60,122 bases of DNA from Flaviaesturariibacter aridisoli. GTDB lineage: Bacteria > Bacteroidota > Bacteroidia > Chitinophagales > Chitinophagaceae. The notes beneath the pieces were generated by a model. The model was not told the origin of the DNA. It made no database searches and worked only from the letters and a program-made list of their open reading frames with translations. Position numbers and translations under genes: made by a program. The stretch lies in the NCBI RefSeq assembly GCF_004343705.1, contig NZ_SKFH01000022.1:1-60122 (forward strand), in the 5' to 3' direction. Below are positions 1-60,122 of this stretch, piece after piece. How positions within the stretch are numbered: position 1 is the first letter of the stretch; each line of letters begins with the position of its first letter.

Positions 1-9
1 AAGCAGAAG

Positions 10-32
10 CCCCGTCCGCGGACGGGGTTTTT
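10..32 (+). terminator. Rho-independent terminator of an upstream gene
   Basis: A GC-rich perfect stem (CCCCGTCC paired with GGACGGGG, two-base GC loop) is followed by five T. It must serve a plus-strand gene that ends before the window. Confidence 0.8.
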
Positions 33-66
33 CATGGGCCGGCCGGCACTTTGTTTTTGCCACTTA

Positions 67-361
67 CAGGAGCGGCACCCGGTGCAAACACCCAACAGGC
101 CCCGGCGCTTCCCGGTCGCACCCCCTGCCGCAGGCCGGCTCAGGGCGCCACTACCTTGTTGCACCGCCGGCAAGGGCTGGTAACCGGTGCTTCCACCCAT
201 TTGCACCCCGTGCAAGCTGCCGGATACTGCTGTTGCTACCCATCCGCACCCGGTGAAAGCCCCGGGAACAGCTGTCGCTACCCGGTCGCATAGGCGCAGG
301 GCGCCGGCGACAGCTGTTGCTGCCTGGTTGCACCGCGTACAGCCCCGCGGCGACGGCCCCG
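67..361. repeat. Degenerate 42-bp tandem repeat array, seven units
   Basis: Between the terminator at 10-32 and the gene at 489 lie seven degenerate units beginning at 67, 109, 151, 193, 236, 278 and 320. All are 42 bp except the fourth (43 bp). Most carry a GCACC/GGTGC-type palindrome at the same phase; the best is TTGCAC-CCC-GTGCAA at 201-215, and a second is GCACC-C-GGTGC at 75-86. Units 4 to 6 end in a GCTGTTG or GCTGTCG-like block. The period is a multiple of three, so short open frames run through it on both strands, but none resembles a protein. No gene is called in 33-488. Confidence 0.75.
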
Positions 362-488
362 GTACCTGGCCGGCCCGTTTGTATCTCCTATTTGCAACTG
401 ATTTTCAATGCGATGAGAAAGCTACCGGTTTTTTCGGGTGCCCATTGCTGTTTTCCCCGTAATTTAAGGCTACATAAAACCACTGCTT

Positions 489-1229
489 ATGACACATCGA
501 ATGGGTTTTTGGCGCCTCCACAATGCCGAACTGATCGAGTTCCTGTCCCTTGTTCTCCAAACCGTCGCCGAATCGGGCGCGCTGCCGCCGAAGCTGGCCG
601 AAACGGTAGCCGTGCTCCGTACGCGCCTCGCCGAGCTCGAGGCGATGCACAAGGCCGATCCCTCTTCGCTCTTCACCGGCGAATTGCTGCTGCTCGACGA
701 GGAGCGCGACGATCTCTACACCGGCCTGCTGGCCTTCTGCCGCGCCTTTGCCTGGCACAACAACGAGGCGCTCGTGGGCCACGGCGCCGCCCTGGTACAC
801 TGCATCGACAATTACGGCACTGCGGCCGAAGTTGCCCGCATGCCTTACTCCAAGGAGTCGGCAACGATCGAATCGCTGCTTGCCGACCTTGCCCGTCCCG
901 AACTGCATGCCGCCATCACCGCCACCGGCGCCGGCCTCTGGATCGCGCCCCTGAAGGCCGCCAACGACCGCTTCCGCGAACGCTTCATCGACCGCAACGA
1001 CGAACAGCAGCAGAAGGAGTTTCTCCTTTCCATGAAGCAGCAGCGCGGGGCGACGGCCATCGCCTACGATGGATTCATTAAAACCCTCAACGCCGCCATC
1101 ATTATGGGGGATGCCGGTCTGGGCGAGCTGGCCGGGAAAATCCAGTTGCTCACCGAATCGCAGCAGCACGTGCTGGCCCAACGCGCCGGCCGCGCCAAAG
1201 CGGCGAAGGCACCGGATGCAACTGCGTGA
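489..1229 (+). CDS. DUF6261-like hypothetical protein
   Basis: A 246-residue, largely helical soluble protein without signal peptide or membrane segment. Its overall character (N-terminal WRLHNAELIEFL-type start, Leu/Ala/Glu-rich helices, a C-terminal Ala/Lys tail) resembles the uncharacterised Bacteroidota family DUF6261, but that assignment is from memory. The ATG at 489 is chosen because the frame upstream runs into the 42-bp repeat array. It is a single-gene unit: an array lies before it and a strong terminator at 1244 after it. No enzymatic motif is visible and no function is proposed. Confidence 0.7.
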   Translation: MTHRMGFWRLHNAELIEFLSLVLQTVAESGALPPKLAETVAVLRTRLAELEAMHKADPSSLFTGELLLLDEERDDLYTGLLAFCRAFAWHNNEALVGHGAALVHCIDNYGTAAEVARMPYSKESATIESLLADLARPELHAAITATGAGLWIAPLKAANDRFRERFIDRNDEQQQKEFLLSMKQQRGATAIAYDGFIKTLNAAIIMGDAGLGELAGKIQLLTESQQHVLAQRAGRAKAAKAPDATA

Positions 1230-1243
1230 GTGCGCAAATTTTA

Positions 1244-1270
1244 AAAGCCCCCCGCTTTGCGGGGGGCTTT
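1244..1270. terminator. Bidirectional terminator between convergent genes
   Basis: AAAGCCCCCCGC pairs perfectly with GCGGGGGGCTTT around a TTT loop. A and T tracts flank both sides, so it can end the plus-strand gene stopping at 1229 and the minus-strand gene whose stop is at 1346. Confidence 0.85.
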
Positions 1271-1345
1271 ATTATGGAGTGGAACCGCGGAGGGCGGTGG
1301 AGGAGAAGAGTCGTACGGGACCTGTTTGCGGTCCATTAAGGAGCA

Positions 1346-1948
1346 TTAATCTTCTTTGATCCGGAAGAATGTCAGCACGGAGCCTGAACGTTCGTCGTCG
1401 GTGTTCAGCACTACGTAGTACCAGTTTCTTTCGGGAAGGTCCACGGTAAACAGGTCCCCACGACGGTGTTGCCGCACGGCCGTTTCAAACTCTTTAACCA
1501 GCATCCCTTCGCGGCGCCAGCCCAGAACGCCGGTGCTGTTGCCGTCCATGGTATATTCAGCGGCGAGGTCGGCGAAGGGCGTGCCGGTACGATACCGGCT
1601 CATGATCACCTGTCGCAGGCTGTCGATGCGTGCAAGCGGGAGCTGGCTTCCGTCCAGGTAGATATACGACACGTGGAATTCAGGGAATAAATCTTTTTTC
1701 AGCAGCTTGTACCAATAGCCTTCAAAGCGGAACGTGTAGCCGGCTTTTTTCGCAAACAGGGCGCCACTGAGTGCGGTAGAGTCCGTACCGGAATCGAGGC
1801 GGAACAGTTCGGGCTTGCGTCGCGGGTAGCGGGCAATCAATATTTCAGCGTCGTTGGTGCTGTGAACTGATGCCAGCAGTTGCACGGCCGTTTGGGCCTG
1901 TACAACGAAGGGCAGTACAAAGAGGCAAAGCAGCAGGATCTTTTTCAT
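1346..1948 (-). CDS. Periplasmic PpiC-type peptidyl-prolyl isomerase
   Basis: A 200-residue protein with an N-terminal signal peptide (about residues 1-19, cleavage after VQAQ). Residues 91-182 match a parvulin (PpiC) rotamase domain: HVSYIYLD at 92-99, the TPFADLAAEYT helix at 123-133, the GVLGW turn at 140-144, and a closing strand YYVVL. Such proteins help fold or chaperone exported proteins in the periplasm. It is shorter than SurA or PpiD and has no SurA-like N-terminal chaperone domain, only about 70 residues before the rotamase. It may be more chaperone than catalyst. It stands alone, facing the DUF6261-like gene. Confidence 0.8.
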   Translation of the reverse strand: MKKILLLCLFVLPFVVQAQTAVQLLASVHSTNDAEILIARYPRRKPELFRLDSGTDSTALSGALFAKKAGYTFRFEGYWYKLLKKDLFPEFHVSYIYLDGSQLPLARIDSLRQVIMSRYRTGTPFADLAAEYTMDGNSTGVLGWRREGMLVKEFETAVRQHRRGDLFTVDLPERNWYYVVLNTDDERSGSVLTFFRIKED

Positions 1949-1994
1949 CTGCTATTGTGTTTATACGGTGTTGAAATGCTGGGAGTGGGACGCA

Positions 1995-2396
1995 TTATTT
2001 CATTCCTGCTTTCGGCTCCAGCAGGTCCCAGCGGTTGCCATACAGGTCTTCGAAAACGGCCACGGTGCCGTAGGGTTCTTCTATGGGTTCGCGAACAAAG
2101 CGCACGCCCGCGGCGGAATAACGCTCGTAGTCGCGTTGGAAGTTGTCGGTGTACAGGAAGAGGAACACGCGGCCGCCGGCCTGGTTGCCGATGCGGGATG
2201 CCTGCTCTTCGTCGGCGGCGCGAGCCAGCAGCAGGGCGCAGGCCCCCTCACCGGGCGGCGCCACCAGTACCCAGCGTTTGCTGTCGGAAAGGCGCGTGTC
2301 TTCCAGCAGGCGGAAGCCCAGTTTCTCCGTATAAAAGCCTATGGCCTCGTCGTAGTCGCGTACCACGAGGGCAATGTGTGCAATGTATTGGTTCAT
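1995..2396 (-). CDS. VOC (glyoxalase/bleomycin-resistance) family protein
   Basis: A 133-residue single vicinal-oxygen-chelate module. It starts with HIALVVRDYDEAIGFYTEKLGF at residues 7-28, with His7 at the usual first metal-ligand position, and ends with the VFEDLYGNRWDLLEP segment (114-128), the family's typical closing strand. VOC proteins of this size act as dimers that bind a metal in the barrel. Substrates range from glyoxal adducts to antibiotics and cannot be told here. It is the last of a minus-strand run of small accessory genes (3433 to 1995), about 25 bp downstream of a GNAT gene. Confidence 0.85.
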   Translation of the reverse strand: MNQYIAHIALVVRDYDEAIGFYTEKLGFRLLEDTRLSDSKRWVLVAPPGEGACALLLARAADEEQASRIGNQAGGRVFLFLYTDNFQRDYERYSAAGVRFVREPIEEPYGTVAVFEDLYGNRWDLLEPKAGMK

Positions 2397-2421
2397 CGTT
2401 CAGCAGTTAGGGACGCTGCGG

Positions 2422-2937
2422 CTAAAACAGCAGCAGCATCCGGTAATTCGGGTTGGTATGGGTGGGGGAGAGTCGGAAGTCGTAGCGGCCCACTTCCACG
2501 AAACCTTTCTTCCGGTAAAAGCGCAGGGCGCGCTCGTTTTCGGTCCACACGTAGAGCCAGATGCCCTTTTGCCCGGCCGCTTTCGCTTCGGCTACCACGA
2601 AGTCGAACAGGGTGCCGCCGAGGCGCCGGTCGTGAAAGGATGCGAGCAGGTAGAGCCGCTCCAGCTTCGCCAGTGGTTGCTCGGCGCGTCCCGGGCAGGG
2701 CTCGTTGTACACCACCTTCGAAAAGCCGGCGGCTTCGTCGCCGTCAAACAGCAGCTGGTAGTGGTTCGACGCATCGAGCAGCTCGGCATGCAGGATGGCT
2801 TCCGTGTATTTCTCCCGCTTGTAGGTTTCGATGTCGTCCGGCGCGGCGCTCCTCCCGTGCGACTCCACGAAGGTGTCGGCGGCGAGGCGGGACAGCAGGG
2901 CGGCGTCATCGGGTGTGGCGGGTCGGATCGTGGTCAT
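2422..2937 (-). CDS. GNAT family N-acetyltransferase
   Basis: A 171-residue GNAT fold. Strand 4 LERLYLLASF (92-101) leads into the acetyl-CoA pyrophosphate loop DRRLGGTLF (103-111), and the ENERALRFYRKKGF segment (133-146) is the conserved motif B. Acetyl transfer from acetyl-CoA to an amine is the family reaction; the substrate is unknown. The gene lies 22 bp downstream of the DinB-like gene and 25 bp before the VOC gene, so the three are probably co-transcribed. The C-terminal sequence (residues 150-171) fits members acting on small amines or peptides, but this is weak. Confidence 0.87.
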   Translation of the reverse strand: MTTIRPATPDDAALLSRLAADTFVESHGRSAAPDDIETYKREKYTEAILHAELLDASNHYQLLFDGDEAAGFSKVVYNEPCPGRAEQPLAKLERLYLLASFHDRRLGGTLFDFVVAEAKAAGQKGIWLYVWTENERALRFYRKKGFVEVGRYDFRLSPTHTNPNYRMLLLF

Positions 2938-2959
2938 GGGGCAAAGATGCGGTACAGAT

Positions 2960-3433
2960 TCAGGACGGTGTTCCGGCCAGCGCTTTTTTCAGCAGCACGA
3001 TCTGCCCGAGGTGGTAGTAGCTGTGCTCGATCATCCCAAGGAGGTTGCGGTACCAGCTGCCGTATTTTTCCGCCACAAAGGTTTCGTCGAGCCGGCTGTC
3101 GGGCAGGTCTTCCACCAGTGCTGCGAGGGCTTCGGCATCGCTCCAGCAGCGGGCCAGCAGGGCCTGCCAGTCGCCCTCGCTTGCAATGGGCGGGTGGCGG
3201 AAGGCATCGCTGTCGCGGCCGTCGAGGGTGCCCCCTTCCAGCACTCGGCGCTGGATGGCCACGTAGTAGTGAATGTGGTAGGTGAGGGCGGCGATGCTGT
3301 TGGCCGAGGCTCCGGCAGCCAGCGCCTCCTGCCAGCCGACGCCGGCGAGGACCTCGCGCAGGCTGACCTCGGTCCAGTTGCCCCCGAAATAGAGCTGGCG
3401 TACCTGTTGGGCGATGTGTTGGGTGATGGTCAT
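2960..3433 (-). CDS. DinB-like (DUF1572-type) four-helix protein
   Basis: A 157-residue predicted four-helix bundle with the DinB/YfiT metal triad: a histidine in TYHIHYY (His53 or His55), and His137 and His141 in the EHSYYHLGQI helix. DinB-superfamily proteins bind a divalent metal and some are thiol-dependent S-transferases, but most have no known substrate. The sequence AHxxYHLGQI is diagnostic at the C-terminal helix. It is the first gene of a likely DinB-GNAT-VOC run on the minus strand. Confidence 0.82.
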   Translation of the reverse strand: MTITQHIAQQVRQLYFGGNWTEVSLREVLAGVGWQEALAAGASANSIAALTYHIHYYVAIQRRVLEGGTLDGRDSDAFRHPPIASEGDWQALLARCWSDAEALAALVEDLPDSRLDETFVAEKYGSWYRNLLGMIEHSYYHLGQIVLLKKALAGTPS

Positions 3434-3472
3434 GGGAGGGTGTTTAGTAGAAGGGTAATCAGGTTTGCCGGT

Positions 3473-4081
3473 TCAATATTGCCGCAGGGGCCGCGCTTCG
3501 GTGCGCACCACGATGGAGTCGCCGGTGCTTTCGCTCCTGCGCACCGTGGCCCAGCCCGGGCGGCCGGGGATCTTTTCCACGGGCTTCTGGCCCTCGTCCC
3601 ACTGGATGCAGTGGGTGGACAAGGTGTCGAGTGCGGGCTTCCAGCCGCCGGCGCGGAAGGTCCAGGTATAGTAGCCATGCCAGCAGCTGGTGAACCAGTC
3701 CGGGTGCAGGCCGAGCACATCGCGGCCATCGCCATACAGGTCGCCGAGGTTGTCGGGAGTACCGCCGATGCATTGCTTTACCGGAAGGGACGGCAGGCGG
3801 CTGTCGGAGAAGCGGATCGACGCCACGCAGGCGCCGTCGGCACATTCCATCGAGTCGCTGTCGTAGGCGGGTGGCACGAGCCAGGCCCATTCCGGCTGCC
3901 CGTCGCCGTTGAAATCGCCGCGGATGGAGTCAATGCGCTGCGGGCTGTCTGCCACGAAGGCCTTGCGATGGGGGGTATCGGTGGCGGAGGAAGCCGCCGG
4001 TGCAGCGGGTTTCGGATTTTCGTGCGGTCCTTCGGCGCAGGCCGGCAGGAGGAAGAGCAGCAGGAACGTGCGGGTGTTCAT
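3473..4081 (-). CDS. Secreted lipoprotein with FG-GAP-like calcium loops
   Basis: A 202-residue exported protein. A short hydrophobic N-terminus ends in LLPAC (Cys15), a plausible lipobox, followed by a Pro/Ala/Ser linker (20-40). DFNGDGQPEW at 56-65 and DLYGDGRD at 114-121 are Asp/Gly-rich loops of the FG-GAP/VCBS calcium-binding type. Six cysteines after the lipobox (for example in the MECADGAC segment near 79-85) suggest disulfides in the periplasm or outside the cell. It is not a recognised enzyme. Transcription is on the minus strand, about 40 bp before the DinB-like gene, possibly in one unit. Confidence 0.7.
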   Translation of the reverse strand: MNTRTFLLLFLLPACAEGPHENPKPAAPAASSATDTPHRKAFVADSPQRIDSIRGDFNGDGQPEWAWLVPPAYDSDSMECADGACVASIRFSDSRLPSLPVKQCIGGTPDNLGDLYGDGRDVLGLHPDWFTSCWHGYYTWTFRAGGWKPALDTLSTHCIQWDEGQKPVEKIPGRPGWATVRRSESTGDSIVVRTEARPLRQY

Positions 4082-4148
4082 AACCGGAAGTTAGTGTTTC
4101 CGTTGCCGTTCGCATGCGGCGTGTTTTCGTACACGCGAAGCGATGGCG

Positions 4149-5666
4149 CTAGGGAAAGGGTACCGGGTACAGGCAGCGGAAGGCAGCGCCGAGTTGGGCC
4201 ACCAGGTCCGTAGGCAGCAGGCTCTCGTACGATTGTTTTTCCACGGCGATGTCGCCGGCCTTACCGTGCAGCCATACAGCGAGCAGGGCCGCATCGGTTG
4301 GCGCGTAGCCCTGCGCCAGCAGTGCCGTCAGCAGGCCCGTGAGTACGTCGCCGGAGCCGCCCTTGGCCATGCCGGCGTTGCCCGTGCTGTTGAAATAACC
4401 CGGCCCGGCGGGCGTGGCGATGAAGGTATGGTGCCCCTTGAGCAGGATAATGCATTGTAGTGCGGCTGCCTGCGCGCGGGCCGTCGTCACACGGTCGAAG
4501 TCGGAGGCGTGCGCGCCAAACAGGCGGTCGAATTCCTTTGGGTGCGGGGTCAGGATCGATCCTTCGGGCAGCAGGGGCAGCAGGCCGGGGTTGCGCGCGA
4601 GGATGTTGAGCGCGTCGGCATCAAGCACGAGGGGCCGGCGGGCGGATTCCAGGCAGGCTTTCAGCATGCCGGTCGTTTCTGTTGACGTTCCGATCCCGGG
4701 GCCGATCCCGATGGCCGTATAGCGGTCGAGGTCGGCGGGAAGCGTGGTCAGCTGTTCTTCGGAATCGTCGGGTAAAAACATCGCCTCAGGTACCGTGGTT
4801 TGCAGCACGGGATAGCCGCAGCGCGGGCTGTGACAGGTGAGGAGCCCGGCGCCGCCCCGCAGGCAGGCGAGGGCGGCCATCACGGCGGCGCCCATTTTAC
4901 CGTAACCGCCTGCCAGCAGCAGGGCGTGACCGTAGGTGCCTTTGTGGGCAAAAGGCTGCCGTGGGCGGAAGCGGCTCCGGGCCAGCGCTTCGTCCACGAA
5001 TTCGTAATCCGCCGGCGTCTGCGCCGCAAAGGCGGGCGAGAGGCCGATGTCGAGCACGTGCAGGAGCCCCACAAAGGCGCCGGACTCCTGCAGCAGCTGG
5101 CCGGTCTTGGGTGCACCGAAGGTGAGGGTATGGGCTGCGCGGATCACGGGCCCGCCTGCCGAAGAAGCATCGGCATCCAGCCCGCTGGGCAGGTCGATGC
5201 TGATGATGGCGCGCCCGTGGCCGTTCAGGAATCGCACGACATCCGCGGCGGCGCCCTGCAGCGGCCCCTTCAGCCCGGTGCCGAAGAGCGCATCCACCAC
5301 AACCGTCTCCGCGCTCAGCAGGGGCCAGGCCAGGCCCGGTCCGACCGCCTGCAGGGGGACACCCGCCTGCGCGAGCCGCCGGCGGTTTTCCTCAAAGTCG
5401 AAGGAGCCATCTTTACCGTTCTCCAGCACGGACACCGCTACGCGGCGGCCCCGAGCGTGCAGCAACCGGGCGATGGCGAGGCCATCGCCGCCATTGTTGC
5501 CTTTGCCGCAAAAGAGGTGAAAGGGCGTATCGGCCCCGTACCGCGCCAGCAGCCAGCGGGTGCAGGCCTCGGCGGCCCGCTCCATGAGATCGATGGAGCG
5601 AATGGAGGTCTGTGCGATGCTGTACGCGTCCCAGTCGCGGGTTTGGGCGGCGGAGAAGATCTTCAT
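4149..5666 (-). CDS. nnr: Bifunctional NAD(P)H-hydrate epimerase / ADP-dependent dehydratase
   Basis: A 505-residue two-domain repair enzyme. The N-terminal YjeF_N domain (about 1-215) carries the GKGNNGGDG loop (54-62) of the epimerase that interconverts R- and S-NAD(P)HX. The C-terminal ribokinase-like YjeF_C domain (about 225-505) carries TPHPKEFDRLFG, the catalytic-site GGSGDVLTG and the HGKAGD turn of the ADP-dependent dehydratase. Together they convert hydrated NADH and NADPH back to the active cofactors. Domain order and length match E. coli Nnr (about 515 residues). A TACCTTTA box lies at 5671-5678, just upstream of the ATG, so the mRNA leader would be very short. Confidence 0.95.
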   Translation of the reverse strand: MKIFSAAQTRDWDAYSIAQTSIRSIDLMERAAEACTRWLLARYGADTPFHLFCGKGNNGGDGLAIARLLHARGRRVAVSVLENGKDGSFDFEENRRRLAQAGVPLQAVGPGLAWPLLSAETVVVDALFGTGLKGPLQGAAADVVRFLNGHGRAIISIDLPSGLDADASSAGGPVIRAAHTLTFGAPKTGQLLQESGAFVGLLHVLDIGLSPAFAAQTPADYEFVDEALARSRFRPRQPFAHKGTYGHALLLAGGYGKMGAAVMAALACLRGGAGLLTCHSPRCGYPVLQTTVPEAMFLPDDSEEQLTTLPADLDRYTAIGIGPGIGTSTETTGMLKACLESARRPLVLDADALNILARNPGLLPLLPEGSILTPHPKEFDRLFGAHASDFDRVTTARAQAAALQCIILLKGHHTFIATPAGPGYFNSTGNAGMAKGGSGDVLTGLLTALLAQGYAPTDAALLAVWLHGKAGDIAVEKQSYESLLPTDLVAQLGAAFRCLYPVPFP

Positions 5667-5696
5667 TTCTTAAAGGTAGCTGCGGGAGGGAGTTTG

Positions 5697-5829
5697 TGAG
5701 GCGTGAGGCGTGAGGCGTGAGGCGTGAGTGGTGAGCGCAAACGCCGTTAACCGAGAACGGAAGCCGTAGGCTTCCGTTCTCGGTGCCGCGCATCGTGATT
5801 CACGCCTCACGGCTCACGCTTCACGTTTC
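5697..5829. repeat. Nested inverted repeat with 7-bp repeat arms and a 16-bp hairpin
   Basis: The left arm has at least five tandem GTGAGGC-like heptamers (5697-5735). The right arm (about 5798-5828) has the complementary CACGCCT and CACGCTT heptamers. Between them is a perfect 16-bp stem with a GTA loop, 5750-5765 paired with 5769-5784, containing GAACGGAAGCC. The right arm ends directly before the stop codon of the serine hydrolase gene (5830). The hairpin can act as a 3'-end structure for that gene. The same design recurs at 24498 and 39938. Confidence 0.85.
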
Positions 5830-7005
5830 CTATTCTTCTCCTTCCGGTTGCTTGCCGTCGTAGTTGCCGAACGCATTGTACAGCGCGCGGGCAAAGGGAT
5901 ACACGGCCGGGTTGAAGCGGTTGCTGAGGATGATAACGGTGCCTTTTTCCTGCACGAGGCGGGCGAAAGCCGAATTAAAGCCGTGCCAATGGCCGTTGTG
6001 GTAGATCACCTTTTTGTTGTTGGGGGCGGAGAGGAGCCGCCAGCCGAGGCCGTAGTTGTGGATCGAAGGGCGCTCGTTGCTGTTGGGGGTGAAGGCCGAG
6101 TCGGTCAGTGCCGGGCCGATCACGAGGCCGGCATACCAGGCCTGGTCCCACTTGAGCAGGTCGCGTGGGGTAGAGTAAATGTTTTTGTCGCCGTAAGGAC
6201 CGTCGCTGAAGTCGAGGGGCCAGGGCGCATTGTTGCGCTGGTACGACATATTGAACTCGAGGTCGGTGGGCTTCTTGATGTAGGTGTCTTTCATCCCGAA
6301 GCGTTCGAAGAAGTTCTTCTTCATATACGAGGGGAAGTCCTGCCCCGTAACTTTTTCCACCAGGAGCGCCAGCAGCACGTAGTTGGTGTTGTTGTAGCTG
6401 AAGTGGACATTCGCGCGGTAATTGCGCGGCAGGTTCCAGGTCATCAGCGACTGGAGTACGTCGGCATTGGTCGCCAGCTTGCGCTGGTCGGGCCAGTGCT
6501 GCTTGTCCATGTAGTAGAGGTAGTTGGGCAGTCCGCTGCGGTGGTTGAGCAGCATGCGCACGGTTATATCGCTGTAGGGGAAGCCGGGGAAGTACTTCGT
6601 CAGGAGGTCGTCCAGGCCCACCTTGCCCTGCTCCACGAGCTGCAGCACGGCGGCGGCCGTAAAGGGTTTGGAGGTGGAAGCGATCTGCAGGGGCGTTTCG
6701 GCCGTCAGGGAGTCTTTTTTCTTGTAGTCGCGGTAGCCGCCGTAGTATTCGTACACCGGTACACCGTTCTTGGCAATAAGGATGGATCCGTTGAAGTTCC
6801 GCAGAAAGCCGGTGCGGTTCATGAAGGCGGCAATGTTGTCGTGGTAGCGCTTTTTGACGTCTTCCGGCAGCGTCGGTACGGGCATGCGGGCCACATTGTC
6901 GAGCGTATCCACCGTTTCCACTTTCACATTCGCGCCGCCCTTGCAGGCACCCAGCAGCAGCGATATTCCAAGGCCGGCAACCGGCAGCAATTTATATAGA
7001 TTCAT
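5830..7005 (-). CDS. Serine beta-lactamase-like hydrolase lipoprotein
   Basis: A 391-residue class C beta-lactamase-like (PF00144-type) hydrolase. ATG at 7005 is preferred over the in-frame TTG three codons upstream because it gives a clean lipoprotein signal, MNLYKLLPVAG to LLLGAC with Cys21. The active-site motif SxxK is STSK at 110-113 (in IASTSKPF) and YxN is Tyr204-Asn-Asn206. The family includes D-alanyl-D-alanine carboxypeptidases, esterases and peptide hydrolases of the cell envelope; the substrate cannot be assigned. Its stop codon abuts a nested palindromic repeat. Confidence 0.9.
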   Translation of the reverse strand: MNLYKLLPVAGLGISLLLGACKGGANVKVETVDTLDNVARMPVPTLPEDVKKRYHDNIAAFMNRTGFLRNFNGSILIAKNGVPVYEYYGGYRDYKKKDSLTAETPLQIASTSKPFTAAAVLQLVEQGKVGLDDLLTKYFPGFPYSDITVRMLLNHRSGLPNYLYYMDKQHWPDQRKLATNADVLQSLMTWNLPRNYRANVHFSYNNTNYVLLALLVEKVTGQDFPSYMKKNFFERFGMKDTYIKKPTDLEFNMSYQRNNAPWPLDFSDGPYGDKNIYSTPRDLLKWDQAWYAGLVIGPALTDSAFTPNSNERPSIHNYGLGWRLLSAPNNKKVIYHNGHWHGFNSAFARLVQEKGTVIILSNRFNPAVYPFARALYNAFGNYDGKQPEGEE

Positions 7006-7043
7006 TCGTTTCAATAGGAAAGGGGGCGAAGTTAGGGTCCGGA

Positions 7044-7158
7044 AGGTTTAGGACGTTTAGATGCTTCAGAAGGTTTGGAGTTAACGGCCTGTGAATGCAT
7101 CTCCACCACGCCTCCAAACACCCTGCTGAACCCCTAAACCGCTAAACCGCCTGAACCT
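7044..7158. repeat. Inverted pair of degenerate 9-bp repeats upstream of serA
   Basis: The left arm 7044-7080 is four 9-bp units (AGGTTTAGG, ACGTTTAGA, TGCTTCAGA, AGGTTTGGA). The right arm 7112-7158 holds the complementary CTAAACCG-type units and ends in GAACCT. The arms would pair into a long imperfect stem between two divergently transcribed genes. The remaining DNA between 7006 and 7180 has no gene. Confidence 0.7.
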
Positions 7159-7180
7159 TTTAAAGCCTTTTATTTGCAAT

Positions 7181-8407
7181 ATGAATACCAGCTATCCCAA
7201 AGAGAAGATCAACATCCTGCTGCTGGAAAACGTGAGCGACACGGCCGTGGAGAATTTCCGCCGTGCGGGTTACACCGGGGTGCGCAAGCTTGCGCGGGCG
7301 CTGCCGGAGGAAGAGCTGGTGCACGAGCTTCGCAACACCCACCTGCTGGGCATCCGCTCCAAGACCCAGCTCACGGCGCGGGCTCTTGCCGCCGCCGAGC
7401 GCCTGCAGGCCGTTGGCTGCTTCTGCATCGGGGTAAACCAGGTAGACCTCGGGGCCGCTACCGAACGCGGCGTAGCGGTATTCAATGCGCCCTATAGCAA
7501 TACGCGCTCCGTGGCCGAGCTGGTCATCGGCGCCGCCATCATGCTCATCCGCCGCGTGCCCGACAAGAACCAGGCGGCCCATGAAGGCATCTGGCTGAAG
7601 GAAGCTTCGGGCGCCTACGAGCTGCGGGGTAAGACTATCGGGATCATCGGCTACGGCAACATCGGCTCGCAGGTGAGCGTGCTGGCCGAAGCGCTGGGGA
7701 TGAAAGTACTTTTCTACGACATCGAAACAAAGCTGCCCCTGGGCAACGCGGCCGACGCCCGCAGCCTCAAAGCCCTGCTTAGCGCTGCCGACGTGGTGAC
7801 CGTGCACGTGCCGGAAACCGACCAGACCCGCAACCTGCTCAACAAAACCAACCTCAAGTGGATGAAGAAAGGCGCCATCCTGATCAACTACGCCCGCGGC
7901 GAGGTGATCGACCTTCCGGCGCTGCGCAAGGCGCTCGAAAGCGGGCAGGTAGGAGGGGCGGCCGTGGACGTGTTCCCGGTGGAGCCCGAAAAGAACGGCG
8001 ATCGCTTCAGCTCGCCGCTGCAGGGCTTGTCCAACGTGCTGCTCACACCCCATATCGGCGGATCTACGGAAGAGGCGCAGGTAAACATCGGTGAGGATGT
8101 GAGCAACAAGCTGCTGCAGTACCTCGAAAAGGGTGCTTCTCTCGGGTCGCACACGGTGCCGGCGCTCGCGCTGCCGCCGCAGGAAGGTGCCCACCGGATC
8201 CTGCACATTCATCGAAATGTGCCCGGTGTTCTTTCGCAGATCAACGGACAACTCTCGCAGCACCGGATCAATATCGTGGGGCAATACCTGAAGACGAACG
8301 AGGCGATCGGCTACGTGGTAGTGGATGTGGACAAGCAGCTTTCCAAGCGGGCGCTGAGCCTGCTGAAGGAGGTGCCGGAGACCGTCAAGGTGCGATTATT
8401 GTATTGA
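7181..8407 (+). CDS. serA: D-3-phosphoglycerate dehydrogenase with ACT domain
   Basis: A 408-residue enzyme of the phosphorylated serine pathway: oxidation of 3-phosphoglycerate to 3-phosphohydroxypyruvate with NAD. The nucleotide-binding GYGNIG is at 157-162 and the catalytic residues are Arg239 (YARGE), Glu268 (VEPE) and His291 (TPHIGGST), aligning one-for-one with E. coli SerA Arg240/Glu269/His292. Residues 338-408 form an ACT domain (HIHRNVPGVLSQIN start), the serine feedback site. Length matches E. coli (410). A Pro/Thr-free linker joins the two parts. It is followed 28 bp later by the NDH-2 gene. Confidence 0.95.
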   Translation: MNTSYPKEKINILLLENVSDTAVENFRRAGYTGVRKLARALPEEELVHELRNTHLLGIRSKTQLTARALAAAERLQAVGCFCIGVNQVDLGAATERGVAVFNAPYSNTRSVAELVIGAAIMLIRRVPDKNQAAHEGIWLKEASGAYELRGKTIGIIGYGNIGSQVSVLAEALGMKVLFYDIETKLPLGNAADARSLKALLSAADVVTVHVPETDQTRNLLNKTNLKWMKKGAILINYARGEVIDLPALRKALESGQVGGAAVDVFPVEPEKNGDRFSSPLQGLSNVLLTPHIGGSTEEAQVNIGEDVSNKLLQYLEKGASLGSHTVPALALPPQEGAHRILHIHRNVPGVLSQINGQLSQHRINIVGQYLKTNEAIGYVVVDVDKQLSKRALSLLKEVPETVKVRLLY

Positions 8408-8435
8408 TCGGGGCGCGTTTGTAAACGACCCATCT

Positions 8436-9743
8436 ATGAAAGTAGTCATCGTCGGTGCGGGCTTTGCCGGCCTGCGCCTCGCCCGGAAGCTGAACAATAA
8501 GGAAGGATTCGAGGTATTGCTGATCGACAAATACAACTACCACCAGTTTCAACCGCTCTTCTACCAGGTGGCCACCGCCGCCCTCGACGCCAGCAACATT
8601 TCTTTTCCCCTGCGCAAGGCCTTTCACAAGAGCCGCAACGTGCGCATCCGAGTGGAGGAACTTTGGCAGGTGCAGCCGGAGCAAAAAGTGATCGTCACCG
8701 AAAGCGAAACCATCCCTTACGACGTGCTCGTGCTCGCCCTTGGCGCCGACACGAATTTCTTCGGAAACCAGAACGTGACCACCAACGCCTTCCCGATGAA
8801 GTCCACGGTGGAGGCGATCCAGCTGCGGCACCGCTTTATCCAGAATTTCGAAGACGCTGTACGTGCCGGAACGCCCGAAGACCGGCAGCGCCTGATGAAC
8901 ATCATCATCGCCGGCGGTGGTCCGACAGGTGTTGAGCTGGCCGGCGCGCTGGCCGAAATGCGCAAGTACGTGCTGCCCTGCGACTACCCCGAACTCGATT
9001 TCAAGCAAATGAAGATCATGCTGCTCGACGGCGGCGAGCGCCTCCTCGGCGCCATGGATCCGAAGTCGTCGGCCGACGCGCAGCGCTACCTCGAAAAACT
9101 GGGCGTGGAGGTGCATTTGAAAACAATCGTGAAGGACTACGACGGCAGGAACGTGCTGCTGGCCGACGGCGGGTCGATCGCATCGGAAATGGTCATCTGG
9201 GCCGCCGGGATCCGCGGCAACGTGCCGGCCGGTATCGACAAAAGCCTCGTCGTGCGCGGCAACCGCATTACGGTGGACCGTTACAACCGCGTGCACGGAA
9301 TCGACGGCGTCTATGTGCTCGGCGACCTGGCCTCGATGGTCACGCCCCGTTACCCGAACGGGCATCCGCAGGTAGCTTCCGCGGCCATCCAGCAGGCCGA
9401 GAACCTGGCGTACAACCTGCGGGCGCAACAAAAAGGCGAAGCGCTGCGCGAATACGAGTACAAGGACAAGGGCTCGATGGCTACCGTGGGCCGCAACCTG
9501 GCGGTGGTGGACGTGCCGAAGCCGAAGCTGCATTTCCGCGGGCTGTTGGCCTGGCTGATCTGGATGGGGCTGCACCTGTTTCTCATCCTCGGGGTGAAGA
9601 ACCGGCTGTTCGTATTCCTCAACTGGGTGTACAGCTACATTACCTACGATCAGAGCCTGCGTCTCATTTTTAAAGAGTTCTACCGGGCCAAACAGCCGAC
9701 CGATGCCACGAAGCAGGCACAGGTGAACCCGGCGGGTACTTGA
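8436..9743 (+). CDS. ndh: Type II NADH dehydrogenase (NDH-2)
   Basis: A 435-residue single-subunit FAD enzyme that passes electrons from NADH to quinone without pumping protons. The first dinucleotide fold is VIVGAGFAGLRLA (3-15) for FAD. The second, IIAGGGPTGVELAGALAEM near 155-175, binds NADH. The conserved VLGDLAS segment near 298 and AAIQQAENLAYNL near 320 are typical of NDH-2. The C-terminus has a hydrophobic stretch (LLAWLIWMGLHLFLILG, near 368-384) that anchors the protein to the inner membrane face. It lies 28 bp after serA and may share its transcript; a terminator follows at 9772. Confidence 0.93.
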   Translation: MKVVIVGAGFAGLRLARKLNNKEGFEVLLIDKYNYHQFQPLFYQVATAALDASNISFPLRKAFHKSRNVRIRVEELWQVQPEQKVIVTESETIPYDVLVLALGADTNFFGNQNVTTNAFPMKSTVEAIQLRHRFIQNFEDAVRAGTPEDRQRLMNIIIAGGGPTGVELAGALAEMRKYVLPCDYPELDFKQMKIMLLDGGERLLGAMDPKSSADAQRYLEKLGVEVHLKTIVKDYDGRNVLLADGGSIASEMVIWAAGIRGNVPAGIDKSLVVRGNRITVDRYNRVHGIDGVYVLGDLASMVTPRYPNGHPQVASAAIQQAENLAYNLRAQQKGEALREYEYKDKGSMATVGRNLAVVDVPKPKLHFRGLLAWLIWMGLHLFLILGVKNRLFVFLNWVYSYITYDQSLRLIFKEFYRAKQPTDATKQAQVNPAGT

Positions 9744-9771
9744 TCCGACTAATGGTGGAATCGTATGCGGT

Positions 9772-9790
9772 GGCGGGTGGCCGCCTTTTT
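9772..9790 (+). terminator. Terminator after NDH-2
   Basis: GGCGG and CCGCC pair around GTGG and are followed by five T, 29 bp after the ndh stop. Downstream (9793-9821) is a short degenerate CGACG/GCAAC repeat of unknown meaning. Confidence 0.65.
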
Positions 9791-9869
9791 CGCAACGACA
9801 CGACGACGCAACGGCGCAACGTTTCCGGGTTCAAATGCCGCTGCTTGCCTGGTTGCCCAAATAAAATAT

Positions 9870-9887
9870 TTTCAGAAATAATTGAAA
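9870..9887. promoter_or_regulatory. Imperfect operator upstream of gbsR-type regulator gene
   Basis: An 18-bp site with TTTCA and TGAAA half-sites separated by 8 bp, with the same spacing as the perfect palindrome at 10440. It ends 28 bp before the regulator's ATG. A TACCTTAG box at 9903-9910 may be the -7 element. This fits autoregulation, by inference. Confidence 0.55.
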
Positions 9888-9915
9888 GTTTATTTTCTTT
9901 CCTTACCTTAGTCTT

Positions 9916-10419
9916 ATGAAACTCGCGGAAGCCAAAGCTTCTTTTATCCAGACATGGGCGCGCCTCGGTACCGAGTGGGGTATCAATCGCACAATGGCGC
10001 AGGTACATGCGTTGCTGCTGGCGTCCGACCGGGCGCTAAGCACAGAGGAAGTGATGGCCGAGTTGAGCGTATCGCGTGGCAATGCGAATATGAACATCCG
10101 CGAGCTCCTGAACTGGAACCTGATTTATAAAGAGTTGGTGCCGGGCGAGCGGAAAGAGTATTTCCGGGCAGAAAAGGACATCTGGGAAGTGGCGAAGCGG
10201 ATCGCCCGCGAGCGTAAGCGCCGGGAGATCGAGCCGCTGCTGCGGGAACTGGATGGGCTGCGGCAGGTAGAGGAGAAGGAAGACCCCGCCGCACAGGCCT
10301 TTGTGAAGACCGTCCGCGACATCCGCGACTTTGCCGGCAAGATGGACCAGGGCGTGGATACGCTGCTGAAGGCGGAAGAAAACTGGTTCTTCGGAACGGT
10401 ACTAAAGCTGTGGAAATAG
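9916..10419 (+). CDS. GbsR/MarR family winged-helix transcriptional regulator
   Basis: A 167-residue regulator. The winged helix is at about 20-85: RTMAQVHALLLAS, then TEEVMAELSVSRGNANMNIREL as the recognition region, and a wing ending in EYFRAEKD. The SRGNANMNIREL segment is the hallmark of the GbsR branch of MarR-like proteins. The C-terminal half is helical (dimerisation). It heads an operon with the DCC-type and epimerase genes (gaps of 40 and 11 bp), and matching palindromes lie before it (9870) and before the next gene (10440), so it probably regulates both itself and the operon. No ligand can be proposed. Confidence 0.9.
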   Translation: MKLAEAKASFIQTWARLGTEWGINRTMAQVHALLLASDRALSTEEVMAELSVSRGNANMNIRELLNWNLIYKELVPGERKEYFRAEKDIWEVAKRIARERKRREIEPLLRELDGLRQVEEKEDPAAQAFVKTVRDIRDFAGKMDQGVDTLLKAEENWFFGTVLKLWK

Positions 10420-10439
10420 CTTTTTTATTTACCTATACA

Positions 10440-10457
10440 TTTCAATAAATATTGAAA
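10440..10457. promoter_or_regulatory. Perfect 18-bp palindrome, probable GbsR-type operator
   Basis: TTTCAATA-AA-TATTGAAA is a perfect inverted repeat ending 2 bp before the ATG of the DCC gene. It is the intact form of the 9870 site. A TACATTTC box (10436-10443) overlaps its left half, so binding would block transcription or translation start. A half-site TTTCAATTT follows at 11276 before the third gene. Confidence 0.7.
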
Positions 10458-10459
10458 GT

Positions 10460-11272
10460 ATGAAAACATTAAAAGAACATACGATCCTGTACGACGCTGT
10501 TTGCCCGATGTGCCGCCTGTATACCGGGGCCTTTGTTCGGAGCGGAATGCTCGATGCCGCCGGCCGCACACCCTACCAGGAACTCCCGGCCGGAACTTGC
10601 CCCGGGCTCGATCGGGCGCGGGCCGTCAATGAGATCGCGCTGGTGAACCGAGCCACGGGTGAAGTGACCTACGGCGTTGCCAGCTTGTTCAAGATCCTGG
10701 CGCACCGCTGGCCGGTATTTCGGCCCTTGTTCCGGTTCCCGGTTTTTGCCTGGCTGATGCGGATGGCGTACGCGCTGATCAGCTACAACCGGCGGGTGAT
10801 TATGCCGGCCGCCGGAGAAGGAGCGGGCGCCGCCCCGGCTTTTCACCGGGGCTGGCGGGCGGCCTGGATCGGGGTTGCCTGGCTGCTAACGGCAACCTTG
10901 CTGCACCGGTATGACACCCGCCTGGTAGGGCTCTTCCCGCCGGGCGGCTTTTGGCGGGAATATTTCGTCTGCGGCGGGCAGTTGCTGTGGCAGGGCGCGC
11001 TGGTTTGTTGGCTCGCCCCGCGCCGCTGCTGGGATTACCTGGGAACGATGATGACGGTGTCGCTTGCGGGTGCCCTGGCCCTCACGATCCTGGCGCCGCT
11101 GCTGGACCTTTTTCAAATGCACAACCCTTGGGAGGCGGCGGCTGTTTTCGGCAGCGTTGCCGGGCTGATGTTGGCCGAGCACCTGCGTCGCTGCCGCCTG
11201 CTTGAACTGCCCTGGGCCGTCAGCGCCGGCTGGGTACTGTACCGCCCGCTGGTGCTTTTTTTCATCCTCTAA
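10460..11272 (+). CDS. DCC-family (DUF393) thiol-disulfide oxidoreductase-like membrane protein
   Basis: A 270-residue protein. The N-terminal DUF393 module begins ILYDAVCPMC, with Cys15 and Cys18 forming the D-x-x-CPxC motif that gives the DCC family its name, and ends with the YGVASLFKIL and ALISYNRRVIM segments near 135. The C-terminal half (about 130-270) is strongly hydrophobic, with four or so predicted membrane segments (around 131-147, 170-190, 196-222, 252-270). DCC proteins are presumed redox proteins, but the reaction is not established. The fusion to a membrane part is less usual; most DCC proteins are about 130 residues. Confidence 0.82.
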   Translation: MKTLKEHTILYDAVCPMCRLYTGAFVRSGMLDAAGRTPYQELPAGTCPGLDRARAVNEIALVNRATGEVTYGVASLFKILAHRWPVFRPLFRFPVFAWLMRMAYALISYNRRVIMPAAGEGAGAAPAFHRGWRAAWIGVAWLLTATLLHRYDTRLVGLFPPGGFWREYFVCGGQLLWQGALVCWLAPRRCWDYLGTMMTVSLAGALALTILAPLLDLFQMHNPWEAAAVFGSVAGLMLAEHLRRCRLLELPWAVSAGWVLYRPLVLFFIL

Positions 11273-11283
11273 CCTTTCAATTT

Positions 11284-12207
11284 ATGTTTCAGAAAATAGT
11301 CATGGCCGGGGGGACCGGCTTCCTGGGAAACGTGCTGGCGCAGCATTTCCGGTATAGCTGCCGCGAATTGGTGGTACTTACGCGTAAGCCGCAGGCACCA
11401 GCGCGAAACATTCGTTATGTGGCCTGGGATGGCGCAACAACCGGGGCCTGGGCACAGGAACTGGAAGGTGCCGATGCCCTGGTGAACCTTTGCGGCAAAC
11501 CGGTTGATTGCCGCTACAATGCCGCCAACCGGGCGGAGATCCTTCGCTCACGGATTGAACCGACCCGGGCGCTTGGCACTGCCGTTTCCGCTTGCAACCG
11601 CCCGCCGGCTCTTTGGATCAATGGTACATCGGCAACGATCTACCGCCATGCAGAAGACCGCCCGCAAACCGAGCGCGATGGTGCCTGCGGCAGCGGGTTT
11701 TCGGTGGATGTATGCCAGGCTTGGGAAGCCGCGTTCTTCGAAACGGAAACACCCGGCACACGCAAGGTGGCGCTGCGCACCAGCTTCGTGCTCGGCCGCC
11801 GCGAAGGCGCTTTCCCAAGGTTCCGCAGCCTTGTATTGGGCGGTCTCGGCGGTCGCCAGGGATCGGGTAAGCAAATGGTCAGCTGGATCCACGAGCAGGA
11901 TTTCGCCCGAATTGTACAATGGCTGCTCGAGCACCCGGAGCTCAAAGGTGCCATCAATGCCACGGCGCCGGTCCCGGTGCCGAACCGGGTGCTGATGCAA
12001 ACGATCCGGAGTGCTTGCGGGATACCGTTAGGATTGCCGGCGCCGGCCTGGTTGCTTCGGATCGCGGCACGCCTGATGGGTACGGAGGCTGAGTTGCTGC
12101 TCAAGAGCCGATGGGTCGTCCCGGAGCGCTTACAGGAGAGCGGCTTCCGATTTTATTTCGAAACACTGCCGTACGCGGTGAATGACCTTGTAGGCACGCG
12201 ATTGTGA
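11284..12207 (+). CDS. TIGR01777-type NAD-dependent epimerase-like protein
   Basis: A 307-residue extended-SDR protein of the YfcH/TIGR01777 branch. The N-terminal nucleotide loop is MAGGTGFLG (7-15). Residues 60-80 show the VNLCGKPVDCRYN sequence, and the C-terminal part (about 250-300) corresponds to the DUF1731 tail with RWVVPERLQESGFRF. The usual SDR Tyr-x-x-x-Lys is not obvious, as is common in this branch, and its reaction is unknown. It overlaps nothing and follows the DCC gene by 11 bp, completing the regulator-DCC-epimerase operon. Confidence 0.87.
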   Translation: MFQKIVMAGGTGFLGNVLAQHFRYSCRELVVLTRKPQAPARNIRYVAWDGATTGAWAQELEGADALVNLCGKPVDCRYNAANRAEILRSRIEPTRALGTAVSACNRPPALWINGTSATIYRHAEDRPQTERDGACGSGFSVDVCQAWEAAFFETETPGTRKVALRTSFVLGRREGAFPRFRSLVLGGLGGRQGSGKQMVSWIHEQDFARIVQWLLEHPELKGAINATAPVPVPNRVLMQTIRSACGIPLGLPAPAWLLRIAARLMGTEAELLLKSRWVVPERLQESGFRFYFETLPYAVNDLVGTRL

Positions 12208-12342
12208 ACATAGCTCACTGAATGTCAGATCGTTAGTCTATCCTCCCGACTTAACAATCTTTCCTATAATTTATATTATGTTAAATAGCTCTTTGCGATC
12301 GGGTTCCTGCCAGGGTTCAGCTGATTCAAAAAGGAACAAGCG

Positions 12343-12373
12343 AAAAATGCCGGCCCCCTGGGACCGGCATTTT
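12343..12373. terminator. Bidirectional terminator
   Basis: AAAATGCCGG pairs with CCGGCATTTT around a C/G-rich loop, with A and T tracts on both flanks. It separates the plus-strand operon ending at 12207 from the convergent TPR gene (stop at 12396). The AT-rich stretch 12230-12290 before it holds no recognisable gene. Confidence 0.8.
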
Positions 12374-12395
12374 GCTATGGCTTCTTGGATAACGT

Positions 12396-13640
12396 TTACT
12401 TGATGGTCTTCGACTTGTCGTCCCACTTCTTCGCTTCGGCGTCGTTCTTTTTGTACTGGTACGCGGCCACGATCGAGTTGATCACGAACTTGAAGTTGGC
12501 CTTATCAGAGCCGGACAGTTCTTTTCCTTCATACAGCGCGGCTTCTTTCAGCGATTGTGCCAGCATGGCGTCGTACGCCGCTGCCACCTGCTTGTTGAGC
12601 TCCTGTTTTTTCTTCACGTCTTCCGGCTTGGTGCCTTTCACAGCTTTGGCGGCTGCTTCCAGGTCGCCGGTGCGGTACGTGAGGTGCTGCGTGTAAATAT
12701 GGTTCCAGCGCAGGTCGGTCGGGTGATTGGCGAGGATCGTTTCGAGGGCGGCCGTGAGGTCGTCCTGGCGCTTCAGTGCATCGGCGGGTGCGTCTTTATA
12801 GATGTAGTTGAACAGCTCCACCACGTAGGTTTCGGCAATGTCCATGTTCTTCGGATCTTTCTTGAACATCTCCGCGTACTGCGCGATCTTGGCCGGCTTG
12901 TCGCCCTGCACACTCTGCAGTTCCCAGGCGTTCCACCACGGATCTTTCGGGAACAGCTCCCTGCCCAGCGCCATGTATTTGTCCTTGTTGGCAGCGTCTT
13001 TCTTAGCGCTGTAATGACGCACCAGGTATTGGTACACCCCGATCATCGTGGTGTCGGCAACGCGGTGGTCGGCAATGATGCCGTAATAATGCGCGGCCAC
13101 ATCGGAATGCTCGGCACTTTCAGCGGCATAGCCGGCATAGAGCGTCGACGTGGTGTCAAACGGCGTCGTGATCAGCTTCGCCTTCTTCAGGTAATCGAAT
13201 GCGGCGAGCGCGTTGGTGAAGTAATATTCCGACAGCGGGTATTGCTTTGCATTGATCGTCTTCACACCATTGGTGAAATGGCTGTTGTAGATATCCTGTG
13301 CTGTTTTGTGGCCGTTGTCGAGCATCGAGGCCACGTATTGCTTGTTCTCGTCTTTGATGACGCTCTGCAGATCTACGTAGTGCTGCATGGCCACGAGTGC
13401 CTGGTGCAGGGCGGCTGTATCGCTGCCGCCGCGGCTCATGGCGTTGTAAATACGGGCGCGGGTGAACCAGTAATCGGAGTTTGTGGCGGCCTTCGGGTCG
13501 GCGGCTGCTTTTTCGATCTCTGCACGGGCCTCTTCCAGGTTGTTGTCCTTCAGTTTCTCCTGGGCCTTATCTACCGACTTCTGTGCGAACAGCGCCGTAC
13601 TGCCGGCGGCAAGCAATGCCGTTAAAATCAATTTGCGCAT
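12396..13640 (-). CDS. Periplasmic TPR-repeat protein
   Basis: A 414-residue exported protein. The signal peptide is about residues 1-20 (MRKLILTALLAAG to LFAQ). The mature part is entirely helical, with TPR-like helix pairs: the first covers the KAQEKLKDNNLEEARAEIEKA region (25-45), the next the YWFTRARIYNAM segment. It is Lys/Asp/Ala-rich, and the C-terminal third (340-414) has long charged helices. TPR proteins serve as binding scaffolds; no catalytic motif exists and the partner is unknown. It lies 37 bp downstream of gyrA on the same strand, so read-through from gyrA is possible. Confidence 0.8.
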   Translation of the reverse strand: MRKLILTALLAAGSTALFAQKSVDKAQEKLKDNNLEEARAEIEKAAADPKAATNSDYWFTRARIYNAMSRGGSDTAALHQALVAMQHYVDLQSVIKDENKQYVASMLDNGHKTAQDIYNSHFTNGVKTINAKQYPLSEYYFTNALAAFDYLKKAKLITTPFDTTSTLYAGYAAESAEHSDVAAHYYGIIADHRVADTTMIGVYQYLVRHYSAKKDAANKDKYMALGRELFPKDPWWNAWELQSVQGDKPAKIAQYAEMFKKDPKNMDIAETYVVELFNYIYKDAPADALKRQDDLTAALETILANHPTDLRWNHIYTQHLTYRTGDLEAAAKAVKGTKPEDVKKKQELNKQVAAAYDAMLAQSLKEAALYEGKELSGSDKANFKFVINSIVAAYQYKKNDAEAKKWDDKSKTIK

Positions 13641-13677
13641 TAGCGTGGGATTGTTTTATTGGGTGAATAGGGTTTTC

Positions 13678-16278
13678 TTATTCCTCAGATGCGGTTTCGG
13701 CCGAATCCGTTGTATCGGTGTTTTCTAAACCGCCTGCAGCCTCAGCCAGCGGTGCGTTTTCGGCGCCCTCCGCTCCTTCTTCCACAAGTCCGGTCTCATC
13801 CTGCACGTCGATACGGGTGATGGCAGCGATGGCGTCGCCTTCGTCGATGCGGATCAGCTTCACGCCTTGCGTGGCGCGGCCCAGCTCGCGGATGTCGGCC
13901 ACCTTCATTCGGATGGTGATGCCGCTCTTGCAGGTGATGATGAGGTCTTCTTTCTCTGCAACGTCCAGGATACCCACCAGCGAGCCGGTCTTGTCGGTCA
14001 CGCTGATTGTTTTCACACCCTTGCCGCCGCGGTTGGTAATGCGGTACTCTTCCACCGAAGTACGTTTGCCGAAGCCCTTTTCACTCACTACCAGCGTCGT
14101 GCGCTCCGGGGTTTGCGGGTTCACGCAGACCATACCTACCACTTCGTCGTTGCGGTCGTCCACTTCGATACCGGTTACACCGATGGCGCCGCGGCCCGTG
14201 GGGCGCACTTTGCTTTCGGGGAAGCGGATGGCGCGGCCGCTTTTGATGGCCAGCATGATGTCGCAGTTGCCGTCGGTCATGCGCGCTTCGAGTAACTGGT
14301 CGCCTTCCACGATCGTGATGGCGTTGACACCGGTGGCACGCGGGCGGCTGAAATCTTCCAGCGCCGTTTTCTTGATCACCCCCTGCTTCGTGCAGAGGAT
14401 GATATAATGACCGGATACGAAGTCCAGGTCGCGCAGGTCTTTTACGTCGATCACCGCGCGGATCTTGTCGTCCTGTGCCAACTGGAGCAGGTTCTGGATA
14501 GCGCGGCCCTTGGCGCCCTTCTCCCCTTCGGGTATCTGGTAGACGTTGAGCCAATAGCAGCGGCCTTTCTCGGTGAAGAACAGCATCGTATGGTGCGTGG
14601 AGGCCACGAACAGGTGCTCGATGAAATCTTCCTCGCGCGAGCGGCTGCCGATGGCACCGCGTCCGCCGCGCTTCTGCGAGCGGAACTCCGATGCGCTGGT
14701 ACGCTTGATGTAGCCGAGGTGGGAGATGGTGATCACCACGTCTTCTTCCTTGATGAAGTCCTTGATGTTCATCTCATTTTCAAGGAAGGAGATCTCGCTT
14801 TTACGGGCGTCGCCAAACTTGTCTTTCACTTCCTGCAGTTCGTCCTTGATCACCTGGAAGCGGAGTCCTTCGTCGGCCAGGATGGCTTCGAGGCGGGCGA
14901 TGAGTTCCATAAGCTCGTCGTATTCCTGCTTGATCTTGTCGCGTTCCATGCCGGTGAGGCGCTGGAGGCGCAGCTCGAGGATGGCCTTGGCCTGGATCTC
15001 GTCGAGACCCCAGCCGGCATTCACGAGCGCTTCTTTCGCACTGTCGGGCGTAGCCGATGCGCGGATGAGCGCGATCACCTCGTCGAGGTGGTCGAGCGCA
15101 ATAAGGTAGCCCTGGAGGATGTGTGCCTTTTTGCGGGCTTCGCGCAGCTCGAATTGCGTGCGGCGCACCACCACCTCGTGGCGGAACTCGATGAACTCGG
15201 AGATGAGTTCTTTCAGGCTCAGCACCTTCGGTCGGCCTTTCGAGATGGCCACATTGTTGATGCCGTAGCTCGTTTGCAGTTCGGTGAACTTATAGAGCTG
15301 GTTGATGACGATATTGGCCACCGCGTCGCGCTTCAGGTCGAGCACGATGCGGGTGCCTTCCTTGTTGTTGGATTCGTTGTTGATGTGGGCGATGCCTTCG
15401 ATGGTCTTGTCGGTCACCAGCTGGCCGATGCGGTCGCAGAGGGCGTCGCGGTTGACCTGGTAGGGCACTTCGGTGATGATGATCTGCTCGCGGCCCGAGT
15501 TCTTCGTTTCCACATGCAGCTTGCCGCGCAGGACGCATCGGCCGCGGCCGGTGAGGTAGGCCTGCTTGATGCCTTCCATGCCATAAATCATACCGCCGGT
15601 AGGGAAGTCGGGCGCCTTAACGTGCACCATCAGTTCCTCCACGGTGATCTCGCGGTTGTCGATATAAGCCACGCAGCCGTCCACTACCTCGTTGAGGTTA
15701 TGGGGCAGCATGTTGGTGGCCATACCCACGGCGATGCCGCTCGAGCCGTTGAGCAGCAGGTTCGGAATGCGTGTCGGTAGTACCGTCGGTTCCTGCAGGG
15801 TATCGTCGAAGTTGAGTTGAAAGTCGACCGTTTCCTTGTCGATGTCACCCATCATGCTTTCCGCGATGCGGTGCATGCGGGCTTCGGTGTAACGCATGGC
15901 CGCCGGTCCGTCGCCGTCCTGCGAGCCATAGTTGCCCTGGCCGTCGATGAGTTGGTAGCGCATGCTCCACTCCTGTGCCATACGCACCATGGCGTCGTAT
16001 ACGGAGGAGTCGCCATGCGGGTGGTATTTACCCAGCACCTCGCCTACGATACGGGCGGATTTTTTATAGGGGCGGTTGTAGCCCATCCCCAGTTCGTTCA
16101 TCGCAAAGAGTATGCGGCGGTGCACCGGCTTCAGGCCGTCGCGGATGTCGGGCAGGGCGCGGCCTACGATCACCGACATGGAGTAGTCGATGTAGGCCGT
16201 TTTCATCTGCTCCTCGATGTTGACGGGGATGATCCGGTTGAAGTCGTTGGTCTCTTGCGGCAAAAGTGTTTCTTCCAT
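13678..16278 (-). CDS. gyrA: DNA gyrase subunit A
   Basis: A 866-residue type IIA topoisomerase subunit that cuts and rejoins DNA with GyrB to introduce negative supercoils. The catalytic tyrosine is Tyr130 in [10 protein letters not shown]. The quinolone-determining region reads [12 protein letters not shown] (87-97), with Ser91 and Asp95 at the positions of E. coli Ser83 and Asp87, that is, without the common resistance changes. The GyrA box QKRGGRG at 535-541 identifies it as gyrase rather than ParC, and the C-terminal beta-pinwheel (about 520-815) is followed by an acidic tail rich in Glu, Ala and Thr (about 825-866). It has its own promoter (16306). Confidence 0.98.
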
Positions 16279-16305
16279 TCGTTCAGCTTATAAAAATGAG
16301 GTCGG

Positions 16306-16313
16306 CAAATTTA
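16306..16313 (-). promoter_or_regulatory. -7 promoter box of gyrA
   Basis: On the minus strand the sequence is TAAATTTG, a perfect match to the Bacteroidota -7 consensus TAnnTTTG. It lies 27 bp upstream of the gyrA ATG. No clear -33 TTTG is visible. The rest of 16314-16498 holds no gene; it contains a single TTATCCACA (16373-16381). Confidence 0.7.
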
Positions 16314-16498
16314 CCGATTTAGGCCCGTAAAACCGCGAAAAAAGCCCCTCTTTATCACCGGTTTAAGGCGCTTTATCCACAAGGGGGTGTTAATGTTCCG
16401 GGTGGGGCCTTTCCGACCCCGTTGGGGCACCCCGCAGGCGCCGGATTATTGGCATCCCGTTCGCATTACCAAGGTCGGAACCCCGAATTGTGCTGACT

Positions 16499-17353
16499 AT
16501 GAAAGAGTACCTGTTGCTTCGTGCGAATAACGAGTCCGGCCCTTACCGACTGGAAGAACTGAAAGCCCTTCCCCTGCGCCCCCGCGACCTTGTCTGGGTC
16601 GCTGGTGAAAGCGCGCGCTGGGAGGATGTTTCCGAACGCCCCGAGCTGAACGGACTGGTGGTGCCGGAGCCGCCCCGCGCCGCGCCGCAAACGGCCCGCG
16701 CACTTCCCGAAACAGGCGAGCCCTTACCCGTGGCGCCGGAGATTCCCGTGCGCACCCGCCAGCCTCACCCCTTTCGCTTTGCAGCCGGCCGCCGCAGCAC
16801 CGCCGGCGGGTTCTGGATCGTAGCGCTCTTCGGCTGCCTCGTAATCAGTGCCGTAGTGGTGAAAAAGATCATCGAAAATGGTACGACCGTTACCCAGGGC
16901 GCGGCCCTGGCGCTGGCCACGGGCACCCTTCCCGAACGTCCCGAGGGGGAAGGCGCCAACGCGCCCGCCGGCTTCCAGTACCAGAATGCACTCAAGCGCG
17001 AGACCCTCGGCCACCCCGCGCCGGAAGGCTTTCGCAACGTGTCGCTGCGCGAACTGCGCCGCCTCGTTACCCTGAGCACCAACACCGACAAGGAAGGCGT
17101 GTTCGACGGTATCAACGACGTACAGATCCGCGTGAGTAATGGCTCGGGCCAGGAGTTGGAGCAGGTGAATATCGAAGTGACCTTCCTGCATCCCAATGGC
17201 GCCTTCTGGCACCGCGAAAATTATAGTGTCAGCGGCCTGCGCCCTCATGGCGACAAGATCCTCGTGGTGGCCCCGCCGGTGAAGCGCGGCGCCCGCGTCA
17301 AGTACCGCCTGACCGGTGTAGCGCCGAAAGCGCCGGAGCAAACTCCCGCTTAA
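16499..17353 (+). CDS. GYF_2/DUF4339-like domain membrane protein
   Basis: A 284-residue protein counted from ATG 16499 (an in-frame GTG lies at 16490). Residues 1-50 have the GYF_2-type pattern: YLLLRANNESGPYRLEELKAL, then DLVWVAGESARWEDV, which usually binds proline-rich peptides at the cytoplasmic face. A Pro/Arg linker (55-98) is followed by one membrane segment (about 103-125, FWIVALFGCLVISAVVV). The C-terminal 160 residues lie outside and include a beta-rich stretch (about 190-270) with no match I recognise. It may couple a cytoplasmic interaction to a periplasmic domain. It is divergent from gyrA. Confidence 0.7.
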   Translation: MKEYLLLRANNESGPYRLEELKALPLRPRDLVWVAGESARWEDVSERPELNGLVVPEPPRAAPQTARALPETGEPLPVAPEIPVRTRQPHPFRFAAGRRSTAGGFWIVALFGCLVISAVVVKKIIENGTTVTQGAALALATGTLPERPEGEGANAPAGFQYQNALKRETLGHPAPEGFRNVSLRELRRLVTLSTNTDKEGVFDGINDVQIRVSNGSGQELEQVNIEVTFLHPNGAFWHRENYSVSGLRPHGDKILVVAPPVKRGARVKYRLTGVAPKAPEQTPA

Positions 17354-17444
17354 GCAGGTTGCAAAATTTGACGTCGGAGGTCCGAAGAAGATATTACTTC
17401 CCACTTCCGACTTCGCACTTAAATACTTTCCCTTTCTTTGGGTG

Positions 17445-18959
17445 ATGAAGAAGATCCTGCTCTTCGGCGCCGGTAAATCGGCGACGGTTCTCATCGACTA
17501 CCTGTTGCAGCATGCGCTGAACGAGAACTGGACGCTGGTGGTGGTCGACGCCAACCTGGCGCTGGCGCAGGAAAAGATCGGCCATGCATTGGCCGGCGAG
17601 GCCCGCTCTTTCGATGTGTCGAATGCCGATCTGCGCGCCACCGCCGTTGGCGAAAGCGACCTCGTCATCTCGCTGCTGCCCCCCACCCTGCATTTTCTCG
17701 TAGCGCAGGACTGCCTCCGGCTCGGCAAGCATCTCCTCACAGCTTCTTATGTAGACGACAATATGCGCAGCCTCGCCGATGCCGCCCGCGACAAGGGTTT
17801 GCTCTTCCTTTGCGAGATGGGCCTTGATCCCGGTATCGACCACATGAGCGCCAAAAAGCTGATCGATCATATCCAGGGAGAAGGCGGTCGCATTACCTCC
17901 TTTCATTCGCATTGCGGCGGCCTCGTGGCGCCCGAAAGCGACAACAATCCCTGGCATTACAAGATCTCCTGGAACCCGCGCAACGTGGTGCTGGCTGGGA
18001 AAGCCGGTGCGGTGTACCGCGAGGATAATGCGGAAAAACACATGCCCTATAGCCAGCTTTTTGCCGAAAAACGCTTCGTGCAGGTGCCCGGCTACGACCC
18101 GATGTGCTGGTACCCGAACCGCGACTCGTTGTCTTATATCCCCATCTACGGGCTGGATGATTGCCCCACCTTTATCCGCACCACCCTGCGTTACCCCGAC
18201 TTCCTCTATGGCTGGCAAAACGTGGTGGACCTGAAGCTCACCGATGAAACGCCTGCTTACGATACCAACGGTAAGACGCTTTCTGAATTTTTCCACGAGC
18301 ACCTCGAGCGTCACGGCTTCCGCGACTGGCTGCAACAGCGCATGAGCGACCAGTTCGAGGTAAGTAAAAAGATCCTCGAAGACCTGATGAATCTTGTAGA
18401 ACTACAGGAGGAAGTGTCGGAGGTTTCGGAAGAAAAGGTGGAGCAGTTCATGATGGTCAACGAAACGGGCTCGTTACAAGATGTGGACATCGAGGAACTC
18501 AAGACCAATGCCGCCGCCACCGTTGCGATGAAAATGCACGATGCCAAGCTGACCCTGAGCCAGTTGTTCTACCTCGGCCTCGACGATAAAACGACGCAGA
18601 TCAATCGCGGCCGCTGCAGTGCCGCCGATGTGCTGCAATTTGCCCTTGAGCGCAAACTGGCCCTGCAGCCCGGTGACCGCGACCTGGTGGTGATGCTTCA
18701 CGAGATCGGCTACGAGCTCAATGGTCGACACTATATGGCCCGCAGCTCCTTCGCACTCGAGGGCGCCGACGACCACCACACTGCCATGGCGAAGACCGTC
18801 GGGCTGCCGCTGGGCATTGCCGCGCGGCTGCTTCTCAACGGATCGCTGCAGGAGCGCGGCCTGCACATCCCGGTGACGCCTTCTTTTTATAACCCGGTGC
18901 TTGCCGAATTGCAGCATTGGGGCGTCTCTTTTACCGAAGAAATACGGTCTGTATCATGA
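17445..18959 (+). CDS. Saccharopine dehydrogenase-like oxidoreductase
   Basis: A 504-residue protein (ATG 17445; an in-frame GTG at 17442 is less likely). The Rossmann loop is LLFGAGKSATVLIDYL (5-20). DLVISLLPP near 75 and the MGLDPGIDHMSA segment near 125-136 are hallmarks of saccharopine dehydrogenase/reductase and related enzymes. A charged coiled-coil-like insert (about 295-355, rich in Glu, Val and Ser) separates the substrate domain from the C-terminal Rossmann half. The family interconverts saccharopine with lysine or aminoadipate semialdehyde; the direction here is unknown and lysine catabolism is a reasonable guess. Its TGA overlaps the ATG of the cupin gene by 4 bp (ATGA), indicating translational coupling. 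Confidence 0.85.
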   Translation: MKKILLFGAGKSATVLIDYLLQHALNENWTLVVVDANLALAQEKIGHALAGEARSFDVSNADLRATAVGESDLVISLLPPTLHFLVAQDCLRLGKHLLTASYVDDNMRSLADAARDKGLLFLCEMGLDPGIDHMSAKKLIDHIQGEGGRITSFHSHCGGLVAPESDNNPWHYKISWNPRNVVLAGKAGAVYREDNAEKHMPYSQLFAEKRFVQVPGYDPMCWYPNRDSLSYIPIYGLDDCPTFIRTTLRYPDFLYGWQNVVDLKLTDETPAYDTNGKTLSEFFHEHLERHGFRDWLQQRMSDQFEVSKKILEDLMNLVELQEEVSEVSEEKVEQFMMVNETGSLQDVDIEELKTNAAATVAMKMHDAKLTLSQLFYLGLDDKTTQINRGRCSAADVLQFALERKLALQPGDRDLVVMLHEIGYELNGRHYMARSSFALEGADDHHTAMAKTVGLPLGIAARLLLNGSLQERGLHIPVTPSFYNPVLAELQHWGVSFTEEIRSVS

Positions 18960-19291
18960 AAAATCAGGTCTCGCTGGACGAAGCAAAAAGCCTGCTCTCG
19001 AAAAGTGGAGGACAACCTTTTGTGACGTTGCTGGAGCGGGGTACGCTCGTCGTGGAATGGTATGCGCCGATGCACGAAGACCTGCAGCAGCCGCACCGGC
19101 AGGACGAGCTCTATATCGTTGCCTCGGGGCACGGAACTTTTGTCCGCGATGCTGAGCGAAGCGCCTTTCAAAAGGGCGATGTGCTTTTTGTTCCGGCGGG
19201 CATGAAACATCGTTTCGAAGATTTCTCCCACGACTTTGCCGCCTGGGTCATTTTCTATGGACCCGATGGCGGGGAAAAAATCCCGGACTAA
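18956..19291 (+). CDS. Cupin-domain protein coupled to the saccharopine dehydrogenase-like gene
   Basis: A 111-residue single cupin barrel. The ATG at 18956 is chosen because it forms an ATGA overlap with the preceding stop. An earlier in-frame start would overlap by 43 bp. Motif 1 reads PHRQDELYIVASGHG (46-60): His47 and Glu51 are kept but the second His is Gln49. Motif 2 is GDVLFVPAGMKHRFED (74-89) with His85. Small cupins of this type bind metals or sugar/amino acid ligands; the His-to-Gln change may weaken metal binding. The gene pairing hints at an amino-acid-related role, by inference only. Confidence 0.82.
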   Translation: MKNQVSLDEAKSLLSKSGGQPFVTLLERGTLVVEWYAPMHEDLQQPHRQDELYIVASGHGTFVRDAERSAFQKGDVLFVPAGMKHRFEDFSHDFAAWVIFYGPDGGEKIPD

Positions 19292-19348
19292 CGTCTGGAG
19301 ACAGGGTTTCCATTCCGCGCCGCAAGACGAAATTTTCACGGAAATCTA

Positions 19349-20041
19349 TCAGCAATATTCCGCCAGCAGCCTTTCCCGGAGCAGGCGCATGCCTTCCGTT
19401 GCCGGGGCCTCGATCACGGTAAGTTCCCGCAGGCCGGTGGCAGGCACTTTTTTGTCGACAATGAACTTCGGGCGGGCCGGGTGCACGAAGTCGACGAGGC
19501 CCGCGGCCGGGTATACCAGCAGCGAGGTGCCGACGATCAGGAACAGGTCGGCGCTGCCCGCGATGCGCGCCGCTTCGGTGATGAGCGGGACGGGCTCCTC
19601 GAACCAAACGATGTGTGGCCGCAGTTGCGCGCCGTCTCCGGCGGTGTCGCCCAGGCGAATATCTCCATCGATGGGGTAGATAAGGGCTTCGTCTTTTTCG
19701 CTGCGCATCTTGCGGATCTCGCCGTGCAGGTGCAGGATGTTGGACGAGCCCGCGCGTTCGTGCAGGTCGTCGATATTTTGGGTGATGATGGTAACGTCGA
19801 AATGCTGCTCCAGCTCCGCGAGGGTGTGGTGCGCTTCATTGGGTGCGGCGTCGATCACATTGCGGCGGCGCATGTTGTAGAATTCGAGCACAAGCCCGGG
19901 ATTCTTCTTCCAGGCCCGCGGTGTGGCCACTTCCTCGAGGTCGTAACCTTCCCAGAGCCCGTCGCTGTCGCGAAAGGTCTTCAGCCCGCTTTCCGCCGAG
20001 ATGCCGGCGCCGGTGAGTACGATCAGTTTCTTTCTGGGCAA
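19349..20041 (-). CDS. cobB: SIR2-family NAD-dependent protein deacylase
   Basis: A 230-residue sirtuin that removes acyl groups from lysines using NAD. The NAD-binding GAGIS is at 11-15, TQNIDDLH at 87-94, the catalytic His is His106 in LHLHGE, and IVGTSLLVYPAAGL spans 169-182. Zinc-binding CxxC pairs are absent, as in many class III bacterial sirtuins. I choose the TTG at 20041 because the first 20 residues of the longer frame (start 20101) are translated from a 7-bp-type spacer repeat and have no family character. TTG starts are rare but the Leu-Pro-Arg-Lys-Lys-Leu-Ile-Val-Leu-Thr beginning fits the family well. Confidence 0.9.
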   Translation of the reverse strand: MPRKKLIVLTGAGISAESGLKTFRDSDGLWEGYDLEEVATPRAWKKNPGLVLEFYNMRRRNVIDAAPNEAHHTLAELEQHFDVTIITQNIDDLHERAGSSNILHLHGEIRKMRSEKDEALIYPIDGDIRLGDTAGDGAQLRPHIVWFEEPVPLITEAARIAGSADLFLIVGTSLLVYPAAGLVDFVHPARPKFIVDKKVPATGLRELTVIEAPATEGMRLLRERLLAEYC

Positions 20042-20136
20042 TGGTGAATGGTGAAAAGTAGATGAGTAATGAGTAAACCTTGTCGACGAACAAGTTACCA
20101 ATTAACTGATAAACCGATAAACTCCCTCCTTGGCTG
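20042..20136. repeat. Spacer of degenerate 7-bp repeats between sir2 and rnpB
   Basis: Left half (20042-20076) has heptamers of the AATGAGT/AATGGTG type. The right half (20094-20130) has ACCAATT/AACTGAT/AAACCGA-type heptamers, partly complementary to the left. CAAG (20092-20095) and CTTG (20077-20081) face each other near the centre. Confidence 0.55.
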
Positions 20137-20157
20137 ATGCTAGGGCGGGAAAAAATA

Positions 20158-20628
20158 CTGCAGGCCTGTAAGCCGGATTCTGTCTCTGTCTGCCTTTGCC
20201 GGGGCGCAGGCAGGTCAGAGCGCTATCATTTATCTGGGACGTCCATTACTGGCCGCCTCAAGCTGCCTACCCTGGAACACTTCCCCTTGCGGAGAATGAA
20301 GCGAGCCGCCTCAGGTTGTTCCTATACATGGCATTTCAGCGCGCAAGGTTTACCCGCGAAGCACCTTCCGATGCAACGCCGTGGGCTCTTACCCCACATT
20401 TTCACGATTACCCTGTCTCCCCGCCGCAGTACGCCTGTGGGCGGACGAAGGCGGGCGGACACACGCTTCGGGGTTGCCCCCGGAGCTCAGGCTCCAATTT
20501 TCTGTGGCACTGTCTCGATCCCGGCTCTGCCGCCGGAATGTCCCGCCGTTAGCGGGATGCGCTGCCCTGTGCTGTCCGGACTTTCCTACCCCAACCTGAA
20601 AGTTTGGGATCGATAGCGCGGCCTGCAG
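20158..20628 (-). ncRNA. rnpB: RNase P RNA (bacterial type)
   Basis: The minus strand begins with the 9-nt P1 strand CTGCAGGCC at 20628-20620 and ends with its complement GGCCTGCAG at 20166-20158. Conserved P4-region sequence GGAAAGTCCGGACAG is near 20588-20572, and the universal 3' ACAGAATCCGGCTTACA (20181-20165) precedes the closing P1 strand. A run of T follows P1 and can terminate transcription. The RNA trims the 5' leaders of tRNA precursors. At about 471 nt it is longer than E. coli's 377 nt because of GC-rich helix extensions around 20430-20550. Frames across it are not coding. Confidence 0.95.
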
Positions 20629-20633
20629 TGTCG

Positions 20634-20641
20634 CAAAGGTA
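20634..20641 (-). promoter_or_regulatory. -7 promoter box of rnpB
   Basis: The minus strand reads TACCTTTG, a perfect TAnnTTTG match ending 5 nt before the P1 strand. Transcription would begin almost exactly at the mature 5' end. Confidence 0.8.
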
Positions 20642-20649
20642 CGCCGCTT

Positions 20650-21339
20650 TTACAGGATGGCAATTTCAGTGCGGCGGTTCTTCCGACGTCCTTCTAAAGA
20701 ACCGTTATCCGCTACCGGTTTTTTAGCACCGAAACCCTTCGCCTCCAATTGTGTTGCCTGCACGCCCTTGCGCAGCAAGTACGCCCGTACGGCCTGTGCC
20801 CGCAGTTCGGATAGTTGCTTATTGGCTGCCGCAGCGCCAATGTTGTCGGTATGACCACCGATGCGGTAACGTTCGGTGGGATGCCTGCGCATGTAGGAAG
20901 CTATCCCATCAAGTGTTGGCAAAATCGCCGCCTGGAGCCGGGCGGTTCCACTGGCAAACAGCACGTCAGGCAATGTGTAGAGCCGCGGCGCGTCGAATTC
21001 AATCTCTATGGAAAGCGCCCGCAGGGCATAATCGTCCTGGCGCGGTTGCGGCGTATCGAAGTCCGAATACACCGTCGTATCGGCCAGTGTTCGGATGCGA
21101 ACGCTGAAAGGCGCGCCGGCGGGGAGCTTTACCTGAAAGCTCCCGTCTGCGTCGCTCAGGGCTTTGGTTACCTGGCGGTTGTCGCGCCGAACGAAATGGA
21201 TCTCTTCGCCGGGAAGGCGCTTGCCGGCGGAGTTGAGCACAACGGCTTTGACGAGCACTTCGGGGCTTTACTGCCCATGGGCAACTGAATGGATAGTAAC
21301 GAGCAGGCACAGGGATCCCAGCAATCGGTAAAGGCGCAT
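20650..21339 (-). pseudogene. OmpA-family protein interrupted by an in-frame stop after its signal peptide
   Basis: From ATG 21339 the frame encodes a 23-residue signal peptide (MRLYRLLGSLCLLVTIHS to AHGQ). A TAA then occurs at 21268-21270, and the same frame continues with SPEVLVKAVVLN and an intact domain to the stop at 20650. The mature part has a small beta-sandwich-like segment (about residues 28-80 of the full frame) and a C-terminal OmpA peptidoglycan-binding domain: GHTDNIGAAAANKQLSELRA, then KGFGAKKPV and GRRKNRRTEIAI. Such proteins tether the outer membrane to the wall. One C-to-T change (CAA to TAA) explains the break. A GTG at 21258 could start an unsecreted form. It may be a real mutation, a sequencing error or readthrough. 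Confidence 0.75.
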
Positions 21340-21419
21340 AAGACAGTTTTGGTGGCTGATGAAAATATAGGTTCTTTTTTTAATTCTTGTATTTTTACAG
21401 TACCATTAAAACTACTGCT

Positions 21420-23123
21420 GTGCGAAACGTACTGCTTGGGATCCTGCTGTTTGTTGCCGGCGGCCTCCGGGCCCAGGAGGCAAAAGGCGTATCGGCTCCG
21501 GCCGCCAAAAGTGCGGCCAAAGGAAAAACCTACGCGCTCATCGTGGGTGTGGCCGACTACCAGAACCTGCCGCGCCTCAGCTACTCTCCCGCCGACGCCC
21601 GGGCCCTCGCCGACTACCTGGTGCAGGTGCAGCGACTCCCGGCGAGCCAGGTTTTCTGCTATGTGAACGAAGAAGCGTCACGGATCAACATTGTGGACCG
21701 CCTATATGCCATCGCCGACGAGCTGAAACCCGGCGACCAGTTCCTGTTTTACTTCTCGGGGCACGGTGATTGGGAGTCGAAGCTGTCCGACAACGCACTC
21801 CTGCTGCTGAACCGGGCGCCCAACAAAAACTACCTCCGTTACCCCGACCAATACCTCGATTGCAGCCTGCTCAACGAGTTTCTCCGCCGACTGTCGGAGC
21901 AGCAGGTCAAGACGCTGCTCATTGCCGACGCCTGCCATTCGGGCAACCTGAGCGGCGGCCGCAGCGGCGTGGAAAACACGGCGCTGCAACTGAAACAAGG
22001 CTGGAAGAACGTCGTGCGCATCCTATCCTGCATGCCCGATGAATTCAGCTATGAAGATGCCCGCTGGGGCGGTGGCCGCGGTGTATTTTCCTACTACCTC
22101 ACCGAAGGCCTCAAAGGACTGGTGCGCAAAGACGCCAACGCGCCGTTTGACCTGACTATCGGAGAACTCCGCTCCTACCTGGAAGACAACCTGAACCGCG
22201 AGACGGGCGGTAAGCAAACGCCTTTGTTTGAAGGCGATCCGCGGTTTGTGGTGGCGCGCGTGGAAAAGAGCGCGAAACCGGCCCGCCCCCACCCGGTTGC
22301 GGCCGCGCCCAAAGGCGGCGGCGCGCCGGTAGCCAAAGGGGCCGTCGATACGAGCAGCTCCGAGTTTCGCGCTTTGAGCTTGCAATTCGGGGAAGCGATC
22401 GATCGCCGGGAGCTGACAGCGCCGGCCTCCGCCTCCGCCTTTGGCCTTTACCGGCGGTTGTTGCGCCTGGCCCCCGAAGACTACCTCGAGGGCTATCGCC
22501 TGCGCCTGCTGGCGGCGGTGCAAAGCCATTATCGCACGTACCTCGACGGCTTTTACAAAGAGCAAGGCTTCCCGGAAGAGGAGCTCCAGGTGCTGCGTTC
22601 GGAACTGGAAGCCGCCCGCAACAGCTGCAGCCGCCGTAAAGCCCTCCGCGACCAGTTTGAAAGCGAACGCCTTTTTATTGAAGCCTGCCTCGTTACCTAC
22701 GCCGCCCAACACGGCGGCGCCGAACGCCTTCCCGCCTCTGAATTACAACGTGCCGCTACTTTGCTCGACAGCGCACTGAAGCTGACTCCCTGGGAGCCGT
22801 CGCTTTACCGCAAGCTGGGGGATTGTTACATCGAAATGAATCCTGCCAAAGCTATTGCTGCGCTCAATCGCCTCGTGACCCTGCTGCCGCGCGACGGTGC
22901 CGCCTACAACGCGCTGGGCGTGGCCCACTTCGGCCTCGGCCAGTACGACGAAGCGATCCGTGCCCTGCAGACGGCCACCCGCCTCTCACCCGACGCTTCA
23001 AATTACTATTATAACCTCGGTCGCTGCTACGAAAAGAAAGGATTGCAAGGTGAAGCCAACCTTTATTTCAAAAAGGCACAAACGCGCAACCAGCCCGAGC
23101 CGCGCGAAAACGATTACCAATAA
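21420..23123 (+). CDS. Secreted caspase-family (C14) protease with C-terminal TPRs
   Basis: A 567-residue exported protein. The GTG at 21420 is chosen because it yields a clear signal peptide (MRNVLLGILLFVAGGLRAQ); an upstream TTG at 21387 adds 11 non-signal residues. The caspase-like p20 fold is at about 36-285: YALIVGVADYQN, catalytic His115 in FYFSGHGD, and catalytic Cys172 in IADACHSGN. After a Pro/Ala/Lys linker (about 285-320), residues 330-560 form helices ending with TPRs (YNALGVAHFGLGQYDEAI region and NYYYNLGRCYEKKG region). It probably acts as a specific protease in the periplasm or at the surface, with the TPRs selecting partners. The CHAT gene starts 9 bp later. Confidence 0.88.
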   Translation: MRNVLLGILLFVAGGLRAQEAKGVSAPAAKSAAKGKTYALIVGVADYQNLPRLSYSPADARALADYLVQVQRLPASQVFCYVNEEASRINIVDRLYAIADELKPGDQFLFYFSGHGDWESKLSDNALLLLNRAPNKNYLRYPDQYLDCSLLNEFLRRLSEQQVKTLLIADACHSGNLSGGRSGVENTALQLKQGWKNVVRILSCMPDEFSYEDARWGGGRGVFSYYLTEGLKGLVRKDANAPFDLTIGELRSYLEDNLNRETGGKQTPLFEGDPRFVVARVEKSAKPARPHPVAAAPKGGGAPVAKGAVDTSSSEFRALSLQFGEAIDRRELTAPASASAFGLYRRLLRLAPEDYLEGYRLRLLAAVQSHYRTYLDGFYKEQGFPEEELQVLRSELEAARNSCSRRKALRDQFESERLFIEACLVTYAAQHGGAERLPASELQRAATLLDSALKLTPWEPSLYRKLGDCYIEMNPAKAIAALNRLVTLLPRDGAAYNALGVAHFGLGQYDEAIRALQTATRLSPDASNYYYNLGRCYEKKGLQGEANLYFKKAQTRNQPEPRENDYQ

Positions 23124-23132
23124 ACCAACGGC

Positions 23133-24497
23133 ATGACGAAACTTCTACTCCCCCTGCTCTCCTTTTTTTCACTGCCCGCCTTCGCCCAATGGGATTCAGT
23201 TTCCACCACCATCGATACGGTGCAGTCTGCCGGGGGCTCTTTCCAGGTTTCGGACGGCTGGAGTTTTTCTTCGGCCGAAGAATACGACGCCTCCGATTTT
23301 ATCCAGGCCAAGGTGGACCAGTTTTATGTAAGCGTGGAGCGCAAGCCCGATTCGCTGGCGCAGGTGAGCTGGCGGCTGGTGCAGCAGCGCCTGCGCCCGG
23401 GAGAGCTGTTCGTCGACTTTCTGCTTACCGAGTTCAATGACAAGGAGTGCTTTCTTACCTCCATCATCCGGCCCTCCGGGCTGCCCGAGGTGGTGATCAT
23501 TCCGCGGTTGCAGGAGCGCGGCACGAGCGTGAAGCAGGCCAACGCGCGGGGCATCGACGTCGGCAACGCACAGGCCGCCGGGTCCTATATGGCTTATAAA
23601 AATCTCCTGGCGCACCTGGAGCCCAAGCTCGATGGCGCGCAAACGATCTATTACTCCACGAGCAATGATCTCAACCTCGCCAACCTGAAATTTCTGAAGG
23701 GCATCGATGGTCGTTTTCTTTTTGAGAAATACAACCTGGTACGCCTGCATTCTGCCGCCTCTTTCCTTAGCCGCCATAACCGGCTCCTGTTTCCGAAAAA
23801 GATGAAAGTGCTACTGCTGGGCAATGTAGCCTACGATTGCGGTGGTGAGACCGAGCACTACTGGGACGCGCTTCCCGGCTCGGGCGTGGAGATCCGCAAC
23901 ATCGCCGCGCTGCTGAAAAGCGCGCACCAGGTCGACGTGCTCGACTCCTGCGCCGCCACGGAAAGCCGGTTCGTAGGAGCAGTGAATAAAACGCCGTACG
24001 ACATCCTGCACCTCGCCACCCATGGCTTTTATTTTCCGCCTGCCGGCAGCCAGCGCTTCGGTCTTGCCGCAGGTTCATACCCGCTGCTGTTTACCGGCAT
24101 TGTACTCGCCGGCGCCAACGGCAAGAACGCCAGCGTCGACTACGCCAACGAAGGCGGTATGTTCACGACGATGGATTTCAAAAAGCTCAATGTGGGCAAT
24201 ATCCGCCTGGTGGTGCTGAGCACCTGTTTTTCGGGTACCGGCTTTTCGGGCGAAGACCGGAGCGAGCATTCCTCGGCACCCTTCGGACTCACGCTGGCGC
24301 TGCTGCGCCAGGGTATCCAAGCCATGGTACTTTCCAACCGGGCCATCCCCGACAAGGAGACCATGGAGTTCATGACTCAATTCTATCGCAACCTGGCCAG
24401 GACGCTCGATGCCGATGCGGCCTTTACACAAACGCTCCGGGAATTGCAGAAGACAAAGCCCCGCGTCGACTGGAGCTTTATGGACCTGGTACATTGA
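23133..24497 (+). CDS. Secreted CHAT-domain protease homologue
   Basis: A 454-residue exported protein. The signal peptide is residues 1-19 (MTKLLLPLLSFFSLPAFAQ). Residues about 145-454 match a CHAT (caspase-HetF associated with TPRs) domain: the YKNLLAHLEPKLDG start, ILHLATHGFYF with candidate catalytic His297, and VVLSTCFSGTG with candidate catalytic Cys365. The conserved FGLTLALLRQGIQAMVLSNRAIPD helix-strand follows. No TPR is present in this chain; TPRs are in the partner upstream, 9 bp away, so the pair splits an arrangement that other CHAT proteins carry in one polypeptide. The N-terminal 140 residues are unrecognised. The stop is followed after 3 bp by a nested repeat. Confidence 0.87.
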   Translation: MTKLLLPLLSFFSLPAFAQWDSVSTTIDTVQSAGGSFQVSDGWSFSSAEEYDASDFIQAKVDQFYVSVERKPDSLAQVSWRLVQQRLRPGELFVDFLLTEFNDKECFLTSIIRPSGLPEVVIIPRLQERGTSVKQANARGIDVGNAQAAGSYMAYKNLLAHLEPKLDGAQTIYYSTSNDLNLANLKFLKGIDGRFLFEKYNLVRLHSAASFLSRHNRLLFPKKMKVLLLGNVAYDCGGETEHYWDALPGSGVEIRNIAALLKSAHQVDVLDSCAATESRFVGAVNKTPYDILHLATHGFYFPPAGSQRFGLAAGSYPLLFTGIVLAGANGKNASVDYANEGGMFTTMDFKKLNVGNIRLVVLSTCFSGTGFSGEDRSEHSSAPFGLTLALLRQGIQAMVLSNRAIPDKETMEFMTQFYRNLARTLDADAAFTQTLRELQKTKPRVDWSFMDLVH

Positions 24498-24603
24498 TCG
24501 TGAGGCGTGAGCCGTGAATCGCGACGCGCGGAAATGAAGGAACGGATGCCAATGGCATCCGTTCTTCGTAAAAGGCGTATTTGCTTACGGCTCACGCCTC
24601 ACG
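24498..24603. repeat. Nested inverted repeat with 7-bp arms and a 25-nt hairpin
   Basis: Left arm GTGAGGC-GTGAGCC-GTGAATC heptamers (24500-24520). Right arm about 24585-24603 with ACGGCTC/ACGCCTC heptamers. In the middle GAACGGATGCC-AAT-GGCATCCGTTC (24540-24564) is a perfect 11-bp stem. It fills the whole gap between the convergent CHAT and Smr genes and its right arm touches the Smr stop codon (24604). Confidence 0.85.
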
Positions 24604-25623
24604 TTATTTGTACTGGAAATGAATCTCCGTCGCACCAAACCCGAAGTCGGCCATGTATTGATTCACGAAGGATTTCACCTCTTTTTTACGGCGCAGGATG
24701 TCGTGGATGTCATCGCGGAGGCGGCCCTTTCCGATGCCGTGAATGACGGTCATCTTGGGCAGGCGATGCGCTAAAGCCAGGTCATACCATTTTTCAAATT
24801 CCTTCAGTTGGATGCCGAGGATCGCGGTGTTGCTCATGCCGCTGTGGTCGTCCACCAGTTTTTCAATGTGCAGGTCCACCACGGTGCGGGCAGGCGGCAG
24901 GTGGCGCCGCGCATCGCTGGCATCGTAGATCGGCGCACCCGCGTGGGCGCGGTAGCCGAAATCGACGGGCGCTTCTTCCACCTTTTTCGGATAATTGTCG
25001 AACAGCTTGAAGGTAAAGGTGGCGCCTCCCTCCTGCTTCAGCTTTTCTATGCGGTCGAAGAGCTGTTTCGGCTTCAGGCGAAGCGTGTATTCGTGGTAGT
25101 CGGCCTTGCTTTTCTGCGGGTTCTTGAGCGAAAATTCAAAAGAGAACACCGGGCTGTCGCTCAGGTCGGAAAAGGGAATGTCGTGCAGGTAGAAGTCTTC
25201 GAACGCGTGGAGCACGCCATTGAGGTCGAAGTCGCTCCGGCCGAAGAACAGTTGCTTGTAGGTGAACTTGTATTCGTCTTCGGTATGATTCACTAGGTAG
25301 ATCTTCAGGGAAAGCACCACGTCGTCGCCGAATTCATCCACGTCGAACTTGGGCAGGAAGGAAAGCCATACACCGTCCACGACACGCTCTTTCGGGGCCT
25401 TTTCCTTGCGCACGTTCTCGATATAGGTCTTTTCCTTCTTCGGCTCGAACAGCTTCTTTTCGGTGAAGCGCTTGAAATAGGGAAAGTCCAGCTGGTCGAT
25501 GTAGGCCGGGAATTTCACCCCCCGCACCTGGATCATGACCATTTTCTCGTTCATGATGTCGATCACTTCGCCCTCTTCGTTGGTGGCGCGCACCACGATC
25601 TTGTCACCGATCTCGAATTTCAT
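24604..25623 (-). CDS. DUF2027 and Smr domain protein
   Basis: A 339-residue protein. Residues 1-60 form a small beta-barrel-like start (KFEIGDKIVVRATNEEGEVIDIM). A Bacteroidota-specific DUF2027 region follows. The C-terminal Smr domain (about 245-339) has DLHIEKLVDDH at 250-260 and the HGIGKGRLRDDIH motif at 295-307, as in MutS2 C-termini. Smr domains nick or bind nucleic acid (branched DNA or stalled-ribosome mRNA). No MutS-like ATPase is present, so it is a stand-alone Smr protein. A TACCTTTA-type box lies just upstream. Confidence 0.88.
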   Translation of the reverse strand: MKFEIGDKIVVRATNEEGEVIDIMNEKMVMIQVRGVKFPAYIDQLDFPYFKRFTEKKLFEPKKEKTYIENVRKEKAPKERVVDGVWLSFLPKFDVDEFGDDVVLSLKIYLVNHTEDEYKFTYKQLFFGRSDFDLNGVLHAFEDFYLHDIPFSDLSDSPVFSFEFSLKNPQKSKADYHEYTLRLKPKQLFDRIEKLKQEGGATFTFKLFDNYPKKVEEAPVDFGYRAHAGAPIYDASDARRHLPPARTVVDLHIEKLVDDHSGMSNTAILGIQLKEFEKWYDLALAHRLPKMTVIHGIGKGRLRDDIHDILRRKKEVKSFVNQYMADFGFGATEIHFQYK

Positions 25624-25648
25624 AGTGTAAAGGTAGGTTAAGGAAAAG

Positions 25649-25788
25649 AAGGGTTTTGAACCGCGAAGAAAAGAAGAATGGAAGTTGGCATGCCAAGGTG
25701 CAGAGTCGCAACGTCCCGCGTTTGCGGGACGTTGCAGGCTACTTTGCGCAAGGCTTGTTCGCTACTTTTCTTCGGGGTTAAAAACCTT
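25649..25788. repeat. Nested inverted repeat between permease and Smr genes
   Basis: Outer arms 25649-25676 and 25762-25788 are complementary with few mismatches (GAAGAAAAG core). Inside are a perfect TTGGCATGCCAA palindrome (25685-25696) and a 12-bp stem GCAACGTCCCGC/GCGGGACGTTGC with a GTTT loop (25708-25735). The spacer has no gene. Confidence 0.8.
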
Positions 25789-25803
25789 ATTCAACTGCAA
25801 ATC

Positions 25804-27513
25804 TTACGGTGTGCCCGCTCCCGCCAGCGTTTCCTGGTTCAGGCGGCTGTTGCGGTAACCGTAGGTGAAATACACCACGAGCCCGATACCCAGCCAGATC
25901 AGGAAGCGCAGCCAGTTGCTGTGGTGCTCCTGGGCCATCAGGTAAAAGCAGCTCGTAAGTCCCAGCACGGGAATGAGCGAGAAAGATTTCACGAAGGAAA
26001 GCACCGTCACGATGGTGGCAACGATCCAGAACAGGGCCATCGGGAACGCTTCCGCGGTCAGCGTGCTCCGGAAATGACCCGGGTCGAAGCGGAGGATCAG
26101 CACGATGGCGAGCAGGTAGAGGGCCGGCACGATGAACTTTCCATTTACATAGGGCACCTTGAATTTCGACTCCGGCTTGTTGGGCTGGTTGCGCAACACC
26201 AGCACGCCGGCGCACACCAGCACAAAGGCGAAGAGGGTGCCGATGGAGGTCAGGGCCAGCACCACATCGAGGTTGAGGAACATCGCGGGGATGGCTACGG
26301 CAAGACCGGTGACGATCGTGGAAAACGAAGGCGTTTTATACTTTGGGTGCAGGCGCGAAAAGATCTTGGGCAACAGTCCGTCGCGGCTCATGGCCATCCA
26401 GATGCGGGGCTGTCCGAGCTGGAATACGAGCAGCACCGACGCGGTGGCGATGATGGCGCTGACGGCTACGATGCCGGAGATCCAGGGCATGCCGCGGGCT
26501 TCGAAGATGAGCGCCAGCGGATCGCCCACGTTGAGCGTCTTGTAGCTGACCATGCCGGTGAGCACCAGCGCCAGCAGCACATAGAGAATCGTACAAATGA
26601 TCAGCGACCAGATCATCCCGCGCGGCAGGTCGCGCTGCGGGTTCTTGCACTCTTCCGCCGTGGTGGAAATGGCGTCGAAGCCAATGTAAGCAAAGAATAC
26701 GGCAGACACTCCCTTGAGCACACCCGACAGGCCATTGGGCGTAAAAGGCGACCAGTTTTCGGGGTGCGCGTAGTAGGCGCCAAGCACGATCACGAGGAAG
26801 ATGACGGCCAGCTTGATGCCCACCATGATGTTGGACAGCGAGCGCGATTCCTTGATGCCGATGAACACCACGCGGGTAATGAGGGCAACGATGAGCAGCG
26901 CGGGCAGGTCGAAAATGAGGTGCAGGCCGCCGATGCTGGGCGCGGTGGTCCAGGCCAGGGCTCTTTCAGCGATGGCAGCGTCGGGCGCCGTGCCGGCCGC
27001 CAGCTTCCCGGCCTCCAGGAAACCATGGTGCGCCGTCGTGTAATCCATCGTGAGCCAGCGCGGGATGGCCAGTCCCGCTTTGTCGAGCAGGCCGGTAAAG
27101 TAGTCGCTCCAGGAAATCGCGACCGCAATGTTGCCGATCGCGTATTCCATCAGCAGGTCCCACCCGATGATCCAGGCGAAGATCTCCCCGAAGGCCACAT
27201 ACGAATAGGTATAAGCGGAGCCCGACACGGGTACGGTAGAGGCGAATTCCGCATAGCAGAGCGCGGCGAAGCCGCAGGCGATGGCGGTGAAGATGTAAAG
27301 GAAAATAACGCCCGGTCCGCCGTCGAAGCAGGCTTTGCCGATGGAGGAGAAAATCCCGGCGCCGATCACCGCCGCGATTCCCATGGCGGTCAGGTCACGC
27401 ACCCCCAGCACTTTACGGAGCCCCGAGGCATGCCCTTCTGCGTCACTAAGCCCTTCCTGGGCTTCTCTCAATATTACGTGTATCTGTTTCTTCCGAAAAA
27501 GCTGGTTGGGCAT
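25804..27513 (-). CDS. APC-superfamily amino acid permease (CAT-like)
   Basis: A 569-residue inner-membrane transporter with about 14 hydrophobic segments. The first membrane helix holds the APC signature GIAAVIGAGIFSSIGKA (45-61), and EECKNPQRDLPRGM near 310-323 is the conserved cytoplasmic loop of cationic amino acid transporters. Length and the two extra C-terminal helices match the CAT/APC group rather than the 460-residue enterobacterial AAT type. It should import amino acids by proton symport or exchange; the substrate is unknown. Its N-terminal 30 residues are cytoplasmic and charged. It is a single-gene transcription unit. Confidence 0.9.
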   Translation of the reverse strand: MPNQLFRKKQIHVILREAQEGLSDAEGHASGLRKVLGVRDLTAMGIAAVIGAGIFSSIGKACFDGGPGVIFLYIFTAIACGFAALCYAEFASTVPVSGSAYTYSYVAFGEIFAWIIGWDLLMEYAIGNIAVAISWSDYFTGLLDKAGLAIPRWLTMDYTTAHHGFLEAGKLAAGTAPDAAIAERALAWTTAPSIGGLHLIFDLPALLIVALITRVVFIGIKESRSLSNIMVGIKLAVIFLVIVLGAYYAHPENWSPFTPNGLSGVLKGVSAVFFAYIGFDAISTTAEECKNPQRDLPRGMIWSLIICTILYVLLALVLTGMVSYKTLNVGDPLALIFEARGMPWISGIVAVSAIIATASVLLVFQLGQPRIWMAMSRDGLLPKIFSRLHPKYKTPSFSTIVTGLAVAIPAMFLNLDVVLALTSIGTLFAFVLVCAGVLVLRNQPNKPESKFKVPYVNGKFIVPALYLLAIVLILRFDPGHFRSTLTAEAFPMALFWIVATIVTVLSFVKSFSLIPVLGLTSCFYLMAQEHHSNWLRFLIWLGIGLVVYFTYGYRNSRLNQETLAGAGTP

Positions 27514-27709
27514 CCGGTTTTTGTATTTGAGGCGGGAAATTACAATATAAAACGGATGGGGTGACGGCGGAATGGGATAATGGGGTAATCGGGCGGAAGA
27601 GAGCGCCGGTCAGCTCGTATTCTGACCAACGTCAGTACCGGGAAAGTCTTGTGTCATTCTTTGCGGCAGGCGGTTGAGCGAGCTTTGTGTCAACAAAAAC
27701 AAAGCAATC

Positions 27710-28099
27710 ATGGCAACGATAACCAACCCTACGAACTCTTATGTACGCCAGACCGTACCAACCAACTTTACTGCTACCACCCGCGCTTCCATGCTGAGCC
27801 GATTCCTGAACTGGTGCGCCGGCCAGGAACAGTTCCGCTTTGGCTGGGTCGCCGCCATCATCGCCATTCACGGCTGTGTGGTCACCCCGCTGACGCTGTT
27901 CGCCATCATCCTTTCCGGTAGCAATATCGCTCTTTGGGTTACTGCTATCGCTGCCATGGGCGCCTCGCTGGTAACCAACCTTGCCGCACAGCCCACCAAG
28001 CTGACGCTTCCGGTCTTCTTTGCCACGATCCTCGTTGATATCGCCATCGTCGTAGTTTGCCTCGTGCACGGCTTCAGCATCGCCGGAACCTACATTTAA
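27710..28099 (+). CDS. Small hypothetical membrane protein
   Basis: A 129-residue protein from ATG 27710 (an in-frame TTG at 27674 is unlikely). After a polar Thr/Asn-rich head (1-32) come three membrane segments: about 46-66 (WVAAIIAIHGCVVTPLTLFAI), 70-92 (IALWVTAIAAMGASLVT) and 101-125 (FFATILVDIAIVVVCL). No family is recognised. The Thr/Asn head has no signal-peptide character, so the first helix probably acts as a signal anchor. It converges on the prenyl synthase gene and has no operon partner. Confidence 0.75.
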   Translation: MATITNPTNSYVRQTVPTNFTATTRASMLSRFLNWCAGQEQFRFGWVAAIIAIHGCVVTPLTLFAIILSGSNIALWVTAIAAMGASLVTNLAAQPTKLTLPVFFATILVDIAIVVVCLVHGFSIAGTYI

Positions 28100-28170
28100 G
28101 GCCCACCCTCCCAACGGAAGGGAATAGAACGGAATCCCCTCCTTTTCGGTAAGAGGCCGGGGCATGGGCT

Positions 28171-29136
28171 TTAATAATCCCTTTGAATCAGGTACAGAGC
28201 CAGCTCGCGGAGCGGCTCTTTTCTTTTGGAGAGGACGGCCACATCGTCGAGGTGCGAAAGTGCTTCGCGGAGGTACCGCTCCTTCAGCTCGCGGGCCCAG
28301 GCGTCTACGCCCGAAGCGCGGAAAATGCCGAGCACGCGTTCTACTTTGTCGCCGTCGTTGCCTGCGAGGAGCACTTCGAGTTCGGTCTTTTGGGCGGCAT
28401 CGGCCGTTTCCAATGCATGGATGAGCAAAAAGGTCTTTTTGTTGGCTTTGATATCACCGCCGACCTGCTTGCCGAATTTTTCAGGGTCGCCGAAGGCGTC
28501 GAGGTAGTCGTCCTGCACCTGGAAGGCCAGGCCGAGCTTGCGGCCGAATTCATACAGCAACTGTTGGTTGCGCTCCAGCGCGCCGCCGAGGATAGCGCCC
28601 ATACGCAGCGAGGCGGCCAGCAGCACTGAAGTCTTCAGATTGATCATGTTCAGGTAGGCGTCCAGTCCCACATCGTTGTGCTGCTCGAAGTCCATATCGA
28701 GCTGTTGCCCTTCGCACACCTCACGGGCCGTCTGGCCAAACAGTGCGTTGATCGCGAAGCGGTGAGAGCTGCCGATCCGGTTGAGGTAGTCGTAGGCCGC
28801 CACCAGCATCACATCGCCGGCGAGGAGGGCGGTGCTTTGCCCGTACTTCTCGTGCACTGTCGGTTGTCCGCGGCGCAGCGGCGCGGCATCCATGATGTCG
28901 TCGTGTATGAGTGTAAAGTTGTGAAAAAGCTCCACGGCGGTGGCCACTTTCCAGGCGTCGGGGTTGATCTCGTCGAAGAGCTCGTTGCCCATCAGCACGC
29001 CCACGGGGCGCACGCGCTTGCCGCCCAGTTTCAGGAAATAGCGGTTGGGTTCATAGAGCGACGATGGCTCCTGCGGAAAGTGGTCGGTATCAAAGTGCGC
29101 CGCGAATTGCTGCGCGAGGGTTTCGAATGAATGCAT
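28171..29136 (-). CDS. Polyprenyl (geranylgeranyl-type) diphosphate synthase
   Basis: A 321-residue trans-prenyltransferase that condenses isopentenyl diphosphate onto allylic diphosphates. The substrate loop GGKRVRP is at 38-44, the first Asp-rich motif HDDIMD has Asp79, Asp80 and Asp83, and the second is DDYLD (209-213). The residues just before the first motif (ELFHNFTLI, 69-77) are medium-sized, which fits C15-C20 or longer products but does not fix the chain length. It would feed quinone side chains, carotenoids or undecaprenyl precursors. It lies 86 bp downstream of rnr on the same strand. Confidence 0.92.
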   Translation of the reverse strand: MHSFETLAQQFAAHFDTDHFPQEPSSLYEPNRYFLKLGGKRVRPVGVLMGNELFDEINPDAWKVATAVELFHNFTLIHDDIMDAAPLRRGQPTVHEKYGQSTALLAGDVMLVAAYDYLNRIGSSHRFAINALFGQTAREVCEGQQLDMDFEQHNDVGLDAYLNMINLKTSVLLAASLRMGAILGGALERNQQLLYEFGRKLGLAFQVQDDYLDAFGDPEKFGKQVGGDIKANKKTFLLIHALETADAAQKTELEVLLAGNDGDKVERVLGIFRASGVDAWARELKERYLREALSHLDDVAVLSKRKEPLRELALYLIQRDY

Positions 29137-29150
29137 GCAAGTTTTGGTAA

Positions 29151-29222
29151 ATCGTGAACCGTCAGCCGTCAGTCGTGAACAGCGGCGATGTGTTGCCCAC
29201 GGTTCACGCCTTACGCCTCACG
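29151..29222. repeat. Inverted 7-bp repeat spacer between the prenyl synthase gene and rnr
   Basis: Left GTGAACC/GTCAGCC/GTCAGTC/GTGAACA heptamers (29154-29182) face ACGGTTC/ACGCCTT/ACGCCTC (29200-29221), with an irregular centre and no strong hairpin. The right arm abuts the rnr stop codon at 29223. Confidence 0.75.
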
Positions 29223-31361
29223 CTAAAAGTCTTCGTCCTCCTCTCCTTTCTTCTTCCGCTTGCGGGCACTCTTGGTGCTGCCCCCCTTCTTTTCAGCCCG
29301 TCGCGTTTCCGCTTCTTCCTCGTCGCCGGGCGTGAGTACCCAGTCGTAGTCGAGCGTCCGTTTTTCGAGGCTGCCGGCCACGACCTTGATGCGCACCTTG
29401 TCGCCCATTCGGAACTTCTTTCCGGAGCGGGCACCCACCAGGCTGTAGTCTTCCTGCACCAGGCGGAATTCGTCATAGTCGGCGAGGCTGGTCACGGGCA
29501 CCATGCCTTCGCACTTGTGCTCTACCGTCTCCACCCAGAAGCCAAAGGCCGACACGCCGCTGACGACGCCATCGAACTCTTCGCCCAGGAAGTCGAGCAT
29601 GTATTCCACCTGCTTGTACTTATTGCCGGCGCGCTCCGATTCCATGGCGGCGCGCTCGCGCTCCGAGCAGTGCTTGCACTTCTCGTCCATCTTTTTATCG
29701 ATCTCGATGTCGTTCTGCAGGATGCTGAGGAGCACGCGGTGCACGAGGATATCGGGGTAGCGGCGGATGGGCGACGTAAAGTGACAGTAGTTATCGAAGC
29801 CGAGCCCGTAGTGTCCTACGTTCTCGGTGGTATAGGTGGCTTTGGCCATCGTGCGGATGCCCAAAGTTTCCAGCACGTGCTGCTCGGGCTTGCCTTTTAC
29901 ATCGGCCAGCATCTTGTTGAAGGACTCGGCGATCTTTTCGGGCGACGACATATCGAACTTGTGCCCGAACTTCCGGGCAAAGGCCATGAAGGGCAGCATC
30001 TTTTCCTCGCTCGGCAGGTCGTGCACGCGGTAGGCAAACGGCACCGGCTTTTTCTTTACCTCGATCTTCGAAACGTGCTCGGCCACGTAGCGGTTGGCCA
30101 GCAGCATGAACTCTTCGATCAGTTGGTGCGCCTCCTTGCTTTCCTTCACGACGATGCCGATCGGCTTGCCCTTTTCGTCGAGCTTGAAGCGGACCTCCTG
30201 CGAGGAGAAATTGATCGCACCGTTTTCGATCCGCTTCTTGCGCAGGCGCTGCGCCATGTTGTTGAGGAGCATGAGCTCGTCCTCGTAATGTCCTTGCTGC
30301 TTCTCGATCACTTCCTGCACGTCTTCGTAGGTAAAGCGGTGGTCGGAATGGATCACGGTCTTGCCCAGCCAGTAGCCTTTCACCTGGGCTTTGGGCGTCA
30401 TTTCAAAGACGGCCGAAAAGGTCAGCTTGTCTTCGTGGGGCCGCAGCGAGCAGAGTACGTTGGAGATGTGCTCGGGCAGCATCGGGCTGACGCGGTCGGG
30501 CAGGTACACCGAGGTGGCCTTTTGATAGGCTTCCGTATCCAGCGCCGTGTCGGGGGCCACGTAGTGGCCAACGTCGGCGATGTGCACGCCGATCTCGTAG
30601 TTGCCGTTCTTCAGCACGCGGATCGAAAGGGCGTCGTCGAAGTCCTTGGCGTCTACGGGGTCGATGGTGAACGTAAGTATCTGGCGGAAGTCGCGGCGCT
30701 TCGCGATCTCTTCTTCGGAAATGACGTCGGGGATGCGCGCTGTTTCTTCCAGCACTTCATCGGAGAAAGCGAGCCCGAACCCGTTTTCGAGCAGGATCTC
30801 TTTCATGGCGATGTCGTTGCGGTCTTCGGGCGACAGCACACTCACCACCTCGCCAATGGGGCGTTTGCCGGAGCCGGTCGCCCAGTCTTTGATGCGGGCT
30901 ACCACGCGGTCGCCGTCCACGGCACCGTTGAAGTGGGCCTCGGGAACAAAGATGTCGGGGGTCTTTTTCTCGCTGTCAGACACCACAAAGGCAAAGCCCT
31001 TGTTCATGTGCAGGGTGCCGATGAATTCGTTTTGCTTGCGTTCTACCACGCCTACCACTGTGCCCTGCATGCGGCGGCCTTCGTGGCCGGGGTTGGCGGC
31101 TACGCGTACTTTATCGCCATGAAGGGCGCTGTTGAAATCGTTGGGTCGTACTAGGATGTCTACATCCAGGCCTTCCACCACTACAAAGCCCATCCCGGAG
31201 CGGGTGACCTCGAGTTTGCCGGTGTAGGTGTCGCTTTCGCTATGCGTGCGGCTGCCGCCGCCAGGGCGGCTTCCGCGCTGTCCGTCGCGCTGTCCGCGTT
31301 TGGGGTTGTTACCTTCCTTCGGGGCTCCTGTCTTCTGTTTCTTCGTGTTTTTTCTTCCCAT
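29223..31361 (-). CDS. rnr: Ribonuclease R
   Basis: A 712-residue RNB-family 3'-to-5' exoribonuclease that degrades structured RNA. A basic, disordered head (1-42, Lys/Arg/Gly-rich) precedes the cold-shock domains (KLEVTRSGMGFVVVEG and DIFVPEAHFNGAVDGDRV regions). The RNB catalytic centre is DPVDAKDFDDALSI near 230-243, with conserved aspartates. The HFTSPIRRYPD motif (near 505-515) and the C-terminal S1 domain (about 600-680) with a Lys/Glu/Arg-rich tail complete the layout of RNase R. It lies 3 bp after lpxK and ends the DUF3822-rsmD-fthC-lpxK-rnr run. Confidence 0.95.
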   Translation of the reverse strand: MGRKNTKKQKTGAPKEGNNPKRGQRDGQRGSRPGGGSRTHSESDTYTGKLEVTRSGMGFVVVEGLDVDILVRPNDFNSALHGDKVRVAANPGHEGRRMQGTVVGVVERKQNEFIGTLHMNKGFAFVVSDSEKKTPDIFVPEAHFNGAVDGDRVVARIKDWATGSGKRPIGEVVSVLSPEDRNDIAMKEILLENGFGLAFSDEVLEETARIPDVISEEEIAKRRDFRQILTFTIDPVDAKDFDDALSIRVLKNGNYEIGVHIADVGHYVAPDTALDTEAYQKATSVYLPDRVSPMLPEHISNVLCSLRPHEDKLTFSAVFEMTPKAQVKGYWLGKTVIHSDHRFTYEDVQEVIEKQQGHYEDELMLLNNMAQRLRKKRIENGAINFSSQEVRFKLDEKGKPIGIVVKESKEAHQLIEEFMLLANRYVAEHVSKIEVKKKPVPFAYRVHDLPSEEKMLPFMAFARKFGHKFDMSSPEKIAESFNKMLADVKGKPEQHVLETLGIRTMAKATYTTENVGHYGLGFDNYCHFTSPIRRYPDILVHRVLLSILQNDIEIDKKMDEKCKHCSERERAAMESERAGNKYKQVEYMLDFLGEEFDGVVSGVSAFGFWVETVEHKCEGMVPVTSLADYDEFRLVQEDYSLVGARSGKKFRMGDKVRIKVVAGSLEKRTLDYDWVLTPGDEEEAETRRAEKKGGSTKSARKRKKKGEEDEDF

Positions 31362-31364
31362 GGA

Positions 31365-32438
31365 TTAGCCAGGTTTTTTGAACTCTTGAATAAAGGTATA
31401 CACGATACTATCAAATTGTGTTCCCTCTTCAAAGAGGAACCGGTGCTCGATCGGCAGCACGTAGAAGGGCAGGCCGGCGAGTTCGTTTTCAAATTTGAGC
31501 AGGCGCATCGCGTCCTTTTCGGTCGTCAGTATGATCTTTTTCGGTCCTTCCAGCGCAGCAAAGCGATCACGGATCTCGCGCCAGTCGTCGATGCTGAAGA
31601 TGTGGTGGTCGCCGTAGTGCATCATCGAATAGGTCTGAACGCGCTCCTCGAGGTAGGTTTTCAGCGGCCGCGGGTTGGCGATGCCGGTTACCAGCAGCAC
31701 TTCCGTATGCTCGTCGATGCTGCTGAACTGCCGGGTTACGATATGATAGGCTGCACCGTAGGCGATACTGGTGAAAAACAGGTGCTGCCCGCTGCGGGGG
31801 GCAAACTCGCGGCGCAGCGCTTCTTTCTCGGCCAGCGTAAGGCCGGCGGGACACTTCGTCACCACGATCACCTCGGCGCGGCCGGCGGAACTGCGGCTGT
31901 CGCGCAGGTCGCCCGTGGGCAGGAAGAAGTCGCGCGTGTAGAGGTTCCCGTAGTCGGTGAGCAGGATGTTGAGCCCTGCCTTTATCGGGCGGTGCTGAAA
32001 GGCATCGTCGAGGATGACGGCCTGGGTGTCGGGGCGGTCGTGAAGCAGCTGCGGGATGGCCACCAGGCGCTCCTCTCCTACGGCAACGGGCACCTCGGGA
32101 AACTTGCGGTGAAAGAGCATCGGCTCATCGCCGATCTCGAGCGCGGTGCTGGACGTGTTCGCCAGGGCATAGCCGCGCGTTTTGCGCTTGTAGCCGCGGC
32201 TGAGCGTGGCCACGCGGTAGCGGCTCTTCAGCCGCGTGAGGAGGTATTCCACCATCGGGCTTTTGCCCGTTCCGCCCACGGAAAGATTGCCCACGCAGAT
32301 GAGCGGCAGCCCGAAAGAAACGGAGCGCATCCAGCCCCGGTCGTACAGCCAGTTCCGTAGAAGTACAATCGCCCCATACAGGAGCGCCAGCGGAAATAGC
32401 AGGATGCGGAAAGACTTGAGAAAGAAGTTAGAAAACAT
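31365..32438 (-). CDS. lpxK: Tetraacyldisaccharide 4'-kinase (lipid A biosynthesis)
   Basis: A 357-residue membrane-anchored P-loop kinase that phosphorylates the 4' position of the lipid A disaccharide. ATG 32438 is chosen because it overlaps the fthC stop by 11 bp; a GTG at 32459 would overlap more. An N-terminal membrane segment (about 11-30) is followed by the Walker A loop GNLSVGGTGKSP (50-61). DDAFQHR near 145-151 and the TKCPAGLT region match LpxK. It shows the organism makes lipid A. Confidence 0.92.
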   Translation of the reverse strand: MFSNFFLKSFRILLFPLALLYGAIVLLRNWLYDRGWMRSVSFGLPLICVGNLSVGGTGKSPMVEYLLTRLKSRYRVATLSRGYKRKTRGYALANTSSTALEIGDEPMLFHRKFPEVPVAVGEERLVAIPQLLHDRPDTQAVILDDAFQHRPIKAGLNILLTDYGNLYTRDFFLPTGDLRDSRSSAGRAEVIVVTKCPAGLTLAEKEALRREFAPRSGQHLFFTSIAYGAAYHIVTRQFSSIDEHTEVLLVTGIANPRPLKTYLEERVQTYSMMHYGDHHIFSIDDWREIRDRFAALEGPKKIILTTEKDAMRLLKFENELAGLPFYVLPIEHRFLFEEGTQFDSIVYTFIQEFKKPG

Positions 32439-32997
32439 ACACCTGTTGCGGGGTGACACAAAGGTCTAAAGGTAGGTCATATTGATCGGTGTCGGTAATG
32501 CGCTCCACCGGCTCGAAGTACGACACGCCCACCTTCAGGCAATCGTCCGACACGCGGGCGAGGAAACGGTCGTAATAACCCTTGCCATAGCCCACGCGGT
32601 GGCCCTGCCGGTCAATGGCGAGCAGCGGCACCAGCACGAGGTCGAGCTCGTGCGGATCGAGCAGGTGGTCGCCCACGGGCTCGTTGATGCCGTACTCGTT
32701 TTCAATGAAGGCCTCGTCGGCCGCCACCAGCACTGCGTCCATCGAGTTATCGGCCACGTTCATGCGCGGGTAGGCCAGCTGCAGCGCCGGGTTGCGGAAG
32801 TGCAGGAAGTCGGTGAGCAGGAAGGAGTTCACTTCCTTCTTGTGGGGGATGGAATAAAAGCTCATGACCCGCTCCAGGAACGGAAGCTCGAGCGTCTGGA
32901 ACTGGATCAGGATCAGGTCGTCGGCCTTCAGCTGCCACGATTCGTCGAGGGCATCGCGCTTTTCTATGAAATGCTTGCGGGCGGCTTTCTTCGTCAT
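32428..32997 (-). CDS. fthC: 5-formyltetrahydrofolate cyclo-ligase
   Basis: A 189-residue enzyme converting 5-formyl-THF to 5,10-methenyl-THF with ATP. The ATG at 32997 overlaps the rsmD stop (ATGA), so the two are translationally coupled. The KHFIEKRDAL start and the phosphate/ATP loop VGYGKGYYDRFL near 142-153 match the GxGGGYYDR consensus, with Gly-Lys-Gly in place of Gly-Gly-Gly. The C-terminus LPLDLCVTP is conserved. The usual aromatic and Asp residues are present. Length equals the family norm (about 190). Confidence 0.93.
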   Translation of the reverse strand: MTKKAARKHFIEKRDALDESWQLKADDLILIQFQTLELPFLERVMSFYSIPHKKEVNSFLLTDFLHFRNPALQLAYPRMNVADNSMDAVLVAADEAFIENEYGINEPVGDHLLDPHELDLVLVPLLAIDRQGHRVGYGKGYYDRFLARVSDDCLKVGVSYFEPVERITDTDQYDLPLDLCVTPQQVYVF

Positions 32998-33542
32998 GCG
33001 TCGGCTTCGTTTTCGAAGAGCGTGAAAATAGTCGTGCCATAGTTGCGCTCCCACTTGTAGTGCGGATAGCCTTTGTAGTCGTTGCGCGGGGTGTGCTCCA
33101 GGATGAACCAGCCTCCGGGCTTCAGCAGTCCCTTCTCGAAGATCTTCCGGGGGATTTCGTCGATCGTATTGAGCGCGTAGGGCGGGCCGGCAAAGATGAA
33201 GTCGTATTGCTGGCTGCATTCATCGATGTAGCGGAATACTTCCGAGCGCACGACTTTAAAGCCTTCGATCTTCAGGGCATCGATGTTCTTTTTGATGAAG
33301 TCGAACATCTTCGGGTCTTTTTCCACGATGGTGCCGTCGGCCACGCCGCGCGAGGCGAGTTCGTAGGAGATGGCGCCCGTGCCACCGAACAGGTCGAGGG
33401 TTTTCAGGTCTTCGAAGTCGAGGTTGTTTTGCAGGATGTTGAACAGGCCCTCCTTGGCGATGTCGGTGGTGGGCCGGGTATGAGGCATGTGGGCGGGCGG
33501 CTGGATGCGCCGGCCGCCGAGGCTTCCGCTTATGATACGCAT
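32994..33542 (-). CDS. rsmD: 16S rRNA (guanine(966)-N2)-methyltransferase
   Basis: A 182-residue Rossmann methyltransferase. It opens with MRIISGSLGGRRI and PTTDIAKEGLFNIL, as in RsmD. SAM motif I is DLFGGTGAIS (50-59). The catalytic motif IV, normally DPPY/NPPF, here reads AGPPYAL with Gly119 in the Asp/Asn position. That residue contacts the guanine amino group in related enzymes, so activity is uncertain. It starts 13 bp inside the DUF3822 gene and overlaps fthC by 4 bp, which suggests a coupled operon. Confidence 0.92.
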   Translation of the reverse strand: MRIISGSLGGRRIQPPAHMPHTRPTTDIAKEGLFNILQNNLDFEDLKTLDLFGGTGAISYELASRGVADGTIVEKDPKMFDFIKKNIDALKIEGFKVVRSEVFRYIDECSQQYDFIFAGPPYALNTIDEIPRKIFEKGLLKPGGWFILEHTPRNDYKGYPHYKWERNYGTTIFTLFENEADA

Positions 33543-34330
33543 TGGGCCAGGTTGTGCAGGGAGGTGAAGAAATGGGCGGGCCTTCCGTCTTCCGCCGGCG
33601 CACCGGGCGCACTGCCGAAGTGGAGCGTGGTGAAATACTGGTACAGCTCGCGGTACAGGGCCGATTCCTCGTCAATGAGCCCGGTAAGCACCAGGGGTGT
33701 GTCGGCGCCCGGGAGCCCCGTTTCGGCGGCGATGCGGAGCAGGTAATACACGACGTCGAGGGGACTGTCGTAGCGGTATACCTGCGCCAGTTGCAGGAAA
33801 CCGTCCTTGCGGGCGAGCACGCGGGCTTGCTTCGGGGCGAAGTGCACCTGCAGCTGCGTAGGCGCGTCGATGGAGCTGTGTCCTTTCAGCGCCGGGGTAA
33901 AGGCATGGAAGTATTCGGCCTGCGGGAAGGCTTCGCGGAGGGCGGCGTCAAGGGCCGGCGGGAAGGTATATGCGGTGGTCAGCTGCCATTCTCCAACGCG
34001 GTCCTGCTGCACCGGCCCGCCGACCGGGTACAGGGCCGGAACGACCGTGGCGGCGGCATCGGCATAGCGTTGCGGCAGGAGCACGGCCTCCGGGAAGGCC
34101 GAGCAGAAAACCACGCGGGCCGCGTGCGCCGACCACTGGCGCAGTCCTTCGAGGATGGCGTCGAAGTCTTGCTGCGGCAGGGGCTCCTCCAGCGACCAGT
34201 AGCGAAGGCGGTGCACGAGGCGGCTGTCGCCGTCGAGCAGGGCGGTGCAGCAATAGCCGGCGCCCCATTCGCACAGCAGGAGTCCGCCCGAAGCGCGGCC
34301 GCTGCCCTGTATGTCAAACAGTACGTTCAT
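33530..34330 (-). CDS. DUF3822 family protein
   Basis: A 266-residue protein. The ATG at 34330 lies 5 nt after a perfect TATATTTG box (34336) and matches the family's usual start. The upstream 23 codons of the open frame have no family character. DUF3822 is found in Bacteroidota, commonly directly before rsmD, as here. The fold looks like an actin/ASKHA-like or carbohydrate-kinase-like sheet (FDIQGSGRASGGLLLCEWGAG start), though this is speculative. Function is unknown; coupling with rsmD (13-bp overlap) suggests a role near ribosome assembly. Confidence 0.82.
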   Translation of the reverse strand: MNVLFDIQGSGRASGGLLLCEWGAGYCCTALLDGDSRLVHRLRYWSLEEPLPQQDFDAILEGLRQWSAHAARVVFCSAFPEAVLLPQRYADAAATVVPALYPVGGPVQQDRVGEWQLTTAYTFPPALDAALREAFPQAEYFHAFTPALKGHSSIDAPTQLQVHFAPKQARVLARKDGFLQLAQVYRYDSPLDVVYYLLRIAAETGLPGADTPLVLTGLIDEESALYRELYQYFTTLHFGSAPGAPAEDGRPAHFFTSLHNLAQCVS

Positions 34331-34335
34331 TGGGG

Positions 34336-34343
34336 CAAATATA
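34336..34343 (-). promoter_or_regulatory. -7 promoter box of the DUF3822-rsmD-fthC-lpxK-rnr operon
   Basis: The minus strand reads TATATTTG, a perfect -7 consensus. Only 5 nt separate it from the ATG at 34330, so the transcript should be leaderless or nearly so. Confidence 0.75.
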
Positions 34344-34529
34344 AAGACCGGAGCACGCCGCCCGGCCCCCTGTTCCCCGGCCTCCGCGCCAAAGGCCATT
34401 AAATAAGCCTGTTTTCAGGAAAATGCTCCGGCCGGCGGCGCGAAGGGGGCACTTAGGTGGGCGATTCTTTCAGGCAGGGCGCTTTTACCAAAGCGGGGCG
34501 ATGCCTGGTGCGGGACGGAAAAACGTTTA

Positions 34530-34816
34530 TCGGGAGCCCGCCGCACGGCGGCTCAAAAACGTCTGTCGGGGCTTCCTGCACGCTGCAGCGACCAAAAAAC
34601 GGTTGTTGAAAGCTTGCTGCACCGTGCAGCGGCCAAAAAACGGTTGTTGGAAGCTTGCTGCAGTGTGCAGCGACCAAAAAACGGTCGTTTTTCCCTTCCT
34701 GCACGCTGCAGCGGGCAAAAAACAGCCGTTGGAAGCTTCCTGCACCGTGCAGCGACAAAAAAACGGTCGTCGGCGGGCTGCCGCGCCGCGCAGCGGACAA
34801 AGGGCGCCCCTCGCCT
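34530..34816. repeat. Exact-period 41-bp tandem repeat array, seven units with short palindromes
   Basis: Units begin at 34530, 34571, 34612, 34653, 34694, 34735 and 34776; each is exactly 41 bp. The middle five are well conserved. The palindrome CTGCA-nnn-TGCAG recurs at the same phase in them (loops CGC, CCG, GTG, CGC, CCG). It is followed by CAAAAAACGG-type and GTTGTTGGAA-type blocks. The first unit has a GAGC...GGCGGCTC hairpin in the same place. 41 is not a multiple of 3, so all three frames stay open across the array; the long open frames here are therefore artefacts. No gene is called between 34331 and 35063. Confidence 0.85.
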
Positions 34817-34835
34817 GTTCCCGGGAAAACGGTGG

Positions 34836-34921
34836 TGCCGCTACGCGGCACGAGGGATGCCTGCGCCCTGTAGCCCGGGACTAAAGTCTCCGGCTAACAC
34901 ATGCCGCCGCTATGCGGCGGT
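34836..34921. repeat. REP-like palindromes downstream of the 41-bp array
   Basis: Three hairpins lie in a row: GTGCCGC-TAC-GCGGCAC (34836-34852), an imperfect palindrome led by the GTAG tetranucleotide (34870-34895) and CCGCCGC-TAT-GCGGCGG (34904-34920). The GTAG-led palindrome resembles REP sequences mobilised by RAYT transposases, none of which is in the window. Confidence 0.55.
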
Positions 34922-34964
34922 CCGGTACGAACAGTTGCGCTTCTGACACCAGCGCCATCTGGAA

Positions 34965-35040
34965 TCCGAAATCAGACATCCGACATCCGACATCAGACAT
35001 CAGACATCCGACATCCGACATCCGCCATCAGAGATCTCCG
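34965..35040. repeat. Degenerate 7-bp repeat (ACATCCG/ACATCAG) upstream of the MATE gene
   Basis: About ten consecutive heptamers alternate CCGACAT and CAGACAT and end just before the TAGGTTTG promoter box. No inverted partner is present on the left side. Confidence 0.8.
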
Positions 35041-35048
35041 AACCGTCG

Positions 35049-35056
35049 TAGGTTTG
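35049..35056 (+). promoter_or_regulatory. -7 promoter box of the MATE gene
   Basis: TAGGTTTG matches TAnnTTTG exactly and ends 7 nt before the ATG at 35064, so the mRNA is probably leaderless. Confidence 0.75.
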
Positions 35057-35063
35057 CGCCCTT

Positions 35064-36407
35064 ATGTCTTCGCTCCAAGTAGCCGTCAGCAACCGCCAGA
35101 TCCTGAAGATCGCCCTGCCGATCAGCCTGGCGTTGCTGGTTCCCAACCTCAATTTCATCATCAACAACGTGTTTCTCGGTCACCTGAGCGAGGAGGCGCT
35201 GGCCGTGGCCAGCATCACGGGGGTGTATTACCTGATCTTTTCCTCCGTCGGCTATGGGCTCAACAACGGCCTGCAGGCGCTGATTGCGCGGCGCGCCGGC
35301 GAAAACCGCCCCGAGGCGATCGGCAAGATCTTTCACCAGGGGGTGCTGGTGGCCATGGCCATTGCGCTGGTGGGCATCGTCAGTACGTTTACCATCGCCC
35401 CCGCGATCCTACGCGCGGTGGTGCGCCACCCCGAAACGGCCGAAAGGGCCATCACGTTCCTGCAGATCCGGATCTGGGGCCTCCCCTTCCTGTATATCTA
35501 CCAGATGCGCAATGCTTTGCTGGTGGGCACCAACAACAGCCGCCTGCTCGTGGCGGGGACGCTGATCGAGGCGGTCAGTAATGTGCTGTTCGACTACGCC
35601 CTCATTTTCGGGCACTTCGGCCTCCCGGCACTCGGCTTCAACGGCGCGGCCTTTGCCTCCATCATCGCCGAGTTCCTGGGCATGTTCGCGATCTTCGTCG
35701 TCATCCGCATCAAGGGTCTCGACCGGCAGTTCTCGCTGTTCACAAAAACGCAATGGGACCCGGAGAACATCCGCAGCATCCTGTCGCTTTCCGGTCCGCT
35801 GGTGTTCCAGCACGCCATCAGCATCATCGCCTGGTTTTTCTTTTACATCCTGATCGAGCGCAACAGCGGGCAAACAGGCCTCGCGGTGTCGAATACGATG
35901 CGCAACATCTTCGGCTTCTTCGGGGTGTTTGTATGGGCCTTCGCCGCCACGGCCAACGCCATGGTGAGCAACATCATCGGACAGGGCCGCCACGACCTGG
36001 TGCTAACCTGCATCAAAAAGATCCAGTGGATCTCGCTCGGACTTGCGCTCGGCGTGTTTGTCTTCCTGAATGTCTTCCCGGCGTTGTACCTCTCTATCTA
36101 CGGGCTGCAGGGCACCTTCGTGGAAGCCGGCGTGCCCGTGATCCGCGTGGTGTCGGCGGCGCTGGTGCTGATGTCGGTAGCCACCATCTGGCTCAATTCG
36201 GTAACGGGTACGGGCAACAGTCGGATCACCTTCCTCATCGAGCTCGGCGCCATCGTCTTCTACTGCTTGTACGTATTCCTGATCCTCGAACGCTGGCACC
36301 TGTCGATCGTCTATGCCTGGCTGTCGGAGTTTTTGTATTGGACCGTTCTTTTCACCGGCTCGTATTTCTACATAAAAAAAGGGAGGTGGCGGGAGAAGAA
36401 GATCTGA
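35064..36407 (+). CDS. MATE-family multidrug/Na+ antiporter
   Basis: A 447-residue inner-membrane protein with 12 hydrophobic segments in two homologous six-helix halves. The start ALPISLALLVPNLNFIINNVFLGHLSEEALAV is the typical MATE helix 1-2, and GLNNGLQALIARRAGE (around 60-75) is the conserved loop after helix 2. MATE proteins export cationic drugs, lipids or metabolites in exchange for Na+ or H+. The substrate is unknown. It is monocistronic; its promoter lies directly before the ATG, and a 9-bp repeat follows its stop. Confidence 0.92.
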   Translation: MSSLQVAVSNRQILKIALPISLALLVPNLNFIINNVFLGHLSEEALAVASITGVYYLIFSSVGYGLNNGLQALIARRAGENRPEAIGKIFHQGVLVAMAIALVGIVSTFTIAPAILRAVVRHPETAERAITFLQIRIWGLPFLYIYQMRNALLVGTNNSRLLVAGTLIEAVSNVLFDYALIFGHFGLPALGFNGAAFASIIAEFLGMFAIFVVIRIKGLDRQFSLFTKTQWDPENIRSILSLSGPLVFQHAISIIAWFFFYILIERNSGQTGLAVSNTMRNIFGFFGVFVWAFAATANAMVSNIIGQGRHDLVLTCIKKIQWISLGLALGVFVFLNVFPALYLSIYGLQGTFVEAGVPVIRVVSAALVLMSVATIWLNSVTGTGNSRITFLIELGAIVFYCLYVFLILERWHLSIVYAWLSEFLYWTVLFTGSYFYIKKGRWREKKI

Positions 36408-36410
36408 GAA

Positions 36411-36460
36411 AGGTTTTGGAGGTTTTGGAGGTTTTGGAGGCTTTGAGGGTTTTGGAGGTT
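36411..36460. repeat. 9-bp tandem repeat (AGGTTTTGG) after the MATE gene
   Basis: Five units, three of them exact, follow directly after the MATE stop codon (36407). Period 9 matches the arms before serA (7044). Its complement is not nearby. Confidence 0.8.
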
Positions 36461-36550
36461 GGCTGGCGCCGGCCGAAGGCTATTCCCGCCTTGCAAAGAC
36501 TTCCATTCGAAGCTCATTGGAGTCGGATGCATGTTGCGTAACGGGAGAGT

Positions 36551-36575
36551 TTGCTTCGCTGCGCTCGCAATGACG
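36551..36575. repeat. Short palindromic TTGC...GCAA element
   Basis: A TTGC-TTCGC-TGCGCTC-GCAA stem-loop is followed by TGACG. Very similar GC-rich stem-loops are scattered through many bacterial genomes. It lies in the gene-free spacer 36461-36596. Confidence 0.4.
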
Positions 36576-36596
36576 CCTAGCGTTGCCGCGCCTCGC

Positions 36597-36632
36597 GCAA
36601 CTACAAACTATAAACTATAAACTATAAACCGC
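36597..36632. repeat. 7-bp repeat abutting the TPR-gene stop codon
   Basis: ACTATAA heptamers in tandem (36601-36628) run up to 36632, next to the TPR gene's stop (36633). Confidence 0.75.
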
Positions 36633-37391
36633 TCACTCCAGGTCCTTTAACAGCTTTGCGCCTTCTTGTTTGATGTGTGCGTCGTCGCCGGTTTTGTTGG
36701 GAAGCGAAGGGAGCTTACGGAGGCATTCGCGGGCGTGGTCGTCCTGGCCGGCCTTGTGATAAGCTTTTGCGAGCTCCAGGTAATTGAGTGCGAATTCGGG
36801 CTCGAGGCTGCGGGCCTTCTCATAGCAGCGGATGCTTTCCTGGAGCGAGGCCGGGGGAAGTCCGCCGTACACGATCCGGAGCGCCGCTTTTTCAAACATG
36901 CCCAGGTTGGCCACTTCGTAGTGCCACTTGCCCAGCACATGCCAGGCGCGGCCATGCCCCGGGTTGAGCTGCAGGGCCTTTTCCACGTTCGTGCGGATCT
37001 CCTTGACCGAGTTCACGCGCTCCTTGCCCGACTGGCTCAGCGCCATGCGGCCCATGGCTACCGCGAGCGCATAGTAGCCGTCGGCGCCCGTGGGGTTCAC
37101 GGTGACGGCGCGCTGCGCGTACGACTTTCCGAGCTTGTAAAATTCCTGCTGCACTTCCTTGCGTCCCTGTCGCTTGCCGATGCGGCTGCACAGTTCGCTG
37201 AGCTTCCAGAGGGCGGGGTAGCTGGAGGGATTCACCTTCACCGCCACCTTGAGGGTTTCAAACGCGGCACCCTCGTTGAGCGCCGCTTCCTGGCGCTGCG
37301 CGGTTTCGAGGAGCTCGCGCTCCGATTGCGCACCGGCAGGGCGGGCAAACAGGAGGAAGCCCAGGAGGAGTAGGTGAACTGCTGTCTTCAT
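36633..37391 (-). CDS. Exported TPR (RMD1-like) protein coupled to folB
   Basis: A 252-residue protein from ATG 37391, which overlaps the folB stop (ATGA). Signal peptide about 1-22 (MKTAVHLLLLGFLL to AGAQ). The rest is TPR-like helices: LWKLSELCSRIGKRQGRKE, then YAQRAVTVNPTGADGYYALAVAMGRMA, as in regulators of microtubule dynamics (RMD1-type) that occur widely in Bacteroidota. Role unknown; likely a periplasmic scaffold. Coupling to folB is probably accidental transcriptional sharing, since the proteins act in different compartments. Confidence 0.8.
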   Translation of the reverse strand: MKTAVHLLLLGFLLFARPAGAQSERELLETAQRQEAALNEGAAFETLKVAVKVNPSSYPALWKLSELCSRIGKRQGRKEVQQEFYKLGKSYAQRAVTVNPTGADGYYALAVAMGRMALSQSGKERVNSVKEIRTNVEKALQLNPGHGRAWHVLGKWHYEVANLGMFEKAALRIVYGGLPPASLQESIRCYEKARSLEPEFALNYLELAKAYHKAGQDDHARECLRKLPSLPNKTGDDAHIKQEGAKLLKDLE

Positions 37392-37759
37392 GGTTCCGGG
37401 TTGTAGGCTTTGCGTAGCGACACCCGTACGGATCCCTGGAAATGGTCGATGGCCGGCGTCAGTTTTCGGATGGATACATCGAGACCACGCAGTTGCGGAA
37501 AACGGGCCTCCAATGCCGCGGCGATCTGCTGGCAAAGCGTTTCCAGCAAGGCCTGGCGCTGGAGAAAGATCCCGCGGAGCAGGCCATAGGCCTCCACGTA
37601 GTTGACCGTGTCGTGGATCGAATCAACGGAAGCGCTGCCATCCACCTCCAGCCGCAGGTCCACCTCGAAAGCGTTGCCCGTATCGGCCTCGCCGGCATAG
37701 ACGCCGTGCGGCGCCTGAAAGCGGAGGCCTTCCAGGGCGATCGTGAAGTAGGGTGTCAT
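37388..37759 (-). CDS. folB: Dihydroneopterin aldolase
   Basis: A 123-residue enzyme of folate synthesis: cleaves 7,8-dihydroneopterin to 6-hydroxymethyl-dihydropterin and glycolaldehyde. ATG 37759 is chosen over a TTG three codons upstream. The ALEGLRFQAPHGVY start, HDTVNYVEAYGLL near 50-62, TLCQQIAAAL near 77-86 and the VSIRKLTPAI strand near 97-106 are characteristic. It is shorter than or equal to the typical 120-125 residues. It leads a two-gene unit with the exported TPR gene. Confidence 0.93.
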   Translation of the reverse strand: MTPYFTIALEGLRFQAPHGVYAGEADTGNAFEVDLRLEVDGSASVDSIHDTVNYVEAYGLLRGIFLQRQALLETLCQQIAAALEARFPQLRGLDVSIRKLTPAIDHFQGSVRVSLRKAYNPEP

Positions 37760-37778
37760 TCCCAGCAATTTAAGGAAA

Positions 37779-37877
37779 TGTCTGATGTCTGATGTCGGAT
37801 CCGCAGCATTCCGGGCACATTCCGGTCAATGGCGCGCTACCAAATCAGAAATCCGATATCTGAGATCAGCGATCCTC
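37779..37877. repeat. Inverted 7-bp repeats between folB and trxB
   Basis: Left TGTCTGA-TGTCTGA-TGTCGGA heptamers (37779-37800) face ATCAGAA/ATCCGAT/ATCTGAG/ATCAGCG heptamers (37843-37877). The right arm abuts the trxB stop codon (37878). Confidence 0.8.
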
Positions 37878-38825
37878 CTAGTGGAGTCCTTTCTCCGACA
37901 GGTAGCGTTCGGCGTCCAGGGCGGCCATGCAGCCGGAGCCGGCAGCGGTAACGGCCTGCCGGTAGATTTTGTCCTGCACGTCACCGGCGGCGAACACGCC
38001 TTCGATGTTGGTCCTGGCAGAGCCCGGAACGGTAATGAGGTAGCCGGCCTCGTCCATGTCGAGCTGGCCTTTGAAGATGTCGGAGTTGGGCTGGTGACCG
38101 ATGGCCACGAAGAAGCCTTTGATCGGAATCTCGGTCTTTTCGTTCGTTTCGGTATTGCAGATCCGTACGGCATCCACGGTCTTTTCGCCGAGGATCTCGT
38201 CCGTCACGGAGTTCCAGTAAACCTTGATGTTGGATGCGGCCTTTACACGGTCCTGCATCACCCTGGAGGCGCGCATTTCGTTGCGGCGCACGATCATGTG
38301 CACGGTGGAGCAAAGCTTCGAAAGGTAGAGGGCTTCCTCGGCGGCGGTATCGCCGGCGCCCACAATCGCCACTTCTTTTCCGCGGAAGAAAAAGCCGTCG
38401 CACACGGCACAGGCCGATACGCCGTAGCCATTAAGGCGCTGTTCGCTCTCGAGGCCGAGCCACTTGGCGGAGGCACCAGTAGCGATGATGATCGCGTCGG
38501 CTTCCACCAGCTTTTCCTCGTCGATGGTTACTTTAAACGGGTGGCTGGAAAAATCCACGGCGGTGGCGAGACCGTAGCGCAGGTCGGCACCCATGCGGTG
38601 GGCCTGCTTTTCGAAATGCACCATCAGCTCGGGACCCTGAACGCCTTCGGGGAAGCCGGGGTAGTTCTCCACTTCGGTGGTGATGGTCAGCTGGCCGCCG
38701 GGCTGGATGCCTTGGTACAGCACGGGTTTAAGGTTGGCGCGGGCGGCGTAGATAGCAGCGGTGTAGCCGGCCGGACCGGAACCGATGATGAGGAGCTGTA
38801 CTTTTTCGGGGCTGTTGTTTTCCAT
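37878..38825 (-). CDS. trxB: Thioredoxin-disulfide reductase
   Basis: A 315-residue NADPH-dependent FAD enzyme that reduces thioredoxin. FAD loop IIGSGPAGYTAA (13-24), redox-active pair Cys139-Ala-Val-Cys142 in CAVCDGFFF, NADPH loop VGAGDTAAEEA near 155-165, and the C-terminal AAGDVQDKIYRQ FAD contact. Length matches E. coli (321). It is monocistronic with a perfect -7 box (38845). Confidence 0.96.
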   Translation of the reverse strand: MENNSPEKVQLLIIGSGPAGYTAAIYAARANLKPVLYQGIQPGGQLTITTEVENYPGFPEGVQGPELMVHFEKQAHRMGADLRYGLATAVDFSSHPFKVTIDEEKLVEADAIIIATGASAKWLGLESEQRLNGYGVSACAVCDGFFFRGKEVAIVGAGDTAAEEALYLSKLCSTVHMIVRRNEMRASRVMQDRVKAASNIKVYWNSVTDEILGEKTVDAVRICNTETNEKTEIPIKGFFVAIGHQPNSDIFKGQLDMDEAGYLITVPGSARTNIEGVFAAGDVQDKIYRQAVTAAGSGCMAALDAERYLSEKGLH

Positions 38826-38844
38826 GCTGTTGACGTTCGGGGAG

Positions 38845-38852
38845 CAAATTTA
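38845..38852 (-). promoter_or_regulatory. -7 promoter box of trxB
   Basis: The minus strand reads TAAATTTG, 19 nt upstream of the ATG. Confidence 0.7.
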
Positions 38853-38984
38853 GCGGCTTTCACGCCCACTTTGTTGCGAAGAGCGGACGCGCCGGGTTTT
38901 CGCCCAGGATCGTTGATAACTTGTGGATGGGAAATGAGCACCGAGCAATGGGTTATGATACAAAAGGCGGCGTCGAACCCGTTG

Positions 38985-39036
38985 CCAATAAACCAATAAA
39001 CCAATAAACCAATAGACGAATAGACCAATAGTCCAA
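38985..39036. repeat. 7-bp tandem repeat (ACCAATA) next to the DUF4249 stop
   Basis: Seven successive heptamers of ACCAATA/GACGAAT/GTCCAAT type reach the DUF4249 gene's stop codon at 39037. Confidence 0.85.
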
Positions 39037-39924
39037 TCACCTCGGAACGATGATCGTCCGGTACTGCGCCGCATAGCCGCCGAAGTAGCCGAGGGCGCCA
39101 TTGGAGATGTTGCCGAGAACGCGCGTGGGCGAGGCAAAGGGGTTACCCACAGATTGGTACGTGTATTCCATCGTACGCCAGAAGTCGTACGTGGCCTTGT
39201 CGATGTTGGCGAGCTTTAGGGTGACGGTGTCGCCTCTTTTAAACGAGCGTTCGTCGAAACCGTTGTTGGTTCCCCCGCGGTCGATGCCCGGGTCGATGGG
39301 CAGGTCGTAGGTGGTGCCGTCGATCACCAGGTCGTCGAACACCGAGTTGCGGCCCGGGCGAAGGGGCTCGCTGTTACGGCGCGTCCAGTAGCGCACATAG
39401 TCGCCATAGCCGCGCGGGTCGGTTACTTTCACCATCACTTCCACTTTGCCGTCGCTGGTATCGCGCGGGTTGAGGCGCCACCAGGTGGAATCGATGCGCT
39501 TGGTGACGGCGGGTATGCGGGTTTGGGCGGTGTAGGTCGCCCCTTCTGCTACAATCCGCAACTGGTAATCGGTTTGAAGCGAACCGAGGAAAGCAGTGGC
39601 GAGGTTGCTTGAGTCGAGGGTGTAAAAAGAAACAAAATAACCGCTGTTGCCCGCCGGTACGGTGTACTCTTTCAGCCGGTGCGTGACCGCGCCGTTCGAC
39701 ATTTCCACTTGGGCGCCGTGCACGAAAGAGTTGGCGAGCTGGTCGATGCTGAGGGTAGAAAAGTACGCGAGCGAGCGGCTGAGGATCACCAGCGGCGGCT
39801 GCCCGTTTTCGATCGTCGCCTCCACCACCAGCTTCGGGGCGACCTCGGCCACCGGGACGTCGATGTCTCGCTCGCAGCCGGCAAGCGCCGTGATGGTCAG
39901 CAACAGGAGGAAGCAGTGTTTCAT
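39037..39924 (-). CDS. DUF4249 family lipoprotein
   Basis: A 295-residue outer-membrane-type lipoprotein (ATG 39924 after a TACCTTTG box). Signal MKHCFLLLLTITALAGC with Cys17. Early beta-rich repeats (PKLVVEATIENGQPPLVILSRS) are typical of DUF4249, a Bacteroidota family generally encoded directly downstream of a TonB-dependent receptor of the carboxypeptidase-like-N-term type. Here no receptor is adjacent; the only one in the window is 17.5 kb away (56590), so this is an orphan. The function is unknown; surface binding to receptor ligands is inferred from the usual linkage. Confidence 0.85.
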   Translation of the reverse strand: MKHCFLLLLTITALAGCERDIDVPVAEVAPKLVVEATIENGQPPLVILSRSLAYFSTLSIDQLANSFVHGAQVEMSNGAVTHRLKEYTVPAGNSGYFVSFYTLDSSNLATAFLGSLQTDYQLRIVAEGATYTAQTRIPAVTKRIDSTWWRLNPRDTSDGKVEVMVKVTDPRGYGDYVRYWTRRNSEPLRPGRNSVFDDLVIDGTTYDLPIDPGIDRGGTNNGFDERSFKRGDTVTLKLANIDKATYDFWRTMEYTYQSVGNPFASPTRVLGNISNGALGYFGGYAAQYRTIIVPR

Positions 39925-39929
39925 CGGGA

Positions 39930-39937
39930 CAAAGGTA
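39930..39937 (-). promoter_or_regulatory. -7 promoter box of the DUF4249 gene
   Basis: The minus strand reads TACCTTTG and ends 5 nt before the ATG at 39924, predicting a leaderless transcript. Confidence 0.7.
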
Positions 39938-40067
39938 ATCGTGAAGCGTGAGCCGCGAATCGTGAGCGGCTTGCGCCAATAAAAAGGAACGGATGCCATT
40001 GGCATCCGTTCTTCAATAGGGTCGTTAGCACTCACGGCTGATGGCTGACGGCTCACGCTTCACGTTC
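39938..40067. repeat. Nested inverted repeat with 7-bp arms and a 25-nt hairpin
   Basis: Left GTGAAGC/GTGAGCC/GCGAATC/GTGAGCG heptamers (39942-39968). Hairpin GAACGGATGCC-ATT-GGCATCCGTTC (39987-40011). Right arm of ACGGCTG/ACGGCTC/ACGCTTC heptamers (40034-40065) ends at the sigma factor's stop codon (40068). The hairpin is nearly identical to that at 24540 (loop ATT instead of AAT). Confidence 0.85.
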
Positions 40068-40925
40068 TTATCCCAGGTACGCCTTCAGCGCGTTGCTGTA
40101 GCGGGCCTTCTGGAGGCGCTTGATCGCGCGCTCCTTGATCTGGCGGATGCGCTCCTTGGTGAGGTCGTACTTCTGGCCGATCTGCTCAATAGTGACGCCG
40201 TTTTCGCCGTCGAGGCCGAAGTAGGCATTCACGATCTCGGCTTCGCGGGGCGAGAGGGATTTCAGCACGCGGCGGATCTCGGCGCGCAGCGAATCCTTCA
40301 TCACGTCGTCGTCGGTATCGTCGGAGCCTTCCAGCAGGTCGCCCATGGCCACGTCTTCGGCCTCGTGCACGGGTGCGTCGAGGGAGGTGTGGCGGGTATT
40401 GCTCTGGAAAATGTTGTTGATCTCGGTCTCGCTCATCTCCAGGATGTCGGCCAGCTCTTCGGTGCTCGGCTCACGCTCGTGCTCCTGCTCGAAGGCCATG
40501 TAGGCCTTGTTGGCCTTGTTATAGGTGCCGATTTTGTTCTGGGGAAGGCGTACCAGGCGTCCTTGCTCGGCCAGAGCCTGCAGGATCGACTGGCGGATCC
40601 ACCAAACGGCGTAGGAAATGAATTTGAAACCCTTCGTTTCGTCGAAGCGCTGGGCGGCTTTGATCAGGCCGAGATTGCCCTCGTTGATCAGGTCCGACAG
40701 GGAAAGTCCCTGGTGCTGGTACTGCTTGGCTACCGACACCACGAAACGGAGGTTGGCCTGCACGAGCTTGTCGAGGGCGCGCTGGTCGCCCATCTTGATG
40801 CGCTGTGCCAGCGTTGTTTCCTCCTCCGGGGTGATCATCGGGATCTTGGAGATTTCCTGGAGGTATTTTTCAACGGCCTGCGAGTCCCGATTGGTAATCT
40901 GGGTAGCAATTTTAAGCTGCCTCAT
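40068..40925 (-). CDS. rpoD: Primary RNA polymerase sigma factor (Bacteroidota SigA)
   Basis: A 285-residue sigma-70 (ATG 40925; the upstream 45 codons lack sigma features). Region 1.2 includes YLQEISKIPMITPEEE (21-36). Region 2 has RFVVSVAKQYQHQGLSLSDLINEGNLGLIKAA (60-91) and RFDETKGFKFISYAVWWIRQSI (93-114), the core-binding and -10 recognition helices. Region 4 at 225-280 has the helix-turn-helix TIEQIGQKYDLTKERIRQIKERAI. It lacks the long region 1.1, as does the known 280-290-residue Bacteroidota factor. It directs housekeeping transcription from TTTG/TAnnTTTG promoters like those listed here. Confidence 0.96.
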   Translation of the reverse strand: MRQLKIATQITNRDSQAVEKYLQEISKIPMITPEEETTLAQRIKMGDQRALDKLVQANLRFVVSVAKQYQHQGLSLSDLINEGNLGLIKAAQRFDETKGFKFISYAVWWIRQSILQALAEQGRLVRLPQNKIGTYNKANKAYMAFEQEHEREPSTEELADILEMSETEINNIFQSNTRHTSLDAPVHEAEDVAMGDLLEGSDDTDDDVMKDSLRAEIRRVLKSLSPREAEIVNAYFGLDGENGVTIEQIGQKYDLTKERIRQIKERAIKRLQKARYSNALKAYLG

Positions 40926-41025
40926 AGTGTGTAATTCCTTGCGTTTAGATATTGAACGAATGAAGACCTTGCCCTGTTGCAAAAAGCTGCGGAAAAGCAG
41001 AGTTAAACTTTTTTGGCACTGTCTG

Positions 41026-41033
41026 CAAAGGTA
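41026..41033 (-). promoter_or_regulatory. -7 promoter box of the sigma factor gene
   Basis: The minus strand reads TACCTTTG, about 100 nt upstream of the ATG. The leader in 40926-41025 has no recognised structure. Confidence 0.65.
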
Positions 41034-41168
41034 AGCCGGAAAAATGAATTTGCATAACAATTTTCCTTATATTATGCGCAGCAAAAACTGTACTATGCTT
41101 GCTCCGTGCCGGCCAAGCTTGTGTTAAGTCGCCGATTCTGTTACTTATACACGATCCGGCGCATTTAC

Positions 41169-42467
41169 TCACACTGTAGCGGTGTTGGCCCTATTTTTTC
41201 GGGCGAGCCAGATCCACAAACCGACGCCTGTCAGCACCAATCCGATCGCGATGACCTCTGCCTGCGTGGGATGGCCCGGCAGGAAATCGATCCGGGTGTT
41301 CACGCGGATGGTCTCCACGAGGAAGCGTTCAACGCCGTTCACAATCAAATAGAGACAGAAGAGCGCGCCCGCGGGCTTCAGGCGCGTGCGCAGTCCCCAG
41401 AGCAGGAAAAACAGGGCCGTACCGGCAAGGATCTCGTACAAGGGCGTTGGGTAAACCGGCACCGGGAGGGCATTGCAGTACTTGTTGTCGGTGCACCCGG
41501 CGATGGGCACGCCGTCTTCATTCACATTGTGCGGGTAGTTGTAGGCTACGAACCAGTTGGGCAGAAAACCCGCCGGCTTTTTGAATGCTTTGTGTTCGGG
41601 CACGCCCCCGCTTTCGCGCCAGCGGGAATGCATATAAGCGGCATGTGTTTGCAGGCTGCGCTCATAGTCTCCGGGTGCGGCATCCACTACTTGGTTCTGC
41701 GCATTGACGGTGTAAGCGGAATTATAAATTCCCCAGTCGCCGTCGCCGGCCACCTGGCAGCCGATGCGGCCCACGGCATAGGCGATCATCAGGGCCGGCG
41801 CCATGGCATCGGCAAGATGACGCACCGGGATCCTGTGCTTGCGGGCATACCACACAATGGCAATGGTGGCTAGGATGAGGCCGCCGTAAAAGGTGAGGCC
41901 CGCGGGCGAAAAGATATAGTCGGCGGGGTGCTTCAGGAAGTCGCCCCAGTTTTCGAAAATGTCGAAGAGTTTCGCACCCAGCAGTCCGAAGATGAGTGCG
42001 AGGATCGTAAACTCCCCTACCCGATCGTGGGGCCACAGGCGGATGGTGCGCTTCTCGGGCTTCGGCAGTTGCTGCTTGCGCTTTTCCCACCACTTCCAGC
42101 CGGCCAGCACGCCACCGAGCAGGATACCGATGAGGGGGCTGCCCATCCCGGAAAACAGGTAGGCCTGCGGGTCCTGCAGTACATCGGAGCCCAGCGTGAT
42201 CATGCCGCCAATCTTGAAGCCGATCACGAAGCCGCCGATGAAGTTGATCAGCAACTCACCGATCGACGCGGGTTGTCCTACCAGCACCTGTTCGTCGGTG
42301 GGCTGCAGCAGGCCAAGGCGGCTCTTGCGGCGCAGCTCGCGGCTCAGCAGGGAGGCGGCAAGCAGGAACGCGAGGGCCACGAAGAACCCGAACGTATTCA
42401 CGATGCGCAGAAAGCCGGCTTCAATCCCGAAGAGGTCACGAAAGGCGTAGTAGAGATTGGGGTACAT
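41169..42467 (-). CDS. lgt: Prolipoprotein diacylglyceryl transferase
   Basis: A 432-residue inner-membrane enzyme that puts diacylglycerol on the lipobox cysteine of lipoproteins. It has about seven membrane segments. The Lgt signature is GRIGCQVAGDGDWG near 235-248. The PLYEILAGTALFFLLW segment near 365-380 and GVERFLVETIRVN near 397-409 are also conserved. It is longer than E. coli Lgt (291) through an N-terminal hydrophobic extension and an inserted loop (about 260-330), as is usual in Bacteroidota. Several lipoproteins in this window depend on it. Confidence 0.92.
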   Translation of the reverse strand: MYPNLYYAFRDLFGIEAGFLRIVNTFGFFVALAFLLAASLLSRELRRKSRLGLLQPTDEQVLVGQPASIGELLINFIGGFVIGFKIGGMITLGSDVLQDPQAYLFSGMGSPLIGILLGGVLAGWKWWEKRKQQLPKPEKRTIRLWPHDRVGEFTILALIFGLLGAKLFDIFENWGDFLKHPADYIFSPAGLTFYGGLILATIAIVWYARKHRIPVRHLADAMAPALMIAYAVGRIGCQVAGDGDWGIYNSAYTVNAQNQVVDAAPGDYERSLQTHAAYMHSRWRESGGVPEHKAFKKPAGFLPNWFVAYNYPHNVNEDGVPIAGCTDNKYCNALPVPVYPTPLYEILAGTALFFLLWGLRTRLKPAGALFCLYLIVNGVERFLVETIRVNTRIDFLPGHPTQAEVIAIGLVLTGVGLWIWLARKNRANTATV

Positions 42468-42487
42468 AGGCTGCGAAAATAACAGGT

Positions 42488-42519
42488 AATCGGTTTATTA
42501 GTCTATTGGTTTATTGGCA
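42488..42519. repeat. 7-bp tandem repeat upstream of lgt
   Basis: GGTTTAT/TAGTCTA/TTGGTTT/ATTGGCA heptamers lie directly before the hairpin terminator at 42551. Confidence 0.65.
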
Positions 42520-42544
42520 AGCCGGTTCGCCGCCATCCAGGCCA

Positions 42545-42585
42545 ACAAAAAAGGTCCTGCTGGTGCAGAACCTTCTATTTTTTTT
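42545..42585 (-). terminator. Terminator after the bacilliredoxin gene
   Basis: AAGGTCCTGC (42551-42560) and GCAGAACCTT (42565-42574) pair with one G-U, with a TGGT loop. T tracts lie on both sides, so it can work in either direction; the minus-strand gene stops at 42615. Confidence 0.8.
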
Positions 42586-42614
42586 CGTCCGTGTTTTCGT
42601 GAGATCCGCGAACC

Positions 42615-43031
42615 TTAGTTGCAATACTGCTCGAATGCGGAAAGCAGGTTGTTGGCGATCATCTGTGCAGAGCGGCCTTCGATCTGGTGGCGCTCGATGT
42701 AGTGCACAAGGGAGCCGTTCTTGAACAGGGCAATAGCGGGCGACGAGGGCGGGTACGGCAGCAGGTGCTGGCGGAGGGTTTGCACCGCATCGGTGTCGAA
42801 GCCGGCGAACGACGTAGCAAGAAAGTCGGGCTTATGGGTGGCATTGTGCACCGCCATCAGTACGCCGGGGCGCGCAGTGCCGGCGGAGCAGCCGCAAACC
42901 GAGTTGATCATCACCAGCGTGGTGCCGTCTTTCTTCAGTTGCGCTTCCACTTCAGCGCCGTTGAGCAATTCGGAAAAGCCATTCTCGGTCAGCTCCTCCT
43001 TCATGGGTTGTACTATCTCTGCGGGATACAT
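42615..43031 (-). CDS. BrxA/BrxB-family bacilliredoxin
   Basis: A 138-residue YphP-type thioredoxin-fold protein. The ATG at 43031 is the family start (MYPAEIVQPMKEELTENGF). The redox motif is Cys46-Gly-Cys48 in NSVCGCSAG, as in bacilliredoxins that remove bacillithiol from mixed disulfides. Whether this organism makes bacillithiol is unknown; homologues in other Bacteroidota are common. A palindrome in its promoter (43062) hints at regulation. A terminator follows at 42545. Confidence 0.9.
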   Translation of the reverse strand: MYPAEIVQPMKEELTENGFSELLNGAEVEAQLKKDGTTLVMINSVCGCSAGTARPGVLMAVHNATHKPDFLATSFAGFDTDAVQTLRQHLLPYPPSSPAIALFKNGSLVHYIERHQIEGRSAQMIANNLLSAFEQYCN

Positions 43032-43047
43032 AGATTCTGATTTTTCG

Positions 43048-43080
43048 CAAAGGTACGCAACTGCAATCATTGCAGGCAAA
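43048..43080 (-). promoter_or_regulatory. Complete promoter of the bacilliredoxin gene with a palindromic site
   Basis: The minus strand has TTTG (43080-43077), a 21-bp spacer and TACCTTTG (43055-43048), matching the -33/-7 consensus of Bacteroidota. In the spacer TGCAAT-C-ATTGCA (43062-43074) is a perfect inverted repeat, a candidate operator. Confidence 0.7.
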
Positions 43081-43210
43081 GCCGTGCGGGGCTGCCATTG
43101 CGTCGTATTTGGCGTTGCAACACTGACATAGTGGCTGAAAAATCGGAATGGTGCTTTGTTTGATCTGCAAGAGGAACACAAGCATTCAAAAAAACAAAAA
43201 ATAAACAGTC

Positions 43211-43660
43211 ATGACTCACGCCCGATTTAACACCCGCCCAATGGCCGGCGCCGCTTCCTTTAACAACCTGTTGGAAAACTTTTTCGCTCCTGTTTCGTCT
43301 GTATATAGTGAACGATCCGTTGCCAATGGCCGCACGCTGGTACCGGTGAATGTACGGGAGACGGAAGCCGGCTACGCGCTCGATGTGGTAGCGCCGGGCT
43401 ACCAGAAAGAAGACTTTTCGATCAGCCTGCAGGATAAGGTGCTCACCGTATCCGCCGAGGTGAAACGTGAAGACTCTGCTAAAACAGAAAAACTTCTTCG
43501 TCACGAGTACAAATTTGCATCGTTCAAGCGTTCTTTCACTATCGATGAAAACATCGACGCCACGGCGGTTTCAGCGCAATATGTTCAGGGTGTGCTGACA
43601 TTAAACCTCCCGAAGCGCGCGGAAGTCAAACCTTCCGTAAAACAAATCGAAATTCAGTAA
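43211..43660 (+). CDS. Hsp20/alpha-crystallin small heat shock protein
   Basis: A 149-residue ATP-independent chaperone. The alpha-crystallin domain is about 45-140: PVNVRETEAGYALDVVAPGYQKEDFSISLQDKVLTVSAEV, then FKRSFTIDENIDATAVSAQYVQGVLTLNLPK with the usual G-V-L-T-L motif. The N-terminal 40 residues are less conserved. It holds unfolding proteins until foldases act. It is monocistronic with a strong terminator at 43707. Confidence 0.95.
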   Translation: MTHARFNTRPMAGAASFNNLLENFFAPVSSVYSERSVANGRTLVPVNVRETEAGYALDVVAPGYQKEDFSISLQDKVLTVSAEVKREDSAKTEKLLRHEYKFASFKRSFTIDENIDATAVSAQYVQGVLTLNLPKRAEVKPSVKQIEIQ

Positions 43661-43706
43661 GCGGTCACGCTTCACCTTTTTTCTCATAAGCAGTTGGTTT
43701 TGGTTT

Positions 43707-43740
43707 AAATCCCCACGTGTCTACGCGGGGATTTCTTTTT
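43707..43740 (+). terminator. Terminator after hsp20
   Basis: AAATCCCC (43707-43714) pairs with GGGGATTT (43727-43734) and a T-rich tail follows. It probably also serves the convergent gene ending at 43739. Confidence 0.85.
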
Positions 43741-44200
43741 ACTGCATGCCGCCGAGGTTGCAGCCCGTACGCCGGCGGGTATCCACCAGGTAAATGATCT
43801 TCCATTCACCATGAAGGCGCGCCAGCGTGAACGCATCCACACCGCAATGCGAAAACTTGTCGCCTGCGTAGAAATGGTAGGGCGTCCACACTGTTGCCAG
43901 CGGCCCGTCGATCTTCACGCCGTTGAAGGTGATGCGCTCGTCCCATACCTCTTTGTGTGGCCGGGCTACGGCCGACACGAAGGCATCTGCCGGCTCACTT
44001 TCGATTCGGGTATTTCCATCGCGGTTTACAAGCACCGTTTGGAGCAGGGCGCCGGGCGCGAAGGCCGCGCGGATGGCTGTTGTATCAGCTCTACGCATGC
44101 CATCAAAGAGGCGGTTCACGGAAGCCCGTACGCTGTCTTCGGCGCTCTGCGCCGAGGCCGTTGCGGACCAAACTGTTAAGATTGCAAGGATGCGCTTCAT
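43739..44200 (-). CDS. Exported NTF2-like (SnoaL/DUF4440-type) protein
   Basis: A 153-residue protein with a signal peptide (about 1-17, MKRILAILTVWSATASA). The mature part has the NTF2 cone pattern: VNRLFDGMRRADTTAIRAAFAPGAL, then a beta sheet ending with GEWKIIYLVDTRR (133-145). Such proteins bind small ligands or act as isomerases; here there is no obvious catalytic pair. It is a single gene; its ATG (44200) is divergent from the next one. Confidence 0.82.
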   Translation of the reverse strand: MKRILAILTVWSATASAQSAEDSVRASVNRLFDGMRRADTTAIRAAFAPGALLQTVLVNRDGNTRIESEPADAFVSAVARPHKEVWDERITFNGVKIDGPLATVWTPYHFYAGDKFSHCGVDAFTLARLHGEWKIIYLVDTRRRTGCNLGGMQ

Positions 44201-44261
44201 ATGAGAATATATTAAGAATAAACGGATGTGTTTTTGCGTCTGTAATGTAAAGATTGCGACT

Positions 44262-44726
44262 ATGAAAACGACCTATTTGGGATCAATGGTTGCAGCCGCC
44301 CTGCTGGCGGTGCTGGCAGTGGGTTGTGCGCCGCTGCAGCAGACTACCGGAGACAATGATTATTACGAACCCGATCCGCGCTTGAGCTCGGCGCCGACAC
44401 GTATTTACGTGGAAGACCCGTATCGCCCGGGCCGGCAGATCCTGGTAGAGCGTGACCCGCTGAGCGGCCGCTATTACCCGGTGAGCAGCATCTACGGTAC
44501 TTATGGTGGGGTTGCAAATGCGCCTTACGGCGCGTATGACCCCTATTACGGACGCGGCGGCTACAGCAGCGACCCGTATTACGGTCGTCCGCGCAATCGC
44601 AACCGCGATGCGTACCACAACAACCCGCGCCCGCCTCAATCGCCGCAGCAACGCGAGCAGGTGCGTCAGCAAGGGGAACAGCGCCGGCAGCAAGCAGCCG
44701 ACCTCATTTTAAAACGGAAACAATAG
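44262..44726 (+). CDS. Tyr/Arg/Pro-rich lipoprotein of unknown function
   Basis: A 154-residue lipoprotein (ATG 44262). The lipobox is LAVLAVGC with Cys22. The mature chain is low-complexity: DPYYGRGG/DPYYGRPR repeats (about 99-115) and a C-terminal helix very rich in Gln, Arg and Glu (QQREQVRQQGEQRRQQAAD near 128-148). It resembles small Bacteroidota and proteobacterial surface or periplasmic lipoproteins with a basic tail. No function is assigned. Confidence 0.7.
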   Translation: MKTTYLGSMVAAALLAVLAVGCAPLQQTTGDNDYYEPDPRLSSAPTRIYVEDPYRPGRQILVERDPLSGRYYPVSSIYGTYGGVANAPYGAYDPYYGRGGYSSDPYYGRPRNRNRDAYHNNPRPPQSPQQREQVRQQGEQRRQQAADLILKRKQ

Positions 44727-44742
44727 AGCCTTCCGGTTGAAT

Positions 44743-47700
44743 TTACCAAAGTACCCAGTTGCTGGCGCTGTTCTCAGCGCGCGAGGTGGGTACTTGTTTT
44801 CCTTCGGTCATTTCCGGCACCCGCCGGTTCACATATTCTTTCAGCGCGCGCACCGAAGGCGATGGGGTCGTGCGTAAGAATTCCAATAACGCATAGGTAA
44901 ATACGCCGTTCCGCAGGTCTGTCCGCTCGAGCGCCGATTGCATGCCTCCCGCGGCGGAAATGATCGTTGCCCCCGTACTTCGCCCCACATTCACAAAAAC
45001 CTGTTGCATCAACTCAAAGGCATTCGGCCTTCCCTGCGCCACCTGCTTTAGCTCCACACCTTTTTTGGAGGGACCGGCTGCCTGTGTCGCCAAATAATTC
45101 GTTGCTTCCTCTTTGTCCACCTCGCCGCTATGACACGCATCGATCAGTAGCAACTTTTGACGCGCCGGTATAGAGTCGAGCAGTGATTCCAATGCGTCGT
45201 AAGGTAAGCCCCGCTCCTGCGGCTGCGCAAAGTCCACATCGTACGTTGAAAGAAAATAATCATATGCGTTACTGAGCAGACCGTGGCCTGAATAGGCGAG
45301 GATGATTTTATCGATCTCCCGCGAGCTGGCCAGCCGGCTCTTCAAAGCCCTAACCCGTTCCGTGGTTACTTGTTCATTGAAGAGTGTATCGATCTGGATG
45401 CGGCGGCCATACTTCGCCTTCAGCAGCAGGGCCAGGTCGCGGATGTCTTTCACACTGTAGCGTAAATTGTGTTCCCGCTGCCGGAAGCGGTCGATACCAA
45501 TACCGGCAAAATAAAGGCGAACGGCCGTATCGGTTCCCGTACGCACTATTTCCAGGGGCATGCGATAGCTCTCCACGGCCTCACTGTTGGTGACGGATGT
45601 CTCGATCTTGTTGCTGCCCGTACCGAGACGGATGGTGAGTACGGTGTCGAAAGCATGCCGGTGTTTGTCCCCCAGCGTCCGGCCGCGGGCACCGAAGAGT
45701 GGCACCTCGTTCACCCAAACATTCCATCGGTCCAGCTGCAGCACTGAATCCATTGCAACGATATGCAGGCGAAGGGTATCGGAGCTTAAGGCGCGCGGCA
45801 GGTCGGCCCGGCCAGCAAAGTCGGCCACCGGCATGCGGTACCCTGTATTCGTCCAGTGTGTTGTATCGATACCTAATTTCCGGATCCGCTTTTGGTAGGC
45901 GAGCCGGAACGACGATACCAGGGAGCTGTCGGCAATGCCGATTGCTTGCAGCACTTTATCAGGCCGGTGGTAGCGTACATCCAGCTGTTCAAAGCTTACA
46001 ACACCGAGTTGCGGGGTTACATAATGCAGCCGGCGCGCCGCGTCGGCGGTGGCATGGTAGTAATTCCCGGCCGCCATCAGCATGAAGCCCGTAGAATCCA
46101 GGCCCAGGAACGAATACAGTTCTTCGCCCGTCGCTGCGTTCCATACACGGCAGGTCTGGTCGCGCGAACAGGTGAGCACCCGCTTGCCGTCCGGGCTGAA
46201 GACGCTGCTGTATACCTGATCTCCATGTCCTTTCAGTTGGGTCAGCGCCTTTCCCGATGTACTCCACAAGCGGGCCGTGCCGTCCCAGGACGCGGTCAGG
46301 ACCATTTTTTCGTCCGGGCTGAACCGTGCTAGGTTCAGGATGCCCGTGTGCCCTTTCAGGTCGGCCAGCACCCGGCCCGTTTGCACATCCCAAAGCTTTG
46401 CGGTCTCATCGCCGGAGGCAGTCAGCAGGCGTTTGCCATCGGCAGAAAAGATGGCGCTGTACACGCCGCCCTCGTGTTCGGTAAACTGCAGCAATTCTTC
46501 ACCCGTTGCGGTATTCCACAGCCGCGCGGTAAAATCCTGTGAGGGAGTAACGATCCGGCTTCCGTCAGGACTGAAGGAGGGTAAAAAGACGTTTTCTCCA
46601 TGGCCGGACAGGGTATGCATCAAGTGACCCGTTCCGGCGTCCCAAACCTTGACCGTATGATCATCGGAAGCGGTGATCACCCATTTCCCATCTGGACTAA
46701 AAGCCCCTGAGTTCACGCGGTGCGTATGACCGGTTAACGTGGCCAGTAGGGAGTCGGGCGACAGGCTCCAGACGCGTCCGGTACCGTCCTCCGAGGTCGA
46801 CAGCAGGCGCCGGCCATCCGGGCTGAGCGCAAGGCTGTGTATGGACATCGAATGCCCCCCGATACGGCGTAGTATTTTTCCCTGGTCGATTTGGACCAGC
46901 ACAATGCTGTCGTACCCGATCAGCACCATTGTCGCGCCATCGGGCCCAAACAGGAAGCGCAAATCGTCACCGAACGAAGTTTGGGGCAGTACCGCTTTGA
47001 GTGTTCCGGTCGCGGCATCCCAGTATTTTGTTTGACGAAAGCCGCTCGTAATGATCGTTTTTCCGTCGGGACTGAACAAAGCGGCCTGGGTATCATCAGT
47101 ATAGCCCCGTAGCGGCACCCCTTGCCCGTTGGCTATTTGCCAAAGGTGCGCATCACCCATCCAAGAGTAGCTCCCGACAAAACGCCCATCCCTGCTGAAG
47201 GAAAGTCCGCCGCAGGCCTCTTGCGGCAGCCGGGCCACCTCGGTGCCGTCTTCCTGCCAAAGTACGATGCCGCTAAAGCGGCCGTAAACTGATAGGGCGA
47301 CCTGGTGCGTTCCCGGTTGAAACTGTGCGTCATTCACCCAGCTATTTTTAACCGTAAAAACCCGGCAGGTGCCATTCGTACGGAGGTCCCACAAACGCGC
47401 GTCGCTGTTCGGTGCATAGGAAAGCAGCAGTTGACCGTCGCTGCTGAAAACAACGGATTCGGGGGCCTTGTTGTGCCCGCGGAGCACCAGCAGTTGGGCA
47501 CCGCCGGTATCCCAGAGGCGCAGGGTGCTGTCGGCGCTGGCGGTAGCGATGCGCCTCCCGTCTTCGCTGAATACGGCATCCCGCAGCGCTTGGGTGTGCC
47601 CGTTCAGAACAGCAAGCGTCGCTCCGGTCCGGGCATCCCACAGGCGGGCACTCCGGTCGCTTGATGCGGTAAGCACACGTTGTCCATCGGGACTGAAGCG

Positions 47701-48198
47701 GGCCGACTTGAGCGCGCCCCTGTGTCCTTTCAAGATTCGGACTGTTTGCCGGGTGGCAACGTCCCAGATCCTCGCCGTGCCGTCTGCGGAAGCCGTAATA
47801 ATCCTGTGGCCGTCCGGGCTGAAAGCGCCCGATTGAAGGCTTCGGCTATGCCCAACGAGGTCGCCAACGAAGGCGCCGGTGGTAGCGTCCCAGATCTTTG
47901 CCAGCGAATCGTCGAAGGCGGGGGTGGCGAGCAGGAGGCGCCCGTCGGGGCTGAAGGAGGCTTTGTAAACGCTGCCCTGGAATCCCTTGAGGTCGGCCAG
48001 CAATGCGCCCGTAGCGGCATCCCAGATCTTGGCGGTATGGTCGCCGGAAGCCGTGGCCACGCGTTTTCCATCGGGACTGTAAGCCAAACCGTTGATGCGC
48101 CCGTTGTGACCGATGGGAAGTACCAGGCGAGGCAGCTGTGCCTGCAAACCGGTTGCCCAACAAGCCAGGAGCAGTAAGAAAATCCGGCAGTGGTGCAT
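44743..48198 (-). CDS. Secreted WD40-repeat protein with C-terminal caspase domain
   Basis: A 1151-residue exported protein (ATG 48198 gives the signal MHHCRIFLLLLACWATGLQAQ; an upstream TTG is unlikely). Residues about 30-680 have 14-16 WD40 repeats (GHxxxVxSxxFSPDGKxxxTAS...LWD pattern), enough for two seven-bladed propellers; repeats 7, 8 and 10 are the most degenerate. After a beta-rich linker (680-870) the C-terminal caspase-like domain begins near 895. It has candidate catalytic His972 (AYSGHG) and Cys1022 (LIDACHSGE). Similar fusions of WD40 and caspase occur in Cyanobacteria and some Bacteroidota. It is monocistronic and may sense a ligand in the periplasm. Confidence 0.9.
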   Translation of the reverse strand: MHHCRIFLLLLACWATGLQAQLPRLVLPIGHNGRINGLAYSPDGKRVATASGDHTAKIWDAATGALLADLKGFQGSVYKASFSPDGRLLLATPAFDDSLAKIWDATTGAFVGDLVGHSRSLQSGAFSPDGHRIITASADGTARIWDVATRQTVRILKGHRGALKSARFSPDGQRVLTASSDRSARLWDARTGATLAVLNGHTQALRDAVFSEDGRRIATASADSTLRLWDTGGAQLLVLRGHNKAPESVVFSSDGQLLLSYAPNSDARLWDLRTNGTCRVFTVKNSWVNDAQFQPGTHQVALSVYGRFSGIVLWQEDGTEVARLPQEACGGLSFSRDGRFVGSYSWMGDAHLWQIANGQGVPLRGYTDDTQAALFSPDGKTIITSGFRQTKYWDAATGTLKAVLPQTSFGDDLRFLFGPDGATMVLIGYDSIVLVQIDQGKILRRIGGHSMSIHSLALSPDGRRLLSTSEDGTGRVWSLSPDSLLATLTGHTHRVNSGAFSPDGKWVITASDDHTVKVWDAGTGHLMHTLSGHGENVFLPSFSPDGSRIVTPSQDFTARLWNTATGEELLQFTEHEGGVYSAIFSADGKRLLTASGDETAKLWDVQTGRVLADLKGHTGILNLARFSPDEKMVLTASWDGTARLWSTSGKALTQLKGHGDQVYSSVFSPDGKRVLTCSRDQTCRVWNAATGEELYSFLGLDSTGFMLMAAGNYYHATADAARRLHYVTPQLGVVSFEQLDVRYHRPDKVLQAIGIADSSLVSSFRLAYQKRIRKLGIDTTHWTNTGYRMPVADFAGRADLPRALSSDTLRLHIVAMDSVLQLDRWNVWVNEVPLFGARGRTLGDKHRHAFDTVLTIRLGTGSNKIETSVTNSEAVESYRMPLEIVRTGTDTAVRLYFAGIGIDRFRQREHNLRYSVKDIRDLALLLKAKYGRRIQIDTLFNEQVTTERVRALKSRLASSREIDKIILAYSGHGLLSNAYDYFLSTYDVDFAQPQERGLPYDALESLLDSIPARQKLLLIDACHSGEVDKEEATNYLATQAAGPSKKGVELKQVAQGRPNAFELMQQVFVNVGRSTGATIISAAGGMQSALERTDLRNGVFTYALLEFLRTTPSPSVRALKEYVNRRVPEMTEGKQVPTSRAENSASNWVLW

Positions 48199-48248
48199 AA
48201 CCCAAAAATAGGGCAACCTTGCCGGCCCGGGTTGTCGCGGGCGATTCT

Positions 48249-49646
48249 TTATTTGATGTACCCCAGGATCTTCAGCATGCTCTGTGCGCTTTGCTCTTTG
48301 GCATACAGCCAGTCCACCAGCTTGCCGTTTTTGTCGCGCTCAATGATGACGTGCTTCGGAGACGGGATGAGGCAGTGCTTGATGCCGCCGTAGCCCGAGA
48401 TCTGGTCCTGGTAGGCGCCCGTATGGAAAAAGCCGACAAAGAGTGGTCCTTCGCCGTTCGTCTTGGGCAGGAATACCTCGTTGATGTGCTCTTCGGAATC
48501 GTAGTAGTCGTGGCTGTCGCAGGTGATGCCTCCGAGTACCACGCGTTGCGGCTCATTATCCCATTTATTGATGGGCAGCATCAGGAACTTTTCGCCGATA
48601 CCCCAGGTGTCGGGCAGGGTGGTGATGAACGACGAGTCGATCATGTACCAGGTTTCGCGGTCGTTCTGCGATTTCTCGCCGATAACGCTGTAGATGTGCG
48701 CCATGCTCTCCCCTACCGTGTAGGAACCGAACTCGGTGAAAATGTTGGGCATCGGCACCTTGTTGCGCTTGCAGGCAGCCTTGATGTTGCCGACGATCTC
48801 GGTGATCATGAACTGGTAGTCGTATTCAAAGCCCAGTGAGTGCTTGATGGGGAAGCCGCCGCCGATATTGATGGAATCAAGCTCGGGGCAGATCTTCTTG
48901 AGCTGGCAATAGAGGTTGATGATCTTGTTCAGCTCCGACCAATAGTAGATATCGTCTTTGATACCCTTGTTCAGGAAGATATGGAGCATCTTGAGCTGGA
49001 ACTTGTGCTCATAGCCCTCGATCTGGTCTACATAGAACTCGAGGATGTCCTTGGCGCGGATGCCGAGGCGCGAGGTATAGAACGGGAAGGTGGGCTCTTC
49101 CTCGGCCGCCACGCGGATACCGAGCTTGAACTGGCCTTTCACCGATTTGTAGGCGTTGAGTTCTTCCTTATTATCGAGCACGGGGATCACGTTGCGGAAG
49201 CCGCTGTTGAGCAGCCCCACAATGCGCCGGGTGTAGGCTTTTTGCTTATACCCGTTGCAGATGATGAACATGTCCTTGCTGATCTTTTTCTTTTCCGCCA
49301 GTTTCTTGATGATCTCGATATCGTAGGCATACGAGGTTTCAAGGTGAATGCCATGTTTCAGGGCTTCTTCCACCACGAAGGAAAAGTGCGAGCTCTTGGT
49401 GCAGTAGCAATAATGGTATTGCCCCTCGTACTTGTGTTTTTTCATCGCCTTCTCGAACATGTCCTTTGCCCGGTTGATCTGCGAGCCGATCTTGGGCAGG
49501 TAGGAAACTTTCAGGGGCGTACCGTATTTGTCGATAAGCGCTTTGATGTCGAGACCGTTAAACTGGAGGTAACCGTCTTTTACTTCGAGTCCTTCCTGGG
49601 GGAAGTTGAATGTCTGTTCAACGAGACCGAGGTATGAGTTCGTCAT
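48249..49646 (-). CDS. speA: Biosynthetic arginine decarboxylase (PLP-dependent, fold type III)
   Basis: A 465-residue enzyme that decarboxylates arginine to agmatine, the first step of polyamine synthesis in Bacteroidota. The N-terminal PLP barrel has Lys84 in YCYCTKSSHFSFV as the PLP lysine. The glycine-rich INIGGGFPIKHSLGF segment and the C-terminal YDSEEHINEV and GAYQDQISGYGGIKHCLIPSP segments match the family. The product agmatine goes on to putrescine and spermidine. It is monocistronic with a TACATTTG box (49687). Confidence 0.93.
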   Translation of the reverse strand: MTNSYLGLVEQTFNFPQEGLEVKDGYLQFNGLDIKALIDKYGTPLKVSYLPKIGSQINRAKDMFEKAMKKHKYEGQYHYCYCTKSSHFSFVVEEALKHGIHLETSYAYDIEIIKKLAEKKKISKDMFIICNGYKQKAYTRRIVGLLNSGFRNVIPVLDNKEELNAYKSVKGQFKLGIRVAAEEEPTFPFYTSRLGIRAKDILEFYVDQIEGYEHKFQLKMLHIFLNKGIKDDIYYWSELNKIINLYCQLKKICPELDSINIGGGFPIKHSLGFEYDYQFMITEIVGNIKAACKRNKVPMPNIFTEFGSYTVGESMAHIYSVIGEKSQNDRETWYMIDSSFITTLPDTWGIGEKFLMLPINKWDNEPQRVVLGGITCDSHDYYDSEEHINEVFLPKTNGEGPLFVGFFHTGAYQDQISGYGGIKHCLIPSPKHVIIERDKNGKLVDWLYAKEQSAQSMLKILGYIK

Positions 49647-49686
49647 TTACCGGGTAGAGGGGTTGTTGTCGGTGACTAAAATTTTC

Positions 49687-49694
49687 CAAATGTA
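49687..49694 (-). promoter_or_regulatory. -7 promoter box of speA
   Basis: The minus strand reads TACATTTG, a perfect match, 40 nt upstream of the ATG. Confidence 0.7.
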
Positions 49695-49739
49695 CGTTTT
49701 CGCCGAAAACAAAACCCGAAGCCTCCTTTGGACGCTTCT

Positions 49740-49918
49740 GTTTGTAGTTTGGAGTTTGTGGTTTGTAGTTGCGCGAAGCGCGGCGCTGGCTGTTCGGTTG
49801 TGCTGGTCGCCGTCCATGCACCGCAACGAAAGAGCCGCCCGAAGGCGGCTCAATACTTTATTTGTCTCGGTGTTTACGTCCGTAAGGAACTACAAACCAT
49901 AAACTCCAAACCACAAAC
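49740..49918. repeat. 31-bp inverted repeat of 7-bp units enclosing the rplT terminator
   Basis: The 31-nt arms 49740-49770 and 49888-49918 are complementary with two mismatches and are built from GTTTGTA/GTTTGGA-type heptamers. The right arm ends at the rplT stop codon (49919). No gene is present in 49695-49918. Confidence 0.9.
49826..49851 (-). terminator. Terminator after rplT with UUCG tetraloop
   Basis: On the minus strand GAGCCGCC-TTCG-GGCGGCTC is followed by TTTCGTT. The C(UUCG)G loop is unusually stable. Confidence 0.8.
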
Positions 49919-50263
49919 TTACTTCACCTGGGCCACGAGTGCCTTGAAGCTCTCGGGGTTGTTCATGGCGAGGTCGGCCAGAACCTTGCGGTCGAGGGTG
50001 ATGCCCTTGGTCGACAGCAGGTTGATGAACTGCGAATAGGTGAGGCCTTCTTCGCGAACGGCGGCGTTGATACGGGCAATCCAGAGGCGGCGATATTCGC
50101 GCTTCTTGAGTTTGCGGCCTACGTAGGCGTAGGTCATACCTTTCTCAACGACGTTCTTGGCTACAGTGTATACGTTTTTGCGCTTGCCATAGAAGCCTTT
50201 GGCTTGCTTAAGAATTCTTTTGCGGCGTGCGCGCGAGGCGACGGCATTTACGGAACGAGGCAT
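49919..50263 (-). CDS. rplT: 50S ribosomal protein L20
   Basis: A 114-residue protein that binds 23S rRNA early in assembly. The [26 protein letters not shown] start and [21 protein letters not shown] (48-68) are invariant in the family. Residues 70-114 are the globular C-terminal domain that in other bacteria binds its own mRNA. It lies 51 bp downstream of rpmI, on the same strand. A leader structure before rpmI (50548) could be its autoregulatory target. Confidence 0.98.
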
Positions 50264-50314
50264 GGGAAATCAGTTTGAATGTTTAAAAGAGGGTTCTAAC
50301 CGCTGCGCTGAAGA

Positions 50315-50512
50315 TTACTTCAGGCGCAGGAGACGCATTACGAAATCCATGTGGGATTTGGCAACAACGCCGTCTTTCCGCAGGTGGCGTTTCCGCTTGG
50401 TGGATTTTTTGGTCAGGATGTGACGCTTGAAGGACTTCTGGTGCGTGATCTTTCCGGTGCCCGTTACCTTGAAACGCTTCTTGGCACTGGAGTTTGTTTT
50501 TACTTTAGGCAT
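50315..50512 (-). CDS. rpmI: 50S ribosomal protein L35
   Basis: A 65-residue basic ribosomal protein. [22 protein letters not shown] is the standard start, with the ATG at 50512. [17 protein letters not shown] follows. The canonical infC-rpmI-rplT order is disturbed here: infC is 1.1 kb upstream with a terminator and two other genes between. Confidence 0.97.
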
Positions 50513-50547
50513 TTTACAATGCAAATTTGAGATTCCACCCTTAAGGC

Positions 50548-50578
50548 GGCTCCGCACGGGCGGAACACTTGGGGAGCC
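50548..50578 (-). promoter_or_regulatory. Candidate leader structure of rpmI-rplT
   Basis: On the minus strand GGCTCC (50578-50573) can pair with GGAGCC (50553-50548), or TCCGC can pair with GCGGA inside it. The two pairings share GGA and so exclude each other, the pattern expected of a regulatory leader. It lies about 36 nt before the L35 start. Confidence 0.4.
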
Positions 50579-50597
50579 TGTTCGGGCAATGGGAGCG

Positions 50598-50605
50598 CAA
50601 AAGTA
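50598..50605 (-). promoter_or_regulatory. -7 promoter box of rpmI-rplT
   Basis: The minus strand reads TACTTTTG, a TAnnTTTG match, which provides L35 and L20 with their own promoter and an 85-nt leader. Confidence 0.6.
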
Positions 50606-50610
50606 AGGAA

Positions 50611-50719
50611 AGTTCGTGGCTTGTTGTCTGTCGTTTGTAGTTGTTTTGCTAAATAATTGAATAACAAGGCTGTTTGTGTGGAACTAAACCGCAAACCACG
50701 AACGATAAACTACAAACTG
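50611..50719. repeat. 7-bp inverted repeat overlapping the vanZ stop
   Basis: Left heptamers of TTTGTAG/TTCGTGG type (50611-50648) face AACCGCA/AACCACG/AACGATA/AACTACA units (50685-50719). The vanZ stop codon (50710) lies within the right arm. Confidence 0.75.
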
Positions 50720-51192
50720 CGCTGCAGCATGCAGCGCAGAACAAAGAAACCGCACACCGCCCCGGAAACGTTCAGCAGCAGGTCGTCCACGTCGAAAGAA
50801 CCCACGTTCGTAGCGTACTGGAACAGCTCGAAAAGGAGGCTCAGGGCGGAGGCCAGTTCGGCGAGGCGCAGGGCGCGGCGGGCCGGGCGGTAAAACAGAG
50901 GAAGGAGGAAGCCGAAAGGCACGAAGCCCGCCAGGTTACCGCCCAGCTGGGCCACACCGGTCTGGTAGTTTTCCTGCAGGGTGATGTAATACAAAATGGT
51001 CCGGCCAGGCAGCAGGTTCACCGTATGCCCCATTTCGGTCCACCGGAAGTGCGCCAGCTGCTCCCGGAAGGCGGCCGGCCGCTTCACTACGAACAGCAAG
51101 GTGAGCACGCACAGGTACGGTACGAACAGCGCCGCCGCAACGCGGCGCAGGTCGCGGCGGACGCCAAAGCCCGGTGCCGCGGAACCACTCAT
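50710..51192 (-). CDS. VanZ-like membrane protein
   Basis: A 160-residue inner-membrane protein (ATG 51192 overlaps the yjbR stop, ATGA). Four membrane segments: about 18-37, 72-95, 105-125 and 138-155. NLLPGRTI and NLAGFVPFGFLLPL (71-84) and SFDVDDLLLNVSGAVCGFF (131-149) are the VanZ signature. VanZ is named for teicoplanin resistance, but most members have unknown functions. Translational coupling to yjbR suggests co-expression. Its stop codon lies in a 7-bp repeat. Confidence 0.87.
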   Translation of the reverse strand: MSGSAAPGFGVRRDLRRVAAALFVPYLCVLTLLFVVKRPAAFREQLAHFRWTEMGHTVNLLPGRTILYYITLQENYQTGVAQLGGNLAGFVPFGFLLPLFYRPARRALRLAELASALSLLFELFQYATNVGSFDVDDLLLNVSGAVCGFFVLRCMLQRSL

Positions 51193-51536
51193 AGCAGCCC
51201 GAGCTCTTTTTGCGCCTTTTTGGTCAGCTTGGCGCCTACCAGGCGGTAGCTGTTGCCGACCAATTCCAGCTTTTTCGAGGGCTTCCAGGTGCAGGCTTCG
51301 GTCACCAACACCCATTTGGCGCGGGCTAGGTAGGGCGCCGGCTCGATGCCCGGCACGCCGCAGAGCTCCTCGAAATCCTCATCTGGCACCTTGACGCTGA
51401 AATTCACCGGTCCCTCCATCCCCGTGACGCAGAACATCCGCCCCCCGATCGTATACACGAGGTCGTGTTCCCATTTGATCTCTTCCTGCACCCCTTTAAG
51501 CGCAAGGCAGGTATTGCGCAGTGTATCGCGGTCCAT
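51189..51536 (-). CDS. MmcQ/YjbR family DNA-binding protein
   Basis: A 115-residue protein: LRNTCLALKGVQEEIKWEHDLVYTIGGRMFCVTGM (6-40), then a CyaY-like beta sheet and a SYRLVGAKLTKKAQKELGL end (96-114). MmcQ/YjbR has a CyaY-like fold and is thought to bind double-stranded DNA; the role is unclear. It forms a coupled pair with vanZ, inserted between infC and rpmI. Confidence 0.9.
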   Translation of the reverse strand: MDRDTLRNTCLALKGVQEEIKWEHDLVYTIGGRMFCVTGMEGPVNFSVKVPDEDFEELCGVPGIEPAPYLARAKWVLVTEACTWKPSKKLELVGNSYRLVGAKLTKKAQKELGLL

Positions 51537-51571
51537 GGAACGAATATCGAAAATCGGCGGAGCTTTCGCAT

Positions 51572-51603
51572 AAAAAAGTAAGCCTCCCGTGTTGCGGGAG
51601 GCT
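51572..51603 (-). terminator. Terminator after infC
   Basis: On the minus strand AGCCTCCCG-CAACA-CGGGAGGCT is followed by T-rich sequence (51577-51572), 40 bp after the infC stop. It ends the thrS-infC unit before yjbR. Confidence 0.85.
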
Positions 51604-51642
51604 GGAATGTTCGTTGCTTTTTTATCCGGGACGGCCCTGTTC

Positions 51643-52308
51643 TTAAGCTTTCGGTTCCGAAGGACGCGGCTCTTTGGGCTCTTTGGGTTCCTTCGGTTCC
51701 TTGGGCTCTTTGGGCTCCCTAGGTTCCTTTGCCTTTTTGGTCTTGGGGCTGATGATCGCCAGCATACGCTTTCCCTCGAGTTTGGGCATGCTTTCCAGCT
51801 GGCCCACTTCGCCGAGGCGCTCGGCGAATTTCAGCAGCAGCAGCTCCCCGCGGTCCTTGAACTGGATGGCGCGGCCTTTGAACTGCACGTAGGCTTTCAC
51901 CTTGTTGCCTTCCTTGAGGAAGCTTTCGGCGTGTTTACTTTTGAAGTCGAAATCGTGGTCGTCGGTGTTGGGCGTGAAGCGGATCTCTTTCATCTCCGTC
52001 GTCTTCGCCTTGGCCTTCATCTCCTTTTCCTTCTTCTTCTTGTCGTAGAGGAACTTGTTGTAGTCGATGATGCGGCACACCGGCGGATCGGCCTGCGGAG
52101 AGATCTCCACCAGGTCGAGTGCCTGGTCCTGAGCCATTTTCAGGGCTTCCTGCGTGGGGTACACACCCATGGTCACGTTGTCGCCCACGAGACGCACCTG
52201 GGGTACGCGGATGTGGTGGTTGATACGATGTTCAGCTTCCTTGCGGGGAATGAATCGTCCTCTGAAACCCCCGCCCGGGCGGAATCCGCCTTTACTTGGT
52301 AATGCCAT
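51643..52308 (-). CDS. infC: Translation initiation factor IF-3 with a repetitive C-terminal tail
   Basis: A 221-residue IF-3, longer than E. coli's 180. Residues 1-22 are a Gly/Arg/Phe-rich head. IF3-N is about 25-95 (EHRINHHIRVPQVRLVGDN, DLVEISPQADPPVCRIIDY) and IF3-C about 100-190. The last 30 residues are Glu-Pro-Lys repeats (EPKEPKEP...), encoded by a 9-bp tandem repeat. The tail is probably disordered. The ATG is standard, not the rare AUU of enterobacteria. It follows thrS by 88 bp. Confidence 0.96.
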   Translation of the reverse strand: MALPSKGGFRPGGGFRGRFIPRKEAEHRINHHIRVPQVRLVGDNVTMGVYPTQEALKMAQDQALDLVEISPQADPPVCRIIDYNKFLYDKKKKEKEMKAKAKTTEMKEIRFTPNTDDHDFDFKSKHAESFLKEGNKVKAYVQFKGRAIQFKDRGELLLLKFAERLGEVGQLESMPKLEGKRMLAIISPKTKKAKEPREPKEPKEPKEPKEPKEPRPSEPKA

Positions 52309-52396
52309 AATGAATCCCTCACTTTGGCCGTCGACAGCCGGCTCCCATGAGGCCTTTGTGTTTGATTTTTATTTCCTGTCGAATTTAAGAACTGTT

Positions 52397-54340
52397 TTAC
52401 TCGCCGCGGCGCTCCTTTATTTCAGGAACCACCGTTTCGAGGAATTCCGCGATGGACTGCGACCCGAGGTCGCCCTTGCCCTGTCGGCGGATCGAGACCT
52501 TTCCTTCCGTCGCTTCCTTTTCTCCCACCACGAGCATATACGGCACTTTCATCAGCTCCGTGTCCCGGATCTTTTTGCCGATCTTCTCGTTGCGGTCGTC
52601 GATCTCTACACGAATATCCGCTTTTTTTAGTTGCGCACGCACTTCTTTAGCATATTCGAGGTACTTGTCGGAAATGGGCAGGATCTTGACCTGGACCGGC
52701 GACAGCCAGGTGGGCAGCTTGCCGGCGTAGTGCTCCAGCAGGAATCCGATGAAGCGCTCGTGGGTGCCCAGCGGGGCGCGGTGGATGATCAGCGGCGTTT
52801 CCACCGTGTTTTCCTCCGTTGTATAGTGGAGCTTGAAGGAGCGGCCCTGCGAGAAGTCCAGCTGGTTGGTCGCCAGGGTAAATTCCCGTCCGATGACGCT
52901 CCAGATCTGCACGTCGATCTTGGGGCCGTAGAAGGCCGCCTCGTCCTGCACTTCCACGAAGGGAATGCCCGACTCGATCAGCACCTCGCGCACCATCGTT
53001 TCGGTTTCTTTCCAGAGCTCGGGCTCGTTCACATACTTCACACCGAGCTTTTCGGGTGAATGCAGCGACAGGCGCATCTGGTATTTGTCTACGCCGAAGA
53101 TCTTGAAATACTTCATGTAGATCTCGTTCACCGCGCGGAACTCGTCGGCAAACTGCGCCTTCGTGCAATAGATGTGGGCGTCGTTCATGTGGAGGCAGCG
53201 CACCCGCATGAGGCCGAACAGCTCTCCGCTTTGCTCGTAGCGGTACACGGTACCGTATTCGGCGATGCGGTACGGCAGGTCGCGGTAGCTTTTGGGCAGC
53301 GCGTCGTAGATCTTGTGGTGGTGCGGGCAGTTCATCGACCGCAGGTAGTACTTCTCCCCTTCCATCTCCATCGGCGGATACATGCTGTCTGCATAGTACG
53401 GCAGGTGCCCCGAGGTGAGGTACATATTCTCCTTGGCGATGTGCGGCGTAACAACGCGCTTGTAGCCGGCGTCTTCTTCCGTTTCTTTCGCCAGCTTCTC
53501 GAGCTCCTCGATGATCACGGTACCGTTGGGCAACCACATGATGAGGCCCGGACCGACGTCGTCATCCATGGTATAAATGGCGAGCTCTTTACCGAGCTTG
53601 CGGTGATCGCGCTTTTTGGCTTCCTCCAGCAGGGCGAGGTATTCGTCGAGCTGATCTTTCTTGGGGAAGGTGACACCGTAAACGCGCGTCAGCATTTTAT
53701 TCTTCTCGCTGCCTTTCCAGTAGGCGCCGGCGATGTTGGTCAGCTTGATGGCCTTGATGAATCCCGTGTTGGGAATGTGGGGCCCGCGGCACAGGTCGGT
53801 AAAGCCGCCCTGCGTGTAGAACGTGATCTCGCCGTCGGGCAGGTTTTCGAGCAGGTCGAGCTTGTACTCATCGCCCTTGTCGGTGAAATACTGGATGGCC
53901 TCGGCTTTGGCGATCGGCTTCCGCACGTAGGGGTTGGCCTGCTTGGCAAGCTCGGCCATCTTTTTCTCGATGGCGGCGAGGTCGTCTTCGGTCATCTTGC
54001 GGTCGCCGAGATCGATGTCGTAATAGAAGCCATTGTCCACCGGCGGGCCTACCCAGAACTTAACGCCGGGAAACTGTGCCTCGATGGCTTCCGCCATGAG
54101 GTGGGCCGACGAATGCCAGAAGGTATTCTTGCCGCTTTCATCGTCGAAGGTGAGCAGCTTAAAGGACGCATCGCTGTCGATGGGGCGGCTGAGGTCCCAC
54201 ACGTCTCCGTTTACCTCGGCGGCCAGCACCTTTCGGGCGAGGCCTTCCGAGATCGACTTGGCGATGTCCATGCCCGTAGTGCCCTTCGGGTACTGCCGGA
54301 CGTTCCCGTCGGGAAGCTTAATGTTGATCTGATCGTTCAT
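52397..54340 (-). CDS. thrS: Threonyl-tRNA synthetase
   Basis: A 647-residue class II synthetase. It has an N-terminal TGS domain (INIKLPDGNVRQYPKGTTG, 4-22), an editing domain (HSSAHLMAEAIEAQFPG near 75-91, HxxxH metal site), and the catalytic core with zinc ligand Cys in SMNCPHHHKIYD near 340. The motif 2 region RYEQSGELFGLMRVR and the C-terminal anticodon domain (SPVQVKILPISDKYLEYA, about 535-552) are present. Length equals E. coli (642). Its promoter box is at 54350. Confidence 0.98.
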   Translation of the reverse strand: MNDQINIKLPDGNVRQYPKGTTGMDIAKSISEGLARKVLAAEVNGDVWDLSRPIDSDASFKLLTFDDESGKNTFWHSSAHLMAEAIEAQFPGVKFWVGPPVDNGFYYDIDLGDRKMTEDDLAAIEKKMAELAKQANPYVRKPIAKAEAIQYFTDKGDEYKLDLLENLPDGEITFYTQGGFTDLCRGPHIPNTGFIKAIKLTNIAGAYWKGSEKNKMLTRVYGVTFPKKDQLDEYLALLEEAKKRDHRKLGKELAIYTMDDDVGPGLIMWLPNGTVIIEELEKLAKETEEDAGYKRVVTPHIAKENMYLTSGHLPYYADSMYPPMEMEGEKYYLRSMNCPHHHKIYDALPKSYRDLPYRIAEYGTVYRYEQSGELFGLMRVRCLHMNDAHIYCTKAQFADEFRAVNEIYMKYFKIFGVDKYQMRLSLHSPEKLGVKYVNEPELWKETETMVREVLIESGIPFVEVQDEAAFYGPKIDVQIWSVIGREFTLATNQLDFSQGRSFKLHYTTEENTVETPLIIHRAPLGTHERFIGFLLEHYAGKLPTWLSPVQVKILPISDKYLEYAKEVRAQLKKADIRVEIDDRNEKIGKKIRDTELMKVPYMLVVGEKEATEGKVSIRRQGKGDLGSQSIAEFLETVVPEIKERRGE

Positions 54341-54349
54341 AAAGGTGGG

Positions 54350-54357
54350 CAAAATTA
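54350..54357 (-). promoter_or_regulatory. -7 promoter box of thrS
   Basis: The minus strand reads TAATTTTG and ends 9 nt before the ATG, so the mRNA leader would be a few nt at most. No T-box-like leader is possible. Confidence 0.7.
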
Positions 54358-54415
54358 ACAAACTCTTGCTTCACTCGGATGCCCCTCCGCTAGCCTTATC
54401 GTTAAATTCGCCTCG

Positions 54416-55600
54416 ATGAACCCGACGAAAAGGATCCTACTGCTGCTGCTGAGCGCTTTTGGCCTCTTCGCTGCCCGTCCGGCTGCGGCCCAGGGCGGCG
54501 TGGCCCGCACGGCTACCGCCAAAGCACCGGCGAAAAGCGTCACTGGCATCTGGCGCGGCTATTTTATTACGGAAAGCGGTGAGCAATACAAACTCGAATT
54601 CCAGATCGACGCCCCCACCGGAGCCGTCCGCGGCATCTCGTATTCGTACCTCGACCGCCGCTTTTACGGAAAGTCGAACATGAAGGGTTTTTTCAACACC
54701 GGCACCAATAAATTCAACATCGAAGAGTTGCGCACCGTAGAAGTACGGAACAGCGGCGGCGGCGGCACCTGCCTGATGAATTACAAGCTCGATTTCACCC
54801 GGTCGGGCAACGAGCTGTTCCTGGAAGGCACTTACCTGGGTAAGCGCGAAGACCGGGCCAACCCGAAAAACAACGGCACCTGGGGCGACTGTGGTGGCGG
54901 ACGTGTATTCCTGCGCCGCGTGGAAACGTCCGACTTTGAACTGGAACCCTTCCTGAAAAAGCGCGACTCCATCGCCGGTGCCCGCACCAACCCTCCGAAG
55001 GTGGCGCCTCCTGCGGCAAACCGTACAACGCCGGCCCCCAAGCCGAAAACCCCGAACGCCGCCACAGTCCGTACGACGCCGAAAAAGCCGGTAACGCCGC
55101 CGGTGGCGAAGGCAACGATCCCGAAGCCGAAGGCGCAAACACCGGCCCCGAAGCAGAACCCTGTTATTCCCCCACCCGCTGATAAGCCGCTTCCCGTGGT
55201 GAAGCGCCCCGAACCGGTGTTCATCCCCGCACAGACCCGCAACCGTGAAAACAGCACGGCCAAGGTCTTTGAAGTGCACAACGAGGAGATCCTCGTGAAG
55301 CTGTATGATAACGGCGAGATCGACGGCGACACCATTTCGGTATACCTCGACAACAAGCTGGTGCTGGCGCACAAGGGCCTCAGCGCGTCGCCGCTGGAGC
55401 TACGGGTGAAGCTCGATCCGAACAACCCAGAGCACACGCTGGTAATGGTGGCGGAAAACATGGGCCGCATTCCGCCCAACACCTCGCTGATGATCGTTTG
55501 GGACGGCGACAAGCGCTATGAAGCGCAGATCACATCGACAGAGAACAAAAATGCCCTGGTGCGTTTCCGCTATACCGGCACCGGCCCGGGCACGCCTTAA
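54416..55600 (+). CDS. Secreted protein with Pro-rich linker and DNGEIDGD C-terminal domain
   Basis: A 394-residue exported protein. Signal about 1-25 (MNPTKRILLLLLSAFGLFA to AAAQ). An N-terminal beta domain (about 42-185) begins VTGIWRGYFITESGEQYKLEFQID and has two cysteines (in GGTCLMNYKL and WGDCGGG). A Pro/Ala/Lys linker (about 195-285) leads to a C-terminal domain (290-394) with VKLYDNGEIDGDTISVYL and RIPPNTSLMIVWDGD. The whole is a paralogue of the next gene. I do not recognise a named family; the C-terminal domain recurs in Chitinophagaceae secreted proteins as far as I recall. Confidence 0.75.
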   Translation: MNPTKRILLLLLSAFGLFAARPAAAQGGVARTATAKAPAKSVTGIWRGYFITESGEQYKLEFQIDAPTGAVRGISYSYLDRRFYGKSNMKGFFNTGTNKFNIEELRTVEVRNSGGGGTCLMNYKLDFTRSGNELFLEGTYLGKREDRANPKNNGTWGDCGGGRVFLRRVETSDFELEPFLKKRDSIAGARTNPPKVAPPAANRTTPAPKPKTPNAATVRTTPKKPVTPPVAKATIPKPKAQTPAPKQNPVIPPPADKPLPVVKRPEPVFIPAQTRNRENSTAKVFEVHNEEILVKLYDNGEIDGDTISVYLDNKLVLAHKGLSASPLELRVKLDPNNPEHTLVMVAENMGRIPPNTSLMIVWDGDKRYEAQITSTENKNALVRFRYTGTGPGTP

Positions 55601-55659
55601 CTCCAACCGTTCATCGAAAAATGCCGCGCCGGCACGGGCATAGCCGCTAAATTCCCATC

Positions 55660-56445
55660 GTGAAATATTTGTTCCTGCCCTTTTTGTGCCTGCTGTCGCT
55701 GCTTTGTGTTGCGCAGGAACCCAACCTGAACGGCATCTGGAAGGGAACGCTCACCCAAAGCGCGGGCGGCTGTTTTCCGAAATATTACATCGAGCTGCAG
55801 ATCGACGTCAGCGGCGATACCGCGGCAGGCGCTTCGTACCACTACTCGGACATCACCAATTACGTTAAGAAAAAATTCCGTGGCGCCTATTACCCTTCGG
55901 TACGCAAACTATACCTGAGCGAAGGGGCGGTGCAGACGTTCAAGATCCCGGCCGATTGCATTCCCTGCATCAAGAATTACGAGCTGTGGTATTCGCGCAA
56001 CGGCAACGTGGAAACACTGCGCGGCGAATGGAACGGCAAGGTGATGAACAGCGACGCTTCCTGCCAGCCGGGCCAGCTGACGCTGACCCGCGTCAAAACA
56101 TCGGCCTTCGCCGAGATACCCGAGGTGGAAGTAGATACCGGGATGATCCGACTGGATTTTTACGACAACGCCGAGATCGACGGGGATTCCATCAGTGTGC
56201 GCGTCAACGGCGCCACCATCCTGACGAACAAGAAGCTGGACATCACGCCTGTGACCGCTTTCGTGCACATCGACCTCGAGCACACGTTCCAGGAAGTGGA
56301 AATGGTGGCCGTGAACCTCGGTCGCATTCCGCCGAATACCGCCCTGCTCATTGTAACGGCCGGCAGCAAGCGGTACAAATTATACCTGACGTCTACGGAA
56401 AGCAAAAGCGCGAAAGTGCGCTTCATTTACGATCCCCCCAAGTAG
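55660..56445 (+). CDS. Secreted paralogue with DNGEIDGD-type domain, no linker
   Basis: A 261-residue exported protein starting at GTG 55660 (no ATG nearby). Signal about 1-19 (MKYLFLPFLCLLSLLCVAQ). It repeats the upstream protein's layout without the Pro-rich linker: GIWKGTLTQSAGG, a Cys-containing sheet (DCIPCIKNYELWY), then the C-terminal domain with RLDFYDNAEIDGDSISVRV and RIPPNTALLIVTAGSKRY. Tandem duplication is the simplest origin. Located 59 bp after its paralogue, probably in the same transcript. Confidence 0.75.
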   Translation: MKYLFLPFLCLLSLLCVAQEPNLNGIWKGTLTQSAGGCFPKYYIELQIDVSGDTAAGASYHYSDITNYVKKKFRGAYYPSVRKLYLSEGAVQTFKIPADCIPCIKNYELWYSRNGNVETLRGEWNGKVMNSDASCQPGQLTLTRVKTSAFAEIPEVEVDTGMIRLDFYDNAEIDGDSISVRVNGATILTNKKLDITPVTAFVHIDLEHTFQEVEMVAVNLGRIPPNTALLIVTAGSKRYKLYLTSTESKSAKVRFIYDPPK

Positions 56446-56450
56446 AGAGC

Positions 56451-56566
56451 GAACGCAGATCCCGCAAGCGGGATACGCAGATCTATTATGGTTGGTTATT
56501 TGCTGACGCACTTTAATCAATAGCGTTTATCCGCGCTAATCTTAAAAATCATAAGAATCTGCGTTC
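56451..56566. repeat. Palindrome-rich spacer with GAACGCAGAT/ATCTGCGTTC arms
   Basis: Ten-base arms (56451-56460 and 56557-56566) are perfectly complementary. ATCCCGC-AA-GCGGGAT (56459-56474) lies inside; CGCCGC-TT-GCGGCG (56575-56588) lies between the right arm and the TonB receptor stop (56590). No coding frame. Confidence 0.7.
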
Positions 56567-56589
56567 TTTCTCCCGCCGCTTGCGGCGCA

Positions 56590-58941
56590 TCAGAACTTGA
56601 AATTCCACGTTACCGCCGGGATGATCGGGAACAGCGACACCTGCTTGGCCTGCACCTGCAGGGTGCCTGCGAGCGGATCGCCCTGCTGGTCGAAATAGAT
56701 GAAATACGGGTTGAGGCGGCTGTAAACGTTGTAAACGCTGAAAACCCAGCTGCTGCTGAAGCGGCGCGGCCGTTTGGGCTGCGGCGTGTAGGTGGCCGAC
56801 AAGTCGAGGCGGTGGTAAGGTTTGAGGCGGTATTGATTCACCTTGCTGTATTCCTGCGTAAGGGTGCCGTCGATGATATAAAAGCGTTCCGGAAGCGTCG
56901 TGGCGTTGCCGGTGCCGTACACGAATACCCCTCCTACTTTCCATTTCGCATTGAGTTCATACATGCCCACCACCGAAAGGTCGTGGCGGCGGTCGTACTT
57001 GGCCGGGTAGCGTTCGCCGCCGTTGATGTCGGGAAATTGGCGCCAGGTCCACGACAAGGTATAGCCCACCCAGCCCGTCAGCCGGCCCCGCACTTTGTTC
57101 ACCAGGAACTCCGCACCGTAGGCCCACCCGTGCCCGAAAACGAAGTGTTCTTCCGGGTCTCCGACGTTGGGCTGGTAGCCTTCCTCGAACTCGATCTGGT
57201 TTTGCATGTCCTTGAAATACACTTCCAGCGACGTCTCGTATTGATTGTCTTTGAAGTTGCGGAAATAGCCGGTGGCATACTGCCAGCTTACCTGCGGCCG
57301 CACGCGGTAGGTGCTGGGCACCCAGAGGTCGGTAGGCAGCGTGGTACCGGCATTGCTCACGAGGTGAATGTACTGGAGGTTGCGCGTCACCGAGGCTTTT
57401 ATCGATGATGCGGAATCCAACTGGAAGCGCGCCGTGATCCGCGGCTCGAAGCCGGAGTAGGCTTGCACCGGGTTAAAGCGACCGTAGACCGTGCTATCGA
57501 GCTTGTTTCCATCGGCATCGCGGAGGAATTTCTTGTAGGGTCCGAGCTGTGTAAACCCGCTCCAACGCAGACCGTAAGCCACTTTCAGGCGGTTGGTCAG
57601 GTCCCAGTCGTCCTGGACATAGAGCGCGTTTTCCAAAGCGTATTTCAACTCGGCGTTTCCGGGTGAGAAGACCACCGAATCCTGCCGCCCCGACACCTGG
57701 TTGGGTACGAACTTGTGATAAGTACTCTGCCCGCCGAACTTGATCCGGTGGCTACCGGCGGGGTACCAGTCGAAGTCGGCCTTCAGGTTGCCATCGCGGA
57801 TGCCCGAGGATAGCCCGACCTCGAAATTGTTCTGCGTAGCCCCGAAGCGGAAGTGGTAGTCGTTGTATACCAGCGTCGTGTTGGAGAACAGCCGCGGCCC
57901 GAACACGTGGTTCCAGCGAAGCGTCGCCGTAGCGTTGCCCCAGGGAATGTTGGCATTGAAGGAGCGCTTTTTACTGACAAAGCGAAACACGTCGCGTCCG
58001 AAATAGCCGCTCAGGTAAAGGCGGTCTTTTTGCGAAAAGCGGTAGTTCACCTTTGCATTCAGGTCGTAAAAGTAGTAGCCCGAGCCGGCAGCATTGGCGT
58101 CTTTGCTCACAAAGGGCTTCGTGAGGACGTCTACGTAGGTGCGGCGGCCCGAGATCATGAAGGAGGCTTTGTTTTTGACCAGCGGTCCCTGCAGCGACAG
58201 GCGCGAGGCGATGAGGCCGATGCCGCCCTCGCCGGTAAATTTCTGGTTGTTGCCGTCTTTCATAGCCACGTCGAGCACCGACGAAAGGCGCCCGCCGTAC
58301 TGCGCCGGCATGCCCCCTTTGATCAGCGCCGTGTTCTTGATGGCGTCGGAATTGAAGATCGAAAAGAAGCCGAACAGGTGGCCGGTGTTGTATACCACGG
58401 CGTCGTCGAGCAGGATGAGGTTCTGGTCGGGGCCACCGCCGCGAACGTAAAAGCCTGCGTTTCCTTCACCTGCGTTGCGAACGCCGGGCAGGAGCTGGAT
58501 GGTCTTCAGGATGTCGACCTCGCCGAGGAAGGCGGGAATGTTTTTGACCTGCACCATCGACAGGTTGATCTGGCCCATCTGCGCGTTGCGCACGTTGGCA
58601 TCGCGGCGGCGGCTGTATACCACCACTTCGCTCATCGCCGCGGATTTTGATTGCAGCAGCAGGTTGATCGTTTCGCCTGACGCTACCGCCAGCGGGCGCG
58701 TGTGGGCGAAGTAGGAAACGTGTGAGGCCACCAGCGTATAGTGGCCGCCTTCGATACTGAGCGAATAATAACCGTACTGGTTCGATGTAACGCTGCGGCC
58801 CGTTCCGGCGAGTGCCACGGTCGCCCCGATGATCGTTTCACCGGAGGCGCTGTCGCGAACGTAGCCGGAAATGGTGTATCGCGTTTGAGCCGTCACTGCC
58901 AGCGTCAGCAGGGCCGCGAGCAGCGTCGCCAGGAAGCGCAT
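56590..58941 (-). CDS. TonB-dependent outer-membrane receptor
   Basis: A 783-residue outer-membrane barrel. After the signal peptide (about 1-18) comes a carboxypeptidase-like regulatory domain (TISGYVRDSASGETIIGATVAL, 23-44), then the plug (EVVVYSRRRDANVR to SSVLDVAMKDG, about 105-230, with the FYVRGGGPDQNLILLDD motif). The 22-strand barrel ends in aromatic-rich WNFKF. It uses TonB/ExbBD energy to import a nutrient or metal complex. The gene starts 3 bp after the DUF3347 gene, so the two are co-transcribed. This subtype usually precedes a DUF4249 gene, which is absent here. Confidence 0.93.
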   Translation of the reverse strand: MRFLATLLAALLTLAVTAQTRYTISGYVRDSASGETIIGATVALAGTGRSVTSNQYGYYSLSIEGGHYTLVASHVSYFAHTRPLAVASGETINLLLQSKSAAMSEVVVYSRRRDANVRNAQMGQINLSMVQVKNIPAFLGEVDILKTIQLLPGVRNAGEGNAGFYVRGGGPDQNLILLDDAVVYNTGHLFGFFSIFNSDAIKNTALIKGGMPAQYGGRLSSVLDVAMKDGNNQKFTGEGGIGLIASRLSLQGPLVKNKASFMISGRRTYVDVLTKPFVSKDANAAGSGYYFYDLNAKVNYRFSQKDRLYLSGYFGRDVFRFVSKKRSFNANIPWGNATATLRWNHVFGPRLFSNTTLVYNDYHFRFGATQNNFEVGLSSGIRDGNLKADFDWYPAGSHRIKFGGQSTYHKFVPNQVSGRQDSVVFSPGNAELKYALENALYVQDDWDLTNRLKVAYGLRWSGFTQLGPYKKFLRDADGNKLDSTVYGRFNPVQAYSGFEPRITARFQLDSASSIKASVTRNLQYIHLVSNAGTTLPTDLWVPSTYRVRPQVSWQYATGYFRNFKDNQYETSLEVYFKDMQNQIEFEEGYQPNVGDPEEHFVFGHGWAYGAEFLVNKVRGRLTGWVGYTLSWTWRQFPDINGGERYPAKYDRRHDLSVVGMYELNAKWKVGGVFVYGTGNATTLPERFYIIDGTLTQEYSKVNQYRLKPYHRLDLSATYTPQPKRPRRFSSSWVFSVYNVYSRLNPYFIYFDQQGDPLAGTLQVQAKQVSLFPIIPAVTWNFKF

Positions 58942-58944
58942 AGG

Positions 58945-59568
58945 TTACTTGTTTACCGCGAAGAGTAGGCTGTCTTTGGGCTCGCCGCACTTCAGCATCC
59001 CGCCCTTATAGGTCGGGTGATGGAGGCCCATATAGGGATTGCGTACGGTGCTGCTGCTGTTGAGCCACACCCCTGGTTCGGTGTCATTGAAGGCCATGTT
59101 GCACTCGATCAGGTAGGTCGGGGCGGCATCGTAGCGGATCACGCGCAGCAGGTCGTACAGGTTCTGGGAGAGCGAATTGAAGCTGCGGCGGGCTTCAGTG
59201 AGGTTGGGAGCCGTCTGCATGGCCGTCAGGTCGCCGGCAAACATGTCTTTGTAGCTGATGGCGGTTTCATAGATGGCCGTGTCCTTGTGCAGCTCATCGT
59301 ACGCCACGGATCCGAGGCTCGTTTGCAGCTTGGCCGCCTGTGTTTTTACCGCCGCACTGTCCCAGTTTACCAATTGCTCGCGCAGGGCATCGTAGTCGGC
59401 CATGGCTTTGCCCACCGACGTGTTAAAAGCCGCGCTGTACTTGCTCTGGGCCACGGGCTTCTGCTTTTCGGGCTCGGGGCCTGCCGGCTCTTCGGACTGG
59501 TGAAAGGCGACAAAATAAACCCCCAGGGCGGCTGCGGCCAGGGCGAGGATCCAGATGAATTTCCGCAT
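58945..59568 (-). CDS. DUF3347-like membrane-anchored protein
   Basis: A 207-residue protein (ATG 59568; six extra upstream codons are dropped). One N-terminal membrane segment (about 4-22) anchors a periplasmic helical domain (about 45-160) with a C-terminal ECNMAFNDTEPGVWL and NPYMGLHH...MLKCGEP pattern. That is the DUF3347 signature, normally Cys...Met...Gly...Asn-Pro-Tyr...Cys-Gly. DUF3347 proteins accompany copper or heavy-metal efflux systems in Bacteroidota. Located 3 bp before the TonB receptor, so a metal-linked role is possible for both. Confidence 0.78.
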   Translation of the reverse strand: MRKFIWILALAAAALGVYFVAFHQSEEPAGPEPEKQKPVAQSKYSAAFNTSVGKAMADYDALREQLVNWDSAAVKTQAAKLQTSLGSVAYDELHKDTAIYETAISYKDMFAGDLTAMQTAPNLTEARRSFNSLSQNLYDLLRVIRYDAAPTYLIECNMAFNDTEPGVWLNSSSTVRNPYMGLHHPTYKGGMLKCGEPKDSLLFAVNK

Positions 59569-59587
59569 GGGGGCAAAATTAGGCAAG

Positions 59588-59699
59588 TTTACAGTTGACC
59601 GTTTACAGTTTATGGTTTATAGTTGCCCAAACCGTGAAACCCTTCCCAAAGCCCGTTTAAGGCGCATCTCAACCCCATAAACTATAAACTATAAACTAT
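59588..59699. repeat. 7-bp inverted repeat in the spacer before the ABC-F gene
   Basis: Left GTTTACAG/GTTTATG/GTTTATA units (59588-59625) face CATAAACT-ATAAACT-ATAAACT units (59676-59697). The right arm runs into the TATCTTTG box. Confidence 0.75.
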
Positions 59700-59704
59700 C
59701 TTTG
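59697..59704 (+). promoter_or_regulatory. -7 promoter box of the ABC-F gene
   Basis: TATCTTTG matches TAnnTTTG; it lies 26 nt before the ATG at 59730 and overlaps the last unit of the 7-bp repeat. Confidence 0.65.
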
Positions 59705-59729
59705 CGCTCTCCTAAAACTCTCCTTCTCT

Positions 59730-60122
59730 ATGCTCGCAGGCTTTCAAAACGTGACTTTCGAATTCGGGGCGCGGACCATCGTGAAAGATGCCACCTGGCA
59801 CATTCACCCGCAGGAACGCATTGGCCTGGTAGGCTACAACGGCACCGGCAAATCCACCCTGCTCAAGGTGCTGGTGGGCGAATACCAGCCCTCCAACGGT
59901 ACCGTGGAGCGCGGGCGCAATACCAGCATCGGCTACCTTCACCAGGATCTCCTCTCCTTTGAGACGAGCGAGTCGATCCTCCAGGTGGCGCAGCATGCCT
60001 TCGACCGGGCCGTGGCCATCGGTAAGGAGCTCGACGAGCTGACGAAGAAGCTGGAGACCGAGCAGACCGACGAACTGCTGCACCTGTACAGCGACAAGCT
60101 GCACGAATTTGAAGAAGCCGGC
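59730..60122 (+). CDS. ABC-F family ATPase, N-terminal part (truncated by window end)
   Basis: The first 131 codons of a cytoplasmic ABC-F protein. The first nucleotide-binding domain begins MLAGFQNVTFEFGARTIVKD. The Walker A loop is GLVGYNGTGKST (about 32-43), and the Q-loop region TSIGYLHQDLLS (about 68-79) follows. ABC-F proteins act on ribosomes (factors such as EttA, Uup or antibiotic-resistance types). The arm domain and second NBD lie beyond the window. Confidence 0.9.
   Translation, partial: MLAGFQNVTFEFGARTIVKDATWHIHPQERIGLVGYNGTGKSTLLKVLVGEYQPSNGTVERGRNTSIGYLHQDLLSFETSESILQVAQHAFDRAVAIGKELDELTKKLETEQTDELLHLYSDKLHEFEEAG

Follow-up and report, generated by a model that had tools for sequence, protein, structure and literature searches.

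An apparently exported caspase-TPR and a TPR-less CHAT protease encoded side by side in Flaviaesturariibacter aridisoli

In the 60,122-nucleotide stretch of the Flaviaesturariibacter aridisoli genome analysed here (contig NZ_SKFH01000022.1, hereafter the window), a caspase gene is followed on the same strand, after a gap of 9 nt, by the gene of a CHAT protease, and the N-termini of both products resemble export signals. We consider that the two genes could constitute a transcription unit, specific to the lineage, that encodes two exported cysteine proteases of clan CD and would serve in trans as an accessory arm of an envelope cluster, and we give this reading a probability of roughly 0.36. 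It comprises a partnership, an envelope role and a specificity of the pair, all of which we infer. An envelope signal would be sensed, the cluster including a CHASE2 membrane sensor, specific substrates in the periplasm would be cut by the caspase and the CHAT protease, and a partner would be recruited through the TPRs of the caspase. The caspase is predicted to cut after Arg or Lys because of Asp170, which stands two residues ahead of the catalytic Cys, a specificity that we take to be that of metacaspases.

The coordinates of the pair and its flanking features are collected in Table 1. The open reading frames and Pfam matches confirm the first-pass annotation, made from the DNA letters, in placing a caspase-TPR and a CHAT gene here, 9 bp apart. 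The terminator scan returned nothing at the junction of the two genes (23124–23132) and gave a terminator-like match, on the minus strand, in the hairpin region 24498–24603. It is likely that caspase and CHAT are carried on one mRNA. In the neighbouring OmpA gene, the export signal (21339–21271) is cut off from the remainder by an in-frame TAA at 21270–21268; the frame of the OmpA homologue in G522, a relative described below, is uninterrupted. The genome of the window (G000; 4.37 Mb in 84 contigs, with the pair on contig C22) contains 11 C14 matches (against 10 in the class search) and 6 CHAT matches, two of which land on caspase genes, one being the caspase of the window.

Table 1. Features of the caspase–CHAT site in the window.
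Feature	Position	Strand	Basis and remarks
rnpB (RNase P RNA), left boundary of site	20153..20629	-	Rfam RF00010, E 5.3e-67
OmpA-family gene, divergent from caspase	20650..21258	-	OmpA E 1.3e-23 (Pfam)
Upstream region, probable promoter of pair	21360..21419	+	Resembles region preceding CHAT gene of PMG_218
Caspase (C14) gene, GTG start, 567 aa	21420..23123	+	Pfam; export-signal-like N-terminus, C-terminal TPRs, H115/C172
Caspase catalytic domain	about 21528-22232	+	Pfam
Caspase TPRs	about 22800-23090	+	Pfam
CHAT protease gene without TPRs, 454 aa	23133..24497	+	Pfam; export-signal-like N-terminus, H297/C365
CHAT domain	about 23595-24461	+	Pfam
Hairpin between convergent CHAT and smr genes, probable terminator	24498..24603		-69.6 kcal/mol, z -10.8
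Smr-domain gene (smr), right boundary of site	24604..25623	-	Smr E 2.1e-9

The first protein matches Peptidase_C14 over residues 37–271 (E 1.8e-16; 61.0 bits against a curated Pfam cut-off of 21.4) and carries Pfam TPRs at residues about 461–557. The catalytic residues, H115 in SGHG and C172 in DACHSG, are invariant in the three caspase-TPRs aligned, namely that of the window and two relatives. The domain score and the contexts of the catalytic residues place the protein in Peptidase C14, and its activity is predicted. Its structure model has a mean pLDDT of 44 and was left out of the structure searches; among the matches of its profile to solved structures that were listed (60 of 207), all fall on the TPR part.

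The second protein matches CHAT (PF12770) over residues 155–443 (E 6.6e-36), above the curated cut-off and also in agreement with the expected fold, and no second Pfam family was detected in its 454 residues up to E 0.1, neither TPR nor SAVED. H297 and C365 are invariant in four sequences, the CHAT of the window and three relatives, so that both His/Cys pairs named in the first-pass annotation are indeed in place. The motif around the Cys is altered, STCFSG in place of the usual SACETG, and the structure model is poor at this loop, residues 365–379 lying below a pLDDT of 50; the activity of the CHAT protein is therefore not assured. Its profile returned a single row, with E 0.74, against solved structures.

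The assignment of both proteins to the exterior of the cytoplasm relies on a crude hydropathy check, not on a trained predictor, with the start codon chosen by hand for some relatives. The best 10-residue hydropathy is 3.23 for the caspase and 2.14 for CHAT, each with a plausible cleavage site, compared with 0.32–1.56 for five window proteins that served as presumed cytoplasmic controls, which agrees with the signal peptides noticed earlier. For the N-terminally extended caspase relative in G232, the value is only 1.49.

The site of the pair, between rnpB and smr, was compared across the genus, where smr is present in 16 of the 18 genomes, including that of the window. Beyond the window, the genus offers 15 smr loci, of which 14 (all but that of G517) were compared, together with two from other genera. 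A CHAT gene is found at one of the 14 same-genus loci, in PMG_218, a caspase at none, and 13 have neither; the comparison includes stretches that stop early at contig ends and two loci (L104 and L108) in which rnpB is unmatched. At five same-genus loci the matched portions of rnpB and smr are separated by 105–158 bp, and in G004 a lipoprotein-like ORF lies between the two genes. L104 gave a low-scoring CHAT match (E 0.002), which was discarded because no CHAT ORF is listed there.

In PMG_218 the gene order is SIR2, rnpB, CHAT, smr, with no OmpA match and no caspase match at the site. Its CHAT protein, of 452 residues, is the closest CHAT relative found (73% identical), has an export-signal-like N-terminus and leaves no space for TPRs. 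This weakens the earlier suggestion that the TPRs of the caspase substitute for those that CHAT proteins carry themselves, since a TPR-less CHAT here occurs without this caspase. For this pair of CHAT genes, dN/dS is 0.156 and dS 1.28, the dS of three flanking genes being 1.12–1.30, which indicates that both copies have been maintained by selection and have diverged along with the genome. Identities to the window are higher in PMG_218 than in G521, a genome with no caspase and no CHAT at the site, for smr (89 vs 86%), SIR2 (83 vs 79%) and a gene that we label saccharopine-dehydrogenase-like (86 vs 82%); the exceptions are a permease (51% in PMG_218 vs 91% in G521) and a gene that we label cupin-like, matched in G521 but not in PMG_218. 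A scan of 84,980 species genomes, which detects close relatives only, confirmed four CHAT loci, PMG_218 (= L031) at 71% and three at 27–31%, and among 244 family genomes the next best CHAT match is 29% identical.

When the 60 bp preceding the CHAT gene of PMG_218 were compared with the window at 12,014 positions (every 10 bases, both strands), the best score fell on the 60 bp preceding the caspase gene, and in the reverse comparison these 60 bp were best matched, within PMG_218, before CHAT. The similarity was equalled by none of 2000 single-base shuffles, which preserved base composition only and not neighbours, and it does not extend beyond the last 60 bp; over 112 bp, the real sequences were equalled by 10 of 1000 shuffles. 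The signal regions of the window caspase and the PMG_218 CHAT are not alike (240 of 1000 shuffles), the 60 bp preceding CHAT in PMG_218 show no resemblance to those preceding CHAT in the window, and the upstream region of G522 has a clear match to neither compared upstream region (196 and 783 of 2000 shuffles). The match thus places the window caspase between CHAT and the probable promoter that CHAT uses in PMG_218. Either the caspase would have been inserted behind the promoter of CHAT in the line of the window, or it would have been lost in PMG_218. A single block insertion would not be a full explanation, because the OmpA gene lies on the opposite side of the promoter.

For the caspase, a search of the genus gave a match at 1e-8 in 5 of the 18 genomes, of which G522 (54% identity) and G524 (36%, over residues 8–526) stand out. 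In the caspase tree the window groups with G522 (support 100/98, the G522 row being the portion before its stop only), then with G524 (91/61, weak) and then with G232 (97/97, on a long branch). In a search of 394 family genomes with a profile built from G000, G524 and G232 themselves, only these three score near 940 bits, the next reaching 410. The caspase frame of G522 contains one in-frame TAG and adjoins a divergent OmpA gene, as in the window, the OmpA proteins being 44% identical; no CHAT match was found in 16 kb around it. This genome is 62% complete and has no smr match, and its rnpB–smr site lies outside the comparison. The G232 caspase also adjoins an OmpA-domain gene, but tail to tail. 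Comparison with G522 gave no usable dN/dS values for the OmpA gene or the caspase pieces, the synonymous sites being saturated. A frame of the size of a TPR-CHAT was seen on a different contig of G522.

The linkage of the two genes, as first proposed, is thus upheld in part. A caspase-TPR followed directly by a TPR-CHAT, of 1243 residues, recurs in G524, while CHAT occurs without the caspase in PMG_218 and the caspase without an adjoining CHAT in G522, so that the unlinking in neighbouring genomes that had been named beforehand as refuting the pair is indeed seen in some of them. A conserved two-gene module, as a general claim, was rejected, given that the closest relative has no caspase at the site and the caspase of G522 no adjoining CHAT.

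The envelope cluster of the preferred reading is that of G524. Besides the caspase-TPR and TPR-CHAT genes, it includes those of a trypsin-type protease, a thioredoxin-domain protein, an ECF-type sigma factor (matching TIGR02937 above the cut-off), a second caspase, a CHASE2 protein, a protein whose TPR match stays below threshold and one that we label FecR-like, which has no model match. On contig C8 of the window's own genome, five of these genes have homologues (38–56%), namely the thioredoxin, trypsin-type, second-caspase, CHASE2 and FecR-like ones; a long caspase-TPR lies close by, and there is no CHAT or sigma match in 28 kb. The trypsin-type protein on C8 is HtrA/DegP-like below the cut-offs (177 vs 416 bits) and has a PDZ match. 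In PMG_218 the same cluster genes are present, starting with the end of the second-caspase gene, the trypsin-type match spanning only model positions 52–144 of 144. The pair itself lies outside the C8 cluster, on C22 between rnpB and smr.

Beyond the family, genes for a TPR-CHAT, a trypsin-type protease and a caspase follow one another in G755. On the Bacteroidales contig L034, a trypsin-type protease and a caspase occur with a fragmentary CHAT and, on the opposite strand, a CHAT frame. Loci of the G524, G755 and L034 type were found by following matches and are therefore examples, not a rate. In the clade of the window caspase (window, G522, G524 and G232), one of the four members, that of G524, lies inside such a cluster. 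No trypsin, CHASE2 or CHAT match occurs in the 16-kb stretches around the G522 and G232 caspases, nor in 14–18 kb at five other family loci (G040, G130, G195, G243 and G441), in each of which a long caspase-TPR adjoins the second-caspase type. These stretches make the role of accessory arm less likely and a chance neighbourhood more so.

According to the latter explanation, which we regard as nearly as likely as the preferred one, two exported proteases were gained independently at a spot prone to gene gain and would have a promoter in common, but not a function. The lipoprotein-like ORF of G004 shows that other genes occur between smr and rnpB in relatives, and the occurrence of CHAT alone in PMG_218 and of the caspase alone in G522 is also what such gains would give. 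The CHAT tree bears no sign of CHAT following the caspase: in a quick tree the window CHAT stands on a very long branch and is not specifically related to that of G524, so that the two pairs may have arisen independently. Linkage between the two families is, moreover, uncommon among the 150 best-scoring places listed for each. CHAT is present in 86 and C14 in 92 of the 247 genomes of a class sample with a completeness of at least 90%; among the best 150 CHAT and the best 150 C14 places, with the pair of the window itself below both cuts, 36 genomes appear in both lists and a distance of no more than 10 kb is seen for one pair, that of G755, the next two pairs being 17 and 24 kb apart. This count speaks against the interpretation given in the first-pass annotation. 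Two observations speak against a chance neighbourhood: the caspase, separated from CHAT by 9 bp, occupies the place after the promoter that belongs to CHAT in PMG_218, and caspase and CHAT genes are neighbours also in G524, G755 and L034.

A proteolytic cascade within the pair, as proposed in the first-pass annotation, is possible, but we do not favour it; in the periplasm, one protease would cleave the other and so activate it. The same-strand arrangement with both dyads intact is compatible with it, as is the caspase-TPR directly before TPR-CHAT in G524. A cascade led by a CHAT protease is, furthermore, already described for the type III CRISPR SAVED-CHAT (PMC11229360); this also counts against the earlier view that no such arrangement was known from CRISPR systems. 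However, the CHAT orthologue of PMG_218 has been kept under purifying selection without this caspase, and the caspase relative in G522 has no adjoining CHAT, although the latter counts less because that caspase copy carries a stop. A phage-defence or programmed-death module is improbable: conflict systems often have caspase-type and CHAT peptidases as effectors (PMC10907252, PMC8195603), and the PADLOC caspase (4e-18) and TPR (0.00099) models match the caspase protein, but both proteins have export-signal-like N-termini, the CHAT protein has no PADLOC match, the EACC1-associated caspase model (NF047832) reaches 64.6 bits, under its cut-off of 140, and the adjacent genes scanned encode OmpA, Smr and SIR2 domain proteins.

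A broader extension of the preferred reading, which we hold to be rather doubtful, is that Bacteroidota run an unrecognised extracytoplasmic protease network that would read envelope damage by cleavage. Besides a trypsin/HtrA-like protease, it would include at least one exported caspase, an exported CHAT and a CHASE2 sensor, in some cases also an ECF sigma factor, and the window pair would be a detached, portable arm with the TPRs on the caspase rather than on CHAT. Bacterial caspases and CHAT proteases are mainly known as intracellular immune effectors. The apparently exported pair and its relatives in trypsin/CHASE2/ECF-sigma clusters suggest that these enzymes may serve envelope surveillance too, and the genomes at hand provide a compact comparison set: a species in which only CHAT is present at the site, a second that has only the caspase, and a third in which both belong to a larger cluster.

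Among known CHAT proteins, Csx29, the TPR-CHAT of Craspase (type III-E CRISPR), is cytoplasmic and carries its TPRs in cis, whereas the window CHAT has none. The residue following the catalytic Cys is Phe in the window CHAT, Tyr in PMG_218 and Glu659 in Csx29. DdvA, the CHAT-like part of which probably lies outside the cytoplasm, is a single transmembrane protein with an anti-sigma part, in contrast to the window CHAT, which stands alone. SAVED-CHAT differs in that the window CHAT has no SAVED match and has an export-signal-like N-terminus. The gingipains are different as well, no T9SS tail being found by Pfam in the two proteins of the window.

Among the literature matches listed (titles and abstract starts, with few subscription papers or preprints), none announces an exported caspase–CHAT pair or, more narrowly, an exported caspase-TPR with a TPR-less CHAT. 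Metacaspases with OmpA or sigma factors, caspases with CHASE2 and ECF sigma factors, and a CHAT-led cascade are in print already. Of 217 predicted metacaspase operons, 14 include OmpA, and sigma factors are found in a conserved operon type (PMC3501461); an OmpA neighbour is a feature that the window caspase shares with some of these operons, and CHAT is unmentioned in the main text of that paper. In the EACC2-caspase neighbourhoods, as outlined in PMC8195603, caspase, CHASE2 and ECF sigma genes are found together, as in the G524 cluster. According to the same outline, caspase and CHASE2 can share one protein in EACC2, while in G524 they are separate genes, accompanied by the trypsin-type protease and CHAT.

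The OmpA gene beside the caspase–CHAT pair carries an in-frame TAA at 21270–21268, between the export signal and the remainder; in its homologue in G522, a genome of the same genus, the frame is not interrupted. The window gene reflects either gene decay or an assembly error. The caspase relative of G522 itself has a single in-frame TAG (L132 7432–7434). In G232, which has a further caspase relative, the caspase and OmpA genes are flanked by a cyanophycin-synthetase-like gene and a Peptidase_S51 gene, the latter cyanophycinase-like.

Coordinates of the features discussed
Feature	Position	Strand	Remark
OmpA gene	window 21339–20650	−	export signal cut off from remainder by in-frame TAA
Caspase relative, G522	L132 6670–8385		one in-frame TAG
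Caspase and OmpA genes, G232	L134 5446–11991		
GTGAGGC/GTGAGCC heptamer repeats	window 5696–5824, 24500–24602, 29197–29221, 39941–40063	both, at 3 of 4 places	
Permease adjoining smr, PMG_218	L031 8485–10296		
Second window caspase	window 44743–48216	−	1157 aa, WD40 repeats
Cluster on own contig C8	L136 8998–14994 and L137 1014–6608		
Trypsin-type gene, PMG_218	L133 480–1928		Trypsin_2 match, partial

The heptamers GTGAGGC/GTGAGCC match the window 12 times, against 0.03 expected; at 24498–24603 they lie at the edges of a hairpin (−69.6 kcal/mol) between convergent genes. At the smr site of PMG_218, the closest CHAT relative found, of the same genus, the permease is only 51% identical to that of the window, compared with 91% for G521, and it is probably a replacement.

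The C14 matches in the window's genome number 11. On its contig C8, thioredoxin-domain, caspase, trypsin-type, and CHASE2 genes form a row with two genes without a match, followed on the opposite strand by a long caspase-TPR gene. The front of the protease domain may be absent from the trypsin-type gene of PMG_218, because its Trypsin_2 match is confined to model positions 52–144 of 144.
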